DNA from: Nocardioidaceae bacterium
Lineage (GTDB): Bacteria > Actinomycetota > Actinomycetes > Propionibacteriales > Nocardioidaceae
Length of the DNA: 64,000 bases
Direction: 5' to 3'
NCBI GenBank assembly: GCA_018672315.1
Contig: CP076053.1
Span: 1,165,827 to 1,229,826, forward strand
Shown here: piece after piece, positions 1 through 64,000 of the stretch
Numbering within the stretch: position 1 is the first letter of the stretch
Layout of the letters: every line of letters begins with the position of its first letter
Made by a program: the position numbers and the translations under genes
Notes under the pieces: generated by a model
The model's input: only the letters and a program-made list of their open reading frames with translations
Told to the model about the DNA's origin: nothing
Databases searched by the model: none

Positions 1-1294
1 AGCCGCCGCGGATGATCATGTCCTTGGCGCGGTCGACGATGTAGTAGAAGCCGTCCTCGTCGCGGCGGCCGAGGTCACCGGTGCGGAACCAGCCGTCCTT
101 CATCACCTCGTCGGTCTGCTCGGGACGGTTGTAGTAGCCGAGCATGATGTTGTGGCCGCGGATGGCGATCTCGCCCACCTCGTCGCCGGTGGAGCCGCCG
201 TCGGGCTGCAGCTCCTCCCAGGTCTCGGGCTTGAGCAGCTTCACCTCGATGCCCCAGATCGGCACACCGATCGAGCCCGGCCGCGGGTCGCGGTCGGGGT
301 CGGAGAAGGTCGCGACGGGCGCGGTCTCGGACAGGCCGTAGCCCTCGAGGATCTGCACACCGAGCTGCGACTGGGCCTTCTTGATGATCTCGACCGGGAG
401 GCTGGCGCCACCGGAGCAGGCCACGCGCAGGTTGCCGGCGATCTTCTCGGTGTCGGCGCCGTCGAGGGCCCCGAGCAGTCCCCACCACATGGTCGGGACG
501 CCCGCGAAGAAGGTGATCTCCTCCTTCTGCATCAGGCCGACCGCCTGCTCGGCGTCGAAGCGGGGCAGCAGCACCAGCGTCGCGGCCATCGAGAAGCCGG
601 CGTTCATCTGCACCGAGGAGCCGAAGGAGTGGAACAGCGGCAGCGTGACCAGGTGCTTGTCGGTCGCGGGCTTGGAGTCGAAGAGCCGGTTGCCGGTCAG
701 GGCGTTGAGCACGAGGTTGTTGTGGCTCAGCAGCGCACCCTTCGGCTGACCGGTGGTGCCGGAGGTGTAGAGGATGACCGCGCCGTCGTTCTCCTGGCGG
801 AGCACCGACTCGAACTGCGGCGACTGGTCCTTGGTCGCCTGCGCCATGGTCTCGGTGCCCTCGACCGGGGAGTCCGCGGACGGGTCGGCCGTGATCATGA
901 AGAAGTGCTCGCAGCCGTCGACCTCGCTGAAGCCCTTGTGTCCCTGCACGCCGATGTCGAGGTCGGGGGTGCCCTGGAAGCAGAAGTAGGCCTTCGCCTC
1001 TGAATCGGTGAGGTGGTAGGCGACCTCGCGTGCCTTCAGCAGCACGTTGAGCGGCACCACCACACCGCCGGCCTTGAGGATGCCGTAGTAGACGATCGGG
1101 AAGTGCGGCGTGTTCGCGCACGAGAGGGCGACCTTGTCGCCGGGCTGGATGCCGCGGGAGACGAGCAGGTTCGCGACCTGGTTGGCGGCACCGTTCACCT
1201 GGGCGTACGTCAGTCGGGTGTCACCCAGGACGACAGCCTCACGCTCCGGGTACTTGCGGGCGGAGTCCTCGAGGAAGATGGACAGGTTGAGCAC
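1..1294 (-). CDS. Long-chain fatty acid-CoA ligase (FadD-like), C-terminus cut by window edge
   Basis: This protein activates a fatty or carboxylic acid with ATP and joins it to CoA through an acyl-adenylate. About 431 residues are present and the C-terminal lid continues off the left edge. The adenylate-forming family core is clear: TSGTTGQPKGALLSHNN (A3 P-loop) near residue 180, GYGLSETAPVATFS (A5) near 320, and the GDLGRRDEDGFYYIVDRAKD hinge motif close to the edge. The start is GTG at 1294, with AGGAGG four bases upstream; the first residues read VLNLSIFLEDSARKYPER, normal for the family. The gene is divergent from the MFS gene and has a long upstream region with no other gene. Chain-length specificity cannot be read from the sequence; a ligase for another aliphatic acid is possible. 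Confidence 0.9.
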   Translation of the reverse strand, partial: MLNLSIFLEDSARKYPEREAVVLGDTRLTYAQVNGAANQVANLLVSRGIQPGDKVALSCANTPHFPIVYYGILKAGGVVVPLNVLLKAREVAYHLTDSEAKAYFCFQGTPDLDIGVQGHKGFSEVDGCEHFFMITADPSADSPVEGTETMAQATKDQSPQFESVLRQENDGAVILYTSGTTGQPKGALLSHNNLVLNALTGNRLFDSKPATDKHLVTLPLFHSFGSSVQMNAGFSMAATLVLLPRFDAEQAVGLMQKEEITFFAGVPTMWWGLLGALDGADTEKIAGNLRVACSGGASLPVEIIKKAQSQLGVQILEGYGLSETAPVATFSDPDRDPRPGSIGVPIWGIEVKLLKPETWEELQPDGGSTGDEVGEIAIRGHNIMLGYYNRPEQTDEVMKDGWFRTGDLGRRDEDGFYYIVDRAKDMIIRGG

Positions 1295-1469
1295 AGTGCC
1301 TCCTGGCGTGGGTTACGTACACGGGCTGGTGAAGACCGCTGGATACAGCGTGTCCTACGTCACGGGGGGCCCAAACTATCGGGCCACCCCAGGGGGCGGA
1401 CAGGCCTGCGCCGCCCGTCGCGCGGCGGCATGATCTCGCTCACGACGGCGTCACCTCTGCTGGCCACGC

Positions 1470-1488
1470 TAGTTGTTATGAGCAACTA
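1470..1488. promoter_or_regulatory. Inverted repeat, likely repressor operator before the MFS gene
   Basis: TAGTTG and CAACTA form perfect 6-base arms around a 7-base AT-rich spacer, 32 bases before the MFS start codon. It is one of the few AT-rich spots in the area. The shape resembles MarR-type operators (inference). No regulator gene lies next to it, so the cognate repressor would be encoded elsewhere. Confidence 0.45.
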
Positions 1489-1519
1489 TTGAGTCGTAGT
1501 CGAGACGAAGGGGTCCCTC

Positions 1520-2734
1520 ATGTGGCGTCAACCGAAGACCGTCTGGAGCGTGGCGTTCGCCTGTGTCGTCGCCTTCATGGGCATCGGCCTGGTCGATCCC
1601 ATCCTCAAGCCCATCGCCGACGAGCTCGACGCCTCGGCCGCCCAGGTCTCGCTGCTCTTCACCAGCTACCTCGCGGTCATGGGCGTCGCGATGCTGGGGA
1701 CGGGCTGGGTCAGCTCCCGCATCGGCGCGAAACGCACCCTGCTGCTCGGACTGGTCATCATCATCGCCGGCGCCGGACTGGCGGGCACCCAGGACTCGGT
1801 CACCGGCATCGTCGGCTTCCGCGCCGTGTGGGGTCTCGGCAACGCGCTCTTCATCGCCACCGCCCTGTCGGCGATCGTCGGCGCCGCGCGCGGGTCGGTG
1901 GGCCAGGCGATCATCCTGTACGAGGCCGCGCTGGGGCTGGGCATCGCCGCCGGCCCGCTGCTCGGCGGCGCGCTCGGGTCGATCTCCTACCACTGGCCCT
2001 TCTACGGCGTCGCCATCCTGATGTCGGTCGCGCTCGCCGCGACGGCCTGGCTGCTGCCCGATGCCGGCCCTGCGGGCGACCCGACGCCGATCTCCGCGCC
2101 GATCAGGGCGCTGGCCCACGGTGGACTGCTGACGTTGGGCGTCGCCGCCCTGCTCTACAACGTCGGGTTCTTCACGCTGCTGGCCTTCACGCCGTTCCCG
2201 CTGGACTTCTCGGCTGCGGGCACCGGGCTGGTGTTCTTCGGCTGGGGCCTGATGCTGGCGTTCGCCTCGGTGGTGGTGGCTCCCCGCGTGCAGCGACGGG
2301 TGGGCACGTACGCGGGGATCGTGCTGGCGCTCACCTCCTTCGCCGTCGTGCTGGCCGTCATGGCGCTCGGCTCGGGCTCCAAGACCGTGCTGGTGGTCGG
2401 TGTGGTCGTCGCCGGCGCGTTCCTCGGCCTGAACAACACGCTCATCACCGAGGCCGTCATGAAGGTCTCCCCCGTCGAGCGAGGGGTGGCCAGCGCGGCG
2501 TACAGCTTCGTCCGGTTCTCCGGAGGTGCCCTCGCACCGTTCCTCGCCGGCACCCTCGGCGACATCGCGGTGGCGCTGCCGTTCTGGATGGGAGCCGTGG
2601 CCGTGCTCGCCGCCGTCACGGTGCTGGTCGCGGGTCGGGCACACCTGCGCGCCGTCGACGAGCTCGACGACCACGGGACCGACGCACGGGGATCGGCGGC
2701 GGAGGCGCAGGACCTGACGTACGCCGACGCCTGA
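1520..2734 (+). CDS. MFS transporter, 12-helix drug-exporter type
   Basis: A 404-residue inner-membrane protein of about 12 hydrophobic helices, typical of proton-driven exporters of the major facilitator superfamily. After helix 2 it carries the family signature as GWVSSRIGAKRTLLLG (loop 2-3), and FRAVWGLGNALFIATALS follows as helix 4. The charged cytoplasmic tail (from about residue 375) is short. An AAGGGG ribosome site precedes the ATG, and the inverted repeat just upstream suggests repression by a MarR-type regulator. The substrate is unknown; efflux of a small amphiphilic compound is the likely role (inference from family). Confidence 0.85.
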   Translation: MWRQPKTVWSVAFACVVAFMGIGLVDPILKPIADELDASAAQVSLLFTSYLAVMGVAMLGTGWVSSRIGAKRTLLLGLVIIIAGAGLAGTQDSVTGIVGFRAVWGLGNALFIATALSAIVGAARGSVGQAIILYEAALGLGIAAGPLLGGALGSISYHWPFYGVAILMSVALAATAWLLPDAGPAGDPTPISAPIRALAHGGLLTLGVAALLYNVGFFTLLAFTPFPLDFSAAGTGLVFFGWGLMLAFASVVVAPRVQRRVGTYAGIVLALTSFAVVLAVMALGSGSKTVLVVGVVVAGAFLGLNNTLITEAVMKVSPVERGVASAAYSFVRFSGGALAPFLAGTLGDIAVALPFWMGAVAVLAAVTVLVAGRAHLRAVDELDDHGTDARGSAAEAQDLTYADA

Positions 2735-2765
2735 GGTCGCCGGCGTCCTGGGAGGTGCCGGGTCC

Positions 2766-4361
2766 TCAGGTCGTCGCGACCCCGCCGACGACGGCACGGG
2801 GGTCGGCCGCCGCGTGGCGTACGCCGTGCTCGTCGACCTCGATGGTCGCCGCGTGCCCGAACCCGCCGCCGAAGTCGGCCTCGACGACCGGGTGACCGAG
2901 CGCCTCGAGGCCCGTACGCCAGGCCTGTGGATGACCGGTCTCGAGCTCGAGGCGTACGGCGTGCGGGTCGAGCCAGGTGTCGAACCCCGAGCCCTCGACA
3001 CCGAAGCGGAAGCGGGCCGCCGCCATGGCCTCCCCGGCGTCCTGACTTCCCAGCATGCGACTGATCAGCTGGAGCATGATCTGCGGCTGCGCGTCGCCGC
3101 CCATGGTGCCGGTGACGGCACGCAACGAGCCGTCGGCGCGCGTCACCAGCGCCGGGGTGAGCGTGTGCGGCGGGCGGGCGCCGGGGCGCAGCTCGGCGGG
3201 GTGCCCCTCGGTGAGTGAGAACCCGATGCCACGGTTGTGCAGGTTGATGCCGGTCGAGGGCTCCATCAGCAGCGCGCCGTAGCCGAGGGCGTTGGACTGG
3301 ATCAGCGAGACGCCCCGTCCCTCGCCGTCGACGGCGCAGAGGTAGGTGGTGTCGCCGTCGCGGGCGGCCCCCGGGAGGTCCAGCCGCGCCGTCGGACCGA
3401 CCATCCCGGCACGCCGGGCGAGGTCATCGGTGTCGGCCAGCAGCGCCGCCAGGTCGGCGGTGTCGTGGAGGCGGTCGACGCGGTCGTACGCCGCGATCCG
3501 CGCCGCCTCCGCCAGGAGGTGCGCCCAGGCCGGGTCGCCAGGCTGCGGCAGGGCACCGAGTCCTCCGCTGGCCGCGTCGGCGACCGCGAGCCCCAACAGC
3601 AGCAGGTAACCCTGCGTGGGCGCCGGTGTCGACCAGACGTCGTGGCCGGCGACGCGTACGCGCAGGGGGTCGACGAGCTCTGCCAGCGGGGTGGCGAGGT
3701 CGGCCTCGTCGAAGAGAGGCGCCTCGAGCTCCTGGCCCAGCGCGAGCAGCCCCGCCCCGAACTCGCCGCCGTAGAAGCCGTCGCGGCCCTCGGCGGCGAG
3801 GGCGCGGAGCGTACGGGCCACCCCGGGCCGCCGCATCGTCTGAGCTGCCGCGGTGATCCCGGCGAAGTCCTCGCCCCCGCGCAACGCCGCGACGCGCGGA
3901 GCGGACGGCGCCATCAGCGGCGAGACGCCGAAGCCCTGTTCGGCCAGCTCCGCAGCGGGCTCCAGGAGATCGGCGAGCGGGAGGCGGCCGTGCTCGCGGT
4001 GCAGCAGGAGCCACCCGTCGACGGCAGCCGGCACCGTGACGGAGCGAAGGTCCCCGGTGAGCGGCATGGCGGTGAGTCCCTCGGCCCGCATGGCCGCCGC
4101 GTCGGCGCCTGACCCGGCGCGTCCGGCGGCGAAGACGCACGACGGGGTCGGCCGGCCGGGCTCGTGCACGAGCGCGAACAGGTCACCGCCCATGCCGCAC
4201 AGGTGGGGCGCCAAGACGGCCATGACGGCGTTCGTCGCGACGGCCGCGTCGGCGGCGGTGCCGCCAGCGGCCAGGATGCGGGCGCCGACGTCCGCCGCGC
4301 GGTGGTCGGCGGCCGCGACCGCGCCGGCGCTGCTGGTCGCGACGAGAGGTGCGGAGGTCAT
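2766..4361 (-). CDS. Gamma-glutamyltransferase family protein
   Basis: An Ntn-hydrolase that cleaves or transfers gamma-glutamyl groups, for example from glutathione-like thiols, after self-cleaving into two chains. The N-terminal part has GTAADAAVATNAVMAVLAPHLCG (split here as GTAADAAVATNA and the following helix) and GMGGDLFALV. The presumed nucleophile is Thr338 at the start of TTYLCAVD, preceded by the DGD processing site. The TMGGDAQPQI segment near the C-terminus matches the family. The start is placed at ATG 4361; an in-frame TTG at 4373 would add four residues. No signal peptide is evident, so a cytoplasmic form, or an acylase/hydrolase relative, is possible. Length of 531 residues is normal. 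Confidence 0.88.
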   Translation of the reverse strand: MTSAPLVATSSAGAVAAADHRAADVGARILAAGGTAADAAVATNAVMAVLAPHLCGMGGDLFALVHEPGRPTPSCVFAAGRAGSGADAAAMRAEGLTAMPLTGDLRSVTVPAAVDGWLLLHREHGRLPLADLLEPAAELAEQGFGVSPLMAPSAPRVAALRGGEDFAGITAAAQTMRRPGVARTLRALAAEGRDGFYGGEFGAGLLALGQELEAPLFDEADLATPLAELVDPLRVRVAGHDVWSTPAPTQGYLLLLGLAVADAASGGLGALPQPGDPAWAHLLAEAARIAAYDRVDRLHDTADLAALLADTDDLARRAGMVGPTARLDLPGAARDGDTTYLCAVDGEGRGVSLIQSNALGYGALLMEPSTGINLHNRGIGFSLTEGHPAELRPGARPPHTLTPALVTRADGSLRAVTGTMGGDAQPQIMLQLISRMLGSQDAGEAMAAARFRFGVEGSGFDTWLDPHAVRLELETGHPQAWRTGLEALGHPVVEADFGGGFGHAATIEVDEHGVRHAAADPRAVVGGVATT

Positions 4362-4409
4362 TGCGCTACACAACCATGCTGCGACCCGGGCAGGGTCACG
4401 GCCGCCAGG

Positions 4410-5138
4410 TCAGCTCGTCGAGGCGGTCCGTGCAGCCGGTGCGGCGCGTCGCCGCCGCACCATGCGTACGCCCTCGCGCACCGCCAGCAGAAGGCAGTTG
4501 GCGGCCAGGAACAGGCTCATCGCCCCGACCGGGACGCCCGGCAGCCCGTCGTCGAAGACGAGCTGGTTGGCAGCCAGCCCGAGGAAGATCGCCGCGACAC
4601 CGAGCAGCGCCAGCACGTACGCCCTCGTCGGCGTCTCCGACGGATCGCGCCACAACCGCAGCAACTGTCGCAGGATCAGCACGGCGATGCCGGTGATGAG
4701 CACGGCCTGGAAGGAGAGGAAGACGAGGCCGGGCTGCGGGCCCGTCCACACGTACTGCCCAGCCACGGCGGGCCACAGCAGCACGCCGAGCACGGCCAGC
4801 CAGAAGAGACTGGTGTCGCGGTAGGCCCGCTTCTTGGCGATCGGCGCCGGGCCGGGCTCGGACTCGGGATTCATGTATCCCAGGACGATGCGGTGGTCCT
4901 GCTCGTCCCAGACGGCGATGGCGATGCCGTCGGCGACGCCCTCGGCGTTGCCGCTGGCGACACGGTGCCAGCCCTCGGTGGTGCGCCGGTAGAGCTCGAG
5001 GCGCGTCCCGAGGCCGTCGTCGCGGCTCTCGACGAGGGCGGATGCGTACTCTCCGCGCACGGTGGACGCGACCACGTCGGCCCCGTGAGGGTCGTACCCG
5101 GCGGCGTAGAGCGCGGTCTGGGGGTCGAAGGTGGCCAC
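4410..5138 (-). CDS. Hypothetical four-helix membrane protein
   Basis: No function recognised. The first 120 residues are soluble and read like a small beta-sandwich (VATFDPQTALYAAGYDPHG, then RLELYRRTTEGWHRVASG and IAIAVWDEQDHRIVLGYMN). A basic stretch, IAKKRAYRD, is followed by four hydrophobic helices (roughly residues 118-140, 150-170, 182-205 and 212-230) and a basic Arg-rich tail that should be cytoplasmic. The start is uncertain: GTG 5138 is used here, and an in-frame TTG at 5162 would add eight residues. It lies downstream of the SRPBCC gene on the same strand with a 60-base gap and may be its operon partner. Confidence 0.6.
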   Translation of the reverse strand: MATFDPQTALYAAGYDPHGADVVASTVRGEYASALVESRDDGLGTRLELYRRTTEGWHRVASGNAEGVADGIAIAVWDEQDHRIVLGYMNPESEPGPAPIAKKRAYRDTSLFWLAVLGVLLWPAVAGQYVWTGPQPGLVFLSFQAVLITGIAVLILRQLLRLWRDPSETPTRAYVLALLGVAAIFLGLAANQLVFDDGLPGVPVGAMSLFLAANCLLLAVREGVRMVRRRRAAPAARTASTS

Positions 5139-5198
5139 ACCCCATGATCCCGCGTCCTGCAACCTCGTCTCGCGCGGCCTCGCCGGTGGCGGCGGACC

Positions 5199-5639
5199 TC
5201 AGCCGGAACGACCCTCGATGATCCGTCCGGCGTGGCGTACGTCCATCCGCAGCGCCACGGGCATGGCCGGCCACGCCGCGAGGGCGAGCACGACGTACGT
5301 CTTCTCCCCCGCGATGACCGCCTCGACGTGCGCCCGAGTGCCGCCGTCGGCCAAGGACTCGAAGATCATCGACAGGTCTGCGCGGACCCCGCGCCAGGAC
5401 CCGGTCTCGGCCCAGCGTTCGGGCTGCTCCTGCACGGTGGTCTCCAGCTCGGCGACCACGCCGACCTTCGTGTGGTCCTTCCACCGGATGCCGACCCGGG
5501 GCTCCCCCCGGTCCAGCATCTCCACGCGCTTGAGCGAGGACTGCCAGTCGGCGCGGTGCCGGGGGTCGGCGAAGTAGGCGAAGACCTCCTCGCGGGGGGC
5601 GGCGATGTCGACCGAGAACGTGATCGGGGGCAGGTCCAT
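5199..5639 (-). CDS. SRPBCC (START-like) family protein
   Basis: A 146-residue protein with the helix-grip fold pattern of SRPBCC proteins: an N-terminal strand ITFSVDIAAPREEVFAYFADP followed (in pieces) by DWQSSLKRVEMLD and a strand-rich middle ending in a long C-terminal helix (ALRMDVRHAGRIIEGR). These proteins bind hydrophobic ligands in a central cavity; no ligand can be inferred. It starts two bases after purC ends, so it is probably translated from the purine operon message. That position is more likely to reflect co-transcription than a purine role. Confidence 0.8.
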   Translation of the reverse strand: MDLPPITFSVDIAAPREEVFAYFADPRHRADWQSSLKRVEMLDRGEPRVGIRWKDHTKVGVVAELETTVQEQPERWAETGSWRGVRADLSMIFESLADGGTRAHVEAVIAGEKTYVVLALAAWPAMPVALRMDVRHAGRIIEGRSG

Positions 5640-5641
5640 GA

Positions 5642-6553
5642 CTAGAAGGTCTCCCCGGTGAGACGCTCGTACGCCTCGACGTAGCGAGCACGCGTACGCG
5701 CCACGACCTCCTCGGGCAGGGCCGGCGGACGCGCGCCGGAGCTGCGGTCCCAGCCCGACTCCGGCGAGAGCAGCCAGTTGCGGACGACCTGCTTGTCGTA
5801 CGAGGGCTGCGGCTGCCCCGGCCGCCAGTCGTCGCCGGGCCAGAAGCGGCTCGAGTCCGGGGTGAGCACCTCGTCGCCCAGCACGATCGTGCCGTCCTCA
5901 CGCGCCCCGAACTCGAGCTTCGTGTCGGCCAGGATGATGCCGCGCTGCCGCGCCATGGCCTCGGCGGTGGCGTACACCTCGAGGGTGAGGTCGCGCAGCT
6001 GGGCCGCGAGTCCGTCGCCGAGCCGTCGGGCGACGACGTCGTAGCTGACGTTCTCGTCGTGGTCGCCGACCGCCGCCTTGGTCGCGGGCGTGAAGATCGG
6101 CTGGTCCAGCCGGTCGCCGTCGACGAGGCCCTCGGGCAGCGGCACGCCGCAGACCTCGCCGGTCTCGCGGTAGTCGAGGAGGCCCGAGCCGGTCAGGTAG
6201 CCGCGCGCGACGCACTCGACGGGGAACATCTCGAGCGACTCGCACACCACGGCTCGGCCGCGCAGCTCGGCCGGGACGCCGTGCGGCAGGTCGCGCGACA
6301 CGACATGGCCCGGCACGAGGCTGTCGAGCTGGTCGAACCACCACAGCGACATGCGCGTGAGGATCTCGCCCTTGTCGGGGATCGTCGTGTCGAGCACGAA
6401 GTCGAACGCCGAGATGCGGTCGGAGGCGACCATCAGCAGCCGGCCGGCGTGCTCACCCGCCTCGATCCGGTAGAGGTCGCGCACCTTGCCCGAGTGCAGG
6501 TGCGTGCAGCCCTCGATCGGGGTGGCGGCGGGGATGTTCGGGTCGCCCGTCAC
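5642..6553 (-). CDS. purC: SAICAR synthetase (phosphoribosylaminoimidazole-succinocarboxamide synthase)
   Basis: Joins CAIR and aspartate with ATP to make SAICAR in de novo purine synthesis. Recognisable pieces are LHSGKVRDLYRI (nucleotide-binding strand near residue 20), VASDRISAFDFVL, ECVARGYLTGSG near 115, and the family signature ADTKLEFG near 215. Its 303 residues match the longer, stand-alone actinobacterial form. The GTG start at 6553 overlaps the purB stop as GTGA, so translation is coupled to purB. Confidence 0.96.
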   Translation of the reverse strand: MTGDPNIPAATPIEGCTHLHSGKVRDLYRIEAGEHAGRLLMVASDRISAFDFVLDTTIPDKGEILTRMSLWWFDQLDSLVPGHVVSRDLPHGVPAELRGRAVVCESLEMFPVECVARGYLTGSGLLDYRETGEVCGVPLPEGLVDGDRLDQPIFTPATKAAVGDHDENVSYDVVARRLGDGLAAQLRDLTLEVYATAEAMARQRGIILADTKLEFGAREDGTIVLGDEVLTPDSSRFWPGDDWRPGQPQPSYDKQVVRNWLLSPESGWDRSSGARPPALPEEVVARTRARYVEAYERLTGETF

Positions 6554-7968
6554 AGGATCGCCCCGGGGGTGTACGACGCTGCTGCCGGGTCCTGCGCGAC
6601 GTGCGCCTCGACCTGGCGTACGACCTCCCGCACCTGCGAGACCGCCGCGCCGGTGAACTCCAGCGGCTCGGCGACCAGTCGCTCCACCTGCTCGGCGTCG
6701 AGGCCGAGGCGGGGGTCGGCGGCGAGCCGGTCGTACAGGTCGTTGCGTTCCAACCCCTGCCGCATCTCCAGTGCGACGGCGACCGCGTGCTCCTTGATCG
6801 CCTCGTGCGCGGCCTCGCGGCCGACGCCGTTGCGTACGGCCGTCATCAGCACCTTGGTCGTGGTGAGGAACGGCAGGTAGCGGTCGAGCTCACGCTGCAC
6901 CACCGCGGGGAAGACGCCGAACTCGTCGAGCACGGTGAGGAAGGTCTGGAAGAGCCCGTCGAGGGCGAAGAAAGCGTCGGGGAGGGCGACGCGGCGTACG
7001 ACCGAGCAGTAGACGTCACCCTCGTTCCACTGCGAGCCGGCGAGCTCACCCACCATCGACAGCTGGCCCCGGAGCACCACGGCCAGACCGTTGACGCGCT
7101 CGCACGAGCGGGTGTTCATCTTGTGGGGCATCGCCGAGGAGCCCACCTGGCCCTCCTTGAACCCCTCGGTGACGAGCTCGTTGCCGGCCATGAGGCGGAT
7201 GGTGGTCGCGAGGCTGGAGGGTCCGGATGCGATCTGCACGAGCGTCGAGACCACGTCGAAGTCCAACGAGCGCGGATAGACCTGACCGACGCTGCTGAGC
7301 ACCCGGGTGAACCCGAGGTGCGTGGCGACCCGCTGCTCGAGGTCGTCCAACTTGGACGCGTCGCCGCCGAGCAGGTCGAGCATGTCCTGGGCGGTGCCCA
7401 TGGGGCCCTTGATGCCGCGCAGGGGGTAGCGCACCGTCAGCTCGTCGAGGCGTTCGAGCGCGACCAGCAGCTCCTGGGCGGCCGAGGCGAACCGCTTGCC
7501 CATCGTCGTGGCCTGCGCGGCGACGTTGTGGCTGCGGCCCGCCATGACCATGTCGTCGTGGTCGGCGGCCAGCTGCGCGAGTCGCGCCAGCGTCGCGACG
7601 ACCCGCTGGCGGATCAACGCCAGCGAGCTGAGCACCTGCAGCTGCTCGACGTTCTCCGTCAGGTCGCGGCTGGTCATGCCCTTGTGGATCTGCTCGTGCC
7701 CGGCGAGCGCGCTGAACTCCTCGATGCGCGCCTTCACGTCGTGCCGGGTCACCCGCTCGCGGGCGGCGATGGAGGCCAGGTCGACGGAGTCGACGACCTG
7801 CTCGTACGCCTCGACCGCCCCGTCGGGCACGTCGACGCCGAGGTCCTTCTGGGCCTTCAGCACGGCGATCCACAGCCGCCGCTCGAGGACGATCTTGTGC
7901 TCGGGGCTCCAGATCTCGGCCAGGTCGGCTCCGGCGTAGCGGGTGGCGAGGACGTTGGGGACGGTCAC
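6550..7968 (-). CDS. purB: Adenylosuccinate lyase
   Basis: Catalyses two steps: SAICAR to AICAR plus fumarate, and adenylosuccinate to AMP plus fumarate. It belongs to the aspartase/fumarase superfamily and shows the flexible-loop signature GSSAMPHKMN at residues 276-285, whose Ser is the catalytic base, plus GMTSRDLTEN (C1 region) and MAGRSHNVAAQATT (C2 region with catalytic His). The start is GTG 7968; the frame is open 33 codons further but those residues do not resemble the family. A GACAAT box six bases before the GTG suggests a leaderless promoter. With 472 residues it is normal length. It is the neighbour of purC and lies 169 bases after purD. Confidence 0.96.
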   Translation of the reverse strand: MTVPNVLATRYAGADLAEIWSPEHKIVLERRLWIAVLKAQKDLGVDVPDGAVEAYEQVVDSVDLASIAARERVTRHDVKARIEEFSALAGHEQIHKGMTSRDLTENVEQLQVLSSLALIRQRVVATLARLAQLAADHDDMVMAGRSHNVAAQATTMGKRFASAAQELLVALERLDELTVRYPLRGIKGPMGTAQDMLDLLGGDASKLDDLEQRVATHLGFTRVLSSVGQVYPRSLDFDVVSTLVQIASGPSSLATTIRLMAGNELVTEGFKEGQVGSSAMPHKMNTRSCERVNGLAVVLRGQLSMVGELAGSQWNEGDVYCSVVRRVALPDAFFALDGLFQTFLTVLDEFGVFPAVVQRELDRYLPFLTTTKVLMTAVRNGVGREAAHEAIKEHAVAVALEMRQGLERNDLYDRLAADPRLGLDAEQVERLVAEPLEFTGAAVSQVREVVRQVEAHVAQDPAAASYTPGAIL

Positions 7969-8071
7969 GGCGGCATTGTCCCAGCCGGGTCCGACTCCAT
8001 TGTCTCGGGCCGTTGGGAAACCACGGGATCGCTGCGAGACGGCACGACGAGGCCTACGGTGCGTCATCGCC

Positions 8072-8134
8072 GCGTGATTGTGTGCCCTCTCGGCGTGATT
8101 GTGTGCCCTCTCGGCGTGATGGTGTGCCCTCTGG
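8072..8134. repeat. Three tandem copies of a 21-bp repeat (locus A)
   Basis: Units start at 8072, 8093 and 8114, each exactly 21 bases. Each begins GCGTGATT (GCGTGATG in unit 3) and ends TGCCCTCTCG (TGCCCTCTGG in unit 3). The array ends three bases before the purD stop codon on the opposite strand. The same unit occurs at 63112-63174 and, more degenerate, at 25329-25370. No spacers separate the copies, so this is a direct tandem array and not CRISPR. Confidence 0.92.
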
Positions 8135-8137
8135 GCG

Positions 8138-9382
8138 TCAGGCGTCGGCGGCGATGTCGGAGCGCCACTGCGCCCCGTCGAACTCGATGCGTTCGACGCC
8201 CGCGTACGCCTTCGCCCGGGCGTCCTTGACCGAGTCGCCCACGGCGGTCACGCACAGGACACGTCCACCGGCGGTGAGCAGGTGGTCGCCGTCGGTGCGC
8301 GTGCCGGCCTGGATCACCTCGACGCCGTCGAGCTGCTCGAGGCTGCGCTCGCCGTACAGGCCACCGATCAGGTCGCCCGTACGCACCTGCCCGGGGTAAC
8401 CCGCGGCGGCCATCACGACCCCCACCGCAGCGCCCGGCTTCCACACCGGAGCCGGCTCGTTGGCCAGCTCGCCCACGGCGGCCGCGTGCAGCAGCGAGCC
8501 CAGCGGCGAGTCCAGCAGCGCGAGCAGCGGCTGCGTCTCGGGGTCGCCGAAGCGGGCGTTGAACTCGATCACCTTCACGCCGGCCGAGGTCAGGGCGAGA
8601 CCGGCGTACAGGAGCCCCGTGAAGGGCGTGCCCCGACGCCTCATCTCGTCGACGGTCGGCTGCAGCACGGTCTCGAGCACCTCCTCGACGAGCCCGCCGG
8701 GCGCCCACGGGAGCGGGGTGTACGCCCCCATGCCGCCCGTGTTGGGGCCCTCGCCGCCGTCGAAGATGCGCTTGAAGTCCTGCGCGGGCTGCAGCGGGTA
8801 GACCGTCTCGCCGTCGGTGACCGCGAACAACGACACCTCGGGACCGTCGAGGAACTCCTCGACCACCACCCGCGAGCAGGCAGCCGCGTGCGCCATGGCC
8901 TCCGAGTGCAGCTCGGTGACCACGACCCCCTTGCCGCCGGCCAGGCCGTCGTCCTTCACGACGTACGGGCACCCGAGCTGGTCGAGCGCGAGCTCCACCT
9001 CGTCGGGCGAGGTGCACAGGGCCGCCCGGGCCGTCGGCACACCGGCCGAGGCCATGACGTCCTTGGCGAACGCCTTCGAGCCCTCCAGCTGCGCCGCCTC
9101 TCCCGAGGGTCCGAAGCACGCGATGCCCGCGTCACGCACCACGTCGGCGACACCGGCGACCAGCGGCGCCTCGGGGCCGATGACGACCAGGTCCGCGGCG
9201 ACCTGCCTCGCGAGGGCCACCACCGCCTCGCCGTCGCACATGTCGACGGCGTGCACCGTGGCGCACTCGGCCATGCCCGGGTTGCCCGGTGCGGCGTGCA
9301 CCTCACTCACCCCCGGGTCCCGCGTCAGGGCGAGGCACAGGGCGTGCTCGCGGCCACCGGAACCGAGGACGAGTGTCTTCAT
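8138..9382 (-). CDS. purD: Phosphoribosylamine-glycine ligase (GAR synthetase)
   Basis: Makes glycinamide ribonucleotide from phosphoribosylamine, glycine and ATP, the second step of purine synthesis. It opens with MKTLVLGSGGREHALCLAL, the N-domain hallmark, and has an ATP-grasp core including GLAGGKGVVV near 145, a FNARFGDPETQ metal-binding motif near 290, and the C-terminal rudiment-hybrid part. The ATG at 9382 was chosen because the family always begins here; the upstream open frame is unrelated. It starts four bases after purA ends, so both genes are one transcription unit. Length of 414 residues is typical. Confidence 0.96.
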   Translation of the reverse strand: MKTLVLGSGGREHALCLALTRDPGVSEVHAAPGNPGMAECATVHAVDMCDGEAVVALARQVAADLVVIGPEAPLVAGVADVVRDAGIACFGPSGEAAQLEGSKAFAKDVMASAGVPTARAALCTSPDEVELALDQLGCPYVVKDDGLAGGKGVVVTELHSEAMAHAAACSRVVVEEFLDGPEVSLFAVTDGETVYPLQPAQDFKRIFDGGEGPNTGGMGAYTPLPWAPGGLVEEVLETVLQPTVDEMRRRGTPFTGLLYAGLALTSAGVKVIEFNARFGDPETQPLLALLDSPLGSLLHAAAVGELANEPAPVWKPGAAVGVVMAAAGYPGQVRTGDLIGGLYGERSLEQLDGVEVIQAGTRTDGDHLLTAGGRVLCVTAVGDSVKDARAKAYAGVERIEFDGAQWRSDIAADA

Positions 9383-9386
9383 CTGC

Positions 9387-11840
<2,454 letters not shown>

Positions 11841-11874
11841 CGCGTACGCCCGCTGGGCCGCTCGATCGTGTACT

Positions 11875-11890
11875 GGGCACACGCTGCAAC
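11875..11890 (+). repeat. 16-base repeat, left copy flanking the AbiEi/DUF559-like gene
   Basis: GGGCACACGCTGCAAC here matches GGGCACGCGCTGCAAC at 12945-12960 in 15 of 16 positions and in the same orientation. The two copies bracket the 11925-12845 gene. The left copy lies in the gap between two convergent genes. Confidence 0.6.
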
Positions 11891-11924
11891 CTCTGCCCGG
11901 CGACGATGACAGCGGTCCGGTCGA

Positions 11925-12845
11925 CTATGAGCTGCCCAGGATCGCAGCGCGCAGTCTCGCCGCCGTCTCCTGACGCCTGCGGCCCCACAGCTCGTCCCAG
12001 GTCACTCTCACGACGACGAAACCAAGTGATCGCAGCCAGTCCTCACGCTTCTTCTCGCGCCACAGCACGTCCTCGGGGGATTCGCCCGGCCGTCGGAACT
12101 CACGCCCGTACTTGACCCTGCCGTCGAACTCGATGAGGACGCGGCCGATTCGCAGGTCGGCATAGGCGGTGCGTGTGCCGTCGCTGACGTGGAACTGCGA
12201 CTCGACGTCGCCGAGATCCAGTTCGAGCGCGAGTGCTCGCAGCAGCGTCTCACCCGGATTCTCAGCACGCCCGTCGGCGTCCCGGACGACGCTCGTCAGA
12301 CAGGCCGCACCCGGCCACCCCGACTGTCGCGCGGCGGCGTCGGACAGCTCGGCGCGAGTCGTCCCTGAGCGGAGCGCCTGATCGGCGACGACGAGTCCGG
12401 GGATTCGTCCATCCGTGCGAGCCACGTCGGCGACGACTCGTGCGACCGAGAGGACGGGCACGCCGTCGACACGGCGCAGCTCGCGCACGTCGATGGTGCC
12501 GCGGTGCACTCTGACGCCGGCCGAGGCGCGCGTACGTTCGGCAGCGGGGCTCGTCAGGTGGACGTCCTTGATGGACGCGTGCAGCACCGCGAGCCCCTGC
12601 ACGACCGCCCCGCTGCCGTGGCTGGCGGACTGCTCGCCGTCGCGGCCGAGCAGAGCGGCTCGGACCATGATGCGGTGTCGATCGACCACACCGGACGCCT
12701 GCCAGGTGGCGCGGCATGCGTACACGCCGCGTCGCACCGCGATCCACGGTCCGCCTTGCCGTGAGAGGGATCGGAGGCGCGCGTCGGTCAGTCCGAGGTC
12801 GAGGGCGCGCTTGCGCGTCAGGAGGTCGGCCGGTGCGAGGTCCAT
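11925..12845 (-). CDS. AbiEi-like winged-helix plus DUF559 endonuclease-like protein
   Basis: The N-terminal 60 residues (LTRKRALDLGLTDARLRSL, then GVYACRATW) resemble the winged-helix antitoxin domain of AbiEi proteins. The C-terminus, about residues 220-300, resembles DUF559/Vsr-type PD-(D/E)XK nucleases: LIEFDGRVKYG gives the acidic pair and lysine region, followed by EKKREDWLRSLGFVVVRVTWDE. Such fusions recur in actinobacteria without an adjacent AbiEii toxin, and none is seen here. The ATG at 12845 is used; the upstream frame enters an inverted repeat. The gene is isolated between hairpins and flanked by a 15/16 direct repeat, which hints at acquisition as a cassette. DNA cleavage activity is inference. 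Confidence 0.75.
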   Translation of the reverse strand: MDLAPADLLTRKRALDLGLTDARLRSLSRQGGPWIAVRRGVYACRATWQASGVVDRHRIMVRAALLGRDGEQSASHGSGAVVQGLAVLHASIKDVHLTSPAAERTRASAGVRVHRGTIDVRELRRVDGVPVLSVARVVADVARTDGRIPGLVVADQALRSGTTRAELSDAAARQSGWPGAACLTSVVRDADGRAENPGETLLRALALELDLGDVESQFHVSDGTRTAYADLRIGRVLIEFDGRVKYGREFRRPGESPEDVLWREKKREDWLRSLGFVVVRVTWDELWGRRRQETAARLRAAILGSS

Positions 12846-12934
12846 GCGCGGAATCGTGCTGTGGGAAGCCTGTCTTCGCGATCGCGCGAACCGACACCGG
12901 TGGAGAAGGGCCTCGTCCACAGCTCGGCTGCCGC

Positions 12935-12978
12935 AACTGCCACGGGGCACGCGCTGCAACGCGTGCCCCGTGGCAGTT
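12935..12978. terminator. 19-bp perfect inverted repeat hairpin
   Basis: Arms 12935-12953 and 12960-12978 are perfectly complementary over 19 bases around the loop CTGCAA. The arm begins AACTGCCACGGGG. It lies upstream of the AbiEi/DUF559-like gene and 25 bases beyond the start-side boundary of the next minus-strand gene's 3' end (stop at 13003). It is downstream of the fba-DUF3151 operon, so a strong terminator without a U-tract is the simplest reading. The right copy of the 16-base repeat lies within it. Confidence 0.75.
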
Positions 12979-13002
12979 CGAGGGGCCCGGTGGGCCAGGC
13001 CG

Positions 13003-13421
13003 TCAGGAGTCGAGCAGGGCCTCGTACGCCGCGGGGCTGGAGTCGCGGAGGAAGTCGCGGCAGCGCTGCGCCTCGGGGTCCTCGCCGATGCGGTGGGCCG
13101 CGGTCGCCAGGGCGGCCAGCGCGCGGAGGAAGCCGCGGTTCGGCTCGTGGTCCCACGGGACCGGCCCGTGGCCCTTCCAGCCGTTGCGGCGGAGCAGGTC
13201 CAGCGAGCGGTGGTAGCCGGTGCGGGCGTACGCGTACGCCGTCACGTCGTCGATCGAGTCGTCGGCCAGGGCCCGCTCGGCGAGCTCGGCCCACGCGAAC
13301 GGCGAGGCGGGGAACTCCCGCACCACCTCGGTCGGCTGCTCGCCGGCCGCGAGCTCGGCCGCTGCCGGGTCCTCGGGCAGGTGGGTGGCCGGAGGGCCGG
13401 CCATCAGGTCCGGGCCGGGGG

Positions 13422-13425
<4 letters not shown>
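13003..13425 (-). CDS. DUF3151 family protein
   Basis: A 140-residue actinobacterial conserved protein of unknown function, all-helical in appearance. It starts VTPGPDLMAGPPATHLPEDP; the LLxGPPxTHLP pattern is how the family begins, which supports the GTG at 13425 over the ATG at 13404. Later pieces AYAYARTGYHRSLDLLRRNG and VPWDHEPNRGFLRALA also match my recollection of the family. The GTG overlaps the fba stop as GTGA, so it is translationally coupled to aldolase. In mycobacteria a DUF3151 gene also sits by fba, which suggests a link to that enzyme, but no role is established. Confidence 0.8.
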
Positions 13426-14453
<1,028 letters not shown>

Positions 14454-14517
14454 GCGGCGGTGCTCCTAGCGGCGTACGGGATGTCTGGGCAGTCGTCCGC
14501 CACCCTAGTGCCCGGTC

Positions 14518-15213
14518 TCAGCCGCGCCAGGCGTCGGCGGCGGACAGGTCCGCGTGCTGCCTGACCCAGGTGTGCATCGCGATCGCTGCCGCCGCGGAGG
14601 CGTTGATCGAGCGGGTCGACCCGAACTGGGTGATAGAGAAGGTGCCGTCGACGGCCTCGCGGGCCTGCGCCGAGAGCCCCGGCCCCTCCTGACCGAACAA
14701 CAGGCACACGTGGCGCGGCAGCTCGAGCGCCTCGATCGGGGCCGAGTCGGGGAGGTTGTCGATGCCGAGCAGCGTCACCGGCTCCGCGCGCTCGTGGAGG
14801 TCGCGGGCCAGGTCCGGGACCCCGGCGTGGTGGCGTACGTGCTGGTAGCGGTCGGTGACCATGGCGCCGCGGCGGTTCCACCGCCGGTTGCCGACGATGT
14901 GCACCTCCGCGGCGAGGAACGCGTTGGCCGTGCGCACGATCGTCCCGATGTTGAAGTCGTGCTGCCAGTTCTCGATCGCGACGTGGAAGGGGTGTCGGCG
15001 GGTGTCGAGGTCGGCGACGATCGCGTCCATCCGCCAGTAGCGGTAGCGGTCCACCACGTTGCGACGGTCGCCGGCGGCCAGCAGCTCGGGGTCGTACACC
15101 TGTGACCCGGGTCCCGTCGGCCATGCTGCCTCGCCGCCGGGCCAGGGGCCGACACCGACCTCGGTCGGCCCGTACGGCATGGGGTCGTACGGCGCGCGCT
15201 CGTCCTCGGGCAC
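14518..15213 (-). CDS. SpoU/TrmH family RNA methyltransferase
   Basis: An AdoMet-dependent 2'-O-ribose methyltransferase of the knotted SPOUT class acting on rRNA or tRNA. The three motifs are in order: ENWQHDFNIGTIVRTANAF (motif 1, Asn and Arg conserved), HVCLLFGQEGPGLS (motif 2) and FGSTRSINASAAAAIAMHTW (motif 3). It has an extra 70-residue N-terminal part rich in Pro and Gly. The GTG start at 15213 is seven bases after a TAGGCT box, consistent with a leaderless transcript. The RNA target is not predictable by eye. Confidence 0.88.
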   Translation of the reverse strand: MPEDERAPYDPMPYGPTEVGVGPWPGGEAAWPTGPGSQVYDPELLAAGDRRNVVDRYRYWRMDAIVADLDTRRHPFHVAIENWQHDFNIGTIVRTANAFLAAEVHIVGNRRWNRRGAMVTDRYQHVRHHAGVPDLARDLHERAEPVTLLGIDNLPDSAPIEALELPRHVCLLFGQEGPGLSAQAREAVDGTFSITQFGSTRSINASAAAAIAMHTWVRQHADLSAADAWRG

Positions 15214-15220
15214 GCCCCTG

Positions 15221-15226
15221 AGCCTA
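15221..15226 (-). promoter_or_regulatory. Leaderless -10 box of the SpoU methyltransferase gene
   Basis: TAGGCT on the minus strand, followed by seven bases and then the GTG start at 15213. The spacing puts the transcription start on or next to the start codon. No ribosome site is visible. Confidence 0.5.
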
Positions 15227-15257
15227 GACGCGACGGCAGATGCGTACGGTCGAGGGC

Positions 15258-15263
15258 TACCCT
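15258..15263 (+). promoter_or_regulatory. Leaderless -10 box of the DedA gene
   Basis: TACCCT lies six bases before GTG 15270, and there is no well placed ribosome site. This spacing decides the choice of GTG 15270 over an in-frame ATG at 15240, which would lie upstream of the promoter. Confidence 0.5.
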
Positions 15264-15269
15264 CGGTGC

Positions 15270-15974
15270 GTGGACCTGCTCGAGCCTCTCCTGGCGCCGC
15301 TGATCCTCGGGATCGACGGGCTGAGGTGGATGGACCCGCAGTGGCTGCTCGACCAGTTCGGGTCCGCGTTCTTCTGGATCTCGATCCTGATCGTGTTCGT
15401 CGAGTGCGGGCTGTTCTTCCCGTTCCTGCCCGGCGACACCCTGCTGTTCGCGATCGGCATCTTCGCAGCCTCGCAGGACTCGGTCGTCCCGGGGCCCATG
15501 GAGCTGGACCTGCTCACCGCGACCGTGCTCCTGAGCCTCTCCGCGTTCGCGGGCAACGTCGTCGGATACGAGTTCGGCAGCCTGCTGGGACCCCGGCTCT
15601 ACGCGCGCGACGGCAGGGTCATCAAGCGCAAGTACCTCGATCAGACCGAGGCGTTCTTCGACCGCCACGGCAACAAGGCACTCGTCATCGGCCGTTTCGT
15701 GCCGTTCGTACGCACCTACATCACCGTGGTGGCCGGCGTGACCCGGATGGGCCGTGCCCGGTTCATGCTGTGGTCGGGCATCGGAGCCGTGGTGTGGGTT
15801 CTCTCGATCATGCTGCTGGGGTACTTCCTCGGTCGCGAGTTCCCGATCATCGGCGAGAACATCGACTACGCGATCCTCGCGATCCTGCTCGTCGGGGCTG
15901 TGCCCGCCAGCATCGAGTGGTGGCGGCACCGGCGCCAGGCTCACGCCCAGCCGGCAACCGAGCGTCGCGACTGA
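15270..15974 (+). CDS. DedA family membrane protein
   Basis: A 234-residue polytopic protein of the DedA/VTT family, which helps membrane lipid homeostasis and includes undecaprenyl-phosphate and lipid flippases. Family hallmarks are FVECGLFFPFLPGDTLLF (acidic residue and Pro-Gly-Asp re-entrant segment) near residue 50, and IGRFVPFVRTYITVVAGVTRMGRARF near 145-170, with the conserved Arg and Pro-Phe-Val-Arg. Hydrophobic helices follow to the C-terminus, which is short and basic. It ends 26 bases before the convergent pyrE. The transported lipid is not inferable. Confidence 0.92.
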   Translation: MDLLEPLLAPLILGIDGLRWMDPQWLLDQFGSAFFWISILIVFVECGLFFPFLPGDTLLFAIGIFAASQDSVVPGPMELDLLTATVLLSLSAFAGNVVGYEFGSLLGPRLYARDGRVIKRKYLDQTEAFFDRHGNKALVIGRFVPFVRTYITVVAGVTRMGRARFMLWSGIGAVVWVLSIMLLGYFLGREFPIIGENIDYAILAILLVGAVPASIEWWRHRRQAHAQPATERRD

Positions 15975-16000
15975 CCCCCCGGAGGGGATGCACGGTCGGC

Positions 16001-16555
16001 TCAGACCGACAGGTCGCCGAGTCCGACCGCGTGACGGTAGTCCAGCCCGGCCTCGGCGACGCGCTCCGCGGCCCCGGTGCCGCGGTCCACGACCACGGCG
16101 ACCGCGACGACCTCGGCACCGGCCTCACGCAGCGCGGCCACGGCCTCGAGCACCGAGCCGCCGGTCGTGGAGGTGTCCTCCACGGCGAGCACGCGCCGGC
16201 CGGTCACGTCGGGACCTTCGATGCGCCGCTGCATCCCGTGCGTCTTCGCCTCCTTGCGCACGACGAAGGAGTCGACCCGGCGACCTGCGGCTGCTGCCGC
16301 GTGCAGCATCGCCAGGGCCACCGGGTCCGCACCGAGGGTGAGGCCCCCGACGGCGTCGAACTCCAGGTCCGCGACGAGGTCGAGCATCACGCGGCCCAGC
16401 ACCGGCGCCGCGTCGGCGTCGAGCGTCACGCGTCGCATGTCGACGTAGTAGTCGGCCTCCGCGCCCGAGGAGAGGGTGACGCGGCCGCGCACGACGGCTT
16501 TCGCGTCGATCTGGCTGATCAGGTGGTCGCGGTCACGGGTCTGCGGGTCGGCCAT
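16001..16555 (-). CDS. pyrE: Orotate phosphoribosyltransferase
   Basis: Adds phosphoribose from PRPP to orotate to give OMP in pyrimidine synthesis. The 13-residue PRPP motif is clear as VLAVEDTSTTGGSVLEAV near residue 120-137, and FVVRKEAKTHGMQRRIEG gives the flexible-loop Lys-rich part. GLTLGADPVALAM is the pyrophosphate loop. Length of 184 residues is normal. The ATG at 16555 follows TAGGCT by six bases, another leaderless arrangement. It lies between a DedA gene and a sortase, with no other pyrimidine gene in view. Confidence 0.95.
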   Translation of the reverse strand: MADPQTRDRDHLISQIDAKAVVRGRVTLSSGAEADYYVDMRRVTLDADAAPVLGRVMLDLVADLEFDAVGGLTLGADPVALAMLHAAAAAGRRVDSFVVRKEAKTHGMQRRIEGPDVTGRRVLAVEDTSTTGGSVLEAVAALREAGAEVVAVAVVVDRGTGAAERVAEAGLDYRHAVGLGDLSV

Positions 16556-16587
16556 GAGCGGAGCCTAGGAGACGACTCCGCGCGGGC

Positions 16588-17304
16588 CTACGCCTTGTCG
16601 ACCGTGCGGACCAGCTCGCCGAACGCGATCATGCGGTTGTCGGTGTGGAACAGCTCCGAGCAGGTGGTCAGCGTGATCAACCGCTGGTCGTCCGCCTGCG
16701 GCGGCTGCACACCGCCGGGTGAGGGGTTGGTCGGGAGCGGGTCGACGACCCAGACCTGGCTGAAGTCCACGACGAGGTCGTTGGGGTCGGTGAGGAGCTC
16801 GTAGACGTAACGGGTCTCGCGCGTCTCCACGATCACACGGTCGCCCGGTCGCAGCTCCGGGAGCCGTCGGAAGGGCTCGCCGTGGGTGATGCGGTGGCCG
16901 GCCAGGGCGTAGTTGCCGACCTCGCCCGGGGCTGCGCTGGTCGGGAAGTGCCCGAGGCCCTCGGTGAGGGTGGCCTCGTCGACGCCGTCGAGGATCGGCA
17001 CGGCGTACTCGCCGCCGAGCGCCGGGATGCGCAGGATCGCCGGCCCGTCGTCGCCGGACGCGACCGCCTGGAGGGTGCCCCCGTCCTGCGGGTCCGGGGC
17101 CGGGCGCGACCAGTCGCGCTCCAGCTGCTCGACGAGGTCGTCCTGGGCCCGCTGCGAGACGTAGGTGGTGCCGAAGAGCTGCCAGCCGACGTATCCGAGC
17201 AGACCTACCCCCACGAGCAGCATCGACAGGCCGGCGAGGAAGGTGAGCCGGCTGCCGCGCGAGCGCGTGCCTGGCGGTCGGTCGGTCGTGCCCGCGTCAC
17301 CCAT
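16588..17304 (-). CDS. Class E sortase
   Basis: A membrane-anchored cysteine transpeptidase that attaches surface proteins to peptidoglycan in high-GC Gram-positives. One N-terminal membrane helix (LTFLAGLSMLLVGVGLLGYVGW, here split as LTFLAGLSMLLVGVG plus LLGYVGW) precedes a sortase beta-barrel. Catalytic His is in ALAGHRITHGEPF, Cys in TLTTCSELF, and Arg nine residues after the Cys in HTDNRMIAF. Class E is inferred from this spacing and the TLTTC motif. The ATG at 17304 is used; an ATG at 17313 is also possible. The gene is divergent from the aminotransferase, with about 30 bases between starts. No sorting-signal protein is evident in the window. Confidence 0.9.
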   Translation of the reverse strand: MGDAGTTDRPPGTRSRGSRLTFLAGLSMLLVGVGLLGYVGWQLFGTTYVSQRAQDDLVEQLERDWSRPAPDPQDGGTLQAVASGDDGPAILRIPALGGEYAVPILDGVDEATLTEGLGHFPTSAAPGEVGNYALAGHRITHGEPFRRLPELRPGDRVIVETRETRYVYELLTDPNDLVVDFSQVWVVDPLPTNPSPGGVQPPQADDQRLITLTTCSELFHTDNRMIAFGELVRTVDKA

Positions 17305-17321
17305 GACCTGCATTCTCCCCG

Positions 17322-17327
17322 TACGGT
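17322..17327 (+). promoter_or_regulatory. Leaderless -10 box of the DapC-like gene
   Basis: TACGGT followed by seven bases and then the ATG at 17335. The matching -35 region would fall inside the first codons of the divergent sortase gene, so the two promoters overlap. Confidence 0.5.
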
Positions 17328-17334
17328 CCAACGC

Positions 17335-18582
17335 ATGCGAAACGGTGTGACGGACGAGGTGGAGGACCAGGTGGCGTCCGCGCTCGCGTCGCGGCTCCGC
17401 GACGTGCCGGCGACGACGATCTTCACCGAGATGTCGGCGCTGGCGGTGCGCACGGGCGCGGTGAACCTGGGCCAGGGGTTCCCTGATGCCGACGGACCTC
17501 CGGAGGTGTTGGAGGCTGCGGTGACGGCCTTGCGCCAGGGGGCCAACCAGTACGCGCCCGGCCGGGGCGTGCCCGCGTTGCAGCGGGCGGTCGCGGATCA
17601 TCAGCACCGTCACCACGGTGTCGAGCTGGACCCCGTCACCCAGGTGGTGGTCACGACCGGCGCGACGGAGGCGGTGGCGGCCGCGGTGCTCGGGCTGGTG
17701 GAGCCGGGCGACGAGGTCGTGCTGCTCGAGCCGTACTACGACTCCTACCGTGCGGCGGTCGACCTGGCGGGCGGGGTCCGGGTGCCGGTGACGTTGGCGG
17801 CGCCGGACTTCCGGCTGGACGTGGCGGCGCTGGAGGCCGCGGTGACCGACCGGACGCGTCTGATCCTGCTGAACACCCCGCACAACCCCACCGGGACGGT
17901 GCTGACGCGTGCGGAGCTCGAGGACATCGCCCGGGTGGCGGTCGCGCACGACGTGGTCGTGGTGACCGACGAGGTGTACGAGCACCTGGTCTTCGACGGC
18001 CGCGAGCACGTGGCGCCGGCGTCGCTCCCGGGGATGGCGGAGCGGACGGTGTCGATCAGCTCGGCCGGCAAGACCTTCAACGTGACGGGGTGGAAGGTCG
18101 GCTGGGCCACGGGCCCGGCGCACCTGGTCGACGCGGTCTTCGCGGCGAAACAGTGGCTGACGTTCTCCTCCGCCGCGCCGTTGCAGCCGGCCGTGGCGTT
18201 GGCCCTGACCGACCACGACGGGTTCCACGAGGACCTGGCACGGTCGTTGGCGTCGCGGCGGGACCTGCTGGTGGCGGGGTTGGGCGAACTCGGTCTGCAC
18301 GTGCGGAGCGCCGAGGGCTCGTACTTCGTGCTCACCGACGTCTCGGCCTGGGGCTGGCAGGACGGGCGGTCGTTCTGCGAGGCCCTGCCGGAGCGCGCGG
18401 GTGTGGTGGCGATCCCGGCCCAGGCGTTCTACGAGCACGGCGCGGACTCACCCGGGCGGCACCTCGTGCGATGGGCGTTCTGCAAGGACGAGGCGACGGT
18501 CGCCGAGGGGGTGCGGCGCCTGACGGAGGCGTACGCGGCGGGCCGCCTGGAGTGCTCGCCGGGCGGACCCGCGCCCGGCTGA
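17335..18582 (+). CDS. PLP-dependent aminotransferase, DapC-like
   Basis: A fold-type I (class I/II) aminotransferase of 415 residues. It closely resembles, from memory, the mycobacterial N-succinyldiaminopimelate aminotransferase Rv0858c: shared strings include AVNLGQGFPDADGPPEVL near residue 50, GATEAVAAAVLGLVEPGDEV near 105, LNTPHNPTGTVL near 185, and VTDEVYEHLVFD near 215. The PLP lysine is in SISSAGKTFNVTGWKVGW. In lysine/diaminopimelate synthesis it would convert succinyl-ketopimelate to succinyl-DAP with glutamate. A methionine or kynurenine aminotransferase is the main alternative, since that family shares the same motifs. Confidence 0.8.
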   Translation: MRNGVTDEVEDQVASALASRLRDVPATTIFTEMSALAVRTGAVNLGQGFPDADGPPEVLEAAVTALRQGANQYAPGRGVPALQRAVADHQHRHHGVELDPVTQVVVTTGATEAVAAAVLGLVEPGDEVVLLEPYYDSYRAAVDLAGGVRVPVTLAAPDFRLDVAALEAAVTDRTRLILLNTPHNPTGTVLTRAELEDIARVAVAHDVVVVTDEVYEHLVFDGREHVAPASLPGMAERTVSISSAGKTFNVTGWKVGWATGPAHLVDAVFAAKQWLTFSSAAPLQPAVALALTDHDGFHEDLARSLASRRDLLVAGLGELGLHVRSAEGSYFVLTDVSAWGWQDGRSFCEALPERAGVVAIPAQAFYEHGADSPGRHLVRWAFCKDEATVAEGVRRLTEAYAAGRLECSPGGPAPG

Positions 18583-18584
18583 CG

Positions 18585-20102
18585 TCACGCAGTGGGCAAC
18601 CTCAGGGTGAAGCAGCTCCCGCCGAGCACGCTCGGCTGGTAGTCGACGCCCCCGCCTTGTGCCTCGGCGAGCTGCCGGACGACGAACAGGCCGAGGCCGG
18701 TGCCCCGCGCCTCGGTGCCCTCGGCGCGGGCGTACTCGGTGAAGAGTCGGTCGCGGAAGGCGTCGGGGACGCCGTCGCCGGAGTCCTCGACGGCGATGGC
18801 GACGTGGTCGGCGGTGACGTCGACCTTGACGACGATCGGTGGGGCGCCGTACTTCTGGGCGTTGGAGACCAGGTTGGAGAGCATCTGCTCGAAGCGGTAG
18901 GGGTCCGCGCACATGCGAGCGCGTCGTCCGGCCACGAGGCGGATCTCGGGGTGCGGCGCGAGGATGTCGCGGACGGTGCTCTCGACGTCGAGCTCGCGCG
19001 GGTCGACCCGCAGGGTGCCGCGGTCCGCCTGTGCCGCGGCGAGCAGGTCGGCCGTGATGGACTCGAGCAGGCGGGCCTGGCGGCGTACGGAGTCCAGCAA
19101 CCGCTTCTGGAACGCGGGCGGCAGGTCGGCGTCGTCCTCGAAGGCCTCACAGACGCCGGCGAGCACGGTGACGGGGTTGCGGATCTCGTGGGCGGTCGTG
19201 GCGATGGCGCGACGCAGGCGGTGGGAGTCGCTGTCGGAGTCGGCGCCGCGGGCGAGGACCACCAGGTGGCCGTCCTGGACGCGCGCCATGGCCGTGCCCG
19301 GACGCGACGGGTGCCCGACCGGCGTGTCGAAGGCGTGGGCGCCGTCGCGGTGGGCTCGCGCCAGACGTGCGAGCTCAGGGGCCTCCTGGGCCAGCGGGGC
19401 GCCGACCGACAGGCGACCGTGCCAGACCTGCGCGGCCGCCGGGTTGAACCAGCGGACACAGGCCTCGTCGTCGTCGTCGAGGACGAGCACGCACGCTCCG
19501 GACCCGGCCAGGATGGCAGCGGGGTCCACGTCGTCCGGGAACGGCAGCAAGGGCGCTTCGGGCTCGGCCGGGGACCGGGCGTCTCGGGCCTCTCGGGCCC
19601 CCCGGGCCTCCCGGGCCCCCCGGGCCTCCCCGGACCACGGCGTCGAGGTCCTCGATGCGAGCGTCTCGCGCATCCCGCGGTCGTCGCAGAGCTCGAGGAT
19701 GCGGTCGACGATGTCGAAGAGCGGGATGCCCTTCTGGATGTAGTCGGCCGCGCCGGCGGCCAGCGCCTGCTCGGTGAGCGCGTCGGCGCCGAAGCCGGAC
19801 AGCACGAGGATGACGGCCTCGGGCACGAGACGCTTGATCGCGGGGAGCGCCTCGAGCCCGTCCATCACCGGCATGGCCAGGTCCAGCACGACGACGTCGG
19901 GCCGGGTGCTCTCGACGACCTCGATTCCGCGTGCTCCGTCGCCGGCCTCGCCGACGATCTCGAAGACCTGCCGGCGGCGCAGGGCCAGGCTGAGCAGCTC
20001 GCGCAGGTCCGGTGTGTCGTCGACGATGACCACGCGCAGCGCCGGCGAGCCGGCGCCCTCGGACAGGTCGTCGCGGTCGAGCAGCTGCGTCCCGGTGGTC
20101 AC
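18585..20102 (-). CDS. Hybrid response regulator-histidine kinase (REC-PAS-HisKA-HATPase)
   Basis: A 505-residue soluble signalling protein with domains in an unusual order. Residues 22-140 are a receiver domain with acidic pocket DD28-29, phospho-acceptor Asp74 (VVLDLAMPVMDG) and Lys124. A repetitive Gly-Ala-Arg-Glu linker (about 158-180) leads to a PAS-like part (200-290). A HisKA domain follows with H-box His305 in TTAHEIRNPVTVL, and an ATPase domain with N-box NLVSNAQKYG and G-box DSGDGVPDAF and GTGLGLFVV. It has no membrane segment. The GTG start overlaps the upstream gene's stop as GTGA, making it the third gene of an operon with two membrane proteins that probably supply the sensor input. 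No DNA-binding domain or cognate regulator is nearby. Confidence 0.85.
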   Translation of the reverse strand: MTTGTQLLDRDDLSEGAGSPALRVVIVDDTPDLRELLSLALRRRQVFEIVGEAGDGARGIEVVESTRPDVVVLDLAMPVMDGLEALPAIKRLVPEAVILVLSGFGADALTEQALAAGAADYIQKGIPLFDIVDRILELCDDRGMRETLASRTSTPWSGEARGAREARGAREARDARSPAEPEAPLLPFPDDVDPAAILAGSGACVLVLDDDDEACVRWFNPAAAQVWHGRLSVGAPLAQEAPELARLARAHRDGAHAFDTPVGHPSRPGTAMARVQDGHLVVLARGADSDSDSHRLRRAIATTAHEIRNPVTVLAGVCEAFEDDADLPPAFQKRLLDSVRRQARLLESITADLLAAAQADRGTLRVDPRELDVESTVRDILAPHPEIRLVAGRRARMCADPYRFEQMLSNLVSNAQKYGAPPIVVKVDVTADHVAIAVEDSGDGVPDAFRDRLFTEYARAEGTEARGTGLGLFVVRQLAEAQGGGVDYQPSVLGGSCFTLRLPTA

Positions 20103-20737
20103 GCCGTCGTCCCGTCGGTGTCGTGCACGGAATCACCTGTCGACCGTCCGGCCGCAGCTCTGCTGCTCTGGGCGTCGAGGATCGCTGAGGTGCGACGCAG
20201 CAGTCCCCGGGTGTCGGCGCCCGACTCCAGCAGGCCGGTGATCATGCCGCTGGCCGAGCCGATGGCCGTGTCGAGGCTCGCGAGCGCCCGTTTCTCGTCG
20301 CCCACCTCGACGGCCATGCGTACGACCACGAGCGCCTGGAGGATGTTGTCGTTCAGCTCGAGTGCCTGGCGCTCGCGGCTGCGGTAGTCCTCGAACAGCT
20401 GGGCTCCCGCCATGAGCGAGGAGTACGTGCGCCGCAACGTCAGGTAGTAGACGGCGACGAACGCGCTGACCAGGTCCCACACGGCCAGGGCCGGCGTCCA
20501 GGCTGCCCGCATCGCTCCGCCGGTCGCCTCATCGACCCCGAACGCAGGCATCAGCATGTGCACCGCGTGGGACCCGTGGTGCACGGCGCAGGTCAGGAAG
20601 ATCGCGGCGGTCGCGGCGCCGAGCGGGTTCGAGCGGAGCTGACCCGAGCGGATGAGCGGACGCACGATGGCGACGGTGATCGCGAAGTAGGCGACGGCGA
20701 TGACGGAGTTCGCGGCCATGCCGATCTGCCAGCTCAC
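20099..20737 (-). CDS. Membrane protein with degenerate DHp-like helix (His replaced by Asn)
   Basis: A 212-residue protein with three or four hydrophobic helices in the first 110 residues and a soluble helical C-terminus. The membrane part contains the histidine cluster HHGSHAVH at residues 53-60, which could bind metal or heme. The cytoplasmic part, EDYRSRERQALELNDNILQA (about residues 116-135), looks like the dimerisation helix of NarX/HisKA_3-type kinases, whose motif is LHDxxxQ; here Asn129 occupies the His position. No ATPase domain follows. It is coupled at both ends by 4-base overlaps to its operon partners. I infer a sensor or scaffold subunit that works with the downstream hybrid kinase. 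Confidence 0.6.
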   Translation of the reverse strand: MSWQIGMAANSVIAVAYFAITVAIVRPLIRSGQLRSNPLGAATAAIFLTCAVHHGSHAVHMLMPAFGVDEATGGAMRAAWTPALAVWDLVSAFVAVYYLTLRRTYSSLMAGAQLFEDYRSRERQALELNDNILQALVVVRMAVEVGDEKRALASLDTAIGSASGMITGLLESGADTRGLLRRTSAILDAQSSRAAAGRSTGDSVHDTDGTTA

Positions 20738-21441
20738 AGCAGGCCTCCCGCGGTGACCAGCGCGACGAGGCTGCCCCCCGCCGCAACGGCGACCAGCCGC
20801 GACGCCGGGGGCCACGACGTCCACCGGTCCACCCGGGTGCCGACCGGAGTGGCGTCCGCGGGCACGGTCGTCCGCCGCGTTCCGTGCAGCAGGACCGCGA
20901 CGGCGACGACGGTGAGCAGCTGCCACACGGCGGCCAGCAGGTCCGGCGCACCGAACGCCGGCACGGGGCCGGGGTAGATCGCGGTCGGCAGGCCCCACGT
21001 ACGACTCATGAGCCAGATGCCGAGCGCGCCACCGTGGAGAGCCAGGCCTGTGACGAGCAGGGCCGCCGGGACGGTCGCCGCGCTCCTCGTCGACCGGGCG
21101 ACCGCGTACGCCCATCCCGCCTGGAGAGCCGCCACGACGGCGAAGGCAGGGGCGAGCACCGCACCCGCCTCGGGCCGCAGGTGCCCCGGGACGACGAGGG
21201 CGTGGACGAGCGCCGCGGCCACCGAGGCCGTGACGGCCACGGTGACCCAGACGGTGACGGCGCGGTGGTCGGGCCCGCCTACGGCCTGACGGACGCGCCG
21301 CACCCAGGAGGCCGGCGCGAGCAGCCACAGCACCGCGAGCACGCCGACGACGGTGAGCGAGTGGTGGATCCCGTGCAGCACGAGGCTCGCGGGCGCGGCC
21401 GTCCCGAAGCACAGCGCCACGGGAGCCCACACGTGCTCCAC
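20734..21441 (-). CDS. Hypothetical six-helix membrane protein of a signalling operon
   Basis: No family recognised. The 235 residues contain about six hydrophobic helices, with polar His residues inside or at the edge of the helices (LVLHGIHHSLTVVG near residue 22, LVHALVVPGHLRPE near 80, LALHGGALGIW near 140). The pattern suggests a ligand, metal or heme site, but that is inference. The GTG start at 21441 is used; GTG three codons later has a better placed GGAG. It is first in an operon with the Asn-DHp membrane protein and the hybrid kinase, each joined by a GTGA overlap, so it is likely the input subunit. Confidence 0.55.
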   Translation of the reverse strand: MEHVWAPVALCFGTAAPASLVLHGIHHSLTVVGVLAVLWLLAPASWVRRVRQAVGGPDHRAVTVWVTVAVTASVAAALVHALVVPGHLRPEAGAVLAPAFAVVAALQAGWAYAVARSTRSAATVPAALLVTGLALHGGALGIWLMSRTWGLPTAIYPGPVPAFGAPDLLAAVWQLLTVVAVAVLLHGTRRTTVPADATPVGTRVDRWTSWPPASRLVAVAAGGSLVALVTAGGLL

Positions 21442-21509
21442 CCCTCACCGCCGATTCGGACCACTCAGGAATCGTTTGCACCGATCATGGTCCTTCGGCC
21501 CGGGCCGCG

Positions 21510-22544
21510 TCAGGAGTTCGGGCGATCCTTTGCCCAGGCACGAGCGTCGCCGCGCAGCAGCCGTGCCAGCACGAAGGCGGCGAGACCGGCGTTCACCAGA
21601 CCGAGAGGCAGTGTCAGCAGGCCCGCGACGATCGTGAAGCCGGCCGAGACCACCAGCAGGATCTGCGCCACCTCGTTCCCCCGCCAGACACCGGCCGCGA
21701 GCCCTCCCGCGGCGATCGACCAGACCAGCGCCAGCCCCCCGAGCACGGTCAGCCCGTCCAGCGCCTGGTCGACGCCGATGCCCAGCTGCGCCAACTGGGG
21801 TTCGTCACCGAGCTGCTCGACGGCGACGTCGCGGAACAGGACGGCGCCGAGCACCACCACCAGGCTCAGCAGGAAACCCGCGAGGCAGCCGATCCACGTC
21901 GCCACGCAGGCCTCACTCACCGCGCGGGGACGAGGCGTGGCTTCCGCCGTGCGGTCCCGGACGGCGCCGATCGACGGCGAGGGCGTGGCCAGCGGTGAGC
22001 CCTTCGGGCTGGTGAAGACCGACGGCGACGTGCCTGTCCGGTCCGAGGAGCCCGACGCGCTGCCGCGCGTGTCCGCGCCCGGACGCTCCGGGGGCGTACG
22101 GATCGGCCGCCCCGCGAACCAGTCGCGCCCCGGCCCGGAGAAGACCAGGATCGTGCCCAGGGTGACCCCGAGCCCGAGCAGGCCGACCCCGGCGACGGGT
22201 GAGCCGATGAAGACGATCACGGCGCACGCGAGGAGGCCCCAGCGCGCACGACGATCGCCCAGCACCGTGAAGACCGCGAGCACGACCGACAGGCCGCCGA
22301 CGACCGCGAGCACCCGGATCAGGACCCTCATGGCCGTGACGGCCTGGTCGACGTCGAGCCCCAGACCGCTGGCCGGTGGCTCGGCGAGCTGCTCCGCGAG
22401 CTGGCGGCGCACCTCGGCCGAGGCGGTCGCTCCCAGCGCGTCCCAGAGCCCCAGCAGCAGGAGGACGCCGCCGAAGGCGGCCAGGACGCCCCCGATCAGG
22501 ACAGGTCGCGGGCGTTGGGCGACGTCCGGAGTCATGCGGCTCAT
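21510..22544 (-). CDS. Hypothetical membrane protein with internal duplication
   Basis: No function recognised. Two similar halves each carry four hydrophobic helices. In each half a first helix (VLIGGVLAAFGGVLLLLGLW; WIGCLAGFLLSLVVVLGAVL) is followed by an amphipathic stretch with EQLAEP or EQLGDEP, then LGLDVDQAVTAMRVL or LGIGVDQALDGLTVL. A low-complexity Ser/Thr/Pro/Arg linker of about 60 residues, around 145-215, joins the halves. The ATG at 22544 is used; a second ATG three codons later is also plausible. It stands alone between the signalling operon and clpB. Confidence 0.6.
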   Translation of the reverse strand: MSRMTPDVAQRPRPVLIGGVLAAFGGVLLLLGLWDALGATASAEVRRQLAEQLAEPPASGLGLDVDQAVTAMRVLIRVLAVVGGLSVVLAVFTVLGDRRARWGLLACAVIVFIGSPVAGVGLLGLGVTLGTILVFSGPGRDWFAGRPIRTPPERPGADTRGSASGSSDRTGTSPSVFTSPKGSPLATPSPSIGAVRDRTAEATPRPRAVSEACVATWIGCLAGFLLSLVVVLGAVLFRDVAVEQLGDEPQLAQLGIGVDQALDGLTVLGGLALVWSIAAGGLAAGVWRGNEVAQILLVVSAGFTIVAGLLTLPLGLVNAGLAAFVLARLLRGDARAWAKDRPNS

Positions 22545-22570
22545 TCCACCAGACGGCGCCCCACATCGTT

Positions 22571-22593
22571 CCCGCCTCCGGCGCCGGGGCGGG
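22571..22593 (-). terminator. Terminator-like hairpin after clpB
   Basis: CCCGCC and GGCGGG, with an inner CCGG pair and one bulged base, form a GC-rich stem that ends two bases beyond the clpB stop codon. There is no clear U-tract, as is usual in this genome. Confidence 0.45.
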
Positions 22594-22594
22594 G

Positions 22595-25213
22595 TCAGCC
22601 GCGCGGCGTGAGCTGCAGCGGCTGCCCGGGCACCGGCTCGGTCGGCACGCTCACCTCGACGGTGGACCCGTCGAGCACCTCCCCACCGATCAGCAGCCGG
22701 GCGAGCGGGTCACCGATGGCCTGCTGCACCAGGCGACGCAACGGTCGGGCGCCGTACGCCGGGTCGTAGCCGGTGCGGGCGAGCCAGTCGCGCGCCGCGG
22801 CGTCGACGTCGAGGGTGATGCGGCGTACGTCGAGCCGGCGCTGGAGGTCAGCGAGCTGCAGGTCGACGATGGGCGCCAGCTGCTCGGGGCCCAGGGCCTC
22901 GAAGAGGACGGTCTCGTCGAGCCGGTTCAGGAACTCGGGCTTGAAGGCCTGCCGGACCACGGCCATCACCGCGTCGCGCTTCTTCTCCGCGTCGAGCGTC
23001 GGGTCGACGAGGTACCCGGAGCCGAGGTTCGAGGTGAGCACGAGGATCGTGTTGCGGAAGTCGACCGTGCGGCCCTGCCCGTCGGTGAGACGGCCGTCGT
23101 CGAGCACCTGCAGCAGCACGTCGAAGACCTCGGGGTGGGCCTTCTCGACCTCGTCGAGCAAGACCACGGAGTACGGACGGCGGCGTACGGCCTCGGTGAG
23201 CTGGCCACCCTGGTCGTAGCCGACGTATCCCGGCGGCGCGCCGACCAGGCGGGCGACGGCGTGCTTCTCGGCGTACTCGCTCATGTCGATGCGCACCATC
23301 GCGCGCTCGTCGTCGAAGAGGAAGTCGGCGAGGCTCTTCGCCAGCTCGGTCTTGCCGACTCCGGTCGGACCGAGGAACAGGAACGAGCCGACCGGGCGGT
23401 CGGGGTCGGCGATGCCGGCCCGGGACCGGCGTACGGCGTCGCTCACCGCCGCGACCGCGTCCTCCTGGCCGATCAGGCGCTCACCGATGACCTCCTCCAT
23501 GCGCAGCAGCTTGGCGGTCTCGCCCTCGAGCAAGCGGCCAGTCGGGATTCCTGTCCAGGCCTCCACGACTGCGGCGATCTCGCCGGCGCCGACCTTGTCG
23601 CCGACCATGCGGTCGTCGTCGGCGACCTCCTGCTCGGCGGCGGCGCCCGCGCTGATCTGGCGCTCCAACATCGGGATCTGCCCGTAGAGCACCTCCGAGG
23701 CACCCGCGAGGTCACCCTCGCGCTGCAGGCGCTCGGCGGTCATCCGCAGCTCGTCGAGCTGCTTGCGCAGGTCGCCGACGCCTTCGAGCGACGCCTTCTC
23801 GGCCTCCCAGCGCTGCTCGAGCGCGCGCAGCTCCTCCTCGCGGTCGGCGAGGTCGACCCTCAGCCGTTCGAGCCGGTCGACGCTCGCGTCGTCGGTCTCG
23901 CGCTCGAGCGCGAGCTCCTCCATGCGCATCCGGTCGACCGCGCGACGCAGCTGGTCGATCTCGACCGGGCTGGACTCGATCTCCATGCGCAGCCGGCTGG
24001 CGGCCTCGTCGACGAGGTCGATCGCCTTGTCGGGCAGCTGACGGCCGGTGATGTAGCGGTCGCTGAGCATCGCCGCGGCGACCAGCGCCTGGTCGGTGAT
24101 GGTGACGCCGTGGTGGGCCTCGTACTTCTCCTGCAGGCCGCGCAGGATCGCGACGGTGTCGGTGACGCTCGGCTCGCCGACGTACACCTGCTGGAACCGG
24201 CGCTCCAGCGCCGGGTCCTTCTCGATGCGCTCGCGGAACTCGTCGAGCGTCGTCGCGCCGATCATGCGCAGCTCGCCACGGGCCAGCATCGGCTTGAGCA
24301 TGTTGCCGGCGTCCATGGCCGAATCGCCACCGGCGCCTGCGCCGACGACCGTGTGGAGCTCGTCGATGAAGGTGACGACCTGACCCGCGGAGCTCTTGAT
24401 CTCGTCGAGCACGGCCTTGAGGCGCTCCTCGAACTCGCCGCGGTACTTCGCGCCGGCGAGCATCGCGCCGAGGTCCAGGCTGAGCACCCGGCGCCCCTTG
24501 AGGGAGTCGGGGACGTCGCCGTCGACGACGCGTTGCGCGAGGCCCTCGACGACGGCGGTCTTGCCGACACCGGGCTCGCCGATCAGAACCGGGTTGTTCT
24601 TCGTGCGTCGGCTCAGCACCTGGATGACGCGGCGGATCTCCTCGTCGCGGCCGATCACCGGGTCCAGCCCGCCCTCGCGGGCACGCTCGGTGAGGTCGAC
24701 GGCGTACTTCTCCAAGGCCTCGTAGGAGGCCTCGGCGTCCTGGCTGGTCACGCGGCGGTCCCCGCGCACCTCGGCGACGGCCGCGAGCAGGGACTCGGCG
24801 GTGACGCCGGCGTCGACCAACAGCTTCTGGGCAGGTGACTCGACCTGCACCAGGCCGATGAGCAGGTGCTCGGTGGCGGCGAAGTCGTCCTTCATGCCCT
24901 CGGCGAACTCGATCGACTTCGCCAGCGTCTTCGTCAGCTGGTTGCCCGCGGGGGCGCCACCGGAGACGGTCGAGCCGGAGACCGCGGGCAGCGCGGCCAG
25001 TGCGGTGTCCGCGGCGCGCTCCAGGGCGCGTACGTCGGCCCCGGCCTTCTCGAGCAGGCGCGGGGCGACACCCTTCTCGGGGTCCCGGCCCTGCCGCAGC
25101 AGCGCCACCAGCAGGTGGACCGGCTCGGTCTGCGGGTTGCCGGTGGTGACGGCCAGGGTCTGGGCAGCGTTGATCACCTCGACGCTGCGGCTGGTGAACT
25201 TCGATGCGTCCAC
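22595..25213 (-). CDS. clpB: ATP-dependent chaperone ClpB
   Basis: Hexameric AAA+ disaggregase that works with DnaK to rescue aggregated proteins. The order is Clp N-domain (1-145), first AAA+ module with Walker [14 protein letters not shown] near 205 and Walker [12 protein letters not shown], the middle coiled-coil propeller (about 405-530, rich in Glu, Arg and Leu), then the second AAA+ module with Walker [21 protein letters not shown]. Start is GTG 25213 with GAGGAG five bases upstream; the open frame extends five codons further but the ribosome site favours this GTG. A HAIR-like HspR operator sits 72 bases upstream. Length of 872 residues is full. Confidence 0.97.
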
Positions 25214-25284
25214 GGATTCTCCTCGCAAGCTCGTGTGCCCGGACCTCCTCGGTCGGGAGGCTCACCCGGATCAACCTCGGCAAA

Positions 25285-25305
25285 GTTGAGTCTATTCCGC
25301 TCAAC
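25285..25305. promoter_or_regulatory. HspR (HAIR-like) operator upstream of clpB
   Basis: GTTGAGT, seven bases, GCTCAAC. This is a near match to the actinobacterial HAIR element CTTGAGT-N7-ACTCAAG. It lies 72 bases before the clpB start. A matching element is upstream of dnaK at 41361-41381. Confidence 0.8.
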
Positions 25306-25328
25306 TCTGCACTCGCGGCCCCTTCCGC

Positions 25329-25370
25329 CGAGAGGGCAGAGAATCACGCCCGGAGGGCAGACGTAAGACG
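25329..25370. repeat. Two degenerate copies of the 21-bp repeat (locus C)
   Basis: Read on the opposite strand from locus A, 25329-25349 gives CGAGAGGGCAGAGAATCACG plus one base, matching the unit closely; 25350-25370 is a more divergent second copy keeping GGAGGGCAGA. It sits between the clpB operator and the divergent HAD gene. Confidence 0.7.
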
Positions 25371-25391
25371 GTCGTGACGACGACCACCTCC

Positions 25392-25397
25392 TAGGGT
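25392..25397 (+). promoter_or_regulatory. Leaderless -10 box of the HAD phosphatase gene
   Basis: TAGGGT followed by seven bases and ATG 25405, with no ribosome site. The spacing supports ATG 25405 over an in-frame GTG at 25396 that overlaps the box. Confidence 0.5.
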
Positions 25398-25404
25398 GTG
25401 GCGC

Positions 25405-26181
25405 ATGGCCTCCGACCCGTCCGCAGCCGAGCCGGCCCTCGACTGGGACCGCGTCGACGCGGTCCTCTTCGACCTCGACGGCGTCATCACGCCGACGGCC
25501 GAGGTGCACATGCGCGCCTGGGCCGACCTCTTCTCCTCCGTGCTGGACGGACGCGAGGGTGTGGAGCCCTACTCCGACGCCGACTACTTCGAGCACGTCG
25601 ACGGCAAGCCGCGCTACGACGGCGTCCGCGACATGCTCGCCTCGCGCGGCATCGAGCTGCCCGAGGGCACCGACGACGACCCCGGTGACCAGCCGGCCGG
25701 CGAGGAGACCGTCAAGGGCCTCGGCAACCGCAAGGACGCCGCCTTCGCCGCGGCCCTCGAGCGCGACGGCGTCGACCCGTATCCGGGCTCCCTGGCCCTG
25801 GTCGAGTGGCTGGCCGATCGTGGCACGGCCATGGCGATCGTGAGCTCCTCGCGCAACGCACCGAAGGTGCTCGCCGCCGCCGACGTCGAGCGCTTCTTCC
25901 CCGTCGTCATCCACGGCGGGGTCGCGAGCGAGCGCGGCATCGCGGGCAAACCGGCGCCCGACACCTACCAGGCCGCCGCCGCCGACCTCGGCGTCGCCGA
26001 GCAGCGCTGCGTCGTCGTCGAGGACGCCACCAGCGGCGTCGCCGCCGGAGCCGCCGGGGACTTCGCGTACGTCGTCGGTGTCGACCGTGGGGCCGGCGAG
26101 CAGACGCTGCGCGCCCACGGCGCGGAGGTGGTCGTGACCGATCTCGCGCAGCTGGCCGACCTCGAGGGGGCCGACCGGTGA
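25405..26181 (+). CDS. HAD family hydrolase, beta-phosphoglucomutase type
   Basis: A 258-residue haloacid dehalogenase superfamily protein. Motif I is FDLDGVITPTAEVH (nucleophile Asp and general acid Asp), motif II is IVSSSRNAPKVL, the lysine loop is GKPAPDTYQAAA, and motif IV is CVVVEDATSGVAAGAAG. The cap sequence with the long substrate loop resembles beta-phosphoglucomutases. The stop overlaps the GH65 start as GTGA. Together the pair should split an alpha-linked disaccharide to beta-glucose 1-phosphate and convert it to glucose 6-phosphate, as proposed for the Rv3400-Rv3401 pair in mycobacteria. Confidence 0.85.
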   Translation: MASDPSAAEPALDWDRVDAVLFDLDGVITPTAEVHMRAWADLFSSVLDGREGVEPYSDADYFEHVDGKPRYDGVRDMLASRGIELPEGTDDDPGDQPAGEETVKGLGNRKDAAFAAALERDGVDPYPGSLALVEWLADRGTAMAIVSSSRNAPKVLAAADVERFFPVVIHGGVASERGIAGKPAPDTYQAAAADLGVAEQRCVVVEDATSGVAAGAAGDFAYVVGVDRGAGEQTLRAHGAEVVVTDLAQLADLEGADR

Positions 26182-28667
26182 GGCCCGACGAGACCGACGT
26201 GCACGCGCGTCCCCACGGAGCCAGCCACGTCGCCCCGCCCGCCGAGGACCCGTTGGACCGCACCAGGTTCCCCGCCGAGGAGTGGCGGCTGACCGAGACC
26301 CGGTTCGAGGGTGACGACCTCGGGCGCACCGAGACCCTGTTCGCCGTCGGCAACGGCTACCTGGGGATGCGCGGCAACTACGAGGAGAGCCGCGACTTCT
26401 CGGCCAACGGCACCTACGTCAACGGGTTCCACGAGACCTGGCCGATCCAGCACGCCGAGGACGCCTTCGGGTTCGCGAAGGTCGGCCAGACGATCGTCAA
26501 CGCCCCCGACGCGAAGATCATCCGGCTCTACGTCGACGACGTGCCGCTCGAGCTCTCGACCGCCGACCTCGTCGACTACGAGCGGTCCCTGGACTTCCGC
26601 GACGGCATCCTGCGACGTCGCGTGCTGTGGCGTACGCCGGCCGGCAAGCGCGTGCTGGTCGAGAGCAGCCGCATGGTCTCCTTCACCCAGCGCCACCTGG
26701 CGGTGCTGACGCTGACGGTGACGATGCTTGACGGCGACGCGCCGATCGTCATCTCCTCCCAGCTGCTCAACCGCCAGGACGCGGACCGTGGGGCGGCCGT
26801 CGAGCTCGCCCGCCAGATCGAGGAGCTCGACCCCCGGCGCAGCGAACGCTTCGCGCGCCGCGTGCTCGAGCCCGAGGGGGAGGCCGGCGAGCTGCCCGAC
26901 GGGCGCATCTCCCTGCGCTACAAGTGCGCGCGCAGCGGCATGACCATGGCCGTCGCGGTCGACCACACGATGACGACCGAGAACGCGGCGGTCCACGACG
27001 ACGAGCTCAACGGCGACATGGCCAAGCGGATCTACCGCGTCGACGCGTTGGCCGGTGTCCCCGTCGAGCTGACGAAGACCGTCAGCTACCACACCGCCGA
27101 GGTCGTGCCCTCCCGCGAGCTGCTCGACCGCTGCGCCCGCACGCTGGACCGCGTCGCGGTCGAGGGCGTCGAGAAACAGCTCGACGACCAGCGGGCGTGG
27201 CTCGCGGACTACTGGGCGCGCTCCGACGTGGAGGTCCCCGGTCAGCCCGCCGTGCAGCAGGCGGTGCGGTGGAACCTCTTCGCCCTCGCCCAGGCGGCCG
27301 CCCGCGCGGACGGCCTCGGCATCCCCGCGAAGGGCGTCAGCGGGTCGGGCTACAACGGGCACTACTTCTGGGACACCGAGATCTACGTGATGCCGTTCCT
27401 CACGTACACGAGTCCCCAGGCGGCCCGCAACGCCCTGCGCTTCCGCCATCGGCTGCTGGACTCCGCCTGCGACCGTGCCGAGGAGGTCGCGCAGAAGGGT
27501 GCACTGTTCCCCTGGCGCACGATCAACGGGCAGGAGGCCTCGGCGTACTACGCGGCCGGCACGGCGCAGTACCACATCGACGCCGACGTCTCCTACGCCC
27601 TGAGCCAGTACGTCGGCGCGACCGGCGACGAGGAGTTCCTCGACGAGCAGGCCGTCGACATCCTGGTCGAGACGGCGCGCCTGTGGGCCGACCTGGGATT
27701 CTGGAGCGACCGGGGCGGCCTCACCGGTGACAGCGAGCCGGCCTTCCACATCCACGGGGTGACCGGCCCCGACGAGTACACGACGGTCGTCGACGACAAC
27801 CTCTTCACCAACGTGATGGCCCGCTTCAACCTGCGCCGGGCCTCCGAGGCCGTCCGGTTCCTCCGCGAGCGGCGCCCCGGGGCGTACGAGCGGATGCGCA
27901 ACCGCGTCGGGCTCGTCGAGGAGGAGTGGGCCGAGTGGGACCGCTGCGCGGCCGGCATGGCGATCCCGTTCGACGAGCGGCTCGGCATCCACCCGCAGGA
28001 CGCACACTTCCTGACCCGTGAGATGTGGGACCTGGAGAGCACCCCGGTCTCGAAGCGTCCGCTGCTGCTGCACTACCACCCGCTGGTGATCTACCGCTAC
28101 CAGGTGCTCAAGCAGGCCGACGTGGTGCTCGCGTTGTTCCTGCAGGGCGAGGAGTTCAGCCGCGAGCAGAAGAAGGCCGACTTCGACTACTACGACCCCA
28201 TCACCACCGGGGACTCCACGCTCTCGGCGGTCGTGCAGTCGATCGTCGCCGCCGAGGTCGGCTACCCCGAGCTGGCGCTGCGCTACTTCTACGCCGCCCT
28301 CTTCGTCGACCTCGCCGACCGGCACGGCAACACCGCCGACGGCGTGCACGTCGCTTCCACCGGCGGCACCTGGAACGCGCTGGTCTGCGGCTTCGGCGGC
28401 TTCCGCGACCACGGGTACGGCCGCTGGACCTTCGACCCACGGCTGCCCGAGGGCTGGGAGTCCCTGACCTTCCGGCTGACCTTCCGCGGGACCCGCGTAC
28501 GCGCCACCGTGCGCAGCGACGCGCTCGAGCTCGTCGTGGAGGACGGACCGGGGCCCGTGACGGTCTGCGTCCGCGGGGAGGACGTCACCGTGGCCCCTGA
28601 GCAGCCGGCCTCGGTGGCCCTGTCGCCGGAGACCGAGGGACTCCCCTGCACCGCGCCGGCGCGGTGA
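26178..28667 (+). CDS. Glycoside hydrolase family 65 disaccharide phosphorylase
   Basis: An 829-residue inverting phosphorylase of the maltose/trehalose/kojibiose phosphorylase family. It uses phosphate to cleave an alpha-glucoside to beta-glucose 1-phosphate. The N-terminal beta-sandwich (ETLFAVGNGYLGMRGNYEES) precedes an (alpha/alpha)6 barrel with substrate-binding YFWDTEIYVMPFLTYT near residue 395 and the general acid Glu in GVTGPDEYTTVVDDN near 530. The canonical motif has His after GPDEY; here it is Thr. The phosphate-site HYHPLVIYRYQVLKQADVV region is near 635. Start is GTG 26178. The exact sugar cannot be set by eye. No trehalose synthesis gene is nearby. Confidence 0.88.
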   Translation: MRPDETDVHARPHGASHVAPPAEDPLDRTRFPAEEWRLTETRFEGDDLGRTETLFAVGNGYLGMRGNYEESRDFSANGTYVNGFHETWPIQHAEDAFGFAKVGQTIVNAPDAKIIRLYVDDVPLELSTADLVDYERSLDFRDGILRRRVLWRTPAGKRVLVESSRMVSFTQRHLAVLTLTVTMLDGDAPIVISSQLLNRQDADRGAAVELARQIEELDPRRSERFARRVLEPEGEAGELPDGRISLRYKCARSGMTMAVAVDHTMTTENAAVHDDELNGDMAKRIYRVDALAGVPVELTKTVSYHTAEVVPSRELLDRCARTLDRVAVEGVEKQLDDQRAWLADYWARSDVEVPGQPAVQQAVRWNLFALAQAAARADGLGIPAKGVSGSGYNGHYFWDTEIYVMPFLTYTSPQAARNALRFRHRLLDSACDRAEEVAQKGALFPWRTINGQEASAYYAAGTAQYHIDADVSYALSQYVGATGDEEFLDEQAVDILVETARLWADLGFWSDRGGLTGDSEPAFHIHGVTGPDEYTTVVDDNLFTNVMARFNLRRASEAVRFLRERRPGAYERMRNRVGLVEEEWAEWDRCAAGMAIPFDERLGIHPQDAHFLTREMWDLESTPVSKRPLLLHYHPLVIYRYQVLKQADVVLALFLQGEEFSREQKKADFDYYDPITTGDSTLSAVVQSIVAAEVGYPELALRYFYAALFVDLADRHGNTADGVHVASTGGTWNALVCGFGGFRDHGYGRWTFDPRLPEGWESLTFRLTFRGTRVRATVRSDALELVVEDGPGPVTVCVRGEDVTVAPEQPASVALSPETEGLPCTAPAR

Positions 28668-28690
28668 GGGCCGGCGGCACCTGAGCGACC

Positions 28691-29125
28691 TCAGACGTCG
28701 GTCGCCCGGTCCCACGTCGACATCACGATGAGCGTCTTGGTGCCGGAGACCAGCCCCGTACGCCGCAGGTCGTTCACCACGCGTTGCAGGTGGTCGACGT
28801 TGCGGACGCGGATGCGCAGCAAGCCGTCGGGGTCGCCCGAGATCGTGAAGAACTGCTGCACCTCGGGCAGCCCGCGCACGATGTCCTCGAGCTCGTGGGT
28901 GTCCGTCGCCCCGGTCAGCCGGATCTCCGTGAACGCCTCCAGTCCCTCGGCGGCCGTCTCGTCGACGATCGCCGCGTAGCCGCGGATCGTGCCCTCGGCC
29001 TCCATCCGCGCGATCCGGCGACCCACGGGGGCGGCCGACAGACCCACGGCTCGCGCGATGTCGCTCGTGGGCATCCGTGCGTTGCGGCGCAAAAGGTCGA
29101 GGATCTGCTCGTCGATGGCGTCCAT
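28691..29125 (-). CDS. Lrp/AsnC family transcriptional regulator
   Basis: A 144-residue regulator with an N-terminal helix-turn-helix (MDAIDEQILDLLRRNARMPT, then DIARAVGLSAAPVGRRIARM) and a C-terminal RAM ligand domain (ISGDPDGLLRIRVRNVDHLQ). The ATG at 29125 gives the family-standard start. It is divergent from the branched-chain oxoacid dehydrogenase operon, an arrangement typical of BkdR-like activators that sense branched-chain amino acids. A perfect 7-base inverted repeat in the shared intergenic region (29201-29220) is a candidate binding site. Confidence 0.88.
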   Translation of the reverse strand: MDAIDEQILDLLRRNARMPTSDIARAVGLSAAPVGRRIARMEAEGTIRGYAAIVDETAAEGLEAFTEIRLTGATDTHELEDIVRGLPEVQQFFTISGDPDGLLRIRVRNVDHLQRVVNDLRRTGLVSGTKTLIVMSTWDRATDV

Positions 29126-29200
29126 ACGGTCTCCGTCCGCGGCGAGATCGTGCGCTCGCCCGCATGATCCAGTGCTGTGTGCTGGGTCACTCTGCCACGT

Positions 29201-29220
29201 CGACGCGTTCTGACGCGTCG
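29201..29220. promoter_or_regulatory. Inverted repeat between AsnC regulator and bkd operon
   Basis: CGACGCG and CGCGTCG are perfect arms around TTCTGA. The site lies midway between the divergent starts at 29125 and 29298. An operator for the AsnC-type regulator is the likely role; this is inference. Confidence 0.4.
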
Positions 29221-29297
29221 TCGGATCGCGGTCGTTGACCGGCTCCGCGCCGGCCCGCACGCTCAGGTGACCGCACCGCACACCACGGGAGGTCCCC

Positions 29298-30458
29298 ATG
29301 AGCCGCTCGCGCACAGCCACCCACGCTGACGCCGCTCGCCCCACCGACCGGCTGCTCTCCTGCCTGGACACCACCGGGCACCTGCACACCGAGCCCGAGC
29401 TGCCGGCGGGCGTCGCCCCGCTCGACCTGAAGCAGGCGCTGCTGCAGATGACCCTGGCGCGCCGGCTCGACACCGAGGCGGTCGCCCTGCAACGGCAGGG
29501 AGAGCTGGGCCTGTGGCCCTCCCTGCTCGGTCAGGAGGCCGCTCAGGTCGGCGCCGCCTCGGCGCTGGGCGTACGCGACGTCGTCTTCCCGACCTACCGC
29601 GAGCACGCCGTGGCGGGCTGCCGGGGCATCGACCCGGTGGACCTGCTCGGCCTCTTCCGCGGCACGACCATGGGCGGCTGGGACCCCGCGGCGACCGGGG
29701 TGCAGCTCTACACGCTCGTCATCGGAGCCCACACCCTGCACGGGGTCGGCTACGCGATGGGGGTCGTCCGCGACGGCGACGTCGGACACGGCGACCCCGA
29801 GCGCGACCGCGCCGTGATCGTGTTCCTCGGCGACGGGGCGCTCAGCGAGGGCGAGACCAACGAGGCCTTCGTGTGGGCGGCGGCGATGGACCTGCCGGTC
29901 GTCTTCTTCTGCCAGAACAACCAGTGGGCGATCTCGGCCCCGTTCTCCACCCAGAGCCGCGTGCCCGCCGCCCAGCGCGCGGCCGGGTTCGGGTTCCCGG
30001 GCGTACGCGTCGACGGCAACGACGTCATCGCCTGCCACGCCGTGACCGCCAAGGCGGTGGCCCGTGCCCACGCCGGCGGCGGACCCACGCTGATCGAGGC
30101 CGTCACCTACCGCCGCAACCCCCACACCACCTCCGACGACGACGGGCGCTACCGCCACGCCGCCGAGAACGACCACTGGACGGCACTCGACCCCATCAGC
30201 CGCCTGCGCTCCCACCTCGAGGGTCTCGGTGCCCTCGACGACGAGTGGCTCGAGGAGCTCGCCGCCGCCGAGCGCACCCTGGGGGCGCGCGTACGCCGCG
30301 GCTGCCGCGAGCTGCCACCGCCGCCGCCGGACCAGCCGTTCCTCCACACGCTCACCGCGATGACGCCCGAGCTGGCCCGGCAACGGGAGGCGCACCTCGC
30401 CTTCGTCGCGGGGGCCGACGGGATCGACGGGGCCGACCGGTCCGAGGAGCGGTCATGA
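29298..30458 (+). CDS. bkdA: 2-oxoacid dehydrogenase E1 alpha (branched-chain type)
   Basis: Thiamine-diphosphate subunit of the E1 decarboxylase that feeds branched-chain 2-oxoacids into the dehydrogenase complex. The TPP/Mg motif GDGALSEGETNEAFVWAAAM is near residue 180, ending in FCQNNQWAIS. GLWPSLLGQEAAQVG and FPTYREHAVAGCRG are typical E1 alpha segments, and the phosphorylation-loop region TYRRNPHTTSDDDGRYR is near 275. Branched-chain specificity is inferred from the E1 beta partner, the AsnC regulator and similarity to bkdA, since pyruvate enzymes look alike. It is first in the operon; the stop overlaps the E1 beta start as ATGA. Confidence 0.88.
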   Translation: MSRSRTATHADAARPTDRLLSCLDTTGHLHTEPELPAGVAPLDLKQALLQMTLARRLDTEAVALQRQGELGLWPSLLGQEAAQVGAASALGVRDVVFPTYREHAVAGCRGIDPVDLLGLFRGTTMGGWDPAATGVQLYTLVIGAHTLHGVGYAMGVVRDGDVGHGDPERDRAVIVFLGDGALSEGETNEAFVWAAAMDLPVVFFCQNNQWAISAPFSTQSRVPAAQRAAGFGFPGVRVDGNDVIACHAVTAKAVARAHAGGGPTLIEAVTYRRNPHTTSDDDGRYRHAAENDHWTALDPISRLRSHLEGLGALDDEWLEELAAAERTLGARVRRGCRELPPPPPDQPFLHTLTAMTPELARQREAHLAFVAGADGIDGADRSEERS

Positions 30459-31480
30459 CCGAGCAGATGTCCATGGTCGGCGCCCTGAACGCCGCGCTCC
30501 GCGCCGAGCTCGAGGCCGATGAGAAGGTCGTGCTGTCGGGTCTGGACATCGGAGAGCTCGGGGGCGTCTTCCGGGTGACCGACCGTCTGGCCAAGGACTT
30601 CGGGACCCACCGCGTCATCACCTCCCCCCTGGGCGAGGCCGGCATCGTCGGCAGCGCCGTCGGCATGGCGCTGGCGGGCTACCGGCCGGTGGTGGAGATC
30701 CAGTTCGACGGCTTCGTGTTCCCGGCGATGAACCAGCTGGTCACCCAGCTCGCGAAGTACCGCCACCGCTCCGACGGTCGCCTCTCGCTGCCCGTGGTCG
30801 TCCGCATCCCGGTGGGTGGCGGCATCGGCGCGGTCGAGCACCACAGCGAGTCGCCCGAGGCGTACTTCGCCCACACCCCCGGTCTGCGGGTGCTCTGCCC
30901 CTCGACGCCGGCCGAGGCGTACGCCCTGCTCCGCGCCGCGATCCGCTCCCAGGACCCGGTCGTCTTCCTCGAGCCCAAGAAGAGCTACTGGGCCAAGGGC
31001 GAGGTCGACACCGCGGCAGGCGCCGCCGACCCGGTCGAGCTGGACCGGGCCCGCGTCGTGCGGCCGGGCCGGCACCTGACGATCGCGACGTACGGGGCGC
31101 TCGTGCCCACGGCCCTGAAGGCCGCTGCAGGACTGGCCACCGATGGCACCGACGGTCCCGGAGGGCCCGGCGGTCCCGGCGGCGGCATCGAGGCCGAGGT
31201 GATCGACCTGCGCACCCTCGCGCCCCTCGACCACGTCACCGTCGTGGAGTCGGTGCGGCGTACGGGGCGGCTCGTGGTCGCCCACGAGGCGTCGCAGTCC
31301 GGCGGCATCGGCGCCGAGCTCGCCGCCCGCGTGCAGGCCGACGCCTTCTACGACCTGGAGGCACCGGTGCAGCGCGTGACGGGCCACGACACCCCCTACC
31401 CGCCGAGCCGGCTCGAGCACGACTGGCTGCCGAACCTCGACCGTCTGCTCGACGCCTGCGACGTCGCGCTCGCCTTCTGA
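30455..31480 (+). CDS. bkdB: 2-oxoacid dehydrogenase E1 beta (branched-chain type)
   Basis: Partner of E1 alpha in an alpha2-beta2 tetramer. The transketolase-type pyrimidine domain starts MTEQMSMVGALNAALRAELE; the conserved glutamate that activates thiamine lies in SPLGEAGIVGSAVGMALAGY near residue 60. EIQFDGFVFPAMNQLVTQLA and RIPVGGGIGAVEHHSES are E1 beta hallmarks. The transketolase C-domain follows near 215. A Gly-Pro-rich insertion (GPGGPGGPGGG) after residue 230 has a short DNA tandem repeat. The 341 residues are slightly longer than usual because of it. Confidence 0.9.
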   Translation: MTEQMSMVGALNAALRAELEADEKVVLSGLDIGELGGVFRVTDRLAKDFGTHRVITSPLGEAGIVGSAVGMALAGYRPVVEIQFDGFVFPAMNQLVTQLAKYRHRSDGRLSLPVVVRIPVGGGIGAVEHHSESPEAYFAHTPGLRVLCPSTPAEAYALLRAAIRSQDPVVFLEPKKSYWAKGEVDTAAGAADPVELDRARVVRPGRHLTIATYGALVPTALKAAAGLATDGTDGPGGPGGPGGGIEAEVIDLRTLAPLDHVTVVESVRRTGRLVVAHEASQSGGIGAELAARVQADAFYDLEAPVQRVTGHDTPYPPSRLEHDWLPNLDRLLDACDVALAF

Positions 31481-31494
31481 GAGGGAGGACCGGC

Positions 31495-31521
31495 ATGACC
31501 ACAGCGATGACCACAGCGTGA
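31495..31521 (+). CDS. Eight-codon leader ORF overlapping the E2 start
   Basis: ATG 31495 has the best ribosome site of the area (GGGAGG, six bases upstream) but its frame reads MTTAMTTA and then stops at TGA 31519-31521. The stop overlaps the GTG start of E2 at 31518 as GTGA. It is either a genuine coupling leader, or the original E2 start displaced by a one-base deletion in the third repeat unit. See the repeat entry and finding. Confidence 0.5.
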   Translation: MTTAMTTA

Positions 31522-31553
31522 CCACAGCGATGACCACAGCGATGACCACTGCG
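31495..31553. repeat. Five tandem 12-bp units at the E2 start codon
   Basis: Units ATGACCACAGCG start at 31495 and 31507; unit 3 (31519-31529) lacks the leading A and is 11 bases; units 4 and 5 start at 31530 and 31542, the last reading ATGACCACTGCG. Each full unit encodes Met-Thr-Thr-Ala. The 11-base unit shifts the frame between leader ORF and E2. Confidence 0.9.
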
Positions 31554-32879
31554 ACCGGGACCGCCCGGGAGTTCCGTCTGCCCGACGTCGGTGAGGGGCT
31601 CACCGAGGCCGACGTCGTCACCTGGCACGTCGCCGTGGGCGACGTCGTGGAGGAGAACCAGACGCTCGTCGACATCGAGACGGCCAAGTCGGTGGTCGAG
31701 CTGCCGAGCCCGTACGCCGGCGAGGTCCTCGAGCTCCTGGCCGCCGAAGGCGACACCGTCGAGGTCGGCACGCCGATCATCCGGATCGGCGCGGCGACCG
31801 GGACGAGCCACGCGGGCCCGCAGCTCCAGGAGCCCGAGGAGCCCCGGGAGCCCCGGGAGCCCCGGGAGCCCAAGCCGCTGGTCGGCTACGGCGCGCGGCC
31901 CGAGAGCTCGCGCGGTCGACGACGCCGTCCCGGGACCCGTCCCGGGACCCGTCCCGGGACCCACCCCCAGACCCCAGACCACGGCGCGCCGGACGCGGCC
32001 GGGGAGCGTCCGCGAGCCAAGCCCCCCGTACGCCGTCTGGCCGCCGACCTGGGCGTCGACCTGGGCGAGGTCGTCGCCACCGGCCCCGACCGCGTGACCA
32101 CCCGGGAGGACGTCGAGCGGCACGCCGCGAGAAGTGACCCCTCGCGGGAAGTGCCCTCTCGCGAGGTGCGGACGCCGGTCGCGGGGGTCCGCAAGCACAC
32201 CGCGGCGGCGATGGTCGCCTCGGCGTTCACGGCCCCGCACGCGACGCTCTTCACGACCGTGGACGCCACCGCGACGATGGACCTGCGCGAGCGACTGCGG
32301 CGGCGTCCCGAGATCGGCGGGGCCCCGCTGAGCCCGCTGGTGTTCGTGGCTCGCGCCTACCTGCGCGCCCTGACCCGTACCCCGGTCGCCCACGCCCGGT
32401 GGGTGGATCTCGAGGACGGGTCGGCGGAGATCGTGCAGCCTCCGCACGTGCACCTCGGCATCGCCGCGGCGACCCCGCGCGGACTCGTGGTGCCGGTGCT
32501 CAGGCAGGCCGACACCCTCGCGCTGCCCGCGCTGGCCTCAGCCATCGGGGAACTGACCGCGACCGCCAGGGCGGGGCGTACGCCTCCCGAGGCCATGACC
32601 GGGGGGACGGCGACGATCACGAACGTGGGCGTCTTCGGCATCGACGGCGGCACGCCGATCCTCAACCCCGGGGAGACCTCGATCCTGGCCGTGGGCGCGG
32701 TGCGTCGCCGACCGTGGGTGGTCACCGACCCGGACGGTTCGCACGAGCGCCTCGAGCCGCGGTCGGTGATGCAGCTGTCGCTCTCCTTCGACCACCGCGT
32801 GGTCGACGGTGCCGAGGCCTCCCAGGTGCTGGCCGACACCGCCGCGGTCCTCGAGGACCCCGGGATGGCGATGCTCTGA
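31518..32879 (+). CDS. bkdC: Dihydrolipoamide acyltransferase E2
   Basis: Core acyltransferase of the branched-chain 2-oxoacid dehydrogenase complex. Residues 17-95 form one lipoyl domain with the modified Lys57 in DIETAKSVVELPSPYAG. A linker with PREPREPREP and RPGTRPGTRPGT repeats follows, then the E1/E3-binding domain (VRRLAADLGVDLGEVVATG, about 170-205), then the catalytic domain with SFDHRVVDGAEAS near the end. GTG 31518 is used because ATG 31495 hits a stop; the first in-frame ATG is 31530. No E3 (lipoamide dehydrogenase) gene follows, so it is shared from elsewhere. Confidence 0.9.
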   Translation: MTTAMTTAMTTATGTAREFRLPDVGEGLTEADVVTWHVAVGDVVEENQTLVDIETAKSVVELPSPYAGEVLELLAAEGDTVEVGTPIIRIGAATGTSHAGPQLQEPEEPREPREPREPKPLVGYGARPESSRGRRRRPGTRPGTRPGTHPQTPDHGAPDAAGERPRAKPPVRRLAADLGVDLGEVVATGPDRVTTREDVERHAARSDPSREVPSREVRTPVAGVRKHTAAAMVASAFTAPHATLFTTVDATATMDLRERLRRRPEIGGAPLSPLVFVARAYLRALTRTPVAHARWVDLEDGSAEIVQPPHVHLGIAAATPRGLVVPVLRQADTLALPALASAIGELTATARAGRTPPEAMTGGTATITNVGVFGIDGGTPILNPGETSILAVGAVRRRPWVVTDPDGSHERLEPRSVMQLSLSFDHRVVDGAEASQVLADTAAVLEDPGMAML

Positions 32880-32960
32880 CCCCGACGGCCCCGGGGATGC
32901 TGGTACGCGCCCCCACCGCGACCACCTCGCCCGCGCGGGGCGCTCGCCGTCTCCGCTGCC

Positions 32961-33485
32961 GTGGTCCTCGCTCTGGGGCCTGCGGTCGTCGTCGGGGTAC
33001 CCGCGTGGGTCGGTGTCGTGGTGGTGAGGACGTCGCTGGCGTCGCCGACGCGTCCGAGGCCCGCCCTGGTCGTACGTACGGCCCCCTGGGCGACCGCAGC
33101 CCTGGCCCTCGGCCTGTTCTGCTGCGCCGCCGCGGCGGCGCCGTTCGTCCGCGAGGCGTTCTCCGGCTCCCGCGGCGACGTCGTCTCCCTCGCGGCCGGC
33201 GGGGCCCTCCTGGCCAACACCGTCGACAACCTCCCCGCCTACCTCGCCCTGGCGCCGCTTGCGCACGACGACGTGAGCCGTACGGCCCTGCTGGTCGGGG
33301 TGGACGCCGGCCCACTGGTCACCCCGTGGGCATCGGTGGCCACCCTGCTGTGGCTGCGCGTCTGCCGCGCCCACGGCGTACGCCTGGGCCTGCGTGAGCT
33401 CGGCCGGCTGGCCGGCGAGGGAGCGGTCGTGGCCTCGCTCGCGGTGTCCGCCGGCACCGCGGCGCTGCTGCTCGTCCACGGCTGA
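32961..33485 (+). pseudogene. Half-length ArsB/NhaD-like permease ORF, probable remnant
   Basis: The 174 residues match only the C-terminal half of ion-transporter superfamily permeases (arsenite or anion pumps of about 400 residues). Recognisable parts are LLANTVDNLPAYLALAPLAH and LLVGVDAGPLVTPWASVATL, which are the re-entrant NNLPA-type and GPxxTPWAS segments. The N-terminal half is missing: the preceding 80 bases after the E2 stop hold only low-complexity Pro/Arg codons. The GTG at 32961 is a nominal start without a ribosome site. It may be a decayed gene or a real half-size protein; codon use still looks coding. Nothing else for arsenic is near. Confidence 0.6.
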
Positions 33486-33631
33486 GAGCACACATGTGTC
33501 GGACATCGCGTCGCAGATACCGTCGCGGACCTCTCAAAGCGCTATCGCACTGTGGCCGTGGCCACTACCGTCTGTCCTGGACGCGCAACCGGGTCGGCCG
33601 GCCGTGACGAGCCAGGAAGGCGGTGGGCCCC

Positions 33632-34948
33632 GTGAGCGTGCTGGCGATCGACTGGTTCTTCCAGGACGTCAACTGGCTGCTCTTCTGGACCGTGCCGCTG
33701 TTCACCGGCACCGTCGGGTGGCTCATCAACTGGACCGGGCTGATCATGCTCTTCAGCCCGCTGACCTTCCACGGCAAGCGCGTCCCCGGCATGCGCCAGC
33801 TCGCCAGCGTGCTGCCCCGCAAGGTGCAGGAGGTGCCGGGCATCATGCAGGGCGGTCTCGGCTGGCAGGGCATCATCCCGGCGCGCGCCGCGAAGATGGG
33901 CTCCATCGCCGTGGACAAGGCGATCGCGAAGCTGGGCACGCCGGCAGAGTTCTACCAGCAGCTCGAGCCCGACCAGATCGCCGCGCACATCGTGGAGACC
34001 TTCCACCCCCAGGTGCCCGAGATCGTCGACCAGGTGATGAGCCGGGAGCGGCCCGACCTGTGGCGTGACCTGCCGACACCGGCGAAGCGCGCGGTCTACC
34101 ACCGGGTGCAGGCGCAGCTGCCGCAGGTCATCGGCAAGGTGACCGACGAGATCGGCATCCACATCGATCAGCTGCTCGACCCGAAGCTCATGGTCATCGA
34201 CCACTTCGAGAAGAACCCCGACCTCGTGGTGCGCATCTTCCGCGACTTCGGTCAGCGCGAGCTCAACCTGATGGTGAACTTCGGCTTCATCTTCGGGTTC
34301 CTCCTCGGCATCCCGCTCGCGGTGGTCGACCACTGGTTCCACCAGTGGTGGATCCTGCCCGTCTTCGGCGTGGTGATCGGGTGGGTGACCAACAAGCTCG
34401 GCATGTGGCTGATCTACTCCCCTGCGGAGAAGACGAAGGTGGGGCCCTTCACCTTCCAGGGGTTGTTCCCCAAGCGGCAGGACGAGGCCGCCGAGGTGTA
34501 CGCCGAGATCATCGCCGAGGACGTCATCAACCTCGAGAACATCGGCCGCTTCATCACCGAGGGGCCGCGCAGCGACCGCACGAAGCAGATGATGGCCTCC
34601 GCCCTGCGCCCGGCCATCGACCGTGCCGCGGGTCCGCTGCGCGGCGCCGTGCGCGTCGCGGTCGGCGAGCGCGAGTTCGACGCGATCCGGGAGTCGGTCA
34701 CCCTGGAGGCCGTCGACCGCACCATCGCACCGTTCCAGGACGAGGAGTTCGGCGAGCAGCAGGCGGAGAAGATCCGCAAGCTGATCTCCGACCGCACCAA
34801 GGAGCTGCCGGCCACCGACTTCGTCGACATGATGCGGTCGGCGATCGAGGAGGACGAGTGGCTGCTCTACGCCCACGGCGCCGTGATGGGACTCGCCGGC
34901 GGCTTCCTCCACCTGCTGATCTTCGGCGTCGGCGCGAGCAGCGCATGA
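33632..34948 (+). CDS. DUF445 family membrane protein
   Basis: A 438-residue protein of unknown function. It has hydrophobic segments at the N-terminus (VNWLLFWTVPLFTGTVGWLI then NWTGLIMLF), in the middle (LMVNFGFIFGFLLGIPLAVV and WWILPVFGVVIGWVTNKLGM) and at the extreme C-terminus. The duplicated pattern GWxxNWxGxxMLFSP and GWVTNKLGMWLIYSP, each followed by a long amphipathic region, is the DUF445 signature. GTG 33632 is chosen because AAGGCGGTG, an 8/9 match to the anti-Shine-Dalgarno complement, sits six bases upstream; the GTG inside that match at 33623 is the alternative. It precedes the Abi-alpha-like gene by 52 bases, likely the same operon. Confidence 0.85.
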   Translation: MSVLAIDWFFQDVNWLLFWTVPLFTGTVGWLINWTGLIMLFSPLTFHGKRVPGMRQLASVLPRKVQEVPGIMQGGLGWQGIIPARAAKMGSIAVDKAIAKLGTPAEFYQQLEPDQIAAHIVETFHPQVPEIVDQVMSRERPDLWRDLPTPAKRAVYHRVQAQLPQVIGKVTDEIGIHIDQLLDPKLMVIDHFEKNPDLVVRIFRDFGQRELNLMVNFGFIFGFLLGIPLAVVDHWFHQWWILPVFGVVIGWVTNKLGMWLIYSPAEKTKVGPFTFQGLFPKRQDEAAEVYAEIIAEDVINLENIGRFITEGPRSDRTKQMMASALRPAIDRAAGPLRGAVRVAVGEREFDAIRESVTLEAVDRTIAPFQDEEFGEQQAEKIRKLISDRTKELPATDFVDMMRSAIEEDEWLLYAHGAVMGLAGGFLHLLIFGVGASSA

Positions 34949-35000
34949 GCACCACCGTGCACGTGAGGATGAGCATGCGCGCCGAAAGCGGGGTAGGGAC

Positions 35001-36107
35001 ATGGCCGTGAGCCGCACCGAGGACGCGTACGTCGAGCCGGGCCTCGAGCCGGGCCCCGGCGGCGTGGGCGAGCACGGCCAGCTCACCTCGGCCCGGCGCC
35101 GCATGAACGCGGGGCGTACGCGCGGCCGCACCGAGCCGGTGACCGAGGCGAGCGAGGCCTCGGTGCGAGAGGCCGAGAAGCGCATCGCCAGGCTGGAGGA
35201 CGGCGGCGCCGACGACGGTGCGCTGACCCCGGTCCCGCTGTCGCCGATGCTCGTCGCCCGCATGACCCGCTCGGCGCCCGGCGTCGCCCGGGTGGCCGCG
35301 GAGGCCGCCTTCAACACCGCCACCTGGTCGCTGCGCACCTACCTCAAGGTCGCCCGGCGCCTCATCCGTGCCGCCACCTCGCCGGAGGAGGCCCAGCTGC
35401 TCGCACACGAGCTCGGCGTCACGGTCGGCACCATCGGCGAGCTCGGCAGGCAGCTCGCCACCGGCATGTCCCTGCAGCAAGCGCTGACCGAGCTCACCGC
35501 GCCGGACCGCGAAGAGGTCAACGGACGCAGCGAGGCGACGCTGCAGACGCAGGTCAACGCCGAGGACCTGCGCACCAAGGGTCAGGCGCTGCTGCGTCGC
35601 TCACGCGACGTGTGGTCCAACGAGACGGCGCACCCTGCGTACGCCCGCATCCTCGACGAGCTCGCGCCCGACGAGGCGCGGATCCTGGTGCTGATGTGCA
35701 AGGAGGGTCCGCAGCCGAGCGTCGACGTCCGCACCGGCGGCCCGGTCGGCATGGTCTCCTCCGAGCTGCTCGCGCCGGGCCTGAACATGATCGGCCCGCG
35801 CGCCGGGGTGCGCTACGAGGACTTCGTGCCCAGCTACCTCAACAACCTCTACCGCCTGGGCATGGTCTGGTTCAGCCGCGAGGCGCTGCGCTCGCCCAAG
35901 CCGTACCAGGTGCTGGAGGCCCAGCCAGCCGTGCTGGAGGCCATGCGCTCGGTGAAGTTCGCGAAGGTGGTGCGGCGCTCGATCCACCTCACGCCCTTCG
36001 GCCACGACTTCTGCGTCGCGGTGCTGACCCCGGACGCGGCCGCGCGGGGCGACCTTCCGGAGCACCAGACGCCCGCCGGAGCGGTCTCGCCCGACGGCGA
36101 CAAGTAG
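35001..36107 (+). CDS. Abi-alpha-like (DUF4393) protein
   Basis: A 368-residue soluble protein. The central and C-terminal region reads like the Abi-alpha/DUF4393 family: AYARILDELAPDEARILVLM near residue 215, then GPQPSVDVRTGG, the winged-helix-like VPSYLNNLYRLGMVWFS near 278, and the tail IHLTPFGHDFCVAVL. An acidic and Arg-rich N-terminus and a basic helical part (100-140) precede it. Abi-alpha was named from abortive-infection loci, but the biochemical role is not established, and many copies occur outside defence islands. It probably shares a transcript with the DUF445 gene. I see no toxin or phage gene beside it. Confidence 0.65.
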   Translation: MAVSRTEDAYVEPGLEPGPGGVGEHGQLTSARRRMNAGRTRGRTEPVTEASEASVREAEKRIARLEDGGADDGALTPVPLSPMLVARMTRSAPGVARVAAEAAFNTATWSLRTYLKVARRLIRAATSPEEAQLLAHELGVTVGTIGELGRQLATGMSLQQALTELTAPDREEVNGRSEATLQTQVNAEDLRTKGQALLRRSRDVWSNETAHPAYARILDELAPDEARILVLMCKEGPQPSVDVRTGGPVGMVSSELLAPGLNMIGPRAGVRYEDFVPSYLNNLYRLGMVWFSREALRSPKPYQVLEAQPAVLEAMRSVKFAKVVRRSIHLTPFGHDFCVAVLTPDAAARGDLPEHQTPAGAVSPDGDK

Positions 36108-36129
36108 ACCGTCGCCGACCAGGCGGGTC

Positions 36130-36162
36130 GGTCCGGCCGGCGCGGCACCGGACGGCCGGACC
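36130..36162 (+). terminator. Terminator hairpin after the Abi-alpha-like gene
   Basis: GGTCCGGCCG and CGGCCGGACC form a perfect 10-base stem with a 13-base loop, 23 bases after the stop at 36107. There is no U-tract. Confidence 0.6.
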
Positions 36163-36262
36163 GCTCAGGTCATGGTGGCGAAGACAACCGCTCCGTGGTG
36201 CCTGCCCCGCCGCGAGGTCATCACCCGCGGGGAAAGGTGGTCGTCACCCGATCGAGACCGGA

Positions 36263-36282
36263 CCGCACCCCTCCGGGTGCGG
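36263..36282 (-). terminator. Terminator hairpin after the His/Cys-rich protein gene
   Basis: CCGCACCC and GGGTGCGG form a perfect 8-base stem around CTCC. It lies 30 bases past the stop of the minus-strand gene at 36312. Confidence 0.55.
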
Positions 36283-36311
36283 CCGGCCTCTCGGGGCGTG
36301 AGGCGCGTCGC

Positions 36312-36638
36312 TCAGGCGGCGTGGTTGCAGGTCTCGCAGCTGCAGTCGGCGCACACGCACGAGACGCAGGGCTCACCACCGCACGCGTCGCAGCTGCACA
36401 CCGCGTGGTTGCAGGTCGAGCACGTGCAGTCGGCACAGGTGCACGTCGCGCAGGAGTCCGAGCAGTTGCTGCACTCGCACGTCAGGCACTCGTCGTAGTG
36501 ACCGTCGTGCTCGCGGTGGACGTGACCGTCGTGGAGGTAGTCGACGTGGTCCTCGTGGACGACGGCGACGTGGCCGCAGCCCGGACCGTGGGTGTGGTGG
36601 TGGTCCTCGGCGGTGCGGTGCTCGGTGGCGGTGGTCAT
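36312..36638 (-). CDS. His- and Cys-rich metal-binding (metallothionein-like) protein
   Basis: A 108-residue protein with 15 His and 20 Cys by my count. The N-terminal half is His-rich (DHHHTHGPGCGHVAVVHEDH then VDYLHDGHVHREHDGHYDEC), a pattern I recall in actinobacterial zinc-associated proteins. The C-terminal half has closely spaced Cys in CxC and CxxC pairs, with a repeated block CADCTCSTCNHA and CADCSCETCNHA. I infer binding of zinc or another soft metal. The ATG overlaps the ArsR stop as ATGA, so repressor and binding protein are made together. A function in metal storage or buffering is likely; delivery to a transporter or maturation factor is possible. Confidence 0.75.
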   Translation of the reverse strand: MTTATEHRTAEDHHHTHGPGCGHVAVVHEDHVDYLHDGHVHREHDGHYDECLTCECSNCSDSCATCTCADCTCSTCNHAVCSCDACGGEPCVSCVCADCSCETCNHAA

Positions 36639-36940
36639 GCGTGGGACTCCTCGGTGTGGTGGAAGGCGTCGAGGAACACGTGGGCCACGTGCTCGTCGAC
36701 CAGCTGGTACGTGCTCGTACGGCCGGTGCGCGTGGGGGTGACCAGGTGGGCCGAGCGCAGCACCCGCAGGTGCTGGCTGACCAGCGGCTGGCTCACCTCG
36801 AGCTCGGCGGCGAGCTCTCCCACCGTCCATCCGCGCTCGGTGAGGCGGTGCACGATGGCTGCGCGTACGGGTGAGGCGAGAGCGGCGAAGACCTCCGCGA
36901 CGGCCGCGTAGCCGTCGGGGCCCCCGACCTCTCTGCTCAT
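36635..36940 (-). CDS. ArsR/SmtB family metal-responsive repressor
   Basis: A 101-residue winged-helix repressor. The recognition region is VGELAAELEVSQPLVSQHLR then VLRSAHLVTPTRTGRTSTYQ, typical of ArsR/SmtB. The C-terminal helix LVDEHVAHVFLDAFHHTEES has DxxxHxxxxxxxHHxxE spacing, which fits the alpha-5 zinc site of SmtB/CzrA-type proteins; no Cys-type arsenic site is seen. The ATG at 36940 follows a TAACGAT-like -10 and may be leaderless. A palindrome at 36955-36970 lies just upstream, consistent with autoregulation. Confidence 0.85.
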   Translation of the reverse strand: MSREVGGPDGYAAVAEVFAALASPVRAAIVHRLTERGWTVGELAAELEVSQPLVSQHLRVLRSAHLVTPTRTGRTSTYQLVDEHVAHVFLDAFHHTEESHA

Positions 36941-36954
36941 GCAGACATCGTTAC

Positions 36955-36970
36955 ATGCGCACGTGTGCAT
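36955..36970. promoter_or_regulatory. Palindromic operator upstream of the ArsR gene
   Basis: ATGCGCAC followed by GTGTGCAT: 7 of 8 positions are symmetric. It overlaps the likely -10/-35 region of the ArsR-His/Cys-rich protein operon, so metal-responsive autorepression is likely. Confidence 0.6.
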
Positions 36971-37006
36971 ATCAAGCCCGTGCGAGACCGGCTCCCGCGC
37001 ACCGGG

Positions 37007-37489
37007 TCACAGCTCCGGGAACGGCCCCTGGTAGCGCGTGAGCACCGTCCGGGTGCGCAGCACCGGGAGCCGGCTGGTCGACTCCTCCTCCGACGCACGC
37101 AGCTCCCCGGCCAGTCGGGTGACCACGTCGGCGGCATCCACCAGCTCGGTCTCGACCTCGGCGAGACGGCGGCGGAGCTCGGTGTTGCGACTGCGCAGGG
37201 CGAGCACCTGGTTCTCGAGGTCGAGGATGCGCTTGACCCCCTCCAGCCCGATGCCGGCGGCGGTGAGCTCGGCGACCTCGCGCAGCACCTCCAGGTCGCG
37301 CAGCGAGTAGCGACGCCCGCCCCCTCCCGTGCGCCCGGGGGACACGAGTCCGATGCGGTCGTACGTGCGCAGGGTCTGCGGGTGCAGCCCGGTCAGCTCC
37401 GCGGCGACGGAGATGACGTACACGGGCACGTCGGGGCCGGGCGCCGACGGTGCGCGGCCCCTGCCGCCCTGACCCGCGCGGCCGGCCAT
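37007..37489 (-). CDS. hspR: HspR, MerR-family heat-shock repressor
   Basis: Represses dnaK and clpB operons by binding HAIR elements, with DnaK as co-repressor. The MerR helix-turn-helix is VISVAAELTGLHPQTLRTYD then RIGLVSPGRTGGGGRRYS at about residues 25-62. A coiled-coil dimerisation region (RILDLENQVLALRSRNTELR) follows. It is longer at both ends than the minimal family, with an extra Gly/Arg-rich N-terminus and a 40-residue tail ending RYQGPFPEL. It overlaps the dnaJ stop by one base (TGATG). It is last gene of the dnaK operon, the standard actinobacterial order. Confidence 0.94.
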   Translation of the reverse strand: MAGRAGQGGRGRAPSAPGPDVPVYVISVAAELTGLHPQTLRTYDRIGLVSPGRTGGGGRRYSLRDLEVLREVAELTAAGIGLEGVKRILDLENQVLALRSRNTELRRRLAEVETELVDAADVVTRLAGELRASEEESTSRLPVLRTRTVLTRYQGPFPEL

Positions 37490-38694
37490 CAGCGGGATCC
37501 GTCCGCCAGCACCTCGGCGCGCACGTCGGCGCCCCCGGTCGCCCGCCGATAGGCCTCCACGGCCGTGCGCGCCTCGTCGGAGAGCGCCGCCGGCACCTGC
37601 ACCTGCACCGTGACCAGCAGGTCACCCCGGCTGCCGTCGCGACGCGGGGCACCCTTGCCACGCACCCTGAGGCGACGACCCGACCCGGTGCCGGGCGCGA
37701 TCTTCAGGCTGACGGGCTGCCCACCCGGGGTCGGCGCCTTCACGGTCGCGCCGAGCGCCGCCTCGTCGAAGGTCACCGGCAGGTCCACCACGACGTTGTC
37801 GCCGTCACGGGAGAAGACGGGATGCGCCGCCACCTTGACGTTGACGAGCAGGTCGCCCGCCGGTCCACCGTCCTCACCCGGGGCGCCCTTGCCCGTGAGC
37901 CGGATGCGCTGGCCGTCCTTGACGCCCGCGGGGAGCCGGGCGGAGACGGTGCGGGAGTCGGTGGTGCGCCCCGAGCCCATGCACGTCGGGCACGGGGTGT
38001 CGTAGACGAGCTGGCGTCCCCGGCACTTCGGGCACACCTCACGCATGGCGAACGCGCCACCGGAGGAGTCGACGACCTCCCCCGCCCCGTCGCAGACCGA
38101 GCAGACCTTCGGTGAGGTGCCCGGCTTGCCACCGGTGCCGTTGCAGGTCGAGCACGCCCCGTCGGCACGCAACCGCAGGGTGATGGTCGTGCCGGCCAAC
38201 GACTCCAGGAACCCGATGCTGGCGCTGGCGGTCACGTCGGCGCCCTTGGTCGGCGTACGCCGTGCGCGACGCTGACCACCGCCTCCGAAGAGGTCGCCGA
38301 ACATGTCGCCGAGTCCTCCTGGGCCGGCTCCTCCGCCCTGGCGGAGCAGGTCGTCGAGGTCGAACGGCTGGCCCTGCTGACCCGGGCCCGACGTCGGCCG
38401 CCGTCCCCCGGGGAAGCCGCCACCCATGCCGCCCATGCCCCCCATGCCACCACCGGCGACGGCAGCGCGGAACTGGTCGTACTCGCTGCGTCGCTCGGTG
38501 TCGGAGAGCACGTGGTACGCCTCCGACGCGGCCTTGAAGCGCGTCTCGGCGGCCGTGTCCCCCGGCTTGGTGTCAGGGTGGTTGTCCCGCGCGATCCTGC
38601 GGTACGCCTTCTTGATGTCGGCGGCAGCGGCGTCCTTGGCCACGCCGAGCGTCTTGTAGAAGTCCTTCTCGGCCCAGTCGGCACTGACGGCCAT
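37489..38694 (-). CDS. dnaJ: Molecular chaperone DnaJ
   Basis: Hsp40 co-chaperone that stimulates DnaK ATPase. The J-domain is residues 8-75 with the HPD motif in [11 protein letters not shown] Gly/Phe/Met-rich linker holds repeated GGMGGMGGM. The zinc domain has four cysteine pairs ([32 protein letters not shown]); the third lacks the usual second Gly. The substrate-binding C-domain follows ([20 protein letters not shown]). With 401 residues it is the DnaJ1 type found with dnaK and grpE in actinobacteria. The gap to grpE is 56 bases. Confidence 0.96.
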
Positions 38695-38750
38695 GCGGGA
38701 TCCCCCTCTCAGCGGTCTCGGAGTCGGTGGTGCGGCGGGTCCGGCGTGGG

Positions 38751-39403
38751 TCAGCCGGGGCTGACCACCACGACCATGGCTGCCCGGACCACGCGGTCCC
38801 CTGCCCTGTAGCCGGCCTGCGCGACGTGCTCGACGGTCGTGGTGGTGACGTCGTCGCTGGTGCGCTGGCTGATGGCCTCGTGCAGGGTCGGGTCGAACTC
38901 CTCGCCCGGCTCCCCGAAACGCTCGAGGCCGAGCTGTCCGACGACGCGGACCAGCGAGTCGGCCACGTGCTTGAAGCCGCCGACGACCTCACCGTGCTCG
39001 CGGGCCCGGTCGATGTCGTCCAGCACGGGCAGCAGCGCGGTCGCCGCGGCGACGGTGGCCTGCTGCTTGTTGGCCTCGCGGTCGCGGTCGACCCGGCGCT
39101 TGTAGTTGACGTACTCGGCCTGGAGCCGCTGCAGGTCGCCGGTCAGTCCGGCGATGCGGTCGTGCGCCGCGACGAGCTCGTCGATGCCACCGTCCTCGTC
39201 CGGTGCGGGCGCACCGGGGTCGACGACCGGCGCCTCGGCCGCGTCAGGAGCAGCGCTCTGCGCGTCGGCCCCCGAGCCACCGGCGGAGGCGGCGTCGACC
39301 GCCTCCGCCAGCGGGTCGCCCGAGGGACCCGTGGCCGTGTCCGGGTGGGCCACGCCGTCGGGCGAGCCCGGTGCCGCGGGATCCGATCCGGTCGGCTTGT
39401 CGG

Positions 39404-39407
<4 letters not shown>
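38751..39407 (-). CDS. grpE: Nucleotide exchange factor GrpE
   Basis: Releases ADP from DnaK. Residues 1-70 are an acidic, Pro/Ala-rich disordered tail. A long coiled coil (about 75-115, [20 protein letters not shown]) leads into the four-helix bundle and small beta domain, with [20 protein letters not shown] then [18 protein letters not shown] as family signature. Its start overlaps the dnaK stop by four bases, giving translational coupling. Confidence 0.95.
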
Positions 39408-41248
<1,841 letters not shown>

Positions 41249-41360
41249 GTGCTGCTACCTCCTGGTGGGCCGGCCGTGCCGGCCGGGACGAGTACGTGCG
41301 GGAGAGTTCGTGGGCGCGATCGCCGCAGGCGGTCGCGCGAGATGGATCGTGGCAGAGAAC

Positions 41361-41381
41361 CTGAGCCGCTTCAACTCAACT
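41361..41381. promoter_or_regulatory. HspR (HAIR-like) operator upstream of dnaK
   Basis: Read on the minus strand: GTTGAGT, seven bases, GCTCAGG. It shares the left arm and arm spacing exactly with the clpB operator at 25285-25305 and approximates CTTGAGT-N7-ACTCAAG. The remaining part of the 273-base gap between dnaK and the upstream gene holds a terminator-like hairpin and no gene. Confidence 0.75.
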
Positions 41382-41454
41382 TCTCTGACTGGTGCAACGG
41401 CGACCCGGTCCGGGCTATTCCCGCGCCGCAGGACGCGCACACGGACGCGCGACG

Positions 41455-41486
41455 GACGGCCCGACCCCACGCGGGAGCGGGCCGTC
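41455..41486 (-). terminator. Terminator-like hairpin between the 41522 gene and dnaK
   Basis: GACGGCCCG and CGGGCCGTC are perfect 9-base arms with a 14-base loop, 36 bases past the stop at 41522. A second small stem (CGAGCG, TCGT, CGCTCG) lies at 41500-41515. Together they should isolate the dnaK promoter from upstream transcription. Confidence 0.55.
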
Positions 41487-41521
41487 CACGGCGCGGAATC
41501 GAGCGTCGTCGCTCGCGAGGC

Positions 41522-42208
41522 CTAGTAGATCTCGACCTTCGCGACGTTGGAGACCTGACCGCTGCGGGGGTCCACCACGCGGAACTCGTCGACGCCGGAG
41601 AGCCCGGCCACGAGCGTCCCCCGGTAGCGGCCGTTGCCCTGGACCGTCGCCTTCTCGCGGTAGTCGATCCAGTTCGGTCCCACCTTGTTCTGCAACGTCA
41701 GGGTGCGGCCTGTCTGGCCGCGGAAGGTACCGCGCCACACGACGGTCTCGTACGGCTCGGCCGCCTCCTTGTTCAGGCGCAGCACGAAGTCGCCCTGACG
41801 GGTCCCGGTGGGGAGGCCGTTGCCGCCGACGCCGAACTCGGTCTGGTCGTCGGGCTCGCGGACGGTGTTCGGGTTCTGCACGTCGATCACGCCGCCGTTG
41901 CCGCCACTGCTGCCACTGCCACCACCGCCGCTGCCCCCGTTCCCGCCGTTGCCGCCGTTGCCCGAGGTCGAGGGGGCGGTCGCGCTGAGGGGGCCGGGTG
42001 CGGAGCCCTCACCCGGACCGCCGAGCAGCTGGAAGGCGACGTACCCGCCGATGCCGATCATGAGCACGAACGCGGCGAGGCCGCCCGCGATCGTCGCGAA
42101 ACCCCCGCCGAATCGGCTGAGGAAGCCCCCCTCGGACCCGTCGGACCCCTCGGTCGAGGTCTCGTCGGCCGCCGAGGTGTCGTCGTCGGTGCTGTGGTTC
42201 TCAGCCAT
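41522..42208 (-). CDS. Hypothetical membrane-anchored protein with Gly/Ser linker
   Basis: No family recognised. A 30-residue acidic, Ser/Thr-rich cytoplasmic N-terminus leads to one hydrophobic helix (FATIAGGLAAFVLMIGIGGY, about residues 37-60). A Gly/Asn/Ser-rich linker follows (about 75-105, GNGGNGGNGGSGGGGSGSSG), and then a compact 115-residue beta-rich domain with KEAAEPYETVVWRGTFRGQT and YRGTLVAGLSGVDEFRVVDP. The C-terminal part reads like an extracellular immunoglobulin-like fold, where FRGQTGRTLTLQNKVG and VDEFRVVDPRSG suggest alternating strands. It should be anchored in the membrane with the domain outside. It has a hairpin terminator downstream. Confidence 0.6.
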   Translation of the reverse strand: MAENHSTDDDTSAADETSTEGSDGSEGGFLSRFGGGFATIAGGLAAFVLMIGIGGYVAFQLLGGPGEGSAPGPLSATAPSTSGNGGNGGNGGSGGGGSGSSGGNGGVIDVQNPNTVREPDDQTEFGVGGNGLPTGTRQGDFVLRLNKEAAEPYETVVWRGTFRGQTGRTLTLQNKVGPNWIDYREKATVQGNGRYRGTLVAGLSGVDEFRVVDPRSGQVSNVAKVEIY

Positions 42209-42351
42209 CGTCGCTCCGTGTCGTCGGCGCCCGGGGACCCGGGCAGTGCTGGGGCGTGGGCGCAGTGTGTCGTACCCAACGCGCAGGGGGAAGGAAACCG
42301 GGACGGACTGATGCGCACCTGCGACACGGACGGACCCGACCGGAAGGACTC

Positions 42352-42825
42352 ATGACCACCTTCAGCGCGACCAACGACTCGACCGCTGTCGTCGACGCGA
42401 GCCGCGAGGAGATCTGGGCGATCCTCACCGACCCCGAGGAGCTGCCCCGGCTGACGCCGAACCTCGAGCGCATCGACGCCGACGGCGACACCTGGGTGTG
42501 GCACATGAGCCGCATGCCGATCCTCGGCACCTCGCTGGCACCCTCGTTCACCGAGACGATGAGCTTCGACGAGCCCTCCCGCATCGAGTTCACCCACACG
42601 CCGCCCGAGGGCTCCACCGAGCGCGCCGGGGCGGAGGGCGTCTACGACCTGCAGGAGACCGACGGCGGCACCGAGCTGTCCATCTCGCTGACCATCACGG
42701 TCGACCTGCCGTTGCCGAAGCTCTCCAAGGGCGCGGTGACGCGGGTGATGAACAGGGTCATCTCACGCATGGGGGACCGCTTCGCCGACAACCTGCTGCA
42801 GCGACTCGAGGCGCGGCGCGCCTGA
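42352..42825 (+). CDS. SRPBCC family protein (polyketide cyclase/START type)
   Basis: A 157-residue helix-grip fold protein. It begins MTTFSATNDSTAVVDASREE, with the N-terminal strand and the DASREEIWAILTDPEELPRL helix of the family. It ends in a long amphipathic helix (VMNRVISRMGDRFADNLLQR). AAGGA six bases before ATG 42352 sets the start. It is divergent from the 41522 gene and ends 10 bases before the convergent sucraseferredoxin gene. Ligand and role are unknown. Confidence 0.82.
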   Translation: MTTFSATNDSTAVVDASREEIWAILTDPEELPRLTPNLERIDADGDTWVWHMSRMPILGTSLAPSFTETMSFDEPSRIEFTHTPPEGSTERAGAEGVYDLQETDGGTELSISLTITVDLPLPKLSKGAVTRVMNRVISRMGDRFADNLLQRLEARRA

Positions 42826-42834
42826 CGCCGGCCC

Positions 42835-43770
42835 TCAGGCCTGACGCAGGGGCCCCACCTGCCACGAGGACGCCCGTGAGGTGTCCGCGTCGCCGCACGA
42901 GGACAGCACCCCGACCGGGCCGGCCTCGTCCTCCAGGGTGTGCTGCTGGACCTCCACGGCCCATCGTCCGGCGGACTGTCCGGCCCTGATCTCGAGCGTG
43001 ACGGTGGTGGCCCCGGGCGCGACCTCGCGGACCGCGGCGTCCACGTCGTCGACCCCGGTCAGCCCGAGCCGCTGGCGGATCGCCACCTCGGCCGCCTGTG
43101 CCGCGGGCTGCTGCCACACGCGGCCCCGCAGACGCTCGGTCAGCAGCTGCCCGGACGCGTACGCCTCACGCAGGGCCACGGCCTCGCCGGCCTCGACCCG
43201 CCCGTACGCGAGTCCCGCCGGGAGAAGGACCACGTTCGGGGCGAAACGGTGCCCCCCGACGTGCGAGCACTCCCACGTGCCCTCGGGGTCGTGCGTGGCG
43301 AGAGCGGCGGCGACCGGCCGACCACGTTCTGCGCAGCAGACGTCGCGTCGGCCGTGCGTGCACACCAGCACCACGGGCTCCTCGACCGGCTGCCACCCCG
43401 GCCGCTCGCCTCGGACGAGCCCCGCGAGATCGACGGTCAGGAGCTCGTCGAGGTCGGCCAGGGTGCGTCGCTCGAGCCACGACATCTCGGGGCCCGACCA
43501 CGACGCCATCACGCGTACGCCCTGGGCGCCCTGGTCGCGGCCCGTCCGCCCGTGGCGACGAATGAGCAGCACCCGCAGTCCCTCGAGGTCGAGATGGTCA
43601 CGGACGGCAGCGGGCAGCCTGGTGTCGCGCAGCACCTTGGGGCCCCAGGGCCCGTCCTGCTCGATCAGCAGGCACGCGTTCCAGGCGCTCGCGGACCCGC
43701 CGAGCTGCTCTCCGGCAGCGGCGCTGACCTCTGCGCACCGCCGGGTCGTGACGTCGGGAGCGGCGGTCAG
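42835..43770 (-). CDS. Sucraseferredoxin-like (thioredoxin-fold ferredoxin) protein with apparent CTG start
   Basis: A protein of the sucrase/ferredoxin-like family, related to thioredoxin-fold [2Fe-2S] proteins. Conserved parts are CTHGRRDVCCAERGRPVAAA near residue 130 (three Cys in CxxxxxxCC) and WECSHVGGHRFAPNVVLLPA near 160, plus ASAWNACLLIEQDGPWGPK near the N-terminus. The frame has no ATG, GTG or TTG in the right place: the first residues are LTAAPDVTTRRCAEVS and the CTG at 43770 has an excellent AGGAGG at optimal spacing. That ribosome site lies in the last codons of the upstream acidic protein, so expression is coupled to it. The role, perhaps electron transfer, is unknown. Confidence 0.72.
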   Translation of the reverse strand: MTAAPDVTTRRCAEVSAAAGEQLGGSASAWNACLLIEQDGPWGPKVLRDTRLPAAVRDHLDLEGLRVLLIRRHGRTGRDQGAQGVRVMASWSGPEMSWLERRTLADLDELLTVDLAGLVRGERPGWQPVEEPVVLVCTHGRRDVCCAERGRPVAAALATHDPEGTWECSHVGGHRFAPNVVLLPAGLAYGRVEAGEAVALREAYASGQLLTERLRGRVWQQPAAQAAEVAIRQRLGLTGVDDVDAAVREVAPGATTVTLEIRAGQSAGRWAVEVQQHTLEDEAGPVGVLSSCGDADTSRASSWQVGPLRQA

Positions 43771-43771
43771 C

Positions 43772-43984
43772 TCACTCCTCCTCGTCCTCTGAGTCCCCTG
43801 AGTCCTCTGAGTCCTCTGAGTCCTCTGAGTCGCCCGAGGTCTCGTCCTCCTCCGAGGGCTCGCCGTCCGCGTCCTCCTGGGAGGCGTCGGACTCGTCGTC
43901 CTGCATCTCCTTGAGGAGCCGCTGCGGGACCGCGTCCCCCGGGATGCCGGTCGTCTCGAGTTCGTCGTCGCGCGCGTCCGACAC
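43772..43984 (-). CDS. Acidic 70-residue microprotein
   Basis: No family recognised. GTG 43984 has AGGAGG four bases upstream. The first 30 residues (MSDARDDELETTGIPGDAVP, then QRLLKEMQDD) hold a short amphipathic helix. The rest is almost only Asp, Glu and Ser, with SEDSEDSEDSGDSEDEEE encoded by a 9-base tandem repeat. It should be disordered and strongly negative, and its stop is followed one base later by the CTG of the sucraseferredoxin gene. Acidic partner of a basic protein, or translation-coupling leader, are possible roles (inference). Confidence 0.6.
   Translation of the reverse strand: MSDARDDELETTGIPGDAVPQRLLKEMQDDESDASQEDADGEPSEEDETSGDSEDSEDSEDSGDSEDEEE
43788..43835. repeat. 9-bp tandem repeat inside the acidic microprotein gene
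   Basis: About five copies of GAGTCCTCT in the order read on the plus strand, encoding Ser-Glu-Asp on the minus strand. Copies are identical except the last, where one base differs to give Gly. Copy-number change would stay in frame. Confidence 0.7.
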
Positions 43985-44021
43985 GGTGCCTCCTGGGCGG
44001 TTCTGGTGGGGTACCGGGTGC

Positions 44022-45899
44022 CTACCCGTCCAGCGACGACGACATGCCGGCGGTCGTGTCCCAGGCGCGGGAGAGTGCCGCCCAGGTCTCGACGTCGGCG
44101 TCCTCGGAGGACCCGAGGTCGTTGGAGCGCTGGAACGCGTCCACGGCGGAGACGGTGCGGTCGTCGTAGGTGCCGTCGACGGGCACGGGACCCGCCGCGC
44201 GCAGGAGCTGCTGCAGGGCTCGGACGCGGGGGCCCTGGTCGCCGGGTGCCACCGGTGCCGCCAGGGCCGCCCAGGTGCGGGGGTCGACGATCCCCGTGAC
44301 GGGGAGGTCCTGTGCGACCTGGAAGTCGGCCACGCGCTGCGCCGTGCCGGCGTCGTAGACACCGTCGGGGCGAGGTCCGGCCCCGTTGGCGAAGAGCAGC
44401 CACTGCACCGCGGTGACCTGGGGACCGATCACGCCCGGCCGCACGGTGCCCCACGCCGGCCCTGTCCCGGGGGGCGGAGGGACGACCTGGGCCTCGCCGA
44501 CGAGCGGGGGGTCACCGGGCCCGTCCGAGGTCCCGGCCTCCGGCGAGACGGCGCTCGGGGTCGGACCAGCAACCTCGGCGCCCCCACCGTCGTCGCGCGC
44601 CGCCCACAGCACGGCGCCGACCTGGGCGAGGAGAGCGACGACGACCAGGGCGGCGACGGCGGTCAGTCGGGACGCCCGCCGGGGACCCTGCTCGTGGTCC
44701 TCGTCGTCGTCCGCGACGTCGGTCGTGGGTGGGGGACCCGAGAGGGACGGGACGACCACGAGGCGAGGAGCATCAGGCGTACGGTCCGGCCGCAGACCAC
44801 GTCGTTCGCGGTCCAGCGCATGGTCGGCCGGGTCCGCCTGGTCCACGGGGCCGCGGTCGTCCGGCCGACGGTCCGCACGACCTCGGAGGAGCGGGACGAC
44901 GCTGCGGACGGTGCGCGACGCCGCACCGGCCCGGGGCGGCACCGTCGATGCCACCGGGAGTGCTTCCCCGTCACCGGCGTCGAGGGGGATGCGGGTGATG
45001 ACGGGCTGTTCGGTCGGGCGGCCGGACTCGGTGCGCTGCGGACCCACGACACGAGGCCGCTCGTCGAGCGCCAGCGTCGCCGCGTCGGCGAGCGCCAGCA
45101 CGCTGCTCGGGCGAGCAGCCGGGTCCTCGGACAACCCGATCCTCGCCACGGCCAGCAGGCGACTGCGCTCGTCGTGGAGGCGGCTCGCGATCACGGGCCT
45201 GTCACCGGGCGCGCTGCCGCTGGCCATGAGATGGAGCAGCGCGGCGAGGCCGTGGACATCGGCGGCGACCGTCGGCGGCTCCCCCGCCAGGACCTCCGGC
45301 GCGAGGAACCGGTCGGACCGCCCCGAGGGCTGCGAGGCGCCGTCGACGGACAGACCGGGCAGAGCCATCTGGTCGACTTCCGACTCGCGCGGACGCACCA
45401 GCCGCGTCAGCCCGACGTCCACCAGGGTCGCGTCGATCGACTCGCCCGTCCCGGTCACGCGGACGTTGCGCGGCGTCACCGCTCCGTGCACCACACCCGC
45501 GCGGTGCGTCACGTCGAGGGCGGCGGCGACCTGGGCGAGGACCTGCGCGCTCTGTGCAGGACTCCACCAGCCGTCACGGCGTACGCGTCGCTCGAGGTCG
45601 ACGCCCGGCACCAGACGGCTGACCAGGACCAGCAGGTCGCCCAGCTCGCCGGCGTCCAGCACCTCCGCGGCGTGCGGGGGCGCCAGAGCGGTGAGCAGCT
45701 GGCCGCGTCGCCGCAGGTGCCGTGCGAGCACCGGGTCGACCTCGCTCCGAGGCAGGATCTTCACAGCGACGTCGCGCGCTGCCGAGGGCTGCCACGCACG
45801 CCACACCGACGCCCCGGGACGCGGGGACAGACGTCCGTCGAGCCGACACCCCAGCACCCAGTCACCGGCTCGCGGCGTCAGATGACCACCAGGACCCAC
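44022..45899 (-). CDS. Pseudokinase-TM-peptidoglycan-binding protein (paralogue 1)
   Basis: A 625-residue membrane protein. Residues 12-290 have a Ser/Thr kinase fold: nucleotide Lys47 in DVAVKILPR is kept, but the catalytic loop reads HGAVTPRN (138-145) instead of HRDxKPxN, so the catalytic Asp, Arg and Lys are gone; the metal Asp161 is kept in VDVGL. A long disordered Arg/Asp/Pro-rich linker leads to one membrane helix (LTAVAALVVVALLAQVGAVL, near 470), placing the kinase part inside and the C-terminus outside. Two peptidoglycan-binding repeats follow (VTAVQWLLFANGAGPRPDGV and VRALQQLLRAAG). GTG 45899 has AGGGG seven bases upstream. A similar gene follows at 46041. A cell-wall sensor or scaffold role is likely. 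Confidence 0.82.
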   Translation of the reverse strand: MGPGGHLTPRAGDWVLGCRLDGRLSPRPGASVWRAWQPSAARDVAVKILPRSEVDPVLARHLRRRGQLLTALAPPHAAEVLDAGELGDLLVLVSRLVPGVDLERRVRRDGWWSPAQSAQVLAQVAAALDVTHRAGVVHGAVTPRNVRVTGTGESIDATLVDVGLTRLVRPRESEVDQMALPGLSVDGASQPSGRSDRFLAPEVLAGEPPTVAADVHGLAALLHLMASGSAPGDRPVIASRLHDERSRLLAVARIGLSEDPAARPSSVLALADAATLALDERPRVVGPQRTESGRPTEQPVITRIPLDAGDGEALPVASTVPPRAGAASRTVRSVVPLLRGRADRRPDDRGPVDQADPADHALDRERRGLRPDRTPDAPRLVVVPSLSGPPPTTDVADDDEDHEQGPRRASRLTAVAALVVVALLAQVGAVLWAARDDGGGAEVAGPTPSAVSPEAGTSDGPGDPPLVGEAQVVPPPPGTGPAWGTVRPGVIGPQVTAVQWLLFANGAGPRPDGVYDAGTAQRVADFQVAQDLPVTGIVDPRTWAALAAPVAPGDQGPRVRALQQLLRAAGPVPVDGTYDDRTVSAVDAFQRSNDLGSSEDADVETWAALSRAWDTTAGMSSSLDG

Positions 45900-45975
45900 G
45901 TCATACCCCTCTGTCCCTGGAGCGGTGGCCGCACCCCTGGTCTGGACACGCCCAGTTTGCCCGGGAAGATCCCGG

Positions 45976-45988
45976 TATCGCAACGTGC
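45976..45988 (-). promoter_or_regulatory. Shared upstream motif before paralogue 1
   Basis: TATCGCAACGTGC, 77 bases before the start codon. A near identical TACCGCAACGTGC lies 62 bases before paralogue 2 (47857-47869). A hairpin with CCGGGA and TCCCGG (45961-45975) lies beside it. A shared regulator site or promoter is inferred. Confidence 0.4.
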
Positions 45989-46040
45989 GCGAGGACACCC
46001 TGGCGTCCGTGGGGGCTCGCACCGACCCCGTGCGAGGTCA

Positions 46041-47795
46041 CTACCCGGCCGCCGGAGCCGCCCAGGCCCGCGTCAGCGCCGCCCACGTCTCCACCCCGGC
46101 ACGCCCCGTCGGGGCCAGGCCGTCGCGTCGCTGGAACCCGACGACGGTGAGAGCCGTGGGGGTGTCGTACGTGCCGTCGACCGTGAGCGTGCGCTGCACC
46201 TGGAGGAGCTGCTGCAGCGCCCGGACCCGCGGGCCCTGGTCGCCCGGCGCCGCAGGAGCGGCGAGCGCGAGCCACGTGGTCCCGTCCACGGCGCCGGAGA
46301 CCTCGAGCCCCTGCGCGGCCTGGAACTCCGCGACGGAACGGGAGGTCAGCTCGTCGTACACACCGCTGGGGCGCGGCCCCGCGTCGTTGGCGAAGAGCAG
46401 CCACTGGACCGCCGTCACCTGGGGCCCCGCGTCCCCGACGGCCACTCGGCCCCAGGTCGGCGGCGCCTCCGGCGTCGTCGACGCCTGCGGAGCCTCGGGG
46501 GTCTGCGGCGTCGGGGTGCCCGACGGTGCCTGCGGGCTCGGCGCGGAAGGGACGACCTGGACGGCCTGCTCGCGCGGCGCCACGACCCCCTCGCCCTCAC
46601 CGCTCCGGGCGCTCGCCCACCAGGTCGCGGCCACCACCGGGGCGAGGAGCGCGAGCAGTGCCACGAGCACGCTGGGGAGCCGACGGGAGCGCTCGCCACG
46701 GGCCGGGCGGACAGGACCCCGGTCGTTGTCGTCGTCGCCTGCAGCCCCGACGCCGCCCTCACCGCCGATGCCGCCGGCCGCGCGTCCGGCCACGGTGACG
46801 CCGGGCACGGGCCCCCCGGCCGCAGCGGAGAAATTGGACGCTCCGGAGCCCCCATGGGCGGCACCGACCGGGGTCAGCGGCATCACGATGACCCGGGGCT
46901 CCTCGGTGGGCCTGCCCGATCGCGTCATCAGGTGCGCCTCGGGACGCCGCACAGGGTCCAGCGCCATGGCAGCGGCGTCCGCGAGGGCGCTCACGTCACG
47001 CGGTCGGTCTGCGGGGGACGCCGAGAGCCCGAGGGCCGCCACGGCCAGCAGACGCGATCTCTCGTCGGTGACCCGGGAGGGTCCGCGGAGGTCGTGGCTC
47101 GGCGCGACGCCGGTGACCATGAGGTGGAGGAGGGCAGCCACGGCGTACACGTCCGCAGCGGTCGTGGCCGCGTCGCCGGCCAGCAGCTCGGGGGCGACGT
47201 GGCCCTCGGCGACGGGCCAGCGACCGTGCACGGCGGACGACCCGGTCGCGTCCTCGACCTGAGACGCATCCTCGCCCATGGCCCGCACGGCTCGCGGGAG
47301 TGCGAGATCGAGCACCATCAGCCTCTCGGCGCCGCCCGTGCCCTCGATGCGCACGTTGTGGGGCGTCAGGGCACCGTGTGCGAGGCCGGCGCGATGGACG
47401 ACCTCGAGGCAGGAGGCCAGCTGCGCGATGAGCGTGACCGCCTGCCGAGGGGTCCAGCGACCGGCACGGTTGACCCGACGCGCCAGCTCCTCGCCGCGGA
47501 CCAGCGCGCTGACCGCCACGAGGTGGTCGCCGACCTCCGCGGCGTCGAGCACGGGCACGGCGTACGGGGGGTCCAGCCGCTGCAGGAGCCGTGTGCGGGC
47601 GGCGAGGTCGCGGACGGCGCGCACGTCGACAGCCGAGCGCGGAAGGACCTTGACCACGACGTCGCGTCCTGCGTCGAGCTGCCAGGCGCGCCACACCGCG
47701 GCGCCCGGACGCCACGACAGGCGCGCATCGATGCGACAGCCGAGCACGTGGTCCCCCGGCGAGGGAGGCAGCCGGCTGCCGGTCGACACGGTCAC
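46041..47795 (-). CDS. Pseudokinase-TM-peptidoglycan-binding protein (paralogue 2)
   Basis: A 584-residue paralogue of the next gene downstream with the same architecture. The kinase-like domain keeps a Lys in DVVVKVLPRS, but the catalytic loop is HGALTPHN and the DFG position reads VLDLALP, so it too should be inactive or very weak. A Gly/Ala-rich linker and one membrane helix (LPSVLVALLALLAPVVAATW, near 405) lead outside to a Pro/Thr-rich stalk and two peptidoglycan-binding repeats (VTAVQWLLFANDAGPRPSGV and VRALQQLLQVQR). GTG 47795 has AGGAG upstream; the GTG two codons later is possible. It is divergent from the DUF1992-sortase gene. Confidence 0.82.
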   Translation of the reverse strand: MTVSTGSRLPPSPGDHVLGCRIDARLSWRPGAAVWRAWQLDAGRDVVVKVLPRSAVDVRAVRDLAARTRLLQRLDPPYAVPVLDAAEVGDHLVAVSALVRGEELARRVNRAGRWTPRQAVTLIAQLASCLEVVHRAGLAHGALTPHNVRIEGTGGAERLMVLDLALPRAVRAMGEDASQVEDATGSSAVHGRWPVAEGHVAPELLAGDAATTAADVYAVAALLHLMVTGVAPSHDLRGPSRVTDERSRLLAVAALGLSASPADRPRDVSALADAAAMALDPVRRPEAHLMTRSGRPTEEPRVIVMPLTPVGAAHGGSGASNFSAAAGGPVPGVTVAGRAAGGIGGEGGVGAAGDDDNDRGPVRPARGERSRRLPSVLVALLALLAPVVAATWWASARSGEGEGVVAPREQAVQVVPSAPSPQAPSGTPTPQTPEAPQASTTPEAPPTWGRVAVGDAGPQVTAVQWLLFANDAGPRPSGVYDELTSRSVAEFQAAQGLEVSGAVDGTTWLALAAPAAPGDQGPRVRALQQLLQVQRTLTVDGTYDTPTALTVVGFQRRDGLAPTGRAGVETWAALTRAWAAPAAG

Positions 47796-47856
47796 CTCGC
47801 TCCTGATCCTGAACGTCCTGCGGTTGCGACGGCCCATTCGACAGCACATGTCTAGT

Positions 47857-47869
47857 TACCGCAACGTGC
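47857..47869 (-). promoter_or_regulatory. Shared upstream motif before paralogue 2
   Basis: TACCGCAACGTGC, 62 bases before the start codon. On the minus strand TTGCGG, 17 bases and TCGAAT could form a promoter around it. The same motif precedes paralogue 1 at 45976-45988. Confidence 0.4.
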
Positions 47870-47965
47870 CACTCACCCTTTCGGGTCATGGGCTGTAGTC
47901 CGAACGGTCCAGCCCGTGGGGACGGGCGGCACACTGGGGGAGACGGGCTCGGCGGGGAGGTGGAC

Positions 47966-49234
47966 GTGCCACAGGACACATCGGACGGGGCGGAGGGTGC
48001 GGACGGACCCCGCCGCCTGCGCGGCGAGGGCGGCAGCGAGCGGGCCGAGCGTGTCCGCAGTGCCCGCACCGCCCAGCACCGGCGCTGGGCCGACCTGCAG
48101 GTGGACGAGGCCATGCGCCGCGGGGACTTCGACGGTCTCCGCGGCGCGGGACGGCCCCTGGACCTCGGGCAGGGCCGCGACCGCGACTGGTGGCTGCGGC
48201 GACTCGTCGAGCGAGAGCGCATCGAGGGACCCACCCACCCCGCGCTCGCCCTGCGCCTGGACGACGCCCGGCTCGACGACGCCCTGGACGCCGAGGGGTC
48301 CGCACGAGAGGTGCGCCACCGCGTCGAGGAGTTCAACGCCCGCATCCGCGAGGCGCGGCGGCAGCTGACCGGGGGGCCACCCGTCATCACACCGTTGCGC
48401 GACGTCGAGGTCGAGGTACGTCGCTGGCGCGAGCGTGCCGAGCACCGTCGTGAGGCCCAGCGCCGCGCTCGCGCGACGGAGCCGCCGCCTCCCGCGCGAC
48501 GACGGCGGCTCGGCATCTTCGCCCGCCGCCGGGCGGGCGGGCGCGATGAGGACGGTGCGGCCCGGGCGTACACCGTGGGTGCCGTGGCCACGGTCGTCCT
48601 CGTCGCCGTGGCCGCCCTTGTCGTCGGGATGCTCGTCGTCCGGGGCCCGGCGGGGTCCGCCGCGACAGCTCCGTCAGCGTCCTCGGCGCCCGCGACGTCA
48701 CCGGCTCCCGCCGACACCGGCGTACGCCCGGTCGACGGCGAGCGCCTCTCAGCCGACCGCTGCAGCACCGCGACGCAGGGCTTCCGTCCGACGTCCGTGT
48801 CGATCCCCGGCATCGCAGCGGACGCCGAGGTCGTCCACCCGGCCCGCGACGGCTCCGGCGTCCCGGGCACGCCCCCGCTCACCGCGGACGGCAAGGCTCA
48901 GATGGCCTTCGACGTGGAGAACGGCATCGCGCCGGGAGCGGCCGCGGGCAACGCTCTCTTCAACGCGCACACCTGGCCCGACGGCTCCGCGCTCGGCAAC
49001 CGGCTGCTCGAGGGCCTCCGTGTCGGCGACCGGTTCGAGGTGCGCGGTACGCAGGGTCGCGTGCTCTGCTACCGACTCACCCGCCGGGTGCAGGTGCCGG
49101 CGACCGTGAGCGGCGCGCAGTACTACCGGCGCGACGGGGCTCCCCGCATGGCGATCGTCGTCTGCTCCGGCACCCGGACCGGCCCGGGACAGTGGTCGCA
49201 CAGGACACTCTTCTTCGCAGCGCCGGTGCCGTAG
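47966..49234 (+). CDS. DUF1992-class F sortase fusion protein
   Basis: A 422-residue protein joining two usually separate families. Residues 40-110 match DUF1992 (WADLQVDEAMRRGDFDGLRG then RDRDWWLRRLVERERI), a domain found in small J-protein-like proteins of unknown role. A basic, helical segment follows to 195, then one membrane helix (202-225), then a class F sortase domain outside. Its catalytic residues are His335 in LFNAHTWPDGS, Cys400 in MAIVVCSGTRTG, and Arg413, at the +13 spacing of sortase A. GTG 47966 has GGGGAGG five bases upstream and is preferred over GTG 47960. It is divergent from the pseudokinase gene. An inside DUF1992 domain linked to a sortase outside is unusual. Confidence 0.8.
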   Translation: MPQDTSDGAEGADGPRRLRGEGGSERAERVRSARTAQHRRWADLQVDEAMRRGDFDGLRGAGRPLDLGQGRDRDWWLRRLVERERIEGPTHPALALRLDDARLDDALDAEGSAREVRHRVEEFNARIREARRQLTGGPPVITPLRDVEVEVRRWRERAEHRREAQRRARATEPPPPARRRRLGIFARRRAGGRDEDGAARAYTVGAVATVVLVAVAALVVGMLVVRGPAGSAATAPSASSAPATSPAPADTGVRPVDGERLSADRCSTATQGFRPTSVSIPGIAADAEVVHPARDGSGVPGTPPLTADGKAQMAFDVENGIAPGAAAGNALFNAHTWPDGSALGNRLLEGLRVGDRFEVRGTQGRVLCYRLTRRVQVPATVSGAQYYRRDGAPRMAIVVCSGTRTGPGQWSHRTLFFAAPVP

Positions 49235-49378
49235 CCGAACACCGGAAGTTACCGATCAGTAGGATCAGACTCACAGCCCCACTCGGCTGACCCGGCGTCG
49301 GGCCGGACCTAGTCTGAACCGACCCGTCCGGCCCCTCGTCGACCCGCACTCGCACCTGAGCGCGGCGCAAGGAGACCC

Positions 49379-52504
<3,126 letters not shown>

Positions 52505-52517
52505 CTCGCGTCACACA

Positions 52518-52559
52518 CACCACGGCCCGGTCCCCACCTGTGGGGGCCGGGCCGTGGTG
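52518..52559 (+). terminator. Strong hairpin terminator after the Fe-S oxidoreductase gene
   Basis: Arms 52518-52536 and 52541-52559 pair over 19 positions with one G-T mismatch, around a 4-base loop. It begins 14 bases after the stop codon. The stem includes CACCACGGCCCGG. No U-tract. Confidence 0.75.
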
Positions 52560-52685
52560 CGTGCGCACGGGGTCCCGGGTGCATCTCGTCCACCCGAAAG
52601 GGGCGACAACGAGACCGGTCTGGCCTACCGTCCTCCCAACGTCGACCGCCGTCGGTGAGGTCGACCCGTCACCTCGGAGGTCCAC

Positions 52686-55187
52686 GTGACACGGAGCCCC
52701 CAGACGCGACCCCGACTGCGCGGTGCTCTGCTCGGAGCCCTCTCGGTGACCCTCCTCGGCACGGCGCTGACGCCGTCGGCGGTCCAGGCCCACGACGAGC
52801 ACGGCGCCTCGGGCGGCACCGCGGGGAGCGAGGCGACGTACGAGATGAAGAACGCGCTCTCCCGCGCCGGGGTGCTCGACGAGACGGCGTACGACCCGAC
52901 CTCACCGGAGGACTCCCGCCGCGCCCGGGCCGCCGCAGCCGCGATGCGCCGGGAGCCGACGCCGCAGCTGCGCACCGTGCCGCTGCGGGAGAAGCGGACC
53001 GCGCGACCGCAGACGCGGTACGCGATGGCCGGAGGCTGCTACGTGCTGCGATCGGTGGCGAACGGGCGCTGGGTCAGGCAACGAGGAGACGCCTACGCCG
53101 CCGACCGGCCCCGACGCGGTCAGGCCTCGCCGCTGCGCTTCCAGGCCACCGATCTCGGGCAGTACCTGCTCTTCACCGCCGACCGCGACTTCCTCGCCGC
53201 CGACGGCGCACGCGTCCGCGTGCAGGACCGTCCGGCGCCCACGGCGGACTTCACCGTGCGCAAGAAGGGCCGCGCCTTCACCTTCACCAGCGCGCGTGGA
53301 CGGTCGCTGGGCACCCGGGGCACCGGCGTCGTCGCCGGGTCCCGCCCCGGCCGTTTCACCCTGCACCGCGCCATCGGCTGCGCACGCTTCCCCGAGGCGC
53401 AGGTCAACGTCTCGGGGCGCCCGTTCGCCGGCGAGACGTCGTTCCAGCAGGTCACCGGTCTCACCGACGCGCACACCCACGGCATGGCGTACGAGTTCCT
53501 CGGCGGCGAGGCGCACTGCGGCCGCCCGTGGCACCCCTACGGCGTCACGTACGCGCTGGTCGACTGCGAGGACCACACGCTGACCGGCGGCTACGGCGCC
53601 GCCCTGGAGCTGCTGCTCTCCGGCGAACCGCACGACCCCGTCGGCTGGCCGACCTTCGAGGACTGGCCGGCCCCGAACTCGCTGACCCACGAGGGCACCT
53701 ACTACAAGTGGATGGAGCGCGCCTGGCGCGGCGGTCTGCGGGTCTTCACGAACCTGCTGGTGGAGAACAACCAGCTCTGCATGCTCTACCCGCTCAAGCG
53801 CAACTCCTGCGACGACATGGACTCCGTGCGGCTGCAGGCGCGCCGGATGTACGAGTTCGAGCGCTACATCGACGCGCAGTGGGGCGGCCCGGGCAAGGGC
53901 TGGTACCGCATCGTGAAGAACCCGTTCCAGGCCCGACGCGTCATCAACGCCGGCAAGCTCGCGGTGATCATGGGCATCGAGACCTCGATCCCGTTCGACT
54001 GCACCGTCAAGCTCGGCGTCCCCCAGTGCTCCCGCGACGACATCGACGACGGCCTCGCCGAGGTGCGCCGCATGGGCGTACGCCAGATGGAGCTGGTCAA
54101 CAAGTTCGACAACGCGCTCTCCGGTGTCGCGGGCGACGCCGCCGAGACCGGGGTGGCCGTCAACGCGGCGAACTTCCTGGAGACCGGGTCCTTCTGGGCG
54201 ATGCGCCGCTGCGAGGACGAGGCCGCTGCCGAGGCCGGGGTCACCGACCGCGAGCAGGCCGCACTGCCGGCGGCACCCCAGGGGGAGCTCGCCCAGCAGC
54301 AGGACGCCCTCTTCGGCGCCGTCGCCGCCGTCACCGGGGCGCTGCAGCCGGTGCCGCTCTACCCGCCGGGACCGCACTGCAACGCCCGCGGCCTGACGCC
54401 CCTGGGCGACCACCTGATCCGCGAGCTCGCCGACCGCAGGATGCTCTTCGACCCCGACCACATGAGCGTGGCGGCGCGCAAGGAGGCCCTGGACCTCATC
54501 GAGCGCCTGGACTACCCGGGCATCCTGTCCAGCCACTCGTGGTCGACGCCGGACGCGTACCCCCGGATCCTGGAGATGGGCGGCTTCATCTCGCCGTACG
54601 CGGGCGACTCCGCCGGGTTCGTCGACAAGTGGCGGGCCCACCTGGACTGGGTGGACGAGCGGTACCTCTTCGGGCTCGGGTACGGCGCCGACATCAACGG
54701 TCTCGGCGCGCAGGGCGACCCGCGCGGAGCGGACGCACCGAACCCGGTGACGTACCCCTTCACGGCCCTGGGCGGCAGCACCGTGCGCAAGCAGCGCTCC
54801 GGCAAGCGCGTCTACGACATCAACGTCGACGGGGTCGCGCACTACGGCCTGTACCCGGACTGGATCGAGGACCTGCGCCGGCAGGCCGGCGGCGACATCG
54901 TCGCCGACATGGCCCGGGGCGCCGAGGCGTACCTGCAGACCTGGGAGCGTGCGGTCGGGGTCAGCCCCGACGCCTGCCGCGACGACTCGGTGCGCAAGCC
55001 CGTCCGCGTGCTCGACGGGCTCCGCCGCGGCACCCGGGTCGAGGCCGTGCTGCGCCGCGCCGGGCAGCCGCACACGCGTCTCGGGTCGGCGTTCGGCTAC
55101 TGCGCCCGCGACGCCGCCGGCCGCACCGTCGAACGCACGGTCACCTTCGACCGCCGGGGCCGGGTCACGGGCGTACGCCGCGCCTGA
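52686..55187 (+). CDS. Secreted metallohydrolase-like protein with beta-trefoil-like N-domain
   Basis: An 833-residue exported protein. A signal peptide (LRGALLGALSVTLLGTALTP, cleavage near AQA) is followed by a region of about 110-240 that reads like a fascin/ricin-type beta-trefoil (YVLRSVANGRWVRQRG, FTFTSARGRSLGTRG). A metal-dependent hydrolase domain follows, with DAHTHGMAYEF near 260 (metal His pair), a possible metal site MGIETSIPFD near 425, HMSVAARKEALDL near 600 and SSHSWSTPDAYPR near 620; this order resembles amidohydrolase or M19 dipeptidase folds. The tail has a small repeat-like domain. GTG 52686 has GGAGG five bases upstream. Substrate unknown. Confidence 0.7.
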   Translation: MTRSPQTRPRLRGALLGALSVTLLGTALTPSAVQAHDEHGASGGTAGSEATYEMKNALSRAGVLDETAYDPTSPEDSRRARAAAAAMRREPTPQLRTVPLREKRTARPQTRYAMAGGCYVLRSVANGRWVRQRGDAYAADRPRRGQASPLRFQATDLGQYLLFTADRDFLAADGARVRVQDRPAPTADFTVRKKGRAFTFTSARGRSLGTRGTGVVAGSRPGRFTLHRAIGCARFPEAQVNVSGRPFAGETSFQQVTGLTDAHTHGMAYEFLGGEAHCGRPWHPYGVTYALVDCEDHTLTGGYGAALELLLSGEPHDPVGWPTFEDWPAPNSLTHEGTYYKWMERAWRGGLRVFTNLLVENNQLCMLYPLKRNSCDDMDSVRLQARRMYEFERYIDAQWGGPGKGWYRIVKNPFQARRVINAGKLAVIMGIETSIPFDCTVKLGVPQCSRDDIDDGLAEVRRMGVRQMELVNKFDNALSGVAGDAAETGVAVNAANFLETGSFWAMRRCEDEAAAEAGVTDREQAALPAAPQGELAQQQDALFGAVAAVTGALQPVPLYPPGPHCNARGLTPLGDHLIRELADRRMLFDPDHMSVAARKEALDLIERLDYPGILSSHSWSTPDAYPRILEMGGFISPYAGDSAGFVDKWRAHLDWVDERYLFGLGYGADINGLGAQGDPRGADAPNPVTYPFTALGGSTVRKQRSGKRVYDINVDGVAHYGLYPDWIEDLRRQAGGDIVADMARGAEAYLQTWERAVGVSPDACRDDSVRKPVRVLDGLRRGTRVEAVLRRAGQPHTRLGSAFGYCARDAAGRTVERTVTFDRRGRVTGVRRA

Positions 55188-55228
55188 GGCTGCCCGGCAC
55201 CCACGCTCGGTAAAGGCTTCTCCCCCGA

Positions 55229-55250
55229 GGCGAAGAATCGGACATTCGCC
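55229..55250. promoter_or_regulatory. Inverted repeat before the DUF1800 gene
   Basis: GGCGAA and TTCGCC arms around a 10-base spacer, 36 bases before GTG 55286. It may be a weak terminator of the preceding gene or an operator. Confidence 0.3.
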
Positions 55251-55285
55251 CCGCGCCAGGGGCGGCTGCGTGAGAACGTCCGAGC

Positions 55286-56749
55286 GTGCCACCGATCCGC
55301 CGCTACCGCGCGACCCCCGTGCCGTCGCCGGCGGACCTGCACCTGCTGCGCCGGTTCAGCTTCGGCTACACCCCTGCCCTGCGCGCCGAGGCCGCCGCCG
55401 CGGGCGGGGCCCGGTCCTGGTTCGAGCAGCAGCTCGCCCCCTCCCGGATCTCCGACCCCCGCGGGCAGGCCGTCGACGGCTGGTTCCCCCTGCTGGCGCA
55501 CAGCCCGCGCACGGCGTTCGAGAACCAGAAGTCCGGCCGCGTGCACCGCAACCACTACACCTGGTCGATCGCCCGTCGCGCCCTGCTGCGGCAGACGTAC
55601 TCCTCGCGCCAGGTGCACGAGGTGATGACGGAGTTCTGGCTCAACCATCTCCACGTGTACGCCCAGGCCTCCCCGGCCTGGCCGTTCCGGCCCGGCTACG
55701 ACGAGGTCGTACGCCACCACGCGCTCGGGCGCTTCACCGACCTGCTCGCCGCGGCCGTCACGCACCCCGCGATGCTGCGGTACCTCGACGCCGACTCCTC
55801 GGTCGCCGGCGAGATCAACGAGAACCTCGGCCGGGAGCTGCTCGAGCTGCACACGCTGGGGCGGGAGTCCGGCTACAGCGAGGTCGACGTACGCAACGCG
55901 GCGAAGGTGCTCACCGGCCTCGGCGTCGACCGCATCACCCTCCAGCCGGTCTGGAACGAGCGCGACCACGAGCGCGGCCTGCTGTCGGTGCTGGGCATCT
56001 CCGTGCCCAACCTGCTCGGCAGCGGCCGTGACGCCATCGCCGACCTCCTCGCCCGACTGGCCGTGCACCCGGCGACCGCACGGCGCATCGCGACCAAGCT
56101 CGCGGTGCGGTTCGTCGCCGACGACCCGCCGGCCGCACTGGTGGACCGGGTGGCCGAGGCGTTCCTGTCCTCCGGCACCTCGATCCCCGCGACGCTGCGC
56201 GCGCTGGTCGACGACCCGCTGTTCCGTGCGGCGGCGCAACCGAAGGTGCGTACGCCCATGGAGGACGTCGTGGCCACCCTCCGCGCGCTCGAGGTGACGG
56301 TCGGTCGCCCCGGGGACCCCGGTGACGGCGCGGCCGCGGCGAACGCCGTGCTGTGGCTCACCACGTCTGTCGGCCAGAGGCCGTGGCACTGGGTGACCCC
56401 CGACGGGTTCCCCGACCGCTCCGAGGCCTGGGCGTCGGCGTCACGGATGCTCGCGTCGTTCCGCGTGCACCACAACCTGGCCGGCGGCTACTACCCCCGC
56501 GAGCGCGTCACCTACCGGCCCGCCGGCTCCCGGCTGCCCCGACGACGGATGCGCTTCGACACCCTGACCGACCACCTCAGCCGCACGCTCCGGGGACGCC
56601 CCGTGGACGCGCGTACGCTCGCCGCGGCCTGCCGCTACCTCGAGGTCTCGCCCGGCACGGTGATCACCCGCTCGCACCCCGTGGTGCGCTGGCGGATGCC
56701 GTGGCTGCTGGCCCTGCTGCTGGACTCACCGGAGCACATGACGCGATGA
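55286..56749 (+). CDS. DUF1800 family protein
   Basis: A 487-residue protein of a widespread family that is nearly always paired with DUF1501. It begins with the family motif LLRRFSFGYTP near residue 20, and has LNHLHVY near 118 and ENLGRELLELHTLG near 180. It ends in a helix near a hydrophobic LLALLLDSPEH. No signal peptide is visible in the GTG-started form, so export may depend on its Tat-targeted partner. The stop overlaps the DUF1501 start as ATGA. The role is unknown; roles in secretion or surface polymer assembly have been proposed for the family by association (not established). Confidence 0.88.
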   Translation: MPPIRRYRATPVPSPADLHLLRRFSFGYTPALRAEAAAAGGARSWFEQQLAPSRISDPRGQAVDGWFPLLAHSPRTAFENQKSGRVHRNHYTWSIARRALLRQTYSSRQVHEVMTEFWLNHLHVYAQASPAWPFRPGYDEVVRHHALGRFTDLLAAAVTHPAMLRYLDADSSVAGEINENLGRELLELHTLGRESGYSEVDVRNAAKVLTGLGVDRITLQPVWNERDHERGLLSVLGISVPNLLGSGRDAIADLLARLAVHPATARRIATKLAVRFVADDPPAALVDRVAEAFLSSGTSIPATLRALVDDPLFRAAAQPKVRTPMEDVVATLRALEVTVGRPGDPGDGAAAANAVLWLTTSVGQRPWHWVTPDGFPDRSEAWASASRMLASFRVHHNLAGGYYPRERVTYRPAGSRLPRRRMRFDTLTDHLSRTLRGRPVDARTLAAACRYLEVSPGTVITRSHPVVRWRMPWLLALLLDSPEHMTR

Positions 56750-58071
56750 CCGCACCTGACACGGACCACGGAGTCGAGGCACCCTGCTGCACCGAGGGCG
56801 CCGCACTCACCCGCCGCGGGCTGCTCCAGGGCATCGGCGGCGGGCTCGCCGCGACCACGATGTTCGGCTCCACCGCGCTCGGGGTGCTCGGCGGCCCCGC
56901 GTACGCCGCCCCGACCCTGCCCGGGGCCCTGCCCGCCGCGGCGGGGACCCCGCAGAACGTCGTCGTCGTGCTGTCGCTGTCCGGCGGCGCGGACATGCTG
57001 AGCCTCGTCGTGCCGCACGGCGACCCCGGCTACTACCGGGCGCGGTCCTCGATCGCGGTGCCGCGCGGCGCCCTGTGGGCCCAGGACGGCTTCTTCGGCC
57101 TCCACCCGGCGCTGCGACCGCTGCAGCCGTGGTGGGAGACCCGCCGGCTCGCGGTGGTCACCGGCACCGGACTCCCCGTGCCGAACCGCTCGCACTTCGC
57201 GGCGCTGGAGGAGCTCGAGGACGCCGGCCCCGGCGACGCGCTGCGCGCCGGCTGGCTGAACCGGGCACTCGGTGCCGTCGCCGGGGAGGACCCGCAGCAG
57301 GGCGTGCACGTGGGGTCCGGGATGCTGCCGACCGCGCTCGCCGGGCCGACCCCGACGCTCGCGGTGGCCGAGCTCGACGCCACCGAGCTGAACGGGCCCA
57401 TGGGCTCGCACCGGCGGGACCGGGCCGCGGCACTGCGTCGCATGTGGGGCGGCACGCAGGGACCGCTGGGCGACTCGGCCCGCAAGGCCCTGACCGTCGC
57501 CGCGGACCTCAGGCCGGTGGTGGGCTCGCCGTACGCGCCGTCCAACGGCGCCCGCTACCCCGCCACCGACCTCGGTGACGCCCTGAAGGACGCCGCACGG
57601 CTGATCCGATCGGGCAGCGGCGTCCGCGCGATCACCGTCGACCACGGCTCGTGGGACATGCACGCCTACCTCGGCGACGTCGACGACCCGCGCGACCGCT
57701 CCATGCGCACCATGGCCACCGGTCTGGCGCAGGGGCTGGCGGCCTTCTGCACCGACCTCGGATCGCTGCTCGGCTCGCACGTCACGGTCGTGACGGTCTC
57801 GGAGTTCGGCCGCCGTGTCGTGGAGAACGGGTCCGGCGGGCTGGACCACGGGTGGGGGTCGGCGATGCTGCTGCTCGGAGCCGGCGTACGCGGGGGTCGC
57901 TACCTGGGCCGGTGGCCCGGCCTGGACGCCGCGTCCCTGCGCGAGGGCGACCTCGCCGTGACCACGGACTACCGCTCGGTGCTGGCCGAGGTGGTCACGC
58001 GACGGCTGGGAGTCTCCTCGGCCGCCGCCTTCCCGGGGTTCACCCCGCAGGGCGTCGGCGCCGTCGTCTGA
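56746..58071 (+). CDS. DUF1501 family protein with Tat signal
   Basis: A 441-residue protein from a family similar to alkaline phosphatase/sulfatase folds. It begins with a twin-arginine signal, LTRRGLLQGIGGGLAATTMF, with RR at residues 23-24 and a hydrophobic helix ending at AYA. VVVVLSLSGGADMLSLVVPH near 70, DHGSWDMHAYL near 305 and SEFGRRVVENGSGGLDHGWG near 355 match DUF1501, where the Asp and His residues probably bind metal. It is paired and coupled with DUF1800. A secreted, folded, cofactor-containing enzyme is likely. Confidence 0.88.
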   Translation: MTAPDTDHGVEAPCCTEGAALTRRGLLQGIGGGLAATTMFGSTALGVLGGPAYAAPTLPGALPAAAGTPQNVVVVLSLSGGADMLSLVVPHGDPGYYRARSSIAVPRGALWAQDGFFGLHPALRPLQPWWETRRLAVVTGTGLPVPNRSHFAALEELEDAGPGDALRAGWLNRALGAVAGEDPQQGVHVGSGMLPTALAGPTPTLAVAELDATELNGPMGSHRRDRAAALRRMWGGTQGPLGDSARKALTVAADLRPVVGSPYAPSNGARYPATDLGDALKDAARLIRSGSGVRAITVDHGSWDMHAYLGDVDDPRDRSMRTMATGLAQGLAAFCTDLGSLLGSHVTVVTVSEFGRRVVENGSGGLDHGWGSAMLLLGAGVRGGRYLGRWPGLDAASLREGDLAVTTDYRSVLAEVVTRRLGVSSAAAFPGFTPQGVGAVV

Positions 58072-58108
58072 GCCGCCGCGGTGAGGTGACCGCCGCCACG
58101 GCTCGGCG

Positions 58109-58114
58109 TACGCT
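58109..58114 (+). promoter_or_regulatory. Leaderless -10 box of the gcdH-like gene
   Basis: TACGCT followed by eight bases and ATG 58123. No ribosome site precedes the ATG. Confidence 0.45.
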
Positions 58115-58122
58115 CGGCTGCC

Positions 58123-59322
58123 ATGAGCACCTCCACCAAGCGCCCCGCGTTCGACCGCGACGACCCGGCCGGCATCGACGAGCAGCTGAGCGTCGAGGAG
58201 ATCGCCGTGCGCGACTCCGTACGCCAGCTCGTCGCCCCGTGGCGCGAGGAGGTCGGCCAGTGGTTCGAGGACGGCGAGGTGCCGGACCCGCGCGGCATGA
58301 TGAAGCAGTGCGGCGAGCTCGGTCTCCTCGGCATGCACCTGGAGGGGTACGGCTGCGCCGGCATGAGCGCCGTCGACTACGGCCTGGCCTGCCTCGAACT
58401 CGAGGCGTGCGACTCCGCGGTGCGGTCGATGGTCTCGGTGCAGGGGTCGCTGTCGATGTACGCCATCTGGGCGTTCGGCACGGAGGAGCAGAAGCAGGAG
58501 TGGCTCCCGCGCATGGCCGCCGGCGACGCGATCGGCTGCTTCGGTCTCACCGAGCCCGACCACGGGTCGGACCCGAGCAACATGCGTACGCGCGCCAAGC
58601 GCGACGGTGCCGGTGAGGACGCCGACTGGATCCTCGACGGTCGCAAGATGTGGATCTCCAACGGCTCGATCGCCGACGTGGCCGTGGTCTGGGCGCAGAC
58701 CGAGGAGGGCATCCGCGGGTTCGTCGTGCCCACCGAGTCCGAGGGCTTCAGCGCGCCGGAGATTAAGCACAAGATGTCGCTGCGCGCCTCGATCACCTCG
58801 GAACTGGTGATGGACGGCGTACGCCTCCCCGCCTCGGCGGTGCTGCCCGAGGTCACCGGGCTGAAGGGGCCGCTGTCGTGCCTGACCGAGGCGCGCTACG
58901 GCATCATCTGGGGGTCATTGGGCGCCGCGCGCGACTCGCTGTACGCCGCGCTGGACTACGCGGGCCAGCGGGTGCAGTTCGACAAGCCGATCGCGGCCTA
59001 CCAGCTGACCCAGCAGAAGTTCGCGGACATGACGCTCGAGCTCGTGAAGGGGCAGCTGCTCGCGCTGCACCTGGGCCGCTCGAAGGACAAGGGGCTCATC
59101 CGTCCCGAGCACGTCAGCATCGGCAAGCTCAACAACATCCGCGAGGCCATCGAGATCTGCCGCACCTCCCGCACGATCCTGGGCGCGAACGGCATCTCGC
59201 TGGAGTACCCGGTCATCCGGCACGCCAACAATCTCGAGTCGGTGCTGACCTACGAGGGCACCGTCGAGATGCACACGCTCGTGCTCGGGCAGGCCCTCAC
59301 CGGGCACGCCGCCTTCCGCTGA
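58123..59322 (+). CDS. gcdH: Acyl-CoA dehydrogenase, glutaryl-CoA dehydrogenase type
   Basis: FAD enzyme that oxidises and decarboxylates glutaryl-CoA to crotonyl-CoA in lysine and tryptophan breakdown. The acyl-CoA dehydrogenase domains are intact: CFGLTEPDHGSDPSNMRTRA near 145, WISNGSIADVAVVW near 180, and the C-terminal domain. The catalytic Glu lies in TYEGTVEMHTLVLGQALTG near 375, where glutaryl-CoA dehydrogenases have TYEGTxxxHxLILGRAITG. RYGIIWGSLGAARDS also matches them. Length of 399 residues is normal. It ends 78 bases before the convergent dcd. Confidence 0.88.
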   Translation: MSTSTKRPAFDRDDPAGIDEQLSVEEIAVRDSVRQLVAPWREEVGQWFEDGEVPDPRGMMKQCGELGLLGMHLEGYGCAGMSAVDYGLACLELEACDSAVRSMVSVQGSLSMYAIWAFGTEEQKQEWLPRMAAGDAIGCFGLTEPDHGSDPSNMRTRAKRDGAGEDADWILDGRKMWISNGSIADVAVVWAQTEEGIRGFVVPTESEGFSAPEIKHKMSLRASITSELVMDGVRLPASAVLPEVTGLKGPLSCLTEARYGIIWGSLGAARDSLYAALDYAGQRVQFDKPIAAYQLTQQKFADMTLELVKGQLLALHLGRSKDKGLIRPEHVSIGKLNNIREAIEICRTSRTILGANGISLEYPVIRHANNLESVLTYEGTVEMHTLVLGQALTGHAAFR

Positions 59323-59337
59323 GCGGCCTCGGGTCGC

Positions 59338-59385
59338 GTGCGTGAACCTCTCGACGCGCCACAGCGCGTCCTGGGGTTCACGCAC
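59338..59385. terminator. Bidirectional terminator between gcdH and dcd
   Basis: Outer arms GTGCGTGAACC (59338-59348) and GGTTCACGCAC (59375-59385) are perfectly complementary, with an inner stem GACGCG/CGCGTC at 59353-59358 and 59365-59370. It lies between two convergent genes. Confidence 0.7.
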
Positions 59386-59400
59386 CGCGGCGCGCGGTGC

Positions 59401-59979
59401 TCAGTCGATGCGGGTGCGGTGGAAGTTCGCGTACGACCGGCTCGCCGTCGGGCCGCGCTGACCCTGGTAGCGGGACCCGTACTTCTCCGAGCCGTACGGG
59501 TGCGTCGCCGGGCTGGAGAGCCGGAAGAAGCACATCTGCCCGATCTTCATGCCGGGGTAGAGCGTGATCGGCAGGTTCGCGACGTTCGCGAGTTCGAGCG
59601 TCACGTGACCCGAGAAGCCGGGGTCGATGAAGCCTGCGGTCGAGTGCGTCAGCAGCCCGAGCCGTCCCAGGGAGCTCTTGCCCTCCAGACGCGCGGCCAC
59701 GTCGTCGGGCAGCGTGACGACCTCGTACGTCGACCCGAGCACGAACTCGCCCGGGTGCAGGATGAACGGCTCGTCGCCCTCGGGCTCCACCTCGCGCGTC
59801 AGCTCCGGCTGCGCGATGGACGGGTCGATGTGGGGGTAGCGATGGTTCTCGAACGTGCGGAAGAAGCGGTCCAGCCGCACGTCGATGCTCGACGGCTGCA
59901 CCATCTCGGGGTCCCAGGGGTCCAGGGCCACACGCCCGGCGTCGATCTCGGCGTGGATGTCACGGTCGGAGAGCAGCAC
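59401..59979 (-). CDS. dcd: dCTP deaminase
   Basis: Converts dCTP to dUTP, supplying dUMP for thymidylate. It has the trimeric dUTPase-like fold: [20 protein letters not shown] start, [11 protein letters not shown] near 28, [20 protein letters not shown] near 110 and [20 protein letters not shown] after it. With 192 residues it resembles the actinobacterial enzyme, which in mycobacteria also hydrolyses dUTP; whether this one does is not visible. GTG 59979 is six bases after TAGCCT, a leaderless layout. Confidence 0.95.
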
Positions 59980-60028
59980 GGCGTGAGGCTACCCCGCGCC
60001 CTCGCTCAGCCCGGCGTACGCCGTCGGT

Positions 60029-60034
60029 TAGAGT
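60029..60034 (+). promoter_or_regulatory. -10 box of the tRNA-Gly gene
   Basis: TAGAGT lies 14 bases before the mature 5' end. It is the only such box in the short gap between dcd and the tRNA. Confidence 0.5.
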
Positions 60035-60048
60035 CGGGGCGCAGTCCC

Positions 60049-60119
60049 GCGGATGTAGTTCAATGGCAGAACATCAGCTTCCCAAGCTGAGAATGCGAGT
60101 TCGATTCTCGTCATCCGCT
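60049..60119 (+). tRNA. tRNA-Gly (anticodon CCC)
   Basis: Cloverleaf folds completely: acceptor stem GCGGATG with CATCCGC, anticodon stem TCAGC/GCTGA with loop TTCCCAA giving anticodon CCC for GGG codons, and a T-arm with GTTCGATTC. The discriminator is T at 60119, and CCA is encoded at 60120-60122. It is in a gap between dcd and an MFS gene, and no integrase or attachment repeat is seen. Confidence 0.97.
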
Positions 60120-60135
60120 CCACCACACGGTGACC

Positions 60136-61527
60136 TCAGTCCAACGTGACGGGCGCCGCGTCGTACGCCCCGCCCGAGGTATCTCGTGGTTCCTCGGCAG
60201 CCGAACGCCGGCGCTCGTCACCGATCTCCGGCAGCAGCACGATGACGCCGAGCACAGGCAGCAGGGCGAGGAGCCCGAGGGCCACCGGCACGCCCAGGGC
60301 GTCGCCGACGCCACCGACCACGGCGGCACCGATCGAGCCGCCCAACAGGAAGCACAGCGTGGCCACACCGAGCGCGACCCCGCGGACCGGGGCTCGGACG
60401 GCATCGGAGACCGCCGCCGAGAGGCTCGGCTGCCCGACGCCGAAGGCGACGGTGGTGAAGAGAACCGTGCCGACCAGGAGCGGCAGCCGCAGCCACGGGC
60501 TCTCGATGGCCGTGCCGAGCGCGGCGAGTGCCATCGCCCCCGCGGAGACCACGGCCGCGCCCACCAGCACCTTCGTCGCGCCGACGCGGGCGAGCACGCG
60601 GCCGACGTACTGCGGGATGAGCAGCGCCAGCGCCGCCGAGGGCAGCAGCAGGAGCCCGACGTGCCAGGTCTCCCACCCCTCGCCGACCAGCACGGCCGGC
60701 ACGCCGACGAGCAGCGCGAACCACGAGGCAGGGATCGCCGACGCGGCGAGGGCGCTGCGTACGACGGTCCTGTTGGTCGCGACCTCCTCCGGCAGGAACC
60801 CCATCGGGTGCCGCTTCACCCACGCGACCACGGCCGGCACACCGAGCGCCAGGAGCGCGACGCCCACGCCGGCCAGCAACAGGCCCGACGCGGGCGACTG
60901 GAGCAGCAGCACGACACCACCGGTGGCCGCCATCACGAGCAGCGCGCCGGGGATGTCGAGGTGGGCCCCGGTGCCTTCGTCGGTCAGCGCGTGCCAGATG
61001 AACGGCAGCACCAGCAGGCCGAGCACCGGCAGCGCCATCACGGCGCGCCACCCGAAGGCGGACTCGACGGTGCCGCCGACGAGCGGTCCGAGGCAGCTCA
61101 CCGCAGCCGCCGCGCCGGCGAGGCGGGCGAGCGCGTTGCCGCGTACGTCGCCGTCGTAGCGCGCCGAGAGCGCCGCGACACCCAGGGTCGGGATGGCGGC
61201 CGCGCCGAATCCCTGCATGCCGCGCGCGGCGATGAGCACGGCGAGGTTCGGCGCGAGCGCCGCGCCCAGGGCGCCCAGGACCATCAGGGCGAGACCGACG
61301 GCCAGGGGCCAACGCACCCCGACGAGGTCGGAGATGCGTCCGTACACGGCCGTGGTGATCGCCAGCATCAGGGTGTAGAGGCTGATCGTCCAGGTCGCGA
61401 CGCCGACGGAGGTGCCGAGGTCCTCGGCCATGACGGGCAGCACGACCGCTGCCGAGGAGGATCCCATGCCGGCCAGCCCGAAGAGCAGCCCCATGAGCAG
61501 GCTGACCCGCTTCGCGTCTGACGTCAC
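60136..61527 (-). CDS. MFS transporter, EmrB/QacA-like 14-helix type
   Basis: A 463-residue membrane exporter. The first helices carry GSSSAAVVLPVMAEDLGTSV and the loop motif GRISDLVGVRWPLAVG, and motif C-like GLGPLVGG is seen as SCLGPLVGGTVESAFGWRAV near 145, typical of drug:H+ antiporters with 14 helices. The tail is short and polar. The start overlaps the next minus-strand gene's stop by four bases (GTGA). No regulator or resistance gene accompanies it. Substrate unknown. The 3' end lies 14 bases from the tRNA CCA, on the opposite strand. Confidence 0.85.
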   Translation of the reverse strand: MTSDAKRVSLLMGLLFGLAGMGSSSAAVVLPVMAEDLGTSVGVATWTISLYTLMLAITTAVYGRISDLVGVRWPLAVGLALMVLGALGAALAPNLAVLIAARGMQGFGAAAIPTLGVAALSARYDGDVRGNALARLAGAAAAVSCLGPLVGGTVESAFGWRAVMALPVLGLLVLPFIWHALTDEGTGAHLDIPGALLVMAATGGVVLLLQSPASGLLLAGVGVALLALGVPAVVAWVKRHPMGFLPEEVATNRTVVRSALAASAIPASWFALLVGVPAVLVGEGWETWHVGLLLLPSAALALLIPQYVGRVLARVGATKVLVGAAVVSAGAMALAALGTAIESPWLRLPLLVGTVLFTTVAFGVGQPSLSAAVSDAVRAPVRGVALGVATLCFLLGGSIGAAVVGGVGDALGVPVALGLLALLPVLGVIVLLPEIGDERRRSAAEEPRDTSGGAYDAAPVTLD

Positions 61528-62147
61528 CGGGGGTCAACAGTCCGGGCGGGGTGGTTGTTCCCGGCATCGGTCGTCTTCGTACGCCACGCCAGCCACGACC
61601 CCGCGACCAGCGCCCCGAGGGAGCCGAGCACCTCGTCGCCGAGCGTGTCCTCGTACGCCCCGTCGAGCTCGGTGCCGCCGCGGATGAAGGCGTAGTACTC
61701 CCCGATCTCCCACCCGATCGCGAGCAGCGCCCCGAGACCCGTGACGAGGGCGACCTGCACCCATCGGGGTCGCACGTCGCGAGCGACCAGCAGCCCGATG
61801 CCCGCGAGCAGCAGCGCCCAGTTGACGAGGTGGTTGGCGTCGTCCCACCACGAGACCGCGTCGTAGAGGTCGAGCGTGTTGCCCGTGACGTCGACGAGGA
61901 ACGGCGCCATGACCAGCCCGAACGCGAGCCAGGGCACGGGGCGCGCCCCGCCGGCGCCGCGCCGTCCGCGGAACACCCACCACAGCACCGGGGCGACGAG
62001 CATCATCAGCGGGTAGAGCACCAGCCGCGACCCGAACGCCTTGCCCTCGAACTGAGGCAGGTCCACGAAGACCGCCGCGGCCAGCTGCAGCACGGTTAGC
62101 ACCCAGACGGCAGCGACCACGGGAGGGCCCGAACGGGAGGCGGTCAT
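61524..62147 (-). CDS. Hypothetical membrane protein (DUF2238-like)
   Basis: A 207-residue protein with five or six hydrophobic helices. The conserved-looking pieces LDLYDAVSWWDDANHLVNWA near 110 and IGWEIGEYYAFIRGGTELDG near 155, followed by YEDTLGDEVLGSLGALVAG, resemble the YjdF/DUF2238 group, in which Asp, His and Glu residues lie in the membrane. Family assignment is from memory of that motif. ATG 62147 is used. It is coupled to the MFS gene downstream by a 4-base overlap. Function unknown. Confidence 0.65.
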   Translation of the reverse strand: MTASRSGPPVVAAVWVLTVLQLAAAVFVDLPQFEGKAFGSRLVLYPLMMLVAPVLWWVFRGRRGAGGARPVPWLAFGLVMAPFLVDVTGNTLDLYDAVSWWDDANHLVNWALLLAGIGLLVARDVRPRWVQVALVTGLGALLAIGWEIGEYYAFIRGGTELDGAYEDTLGDEVLGSLGALVAGSWLAWRTKTTDAGNNHPARTVDPR

Positions 62148-62189
62148 GAGCGGATCGTGCCACCCGCGGGCAGCGGGTAGGGGGTGGTC

Positions 62190-62444
62190 GTGGAACAACG
62201 CTCCGTACGCCGTGCCAAGCGCCGCCGCGCCTACTTCGTGATGATGGGCACCTGCCTGACCCTCATCGTTCTCGCCTGGGGCGTCGTGCGCTTCTTCTCC
62301 ACCACCGCGGCTGTGGTGATGAGCCTGGTCGCCGCGGTCATCCCGCCCATCGCCGCGATCGTGGCGAACCGTGGGCTGACCGACGCCGACAACGACCCGT
62401 TCACCTACCCGGACTCGGGCGGGGACGCGCGGGGCGAGCGATGA
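62190..62444 (+). CDS. DUF3099 family small membrane protein
   Basis: An 84-residue actinobacterial protein. A basic N-terminus (RSVRRAKRRRAYFVMMG) leads to two adjacent hydrophobic helices (about 20-38 and 45-65), then ANRGLTDADNDPF. The order Arg-rich then Y-F-x-M-x-G resembles DUF3099. GTG 62190 is used; GTG 62184 would add two residues. The stop overlaps the start of the DUF2461 gene as ATGA. Function unknown. Confidence 0.7.
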   Translation: MEQRSVRRAKRRRAYFVMMGTCLTLIVLAWGVVRFFSTTAAVVMSLVAAVIPPIAAIVANRGLTDADNDPFTYPDSGGDARGER

Positions 62445-63100
62445 GCTTCGCCGGCATCCCAGTGGCCGCCCTCGACTTCTACGACGACCTCGAGCTCGAC
62501 AACACGAAGTCGTTCTGGGAGGCGCGCAAGCAGACGTACGCCGAGGCCGTCCGCGGCCCGATGCAGGCCCTCGCCGCGACGCTCGAGCCGGAGTTCGGCA
62601 AGGCCAAGCTGTTCCGGCCCTACCGCGACGTGCGCTTCAGCAAGGACAAGACGCCGTACAAGACGCACCAGGGGCTGTTCGTCCAGAAGGCCCCGGCGAC
62701 AGGCCTGTACGCCGAGGTGGCCGCGCCCGGCTTCCGTGTGGGCGTCGGTTTCTACCACGCCGAGCCGGCCCGGCTGGCGGCGTTCCGCACGGCGGTCGAC
62801 TCCCCTGCGGGTGAGTCGCTGGAGCGTACGCTCGCCGCTCTCGAGGGCGCCGGCTGGGAACGCGGCGGTGACCGGCTGAAGACCTCACCGCGCGGCTGGG
62901 ACGCGGACCACCCGCGTATCGACCTGCTGCGTCACAAGACGCTGACGCTGGCCAAGCACTACGGCTTCGAGGACTGGATCCACACGCCGGCGCTCGCGGA
63001 CCAGGTCGCGGCGGACTGGCGTGAGGCGATGCCGCTCGTCACGTGGGTCACCGAGCACACCCGGGTCGAGGCCGACGACGTGGTGCTGCGCGAGGGCTGA
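62441..63100 (+). CDS. DUF2461 family protein
   Basis: A 219-residue protein of the widespread DUF2461 family. It begins FAGIPVAALDFYDDLELDNT and has KLFRPYRDVRFSKDKTPYKT near 60 and GVGFYHAEPARLAAFR near 105, the conserved parts of the family. Structures of the family suggest a compact alpha/beta fold, but no activity is established. It is coupled to the DUF3099 gene. It ends before the 21-bp repeat array of locus B. Confidence 0.85.
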   Translation: MSFAGIPVAALDFYDDLELDNTKSFWEARKQTYAEAVRGPMQALAATLEPEFGKAKLFRPYRDVRFSKDKTPYKTHQGLFVQKAPATGLYAEVAAPGFRVGVGFYHAEPARLAAFRTAVDSPAGESLERTLAALEGAGWERGGDRLKTSPRGWDADHPRIDLLRHKTLTLAKHYGFEDWIHTPALADQVAADWREAMPLVTWVTEHTRVEADDVVLREG

Positions 63101-63111
63101 GACCTCCATCG

Positions 63112-63174
63112 GCGCGATTTTGTGCCCTCTGGGCGTGACTATGTGCCCTCTCGGCGCGATTTTGTGCCCTCTCG
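63112..63174. repeat. Three tandem copies of the 21-bp repeat (locus B)
   Basis: Units start at 63112, 63133 and 63154, each 21 bases: they begin GCGCGATT, GCGTGACT and GCGCGATT and end TGCCCTCTGG, TGCCCTCTCG and TGCCCTCTCG. The array ends four bases before the Rrf2 regulator's stop codon on the minus strand, the same geometry as locus A beside purD. Confidence 0.92.
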
Positions 63175-63178
63175 GCGG

Positions 63179-63637
63179 TCAGTGGGGCTGCCAGGCGTCC
63201 TCGTCGCCGGTGCGCTCCTGCACGGCGTCGGGCAGCTCACCCGCGGCGAGGTCGGCGATGGTGACCGACTCGAGCACCTCACGCAGGCTGGACCTCGCCG
63301 CGATCCACACCGGCTGCAGCACGGCGGCGCGCTCGTTGTACTCCACCGCCTCGGGGCGGAGGCCGTACACGCTGACCAGCGGTCCGTCGACCGCCCTGAT
63401 CACGTCGGCGACGCGCACCTCCGCCGCAGCCCTCGCCATGCGCCACCCCCCGGACTGACCGCGCTGCGAGGCACAGATGCCGGCCCGTCGGAGATCGCCG
63501 AGGATCGCCTGGAGGAAGCCGTGCGGGATGTCCTGCCGGGTCGACAGCGACTCGGCGCTGACCGGTCGACCGGACTCCTCGGTGACGATCTCGATCAGCG
63601 CGCGCAGGGCGTAGTCGGACTTGGCGGAGACGCGCAC
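63179..63637 (-). CDS. Rrf2 family transcriptional regulator without cluster cysteines
   Basis: A 152-residue winged-helix regulator of the Rrf2 family (IscR, NsrR, CymR). The start MRVSAKSDYALRALIEIVTE and the HTH ESLSTRQDIPHGFLQAILGD then LRRAGICASQRGQSGGWRMA are typical. The region where IscR/NsrR have three Cys to bind an Fe-S cluster has none here, so it should be a CymR-type, non-cluster regulator. GTG 63637 lies in an inverted repeat that overlaps a GACACT -10 box. The neighbouring TSUP gene suggests a link to sulfur compounds (inference). Confidence 0.87.
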   Translation of the reverse strand: MRVSAKSDYALRALIEIVTEESGRPVSAESLSTRQDIPHGFLQAILGDLRRAGICASQRGQSGGWRMARAAAEVRVADVIRAVDGPLVSVYGLRPEAVEYNERAAVLQPVWIAARSSLREVLESVTIADLAAGELPDAVQERTGDEDAWQPH

Positions 63638-63672
63638 GGCGCCAGTGTCCCATCCGAGGGGGCACTGGCGCC
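63638..63672. promoter_or_regulatory. Inverted repeat between TSUP and Rrf2 genes
   Basis: GGCGCCAGTGTCCC and GGGGCACTGGCGCC pair in 13 of 14 positions around a 7-base loop, directly before the Rrf2 GTG and over its probable -10. It can serve as terminator of the TSUP gene and as an operator for autoregulation. Confidence 0.55.
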
Positions 63673-63701
63673 GCGTACGACGCCCGTCGGCGCAGCAGAG
63701 A

Positions 63702-64000
63702 TCAGATGCCGGCCATCGTGACCGTCTCGATCTCTCCGGCAGCCTCGTTGCGACGGGCCAGGCGCTCCTGCTTGACCGCCCACACGATGCCGCTGATCCA
63801 CAGGGCGGCCACGCCGAGCGCGACGTACGCCTGGGCGGCCCCGGGCACCCCGACGGCGGAGAGGATGGTGTTGGAGTTCGTCAGGATGATCAGGCCGCCG
63901 GCGGCGACACCGAGCACGCGGGGCGCGAGGATCTTCACGAGGTACGCCGCGATCGGCGCAGCCACCACGCCGCCCGCCATGAGGGCGAGCGCCCAGGCGA
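63702..64000 (-). CDS. TSUP family (TauE/SafE) permease, N-terminus beyond the window
   Basis: The last ~98 residues of a sulfite/sulfoacetate-exporter-like permease; the frame stays open to the right edge (AWALALMAGGVVAAPIAAYL). ALMAGGVVAAPIAAYLVKI and PRVLGVAAGGLIILTN match the second TSUP half, followed by one more helix (YVALGVAALWISGIVWAV) and a basic-to-acidic tail. It is upstream of, and in the same direction as, the Rrf2 regulator gene. Transport of sulfite or another sulfonate is inferred from the family and neighbour. Confidence 0.75.
   Translation of the reverse strand, partial: AWALALMAGGVVAAPIAAYLVKILAPRVLGVAAGGLIILTNSNTILSAVGVPGAAQAYVALGVAALWISGIVWAVKQERLARRNEAAGEIETVTMAGI

What the first reader, a model, noticed from the sequence alone, without database searches (positions are those of the whole stretch)
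8072..8134. A 21-bp tandem repeat family in three intergenic sites
Three exact 21-bp tandem units lie at 8072-8134 and three at 63112-63174, and two degenerate ones at 25329-25370. In the first two loci the array is placed 3-4 bases beyond the stop codon of a minus-strand gene (purD, Rrf2), at the same distance and with the same orientation. Units vary at the same few positions (TGATT/CGATT, CTCG/CTGG) but keep length 21, two helical turns. That suggests selection on spacing, such as a phased protein-binding site, a transcript 3'-end element or an insertion-like repeat. A fragment AGTGCCCTCTCG also occurs inside the E2 gene at 32151-32162. I do not know a described family like it.
Basis: seen in the sequence. 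Interest (0 to 1): 0.75.

Follow-up and report, generated by a model that had tools for sequence, protein, structure and literature searches.

The report
Repeats docked on gene stop codons
This bacterium and its relatives carry a fast-changing family of short tandem repeats that sit, nearly always in the same orientation, directly on gene stop codons, most likely a previously undescribed kind of small mobile repeat that finds gene ends and, between convergent genes, builds long hairpins.

Summary
The arrays are real and are part of a genome-wide family. The 3.6-Mb genome holds about 85 copies of the 21-bp unit (gene sense CGCCGAGAGGGCACANAATCA) at about 24 sites; steps between neighbouring units are 21 or 42 bp, and the control is empty. 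A sister family has period 17. Other genomes of the same taxonomic family carry the same core (CCGASCGGGC) with other tails and periods of 31 or 32. Across these, 66 of 114 array blocks start within -4 to +8 nt of a same-sense stop codon, against 1.0% of random positions. Often the stop itself is a CGA-to-TGA variant of the unit. Orthologous loci show filled and empty states: purD-purB is tight in 17 of 21 relatives but split by the array here. Tails follow each genome's own dialect, not the ortholog. Convergent sites form long hairpins (z about -6 to -13); direct-only arrays do not. Five arrays lie in frame inside ORFs, all in sense and in the same frame. Best reading: a non-autonomous interspersed repeat that inserts in sense at stop codons, closest to MIRU, RPE and REP but a member of none. 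How it moves and what it does are inferred.

The parts
8071..8137 (-). Array of three 21-bp units, gene-sense CGCCNAGAGGGCACACNATCA, abutting the stop codon of the purD-like gene
8138..9457 (-). purD-like gene (439 aa); stop TCA/TGA at 8138-8140, 0 nt from the array; C-terminus of conserved length in relatives
6550..7968 (-). purB-like gene, which directly follows purD in 17 of 21 relatives; here its start lies 169 nt from the purD stop
8035..8048 (.). Degenerate inverted partner (CGTGCCGTCTCG); gives at most a weak hairpin with the array (z -2.1)
63112..63177 (-). Array of three 21-bp units, 1 nt beyond the stop of the Rrf2-like gene; direct units only, no hairpin (z -0.9)
63179..63637 (-). 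Rrf2-like gene (152 aa) whose stop faces the array
62441..63100 (+). Convergent gene; its stop at 63098-63100 lies about 11 bp from the other end of the array
25326..25367 (+). One good and one degenerate unit between divergent genes: an exception to the stop-codon rule
32126..32165 (-). About two units of the sister 17-bp family (GAGGGGTCACTTCTCGC), antisense inside the E2-like gene

Best explanation
The arrays belong to a family of short, non-autonomous interspersed repeats specific to this bacterial family (inferred to be Nocardioidaceae). A unit of 17, 21, 31 or 32 bp with a shared core (CGCCGASCGGGC, or CGCCGAGAGGGC here) and a lineage-specific tail is inserted in sense at, or directly after, a gene's stop codon. 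It then multiplies head to tail at fixed spacing by slippage or unequal exchange. Where two convergent genes each receive one, the arrays face each other and the transcript can fold into a long hairpin (tens of base pairs), which probably acts as a U-less bidirectional terminator or 3' end protector at those sites. Some arrays lie inside ORFs in the sense frame AERAxxH, and at least two of these sit about where the upstream protein would normally end, so that the stop seems to have been lost. Shown: the family, strict spacing, sense orientation at stops, filled and empty loci, lineage dialects, hairpin potential at convergent sites. Inferred: active insertion, the stop codon as the targeted feature, tandem expansion by slippage, terminator activity. 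Unknown: the enzyme.
For: Copies: 87 matches with up to 3 mismatches, reversed-pattern control 0; 33 of 35 steps between same-strand cores are 21 bp and 2 are 42. Stop-codon docking: 66 of 114 blocks in eight genomes or genome groups start within -4..+8 nt of a same-sense coding stop, against 0.99% of random positions, with discrete offsets -4, +2, +3, +4. The stop is often the unit's own CGA changed to TGA. Insertion: purB starts 2-78 nt after purD in 17 of 21 relatives and 169 nt after it here, with the PurD C-terminus unchanged. At one orthologous convergent pair the two stops are 4 bp apart in G417 and about 16 bp apart in G122, while G066, G230, G201, G177 and G163 carry arrays directly after the same TGA. 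Dialects: tails are about 0.8 identical between sites in most sampled genomes, while orthologous sites across genomes are about as alike as random cross-genome pairs. Hairpins: z -5.8 to -13.1 at inverted array sites. ORF-internal copies: 5 of 5 in sense and in the same frame; in ArgF the array begins where solved homologues end, and in CrtB it lies between the synthase and NUDIX domains.
Against: No transposase is tied to it: PF01797 (the RAYT class) is absent from all 11 genomes searched. No target-site duplication was identified. About 40% of blocks were not matched to an adjacent stop, some because a variant first unit was missed, but at least two own-genome sites lie between divergent genes. 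Recurrence at the same genes in related species could also mean selection for a function there. No newly arisen insertion within one species was seen.
Confidence: 0.58

Rival explanations
1. A functional 3' end signal kept by selection: arrays are transcription terminators, mRNA 3' protectors, or elements that slow ribosomes at the stop (as E. coli REPs within 15 nt of a stop are reported to do), and sequences are kept alike by selection with a trans-acting factor that differs between lineages.
For: Exact placement at stops and constant sense orientation; strong hairpins at convergent pairs; orthologous genes in related species both carry arrays. E. coli REPs less than 16 nt from a stop are reported to lower translation (PMC12306157), and hairpin terminators without U tracts are reported (PMC8355165).
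Against: Direct-only arrays (ftsQ-like, purD, Rrf2-like and others) show no unusual structure, z +0.7 to -2.9. There is no T run after the hairpins. Some orthologous sites are empty. Arm pairing beyond the core is no better than random pairing between sites in any of six genomes, so no site-specific compensatory change was detected. Arrays occur inside ORFs.
Confidence: 0.27
2. DNA-level protein sites on one face of the helix, such as gyrase or nucleoid-protein sites at gene ends (the BIME-2/gyrase analogy, from general knowledge).
For: Periods 21, 31 and 32 are near whole helical turns; the core is conserved while tails vary; sites are often between convergent genes, where supercoils would meet.
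Against: A period of 17 exists in the same genome and even in one mixed array (L054). Sense orientation at the exact stop codon, and in-frame copies inside ORFs, are not expected of a DNA-face requirement.
Confidence: 0.08
3. DNA uptake or other genome-tag sequences with lineage dialects, of the Neisseria DUS kind, which also pair up as hairpins at gene ends (DUS features from general knowledge).
For: Lineage dialects around a shared core and inverted pairs at gene ends.
Against: Only about 85 copies at about 24 sites, far fewer than uptake tags; copies are in tandem rather than spread singly; patchy between sister species.
Confidence: 0.03

Closest known systems
Mycobacterial interspersed repetitive units (MIRU)
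   Same: Actinobacterial; short, repetitive, dispersed; reported to appear mobile; placed on translation signals with a fixed orientation relative to the genes (PMC12548453; stop/start overlap detail from memory).
   Different: MIRUs are reported to insert at start codons and couple an internal ORF to the next gene. Here the element docks on stops, often between convergent genes, with units of 17-32 bp.
REP/BIME/REPIN elements with RAYT transposases
   Same: Many intergenic copies near gene 3' ends, inverted pairs that form hairpins, genome-specific variants.
   Different: The unit is not itself a palindrome, arrays are head-to-tail at fixed spacing, and no Y1 transposase (PF01797) is found. 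Only about 11% of predicted E. coli REPs lie within 15 nt of a stop, against a majority of blocks here within 8 nt.
Rickettsia palindromic elements (RPE)
   Same: In-frame copies inside ORFs in one tolerated frame (5 of 5 here).
   Different: RPEs are longer palindromic elements, mainly known from genes (general knowledge). Here most copies are at stops, and the unit is short and tandem.
U-less hairpin terminators (I- and X-shaped; hairpin clusters)
   Same: Hairpins directly after stops between convergent genes.
   Different: These are repeats of one sequence family at unrelated genes, and direct-only arrays have no hairpin.
Neisseriaceae DNA uptake sequence dialects
   Same: Shared core with lineage-specific variation, inverted pairs at gene ends (general knowledge).
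   Different: Far fewer copies, tandem arrays, exact stop-codon docking.

Membership tests
REP/REPIN with RAYT | Genome encodes a REP-associated Y1 transposase (PF01797) | tested here: not met
   0 of 11 family genomes; the control search finds it in 5 of 14 known genomes
REP/REPIN with RAYT | Each unit is an imperfect palindrome that folds alone | tested here: not met
   Direct-only arrays show no unusual fold, z +0.7 to -2.9
MIRU | Inserted at start codons so that its own ORF is coupled to the downstream gene (PMC12548453) | tested here: not met
   Sites are at stops, many between convergent genes
MIRU | Sequence similarity to mycobacterial MIRU | not tested
   No MIRU sequence was compared
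Rickettsia palindromic elements | In-frame insertion in protein genes with a tolerated frame | tested here: met
   Five ORF-internal arrays, all sense, all frame AERAxxH; but a minority of sites
Rickettsia palindromic elements | Palindromic element | tested here: not met
   Direct arrays do not form palindromes
Intrinsic terminator (classical) | GC hairpin followed by a T run | tested here: not met
   Strong hairpins only at inverted sites; arrays are followed by GC-rich sequence with no T run
U-less hairpin terminator | Transcript 3' ends map to the hairpin | not testable with these tools
   No RNA 3'-end data
Known Rfam RNA family | Match above gathering score | tested here: not met
   Only a tRNA at 60049-60119 is found in the window
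DNA uptake sequence | Hundreds to thousands of mostly single copies promoting uptake | tested here: not met
   About 85 copies, mostly tandem, at about 24 sites

The most novel reading that the evidence does not exclude
A new class of bacterial mobile repeat whose insertion is directed to stop codons in sense (perhaps through the transcript or the terminating ribosome), with the element supplying the stop codon itself in many copies, lineage-wide replacement of tail dialects, and occasional loss of the stop that fuses neighbouring genes, as in the CrtB-Idi-like ORF.
Probability: 0.3. Interest if true: 0.88.

Novelty: new variant of a known kind. Interest (0 to 1): 0.7.

Why it matters
Bacterial interspersed repeats are usually explained by a transposase that recognises the repeat, or by tolerance in spacers. 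This family hits one exact feature of a gene, the stop codon, in one orientation, without the transposase class known for REPs, and differs in sequence genome-wide between related species. If insertion is truly stop-directed, it implies a targeting step linked to transcription or translation. It also offers a simple route by which convergent genes gain hairpin ends and neighbouring genes fuse. Filled and empty orthologous loci make the effect on 3' ends directly testable.

Tried and rejected
Chance repeat: rejected, reversed-pattern and shuffle controls are empty. RAYT-driven REPIN: no PF01797 in 11 genomes. Known RNA family: none. Hairpin as the universal function: direct-only arrays do not fold. 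Site-specific compensatory change between arms: a first test suggested some (163 of 20000 shuffles), but it included palindromes read through their own centre; the corrected test in six genomes shows none. Truncated or extended proteins as the cause of stop adjacency: PurD keeps its C-terminus. Spread across the order or class: other families of the order are at about control level, and a tandem pattern for the 31/32-bp dialect finds only two genomes, both of one genus of this family, in 246 of the class. Four distant matches in public genomes are tandem arrays of related core; one follows a stop codon (L067), but they are too few to interpret. Literature searches found no description, within open-access papers only.

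Full report
What was claimed and what is there. They are there, and a pattern for the unit gives 7 hits where shuffled sequence gives none. Two corrections: the units are near-identical rather than exact, and with the unit phased from CGCC on the gene strand the purD array touches the stop codon (0 nt) and the Rrf2-like array is 1 nt away. Gene names given here rest on reading the encoded proteins, except where Pfam or PDB comparison is cited. Gene ends rest on a codon-usage ORF scorer of my own run.

The family in its own genome. A 20-mer with up to 3 mismatches has 87 matches in the 3.60-Mb chromosome and 0 in the reversed control, grouped at about 24 sites. Same-strand neighbours are 21 bp apart in 33 of 35 cases and 42 bp in the other two. 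The core is nearly invariant among 65 aligned units and the tail after CGAGAGGGCA varies (part of the invariance is built into the search pattern). A sister family of period 17 (GAGAGGTCACTTCYCGC) has about 41 matches and shares a mixed array with the 21-bp family (L054).

Position. On the gene strand the unit reads CGCCGAGAGG directly after the stop: TGA|CGCCGAG, TGAC|CGCCGAG, TGACC|CGCCGAG, or with the stop inside the unit (CGC TGA GAGG, TGA CGAGAGG). Convergent gene pairs often have arrays on both stops, pointing outward, and in one case (L042) almost nothing else lies between the genes. Co-directional neighbours split by arrays include purD/purB, a purH/folD-like pair and an ftsQ/ftsZ-like pair. 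Exceptions are two sites between divergent genes (L035 and L040, the latter in the window) and five arrays inside ORFs. Counted by script over the sampled loci of eight genomes or genome groups, 66 of 114 blocks begin within -4..+8 nt of a same-sense coding stop; random positions in the same loci do so in 0.99%. This is an underestimate, since variant first units are missed by the pattern (distances such as 23 = 2+21). An antisense control with a wider window gives 15 of 142 against 75 of 142 for sense; part of the 15 is expected from convergent pairs.

Relatives. Only 7 of 294 genomes of the same taxonomic family carry a near match to this exact unit, but several carry the same arrangement with a different tail: 32-bp units CGCCGACCGGGCGCAGATGTCCCGC in G083 and a close variant in G077, 31-bp units CCGACCGGGCACTTCCTCGCG in G066, G140 and G153, ACTTCGTGCCCGTC in G163, and 32-bp units in G081. 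They too begin at stops, often as TGA CCGGGCAC where the unit has CGA CCGGGCAC. Other families of the order are at about the level of the reversed control.

It is an insertion. In 17 of 21 relatives the purB start lies 2-78 nt after the purD stop; here it lies 169 nt after it, with the array directly behind the stop and the PurD C-terminus unchanged. At a second locus, a gene ending RILQARQL convergent with a pyrG-like gene, the two stops are only 4 bp apart in G417 and about 16 bp apart in G122, while G066, G230, G201, G177 and G163 have arrays beginning at the same TGA, and G220 and G189 have an unrelated palindromic element there.

Dialects. Tails are 0.63-0.82 identical between different sites of one genome in the well-sampled genomes, while pairs of orthologous sites in different genomes are about as different as any two sites of those genomes (0.48, 0.64, 0.58, 0.85, 0.82 against 0.59, 0.59, 0.61, 0.78, 0.75). 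Either arrays are re-inserted at the same genes, or they are homogenised genome-wide.

Structure. Inverted array sites fold into hairpins with z -5.8 to -13.1; direct-only arrays do not (z +0.7 to -2.9); short inverted sites are intermediate. Arms do not match each other beyond the core better than arms of different sites, so the hairpin is what two facing copies of one family would give in any case. A terminator role at convergent sites is plausible but not shown.

Arrays in ORFs. Five ORFs contain arrays, always in sense and always in the frame that reads AERAxxH. In the ornithine carbamoyltransferase the array begins within a few residues of the end of the alignment to solved homologues, and in a phytoene synthase it begins about 18 residues after the synthase domain, with a NUDIX (Idi-like) domain following in the same ORF. 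At these two the array is again about where a stop would be expected, but there is no stop and the gene runs on. The other three are a spermidine-synthase-like protein, a SWIM protein and a large protein without a Pfam match in the stretch tested.

Mechanism. The simplest account is a short non-autonomous repeat that inserts in sense at stops and then grows in tandem. What is shown is the pattern; active movement, targeting to the stop and the enzyme are inferred or unknown. Y1 (RAYT) transposases are absent. Tolerance alone would not give offsets of 0-2 nt. Selection for a 3' function is the main rival and could act together with insertion.

Comparison. MIRUs are the closest in spirit (actinobacterial, apparently mobile, placed on translation signals; PMC12548453) but are reported at start codons with a coupled ORF. 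REPs share the 3' location and hairpins, and REPs near stops are reported to affect translation (PMC12306157), but the units here are not palindromes and RAYT is missing. RPEs share the in-frame copies (general knowledge). No description of this family was found in the open-access library searched.

Noticed in passing
L052 (G000:C1:2748124-2749713), array at 2749056-2749096: One ORF joins phytoene synthase and a NUDIX (Idi-like) domain through an in-frame AERAxxH array: an apparent gene fusion at a lost stop codon.
   Followed up: partly
L055 (G000:C1:3562286-3563302): Ornithine carbamoyltransferase is extended by an in-frame array plus a short tail beyond the end of its solved homologues.
   Followed up: partly
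L269, L272, L274, L275, downstream of the RILQARQL gene: An unrelated double palindromic element (CAGCGATCCCCGGCTGACCGGGGATCGCTG and ATGTCAGGCCGTGCACGGCCTGACAT) occupies the same convergent spacer in other species.
   Followed up: no
L279 (G095) and L249 (G050), directly after stops: Other tandem repeats after the same stops: CGAGTCGGCGCCAGCCGACCGC in G095, and GGCCCGGATCGTCCATGTGGACGGTTGTGG after purD in G050.
   Followed up: no
L067 (Solirubrobacterales MAG), near position 4234: A 15-bp tandem array CCCAGAGGGCACATA begins 3 nt after a TGA in sense, in a different lineage, with a core like the 21-bp unit.
   Followed up: no
L066 (Actinomycetes MAG), near position 3233: Two 27-bp units with core GGCCGAGAGGGCACAAC form a small ORF whose TGA overlaps the ATG of the next gene, as described for MIRUs.
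   Followed up: no
L044 (G000:C1:1873951-1874033): A 21-bp variant array (GAGAGGGCACCACTTCAGGCC), with the tail of neither main dialect, starts 2 nt after a stop; a further copy lies about 1.1 kb away.
   Followed up: partly
window 31495-31974: Several short tandem repeats (12 bp ATGACCACAGCG, 9 bp GGAGCCCCG, 12 bp CCGTCCCGGGAC) at the start and in the linker of the E2-like gene.
   Followed up: no

Follow-up and report, generated by a model that had tools for sequence, protein, structure and literature searches.

Two adjacent genes, referred to as A and B, were found in the window (the whole analyzed DNA stretch of 64,000 nucleotides) to encode proteins built like receptor kinases but carrying altered catalytic motifs, which raises the question of what a probably inactive receptor might do at the cell wall. 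Few bacterial pseudokinases have a known function, and according to a 2025 review they are largely unexplored experimentally (PMC12599244).

Gene structure and domain layout of A and B

Gene B (46041..47789, minus strand; 582 amino acids) is followed on the same strand by gene A (44022..45899, minus strand; 625 amino acids). Translation of B probably starts at the GTG codon at 47789 and that of A at the GTG codon at 45899. A ribosome-binding-like stretch directly precedes each codon; assuming these starts, the gap between the genes is 141 nt. Both proteins are paralogues sharing 50% identity in protein comparison. As described in an earlier note on this DNA, each combines a kinase fold, a linker, one transmembrane (TM) helix and two external PG_binding_1 repeats, a description borne out by Pfam matches and hydropathy; the linker is poorly conserved between A and B, and a proline/serine-rich stalk separates the helix from the repeats. 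Pfam profile searches yielded a Pkinase match (E 7.8e-16 for B, 1.8e-15 for A; 57–59 bits) and two PG_binding_1 stretches per protein (E 2e-20 and 3.4e-26; 73 and 92 bits), all above the curated cut-offs of 31.7 bits for Pkinase and 23 bits for PG_binding_1.

The kinase-fold domains (46944..47756 in B, 45051..45866 in A, minus strand) are about 54% identical in the alignment. Between kinase domain and repeats, each protein shows one hydropathy peak of TM strength, namely residues 371–389 in B (46623..46679, minus strand; mean 2.31 from residue 371) and 413–431 in A (44607..44663, minus strand; mean 2.45 from residue 413). A second, weaker peak in B (1.67, residue 211) lies inside the kinase-domain helix alpha-F. 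Since Arg-rich residues precede the TM helix, the kinase domain is placed inside and the repeats outside the cell. The latter (46056..46451 in B, 44061..44453 in A, minus strand; Pfam), predicted to be extracytoplasmic, are assigned by profile to PG_binding_1, which is a family name, peptidoglycan binding itself being predicted. No solved structure matched the repeats of B by sequence at E 0.001.

For the kinase domain of B, AlphaFold predicted an intact kinase fold at high confidence (pLDDT 87.9, pTM 0.87), which is uncertain only in the activation segment and contains no helix at the place of alpha-G. Among the matches listed, the closest solved folds were PknA (Z 25.8, 243 residues, rmsd 2.6), PknI (Z 25.7, 237 residues, rmsd 2.8), Stk1 and PknB. 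By profile and predicted fold, A and B have the Hanks-type kinase fold. Moreover, the N-terminal Hanks fold, the single TM helix and the C-terminal extracytoplasmic repeats of a wall-binding type are features in common with the PASTA receptor kinases (PknB/StkP/PrkC). In contrast to these, A and B possess PG_binding_1 repeats in place of PASTA repeats, as had been proposed, and have lost catalytic residues; Pfam returned no PASTA match, and the NCBIfam PASTA-kinase model scored 64–72 bits against a cut-off of 450. The true PASTA kinase of the genome, with four PASTA repeats, is encoded by a separate gene (G000:C1:492475-494529).

A common upstream motif had also been claimed. The motif GCACGTTGCGRTAMC is indeed located upstream of both genes, as GCACGTTGCGGTAAC for B (47855..47869, minus strand) and GCACGTTGCGATACC for A (45974..45988, minus strand); its first base lies 80 nt ahead of the presumed GTG of B and 89 nt ahead of that of A. 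An exact match to the 14-base core is found nowhere else in the genome. However, a shared run of 10 consecutive bases is reached in approximately 4% of pairs after shuffling and in 11% of window pairs drawn at random, and both copies are therefore weak evidence. Co-regulation of the two genes could underlie the motif, as could a common origin of their 5' regions. A scan for sigma-70 promoters and terminators returned no candidates.

A and B are flanked by a Suc_Fer-like gene and an ORF encoding DJC28-type and sortase-like domains; no partner gene adjoins them, and the six FHA genes of the genome all lie elsewhere. Because the DJC28/sortase gene is the only element that four relatives have in common with the locus, the insertion site of A and B cannot be read from synteny. 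In the corresponding ORF (47888-49234, plus strand), a DJC28/DUF1992-type domain is joined to a TM helix and to a domain resembling class F sortases, the sortase part being below cut-offs; in one relative (G004), the DJC28-type and sortase-like parts adjoin, apparently in different reading frames. Just downstream of A, a small ORF (43772-43983, minus strand) encodes a very acidic product with a DSEDSEDSEDSGDSEDEEE tail and without a family match.

Active site and relation to known pseudokinases

In order to compare active sites, A, B and a third paralogue, C, were aligned with 41 further Hanks-type domains, taken from the same genome and from others and almost all featuring canonical motifs. 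Where HRDxKPxN is expected, A contains HGAVTPRN (catalytic loop HGAVTPRNV, 45463..45488, minus strand) and B HGALTPHN (HGALTPHNV, 47353..47378, minus strand); across the 3.6 Mb genome, a DNA pattern for HGAxTPxNV has exactly two matches, namely those in A and B. The Arg-Asp of the HRD motif is thus Gly-Ala, and the Lys two residues beyond the Asp is Thr in both proteins, the catalytic Asn being kept. The column of the catalytic Asp, occupied by Ala in A and B, contains Asp in C and in 40 of the 41 other domains; the exception, with Gly, is itself a pseudokinase. Accordingly, the earlier claim that HGAxTPxN replaces HRDxKPxN with loss of the catalytic Asp, Lys and the metal (DFG) Asp being kept, holds in this alignment.

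Further losses, beyond those recognized earlier, were observed. Besides the catalytic-loop Lys, these concern the alpha-C Glu, which is Arg in A and B and Glu in all 41 others, and the nucleotide loop, whose conserved glycines are replaced by Ser, Arg and Ala. Furthermore, the column of the Leu that we take, from general kinase knowledge, to be the adenine-floor (C-spine) residue contains Arg in A and B and Leu in C and 36 of the 41 others. Retained in both copies are the beta-3 Lys, HRD His, catalytic Asn, DFG Asp, APE and the alpha-F Asp. Measured against an active Hanks-type kinase, A and B hence lack the HRD Asp, the alpha-C Glu, the loop glycines and the catalytic-loop Lys and possess the beta-3 Lys and the DFG Asp, a residue pattern pointing to proteins that probably have no kinase activity.

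This combination, HRD Asp lost and Lys and DFG Asp kept, fits none of the actinobacterial pseudokinase families described in PMC12599244. ActPs1 and ActPs2 are likewise mainly actinobacterial, and about 60% of ActPs1 members are without helix alpha-G, as seems to be the case for A, B and C. However, all three catalytic residues are substituted in ActPs1, of which A and B have lost only the HRD Asp, and ActPs2 features Arg at the beta-3 Lys position and Asn at that of the HRD Asp, where A and B feature Lys and Ala, respectively (PMC12599244). The suggested likeness to the pseudokinase of mycobacterial MviN/MurJ (ActPs3) consists in both being membrane-associated pseudokinases of actinobacteria for which a role at the wall is presumed, but it fails at the active site, as all three motifs are degraded in ActPs3 (PMC12599244) and A and B keep Lys and DFG Asp. 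Moreover, the MurJ-adjacent pseudokinase of this genome is a separate gene (L043:5670-7706, minus strand; 678 residues, loop HGRLVPEN), so that any MviN role is more likely to be that gene's. The absence of MviN-type pseudokinases from the 50 structure matches listed for B carries no weight against a likeness. Outside the membrane, the MurJ-adjacent protein shows a weak F5/8 type C (discoidin-like) similarity.

Paralogue C and the origin of the pair

The genome, a single contig of 3.6 Mb, contains 13 Pkinase matches. The closest relative of A and B found is paralogue C (G000:C1:498534-500054 = L040:12534-14054), which is located outside the window, was not part of the earlier description, and combines the same kinase-TM-PG_binding layout (Pkinase 129 bits, PG_binding_1 52 bits) with a canonical active site consisting of GSGASG, VAVK, alpha-C Glu, HRDVKPAN and DFG. 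As C has the same layout and an intact active site, the combination with PG_binding repeats did not originate with a dead kinase. C lies approximately 4 kb from the PASTA kinase and approximately 710 kb from A and B. Its downstream neighbor, which has no counterpart at the A/B locus, encodes an FHA domain and a weak LuxR-type HTH domain (L040:11860-12600, minus strand) and could represent a phospho-controlled regulator. Upstream of C, separated from it by a threonine-aldolase-like ORF, a kinase-free TM protein with PG_binding_1 is encoded (L040:15265-16179, minus strand).

A, B and C group together in the tree as a single clade (support 100/95), within which A and B pair at 100/100; the A/B stem measures 1.56 changes per column, an approximate value since the residue make-up of A and B is unusual for the tree model. 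The alpha-G segment is missing from all three proteins in the alignment. Common clade and missing segment therefore suggest that A and B descend from a C-like receptor. The simplest history would be that an active kinase-PG_binding receptor arose in the lineage, that one copy lost catalysis, and that this copy was then duplicated into A and B. Loss before duplication is indicated because the losses are common to A and B; parallel loss in both genes is an alternative order that is not formally excluded.

Proposed role and alternative explanations

For A and B, a role as wall-anchored pseudoreceptors that originate from a C-like active receptor and scaffold or damp an active kinase is proposed, a reading to which we give about an even chance of being correct. 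Outside, the two PG_binding_1 repeats, as predicted from sequence only, would hold the proteins to peptidoglycan; inside, the kept kinase fold would provide a docking surface. Most likely, A and B would pair with, or be phosphorylated by, an active kinase, either C or the PASTA kinase, and could present a scaffold, e.g., to FHA proteins, so that wall contact would change the strength of the kinase signal. Such a partner kinase, the scaffold or damping role, the lack of kinase activity and peptidoglycan binding are inferred. The scaffold reading is favored by domains above cut-off, active-site losses in both copies, the intact predicted fold, the presence of kinase C with its FHA-HTH neighbor, the descent that A and B share with C, domains under tighter constraint than the linker, and the precedent of the MviN pseudokinase, a PknB substrate that recruits FhaA and acts as an inhibitor of wall synthesis (PMC12599244). 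Against it stand the lack of a partner or FHA gene near A and B, losses known from two copies, and the kept beta-3 Lys, Asn and DFG Asp, which allow nucleotide binding or unusual catalysis.

With one active receptor and two dead copies carrying one type of predicted wall-binding ectodomain in one 3.6 Mb genome, A, B and C represent a simple system for asking whether dead receptors tune wall signaling. An extended reading, tentative and on balance doubtful, is that of a three-member family in which wall contact is read by competition or heteromerization, as in HER3; if true, it would represent a bacterial counterpart of pseudoreceptor signaling.

Regional comparison of A and B bears on a simpler explanation, namely that both are passive tethers whose PG repeats and TM helix connect the membrane with the wall, the kinase fold being only an inert cytosolic knob. 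Identity is 54.5% in the kinase domain, 68 and 59% in the PG repeats and 33% in the linker; the corresponding dN values are 0.44, 0.29 and 0.72, and dS, a simple NG86 count on GC-rich codons that is probably saturated, is near 1 in each region, so that only the contrast between regions was used. Since the duplication, the domains have been under stronger constraint than the linker, which drifted. The PG repeats being the most conserved part and the kinase-free PG_binding protein near C agree with tethering, but the kinase domain is itself constrained relative to the linker, and the kept Lys, Asn, Asp, APE and alpha-F Asp exceed the needs of an inert knob. Tethering as the sole role is considered unlikely. 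Within the linker, the motif TxSGRPTExP, present in both proteins, was too weak to be proposed as a phospho-site (6-residue identical run, P about 0.05; best 14-residue window, P 0.60).

Returning to signaling, A and B could act as decoys of C, forming dead, dominant-negative heteromers with it instead of serving as phosphorylated scaffolds. Layout, origin and the alpha-G deletion are common to all three proteins, but C is encoded approximately 710 kb away and in no joint operon with A and B, and decoys appear distinctly improbable. Very improbable is an active atypical enzyme transferring phosphate or AMP in another way, as reported for SelO and SidJ (such cases are reviewed in PMC12599244): both copies retain the beta-3 Lys, the catalytic Asn and the DFG Asp, but they have also lost the glycine loop, the alpha-C Glu and the catalytic-loop Lys, and Arg occupies the adenine-floor position. 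That A and B are decaying relics of C-like kinases heading to loss is hardly credible, as two intact ORFs (582 and 625 codons) with coding-type GC3 of 0.87–0.90 and domain-specific constraint after duplication outweigh the long A/B stem and the lack of homologues in other sampled genomes.

Regarding distribution, A/B-like proteins outside their own genome were found in none of 150 genomes of the family (single-sequence query B) or, with an A+B profile, of 395 genomes of the class, 392 of the order and 396 of the phylum; all of these samples overlap and are non-exhaustive, with the best few candidates per genome scored. Only ordinary kinase-domain or PG-domain matches were obtained (best 107.8 bits, compared with 1059–1204 for A and B), and searches of the genome_contigs and plasmids collections returned weak kinase matches only. 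The full layout of C was not found in 198 family genomes, and no publication on a kinase with PG_binding_1 was found in a literature search covering few subscription journals. Conservation of the catalytic losses thus rests on two copies, and restriction of A and B to genus or species is not separable, the genus being represented by one genome in the collection.

Pseudokinases with an HGAxTPxNV loop from the same order (L057, L058 and L059) were considered as kin of A and B but show no PG_binding match and are treated as independent; L057 joins A and B in the tree only via a very long branch. Together with L035, these proteins feature HGAxTPxN or HGGVKPTN loops, with no PG_binding in those scanned, and HG replacement in pseudokinase catalytic loops seems to recur in the order.
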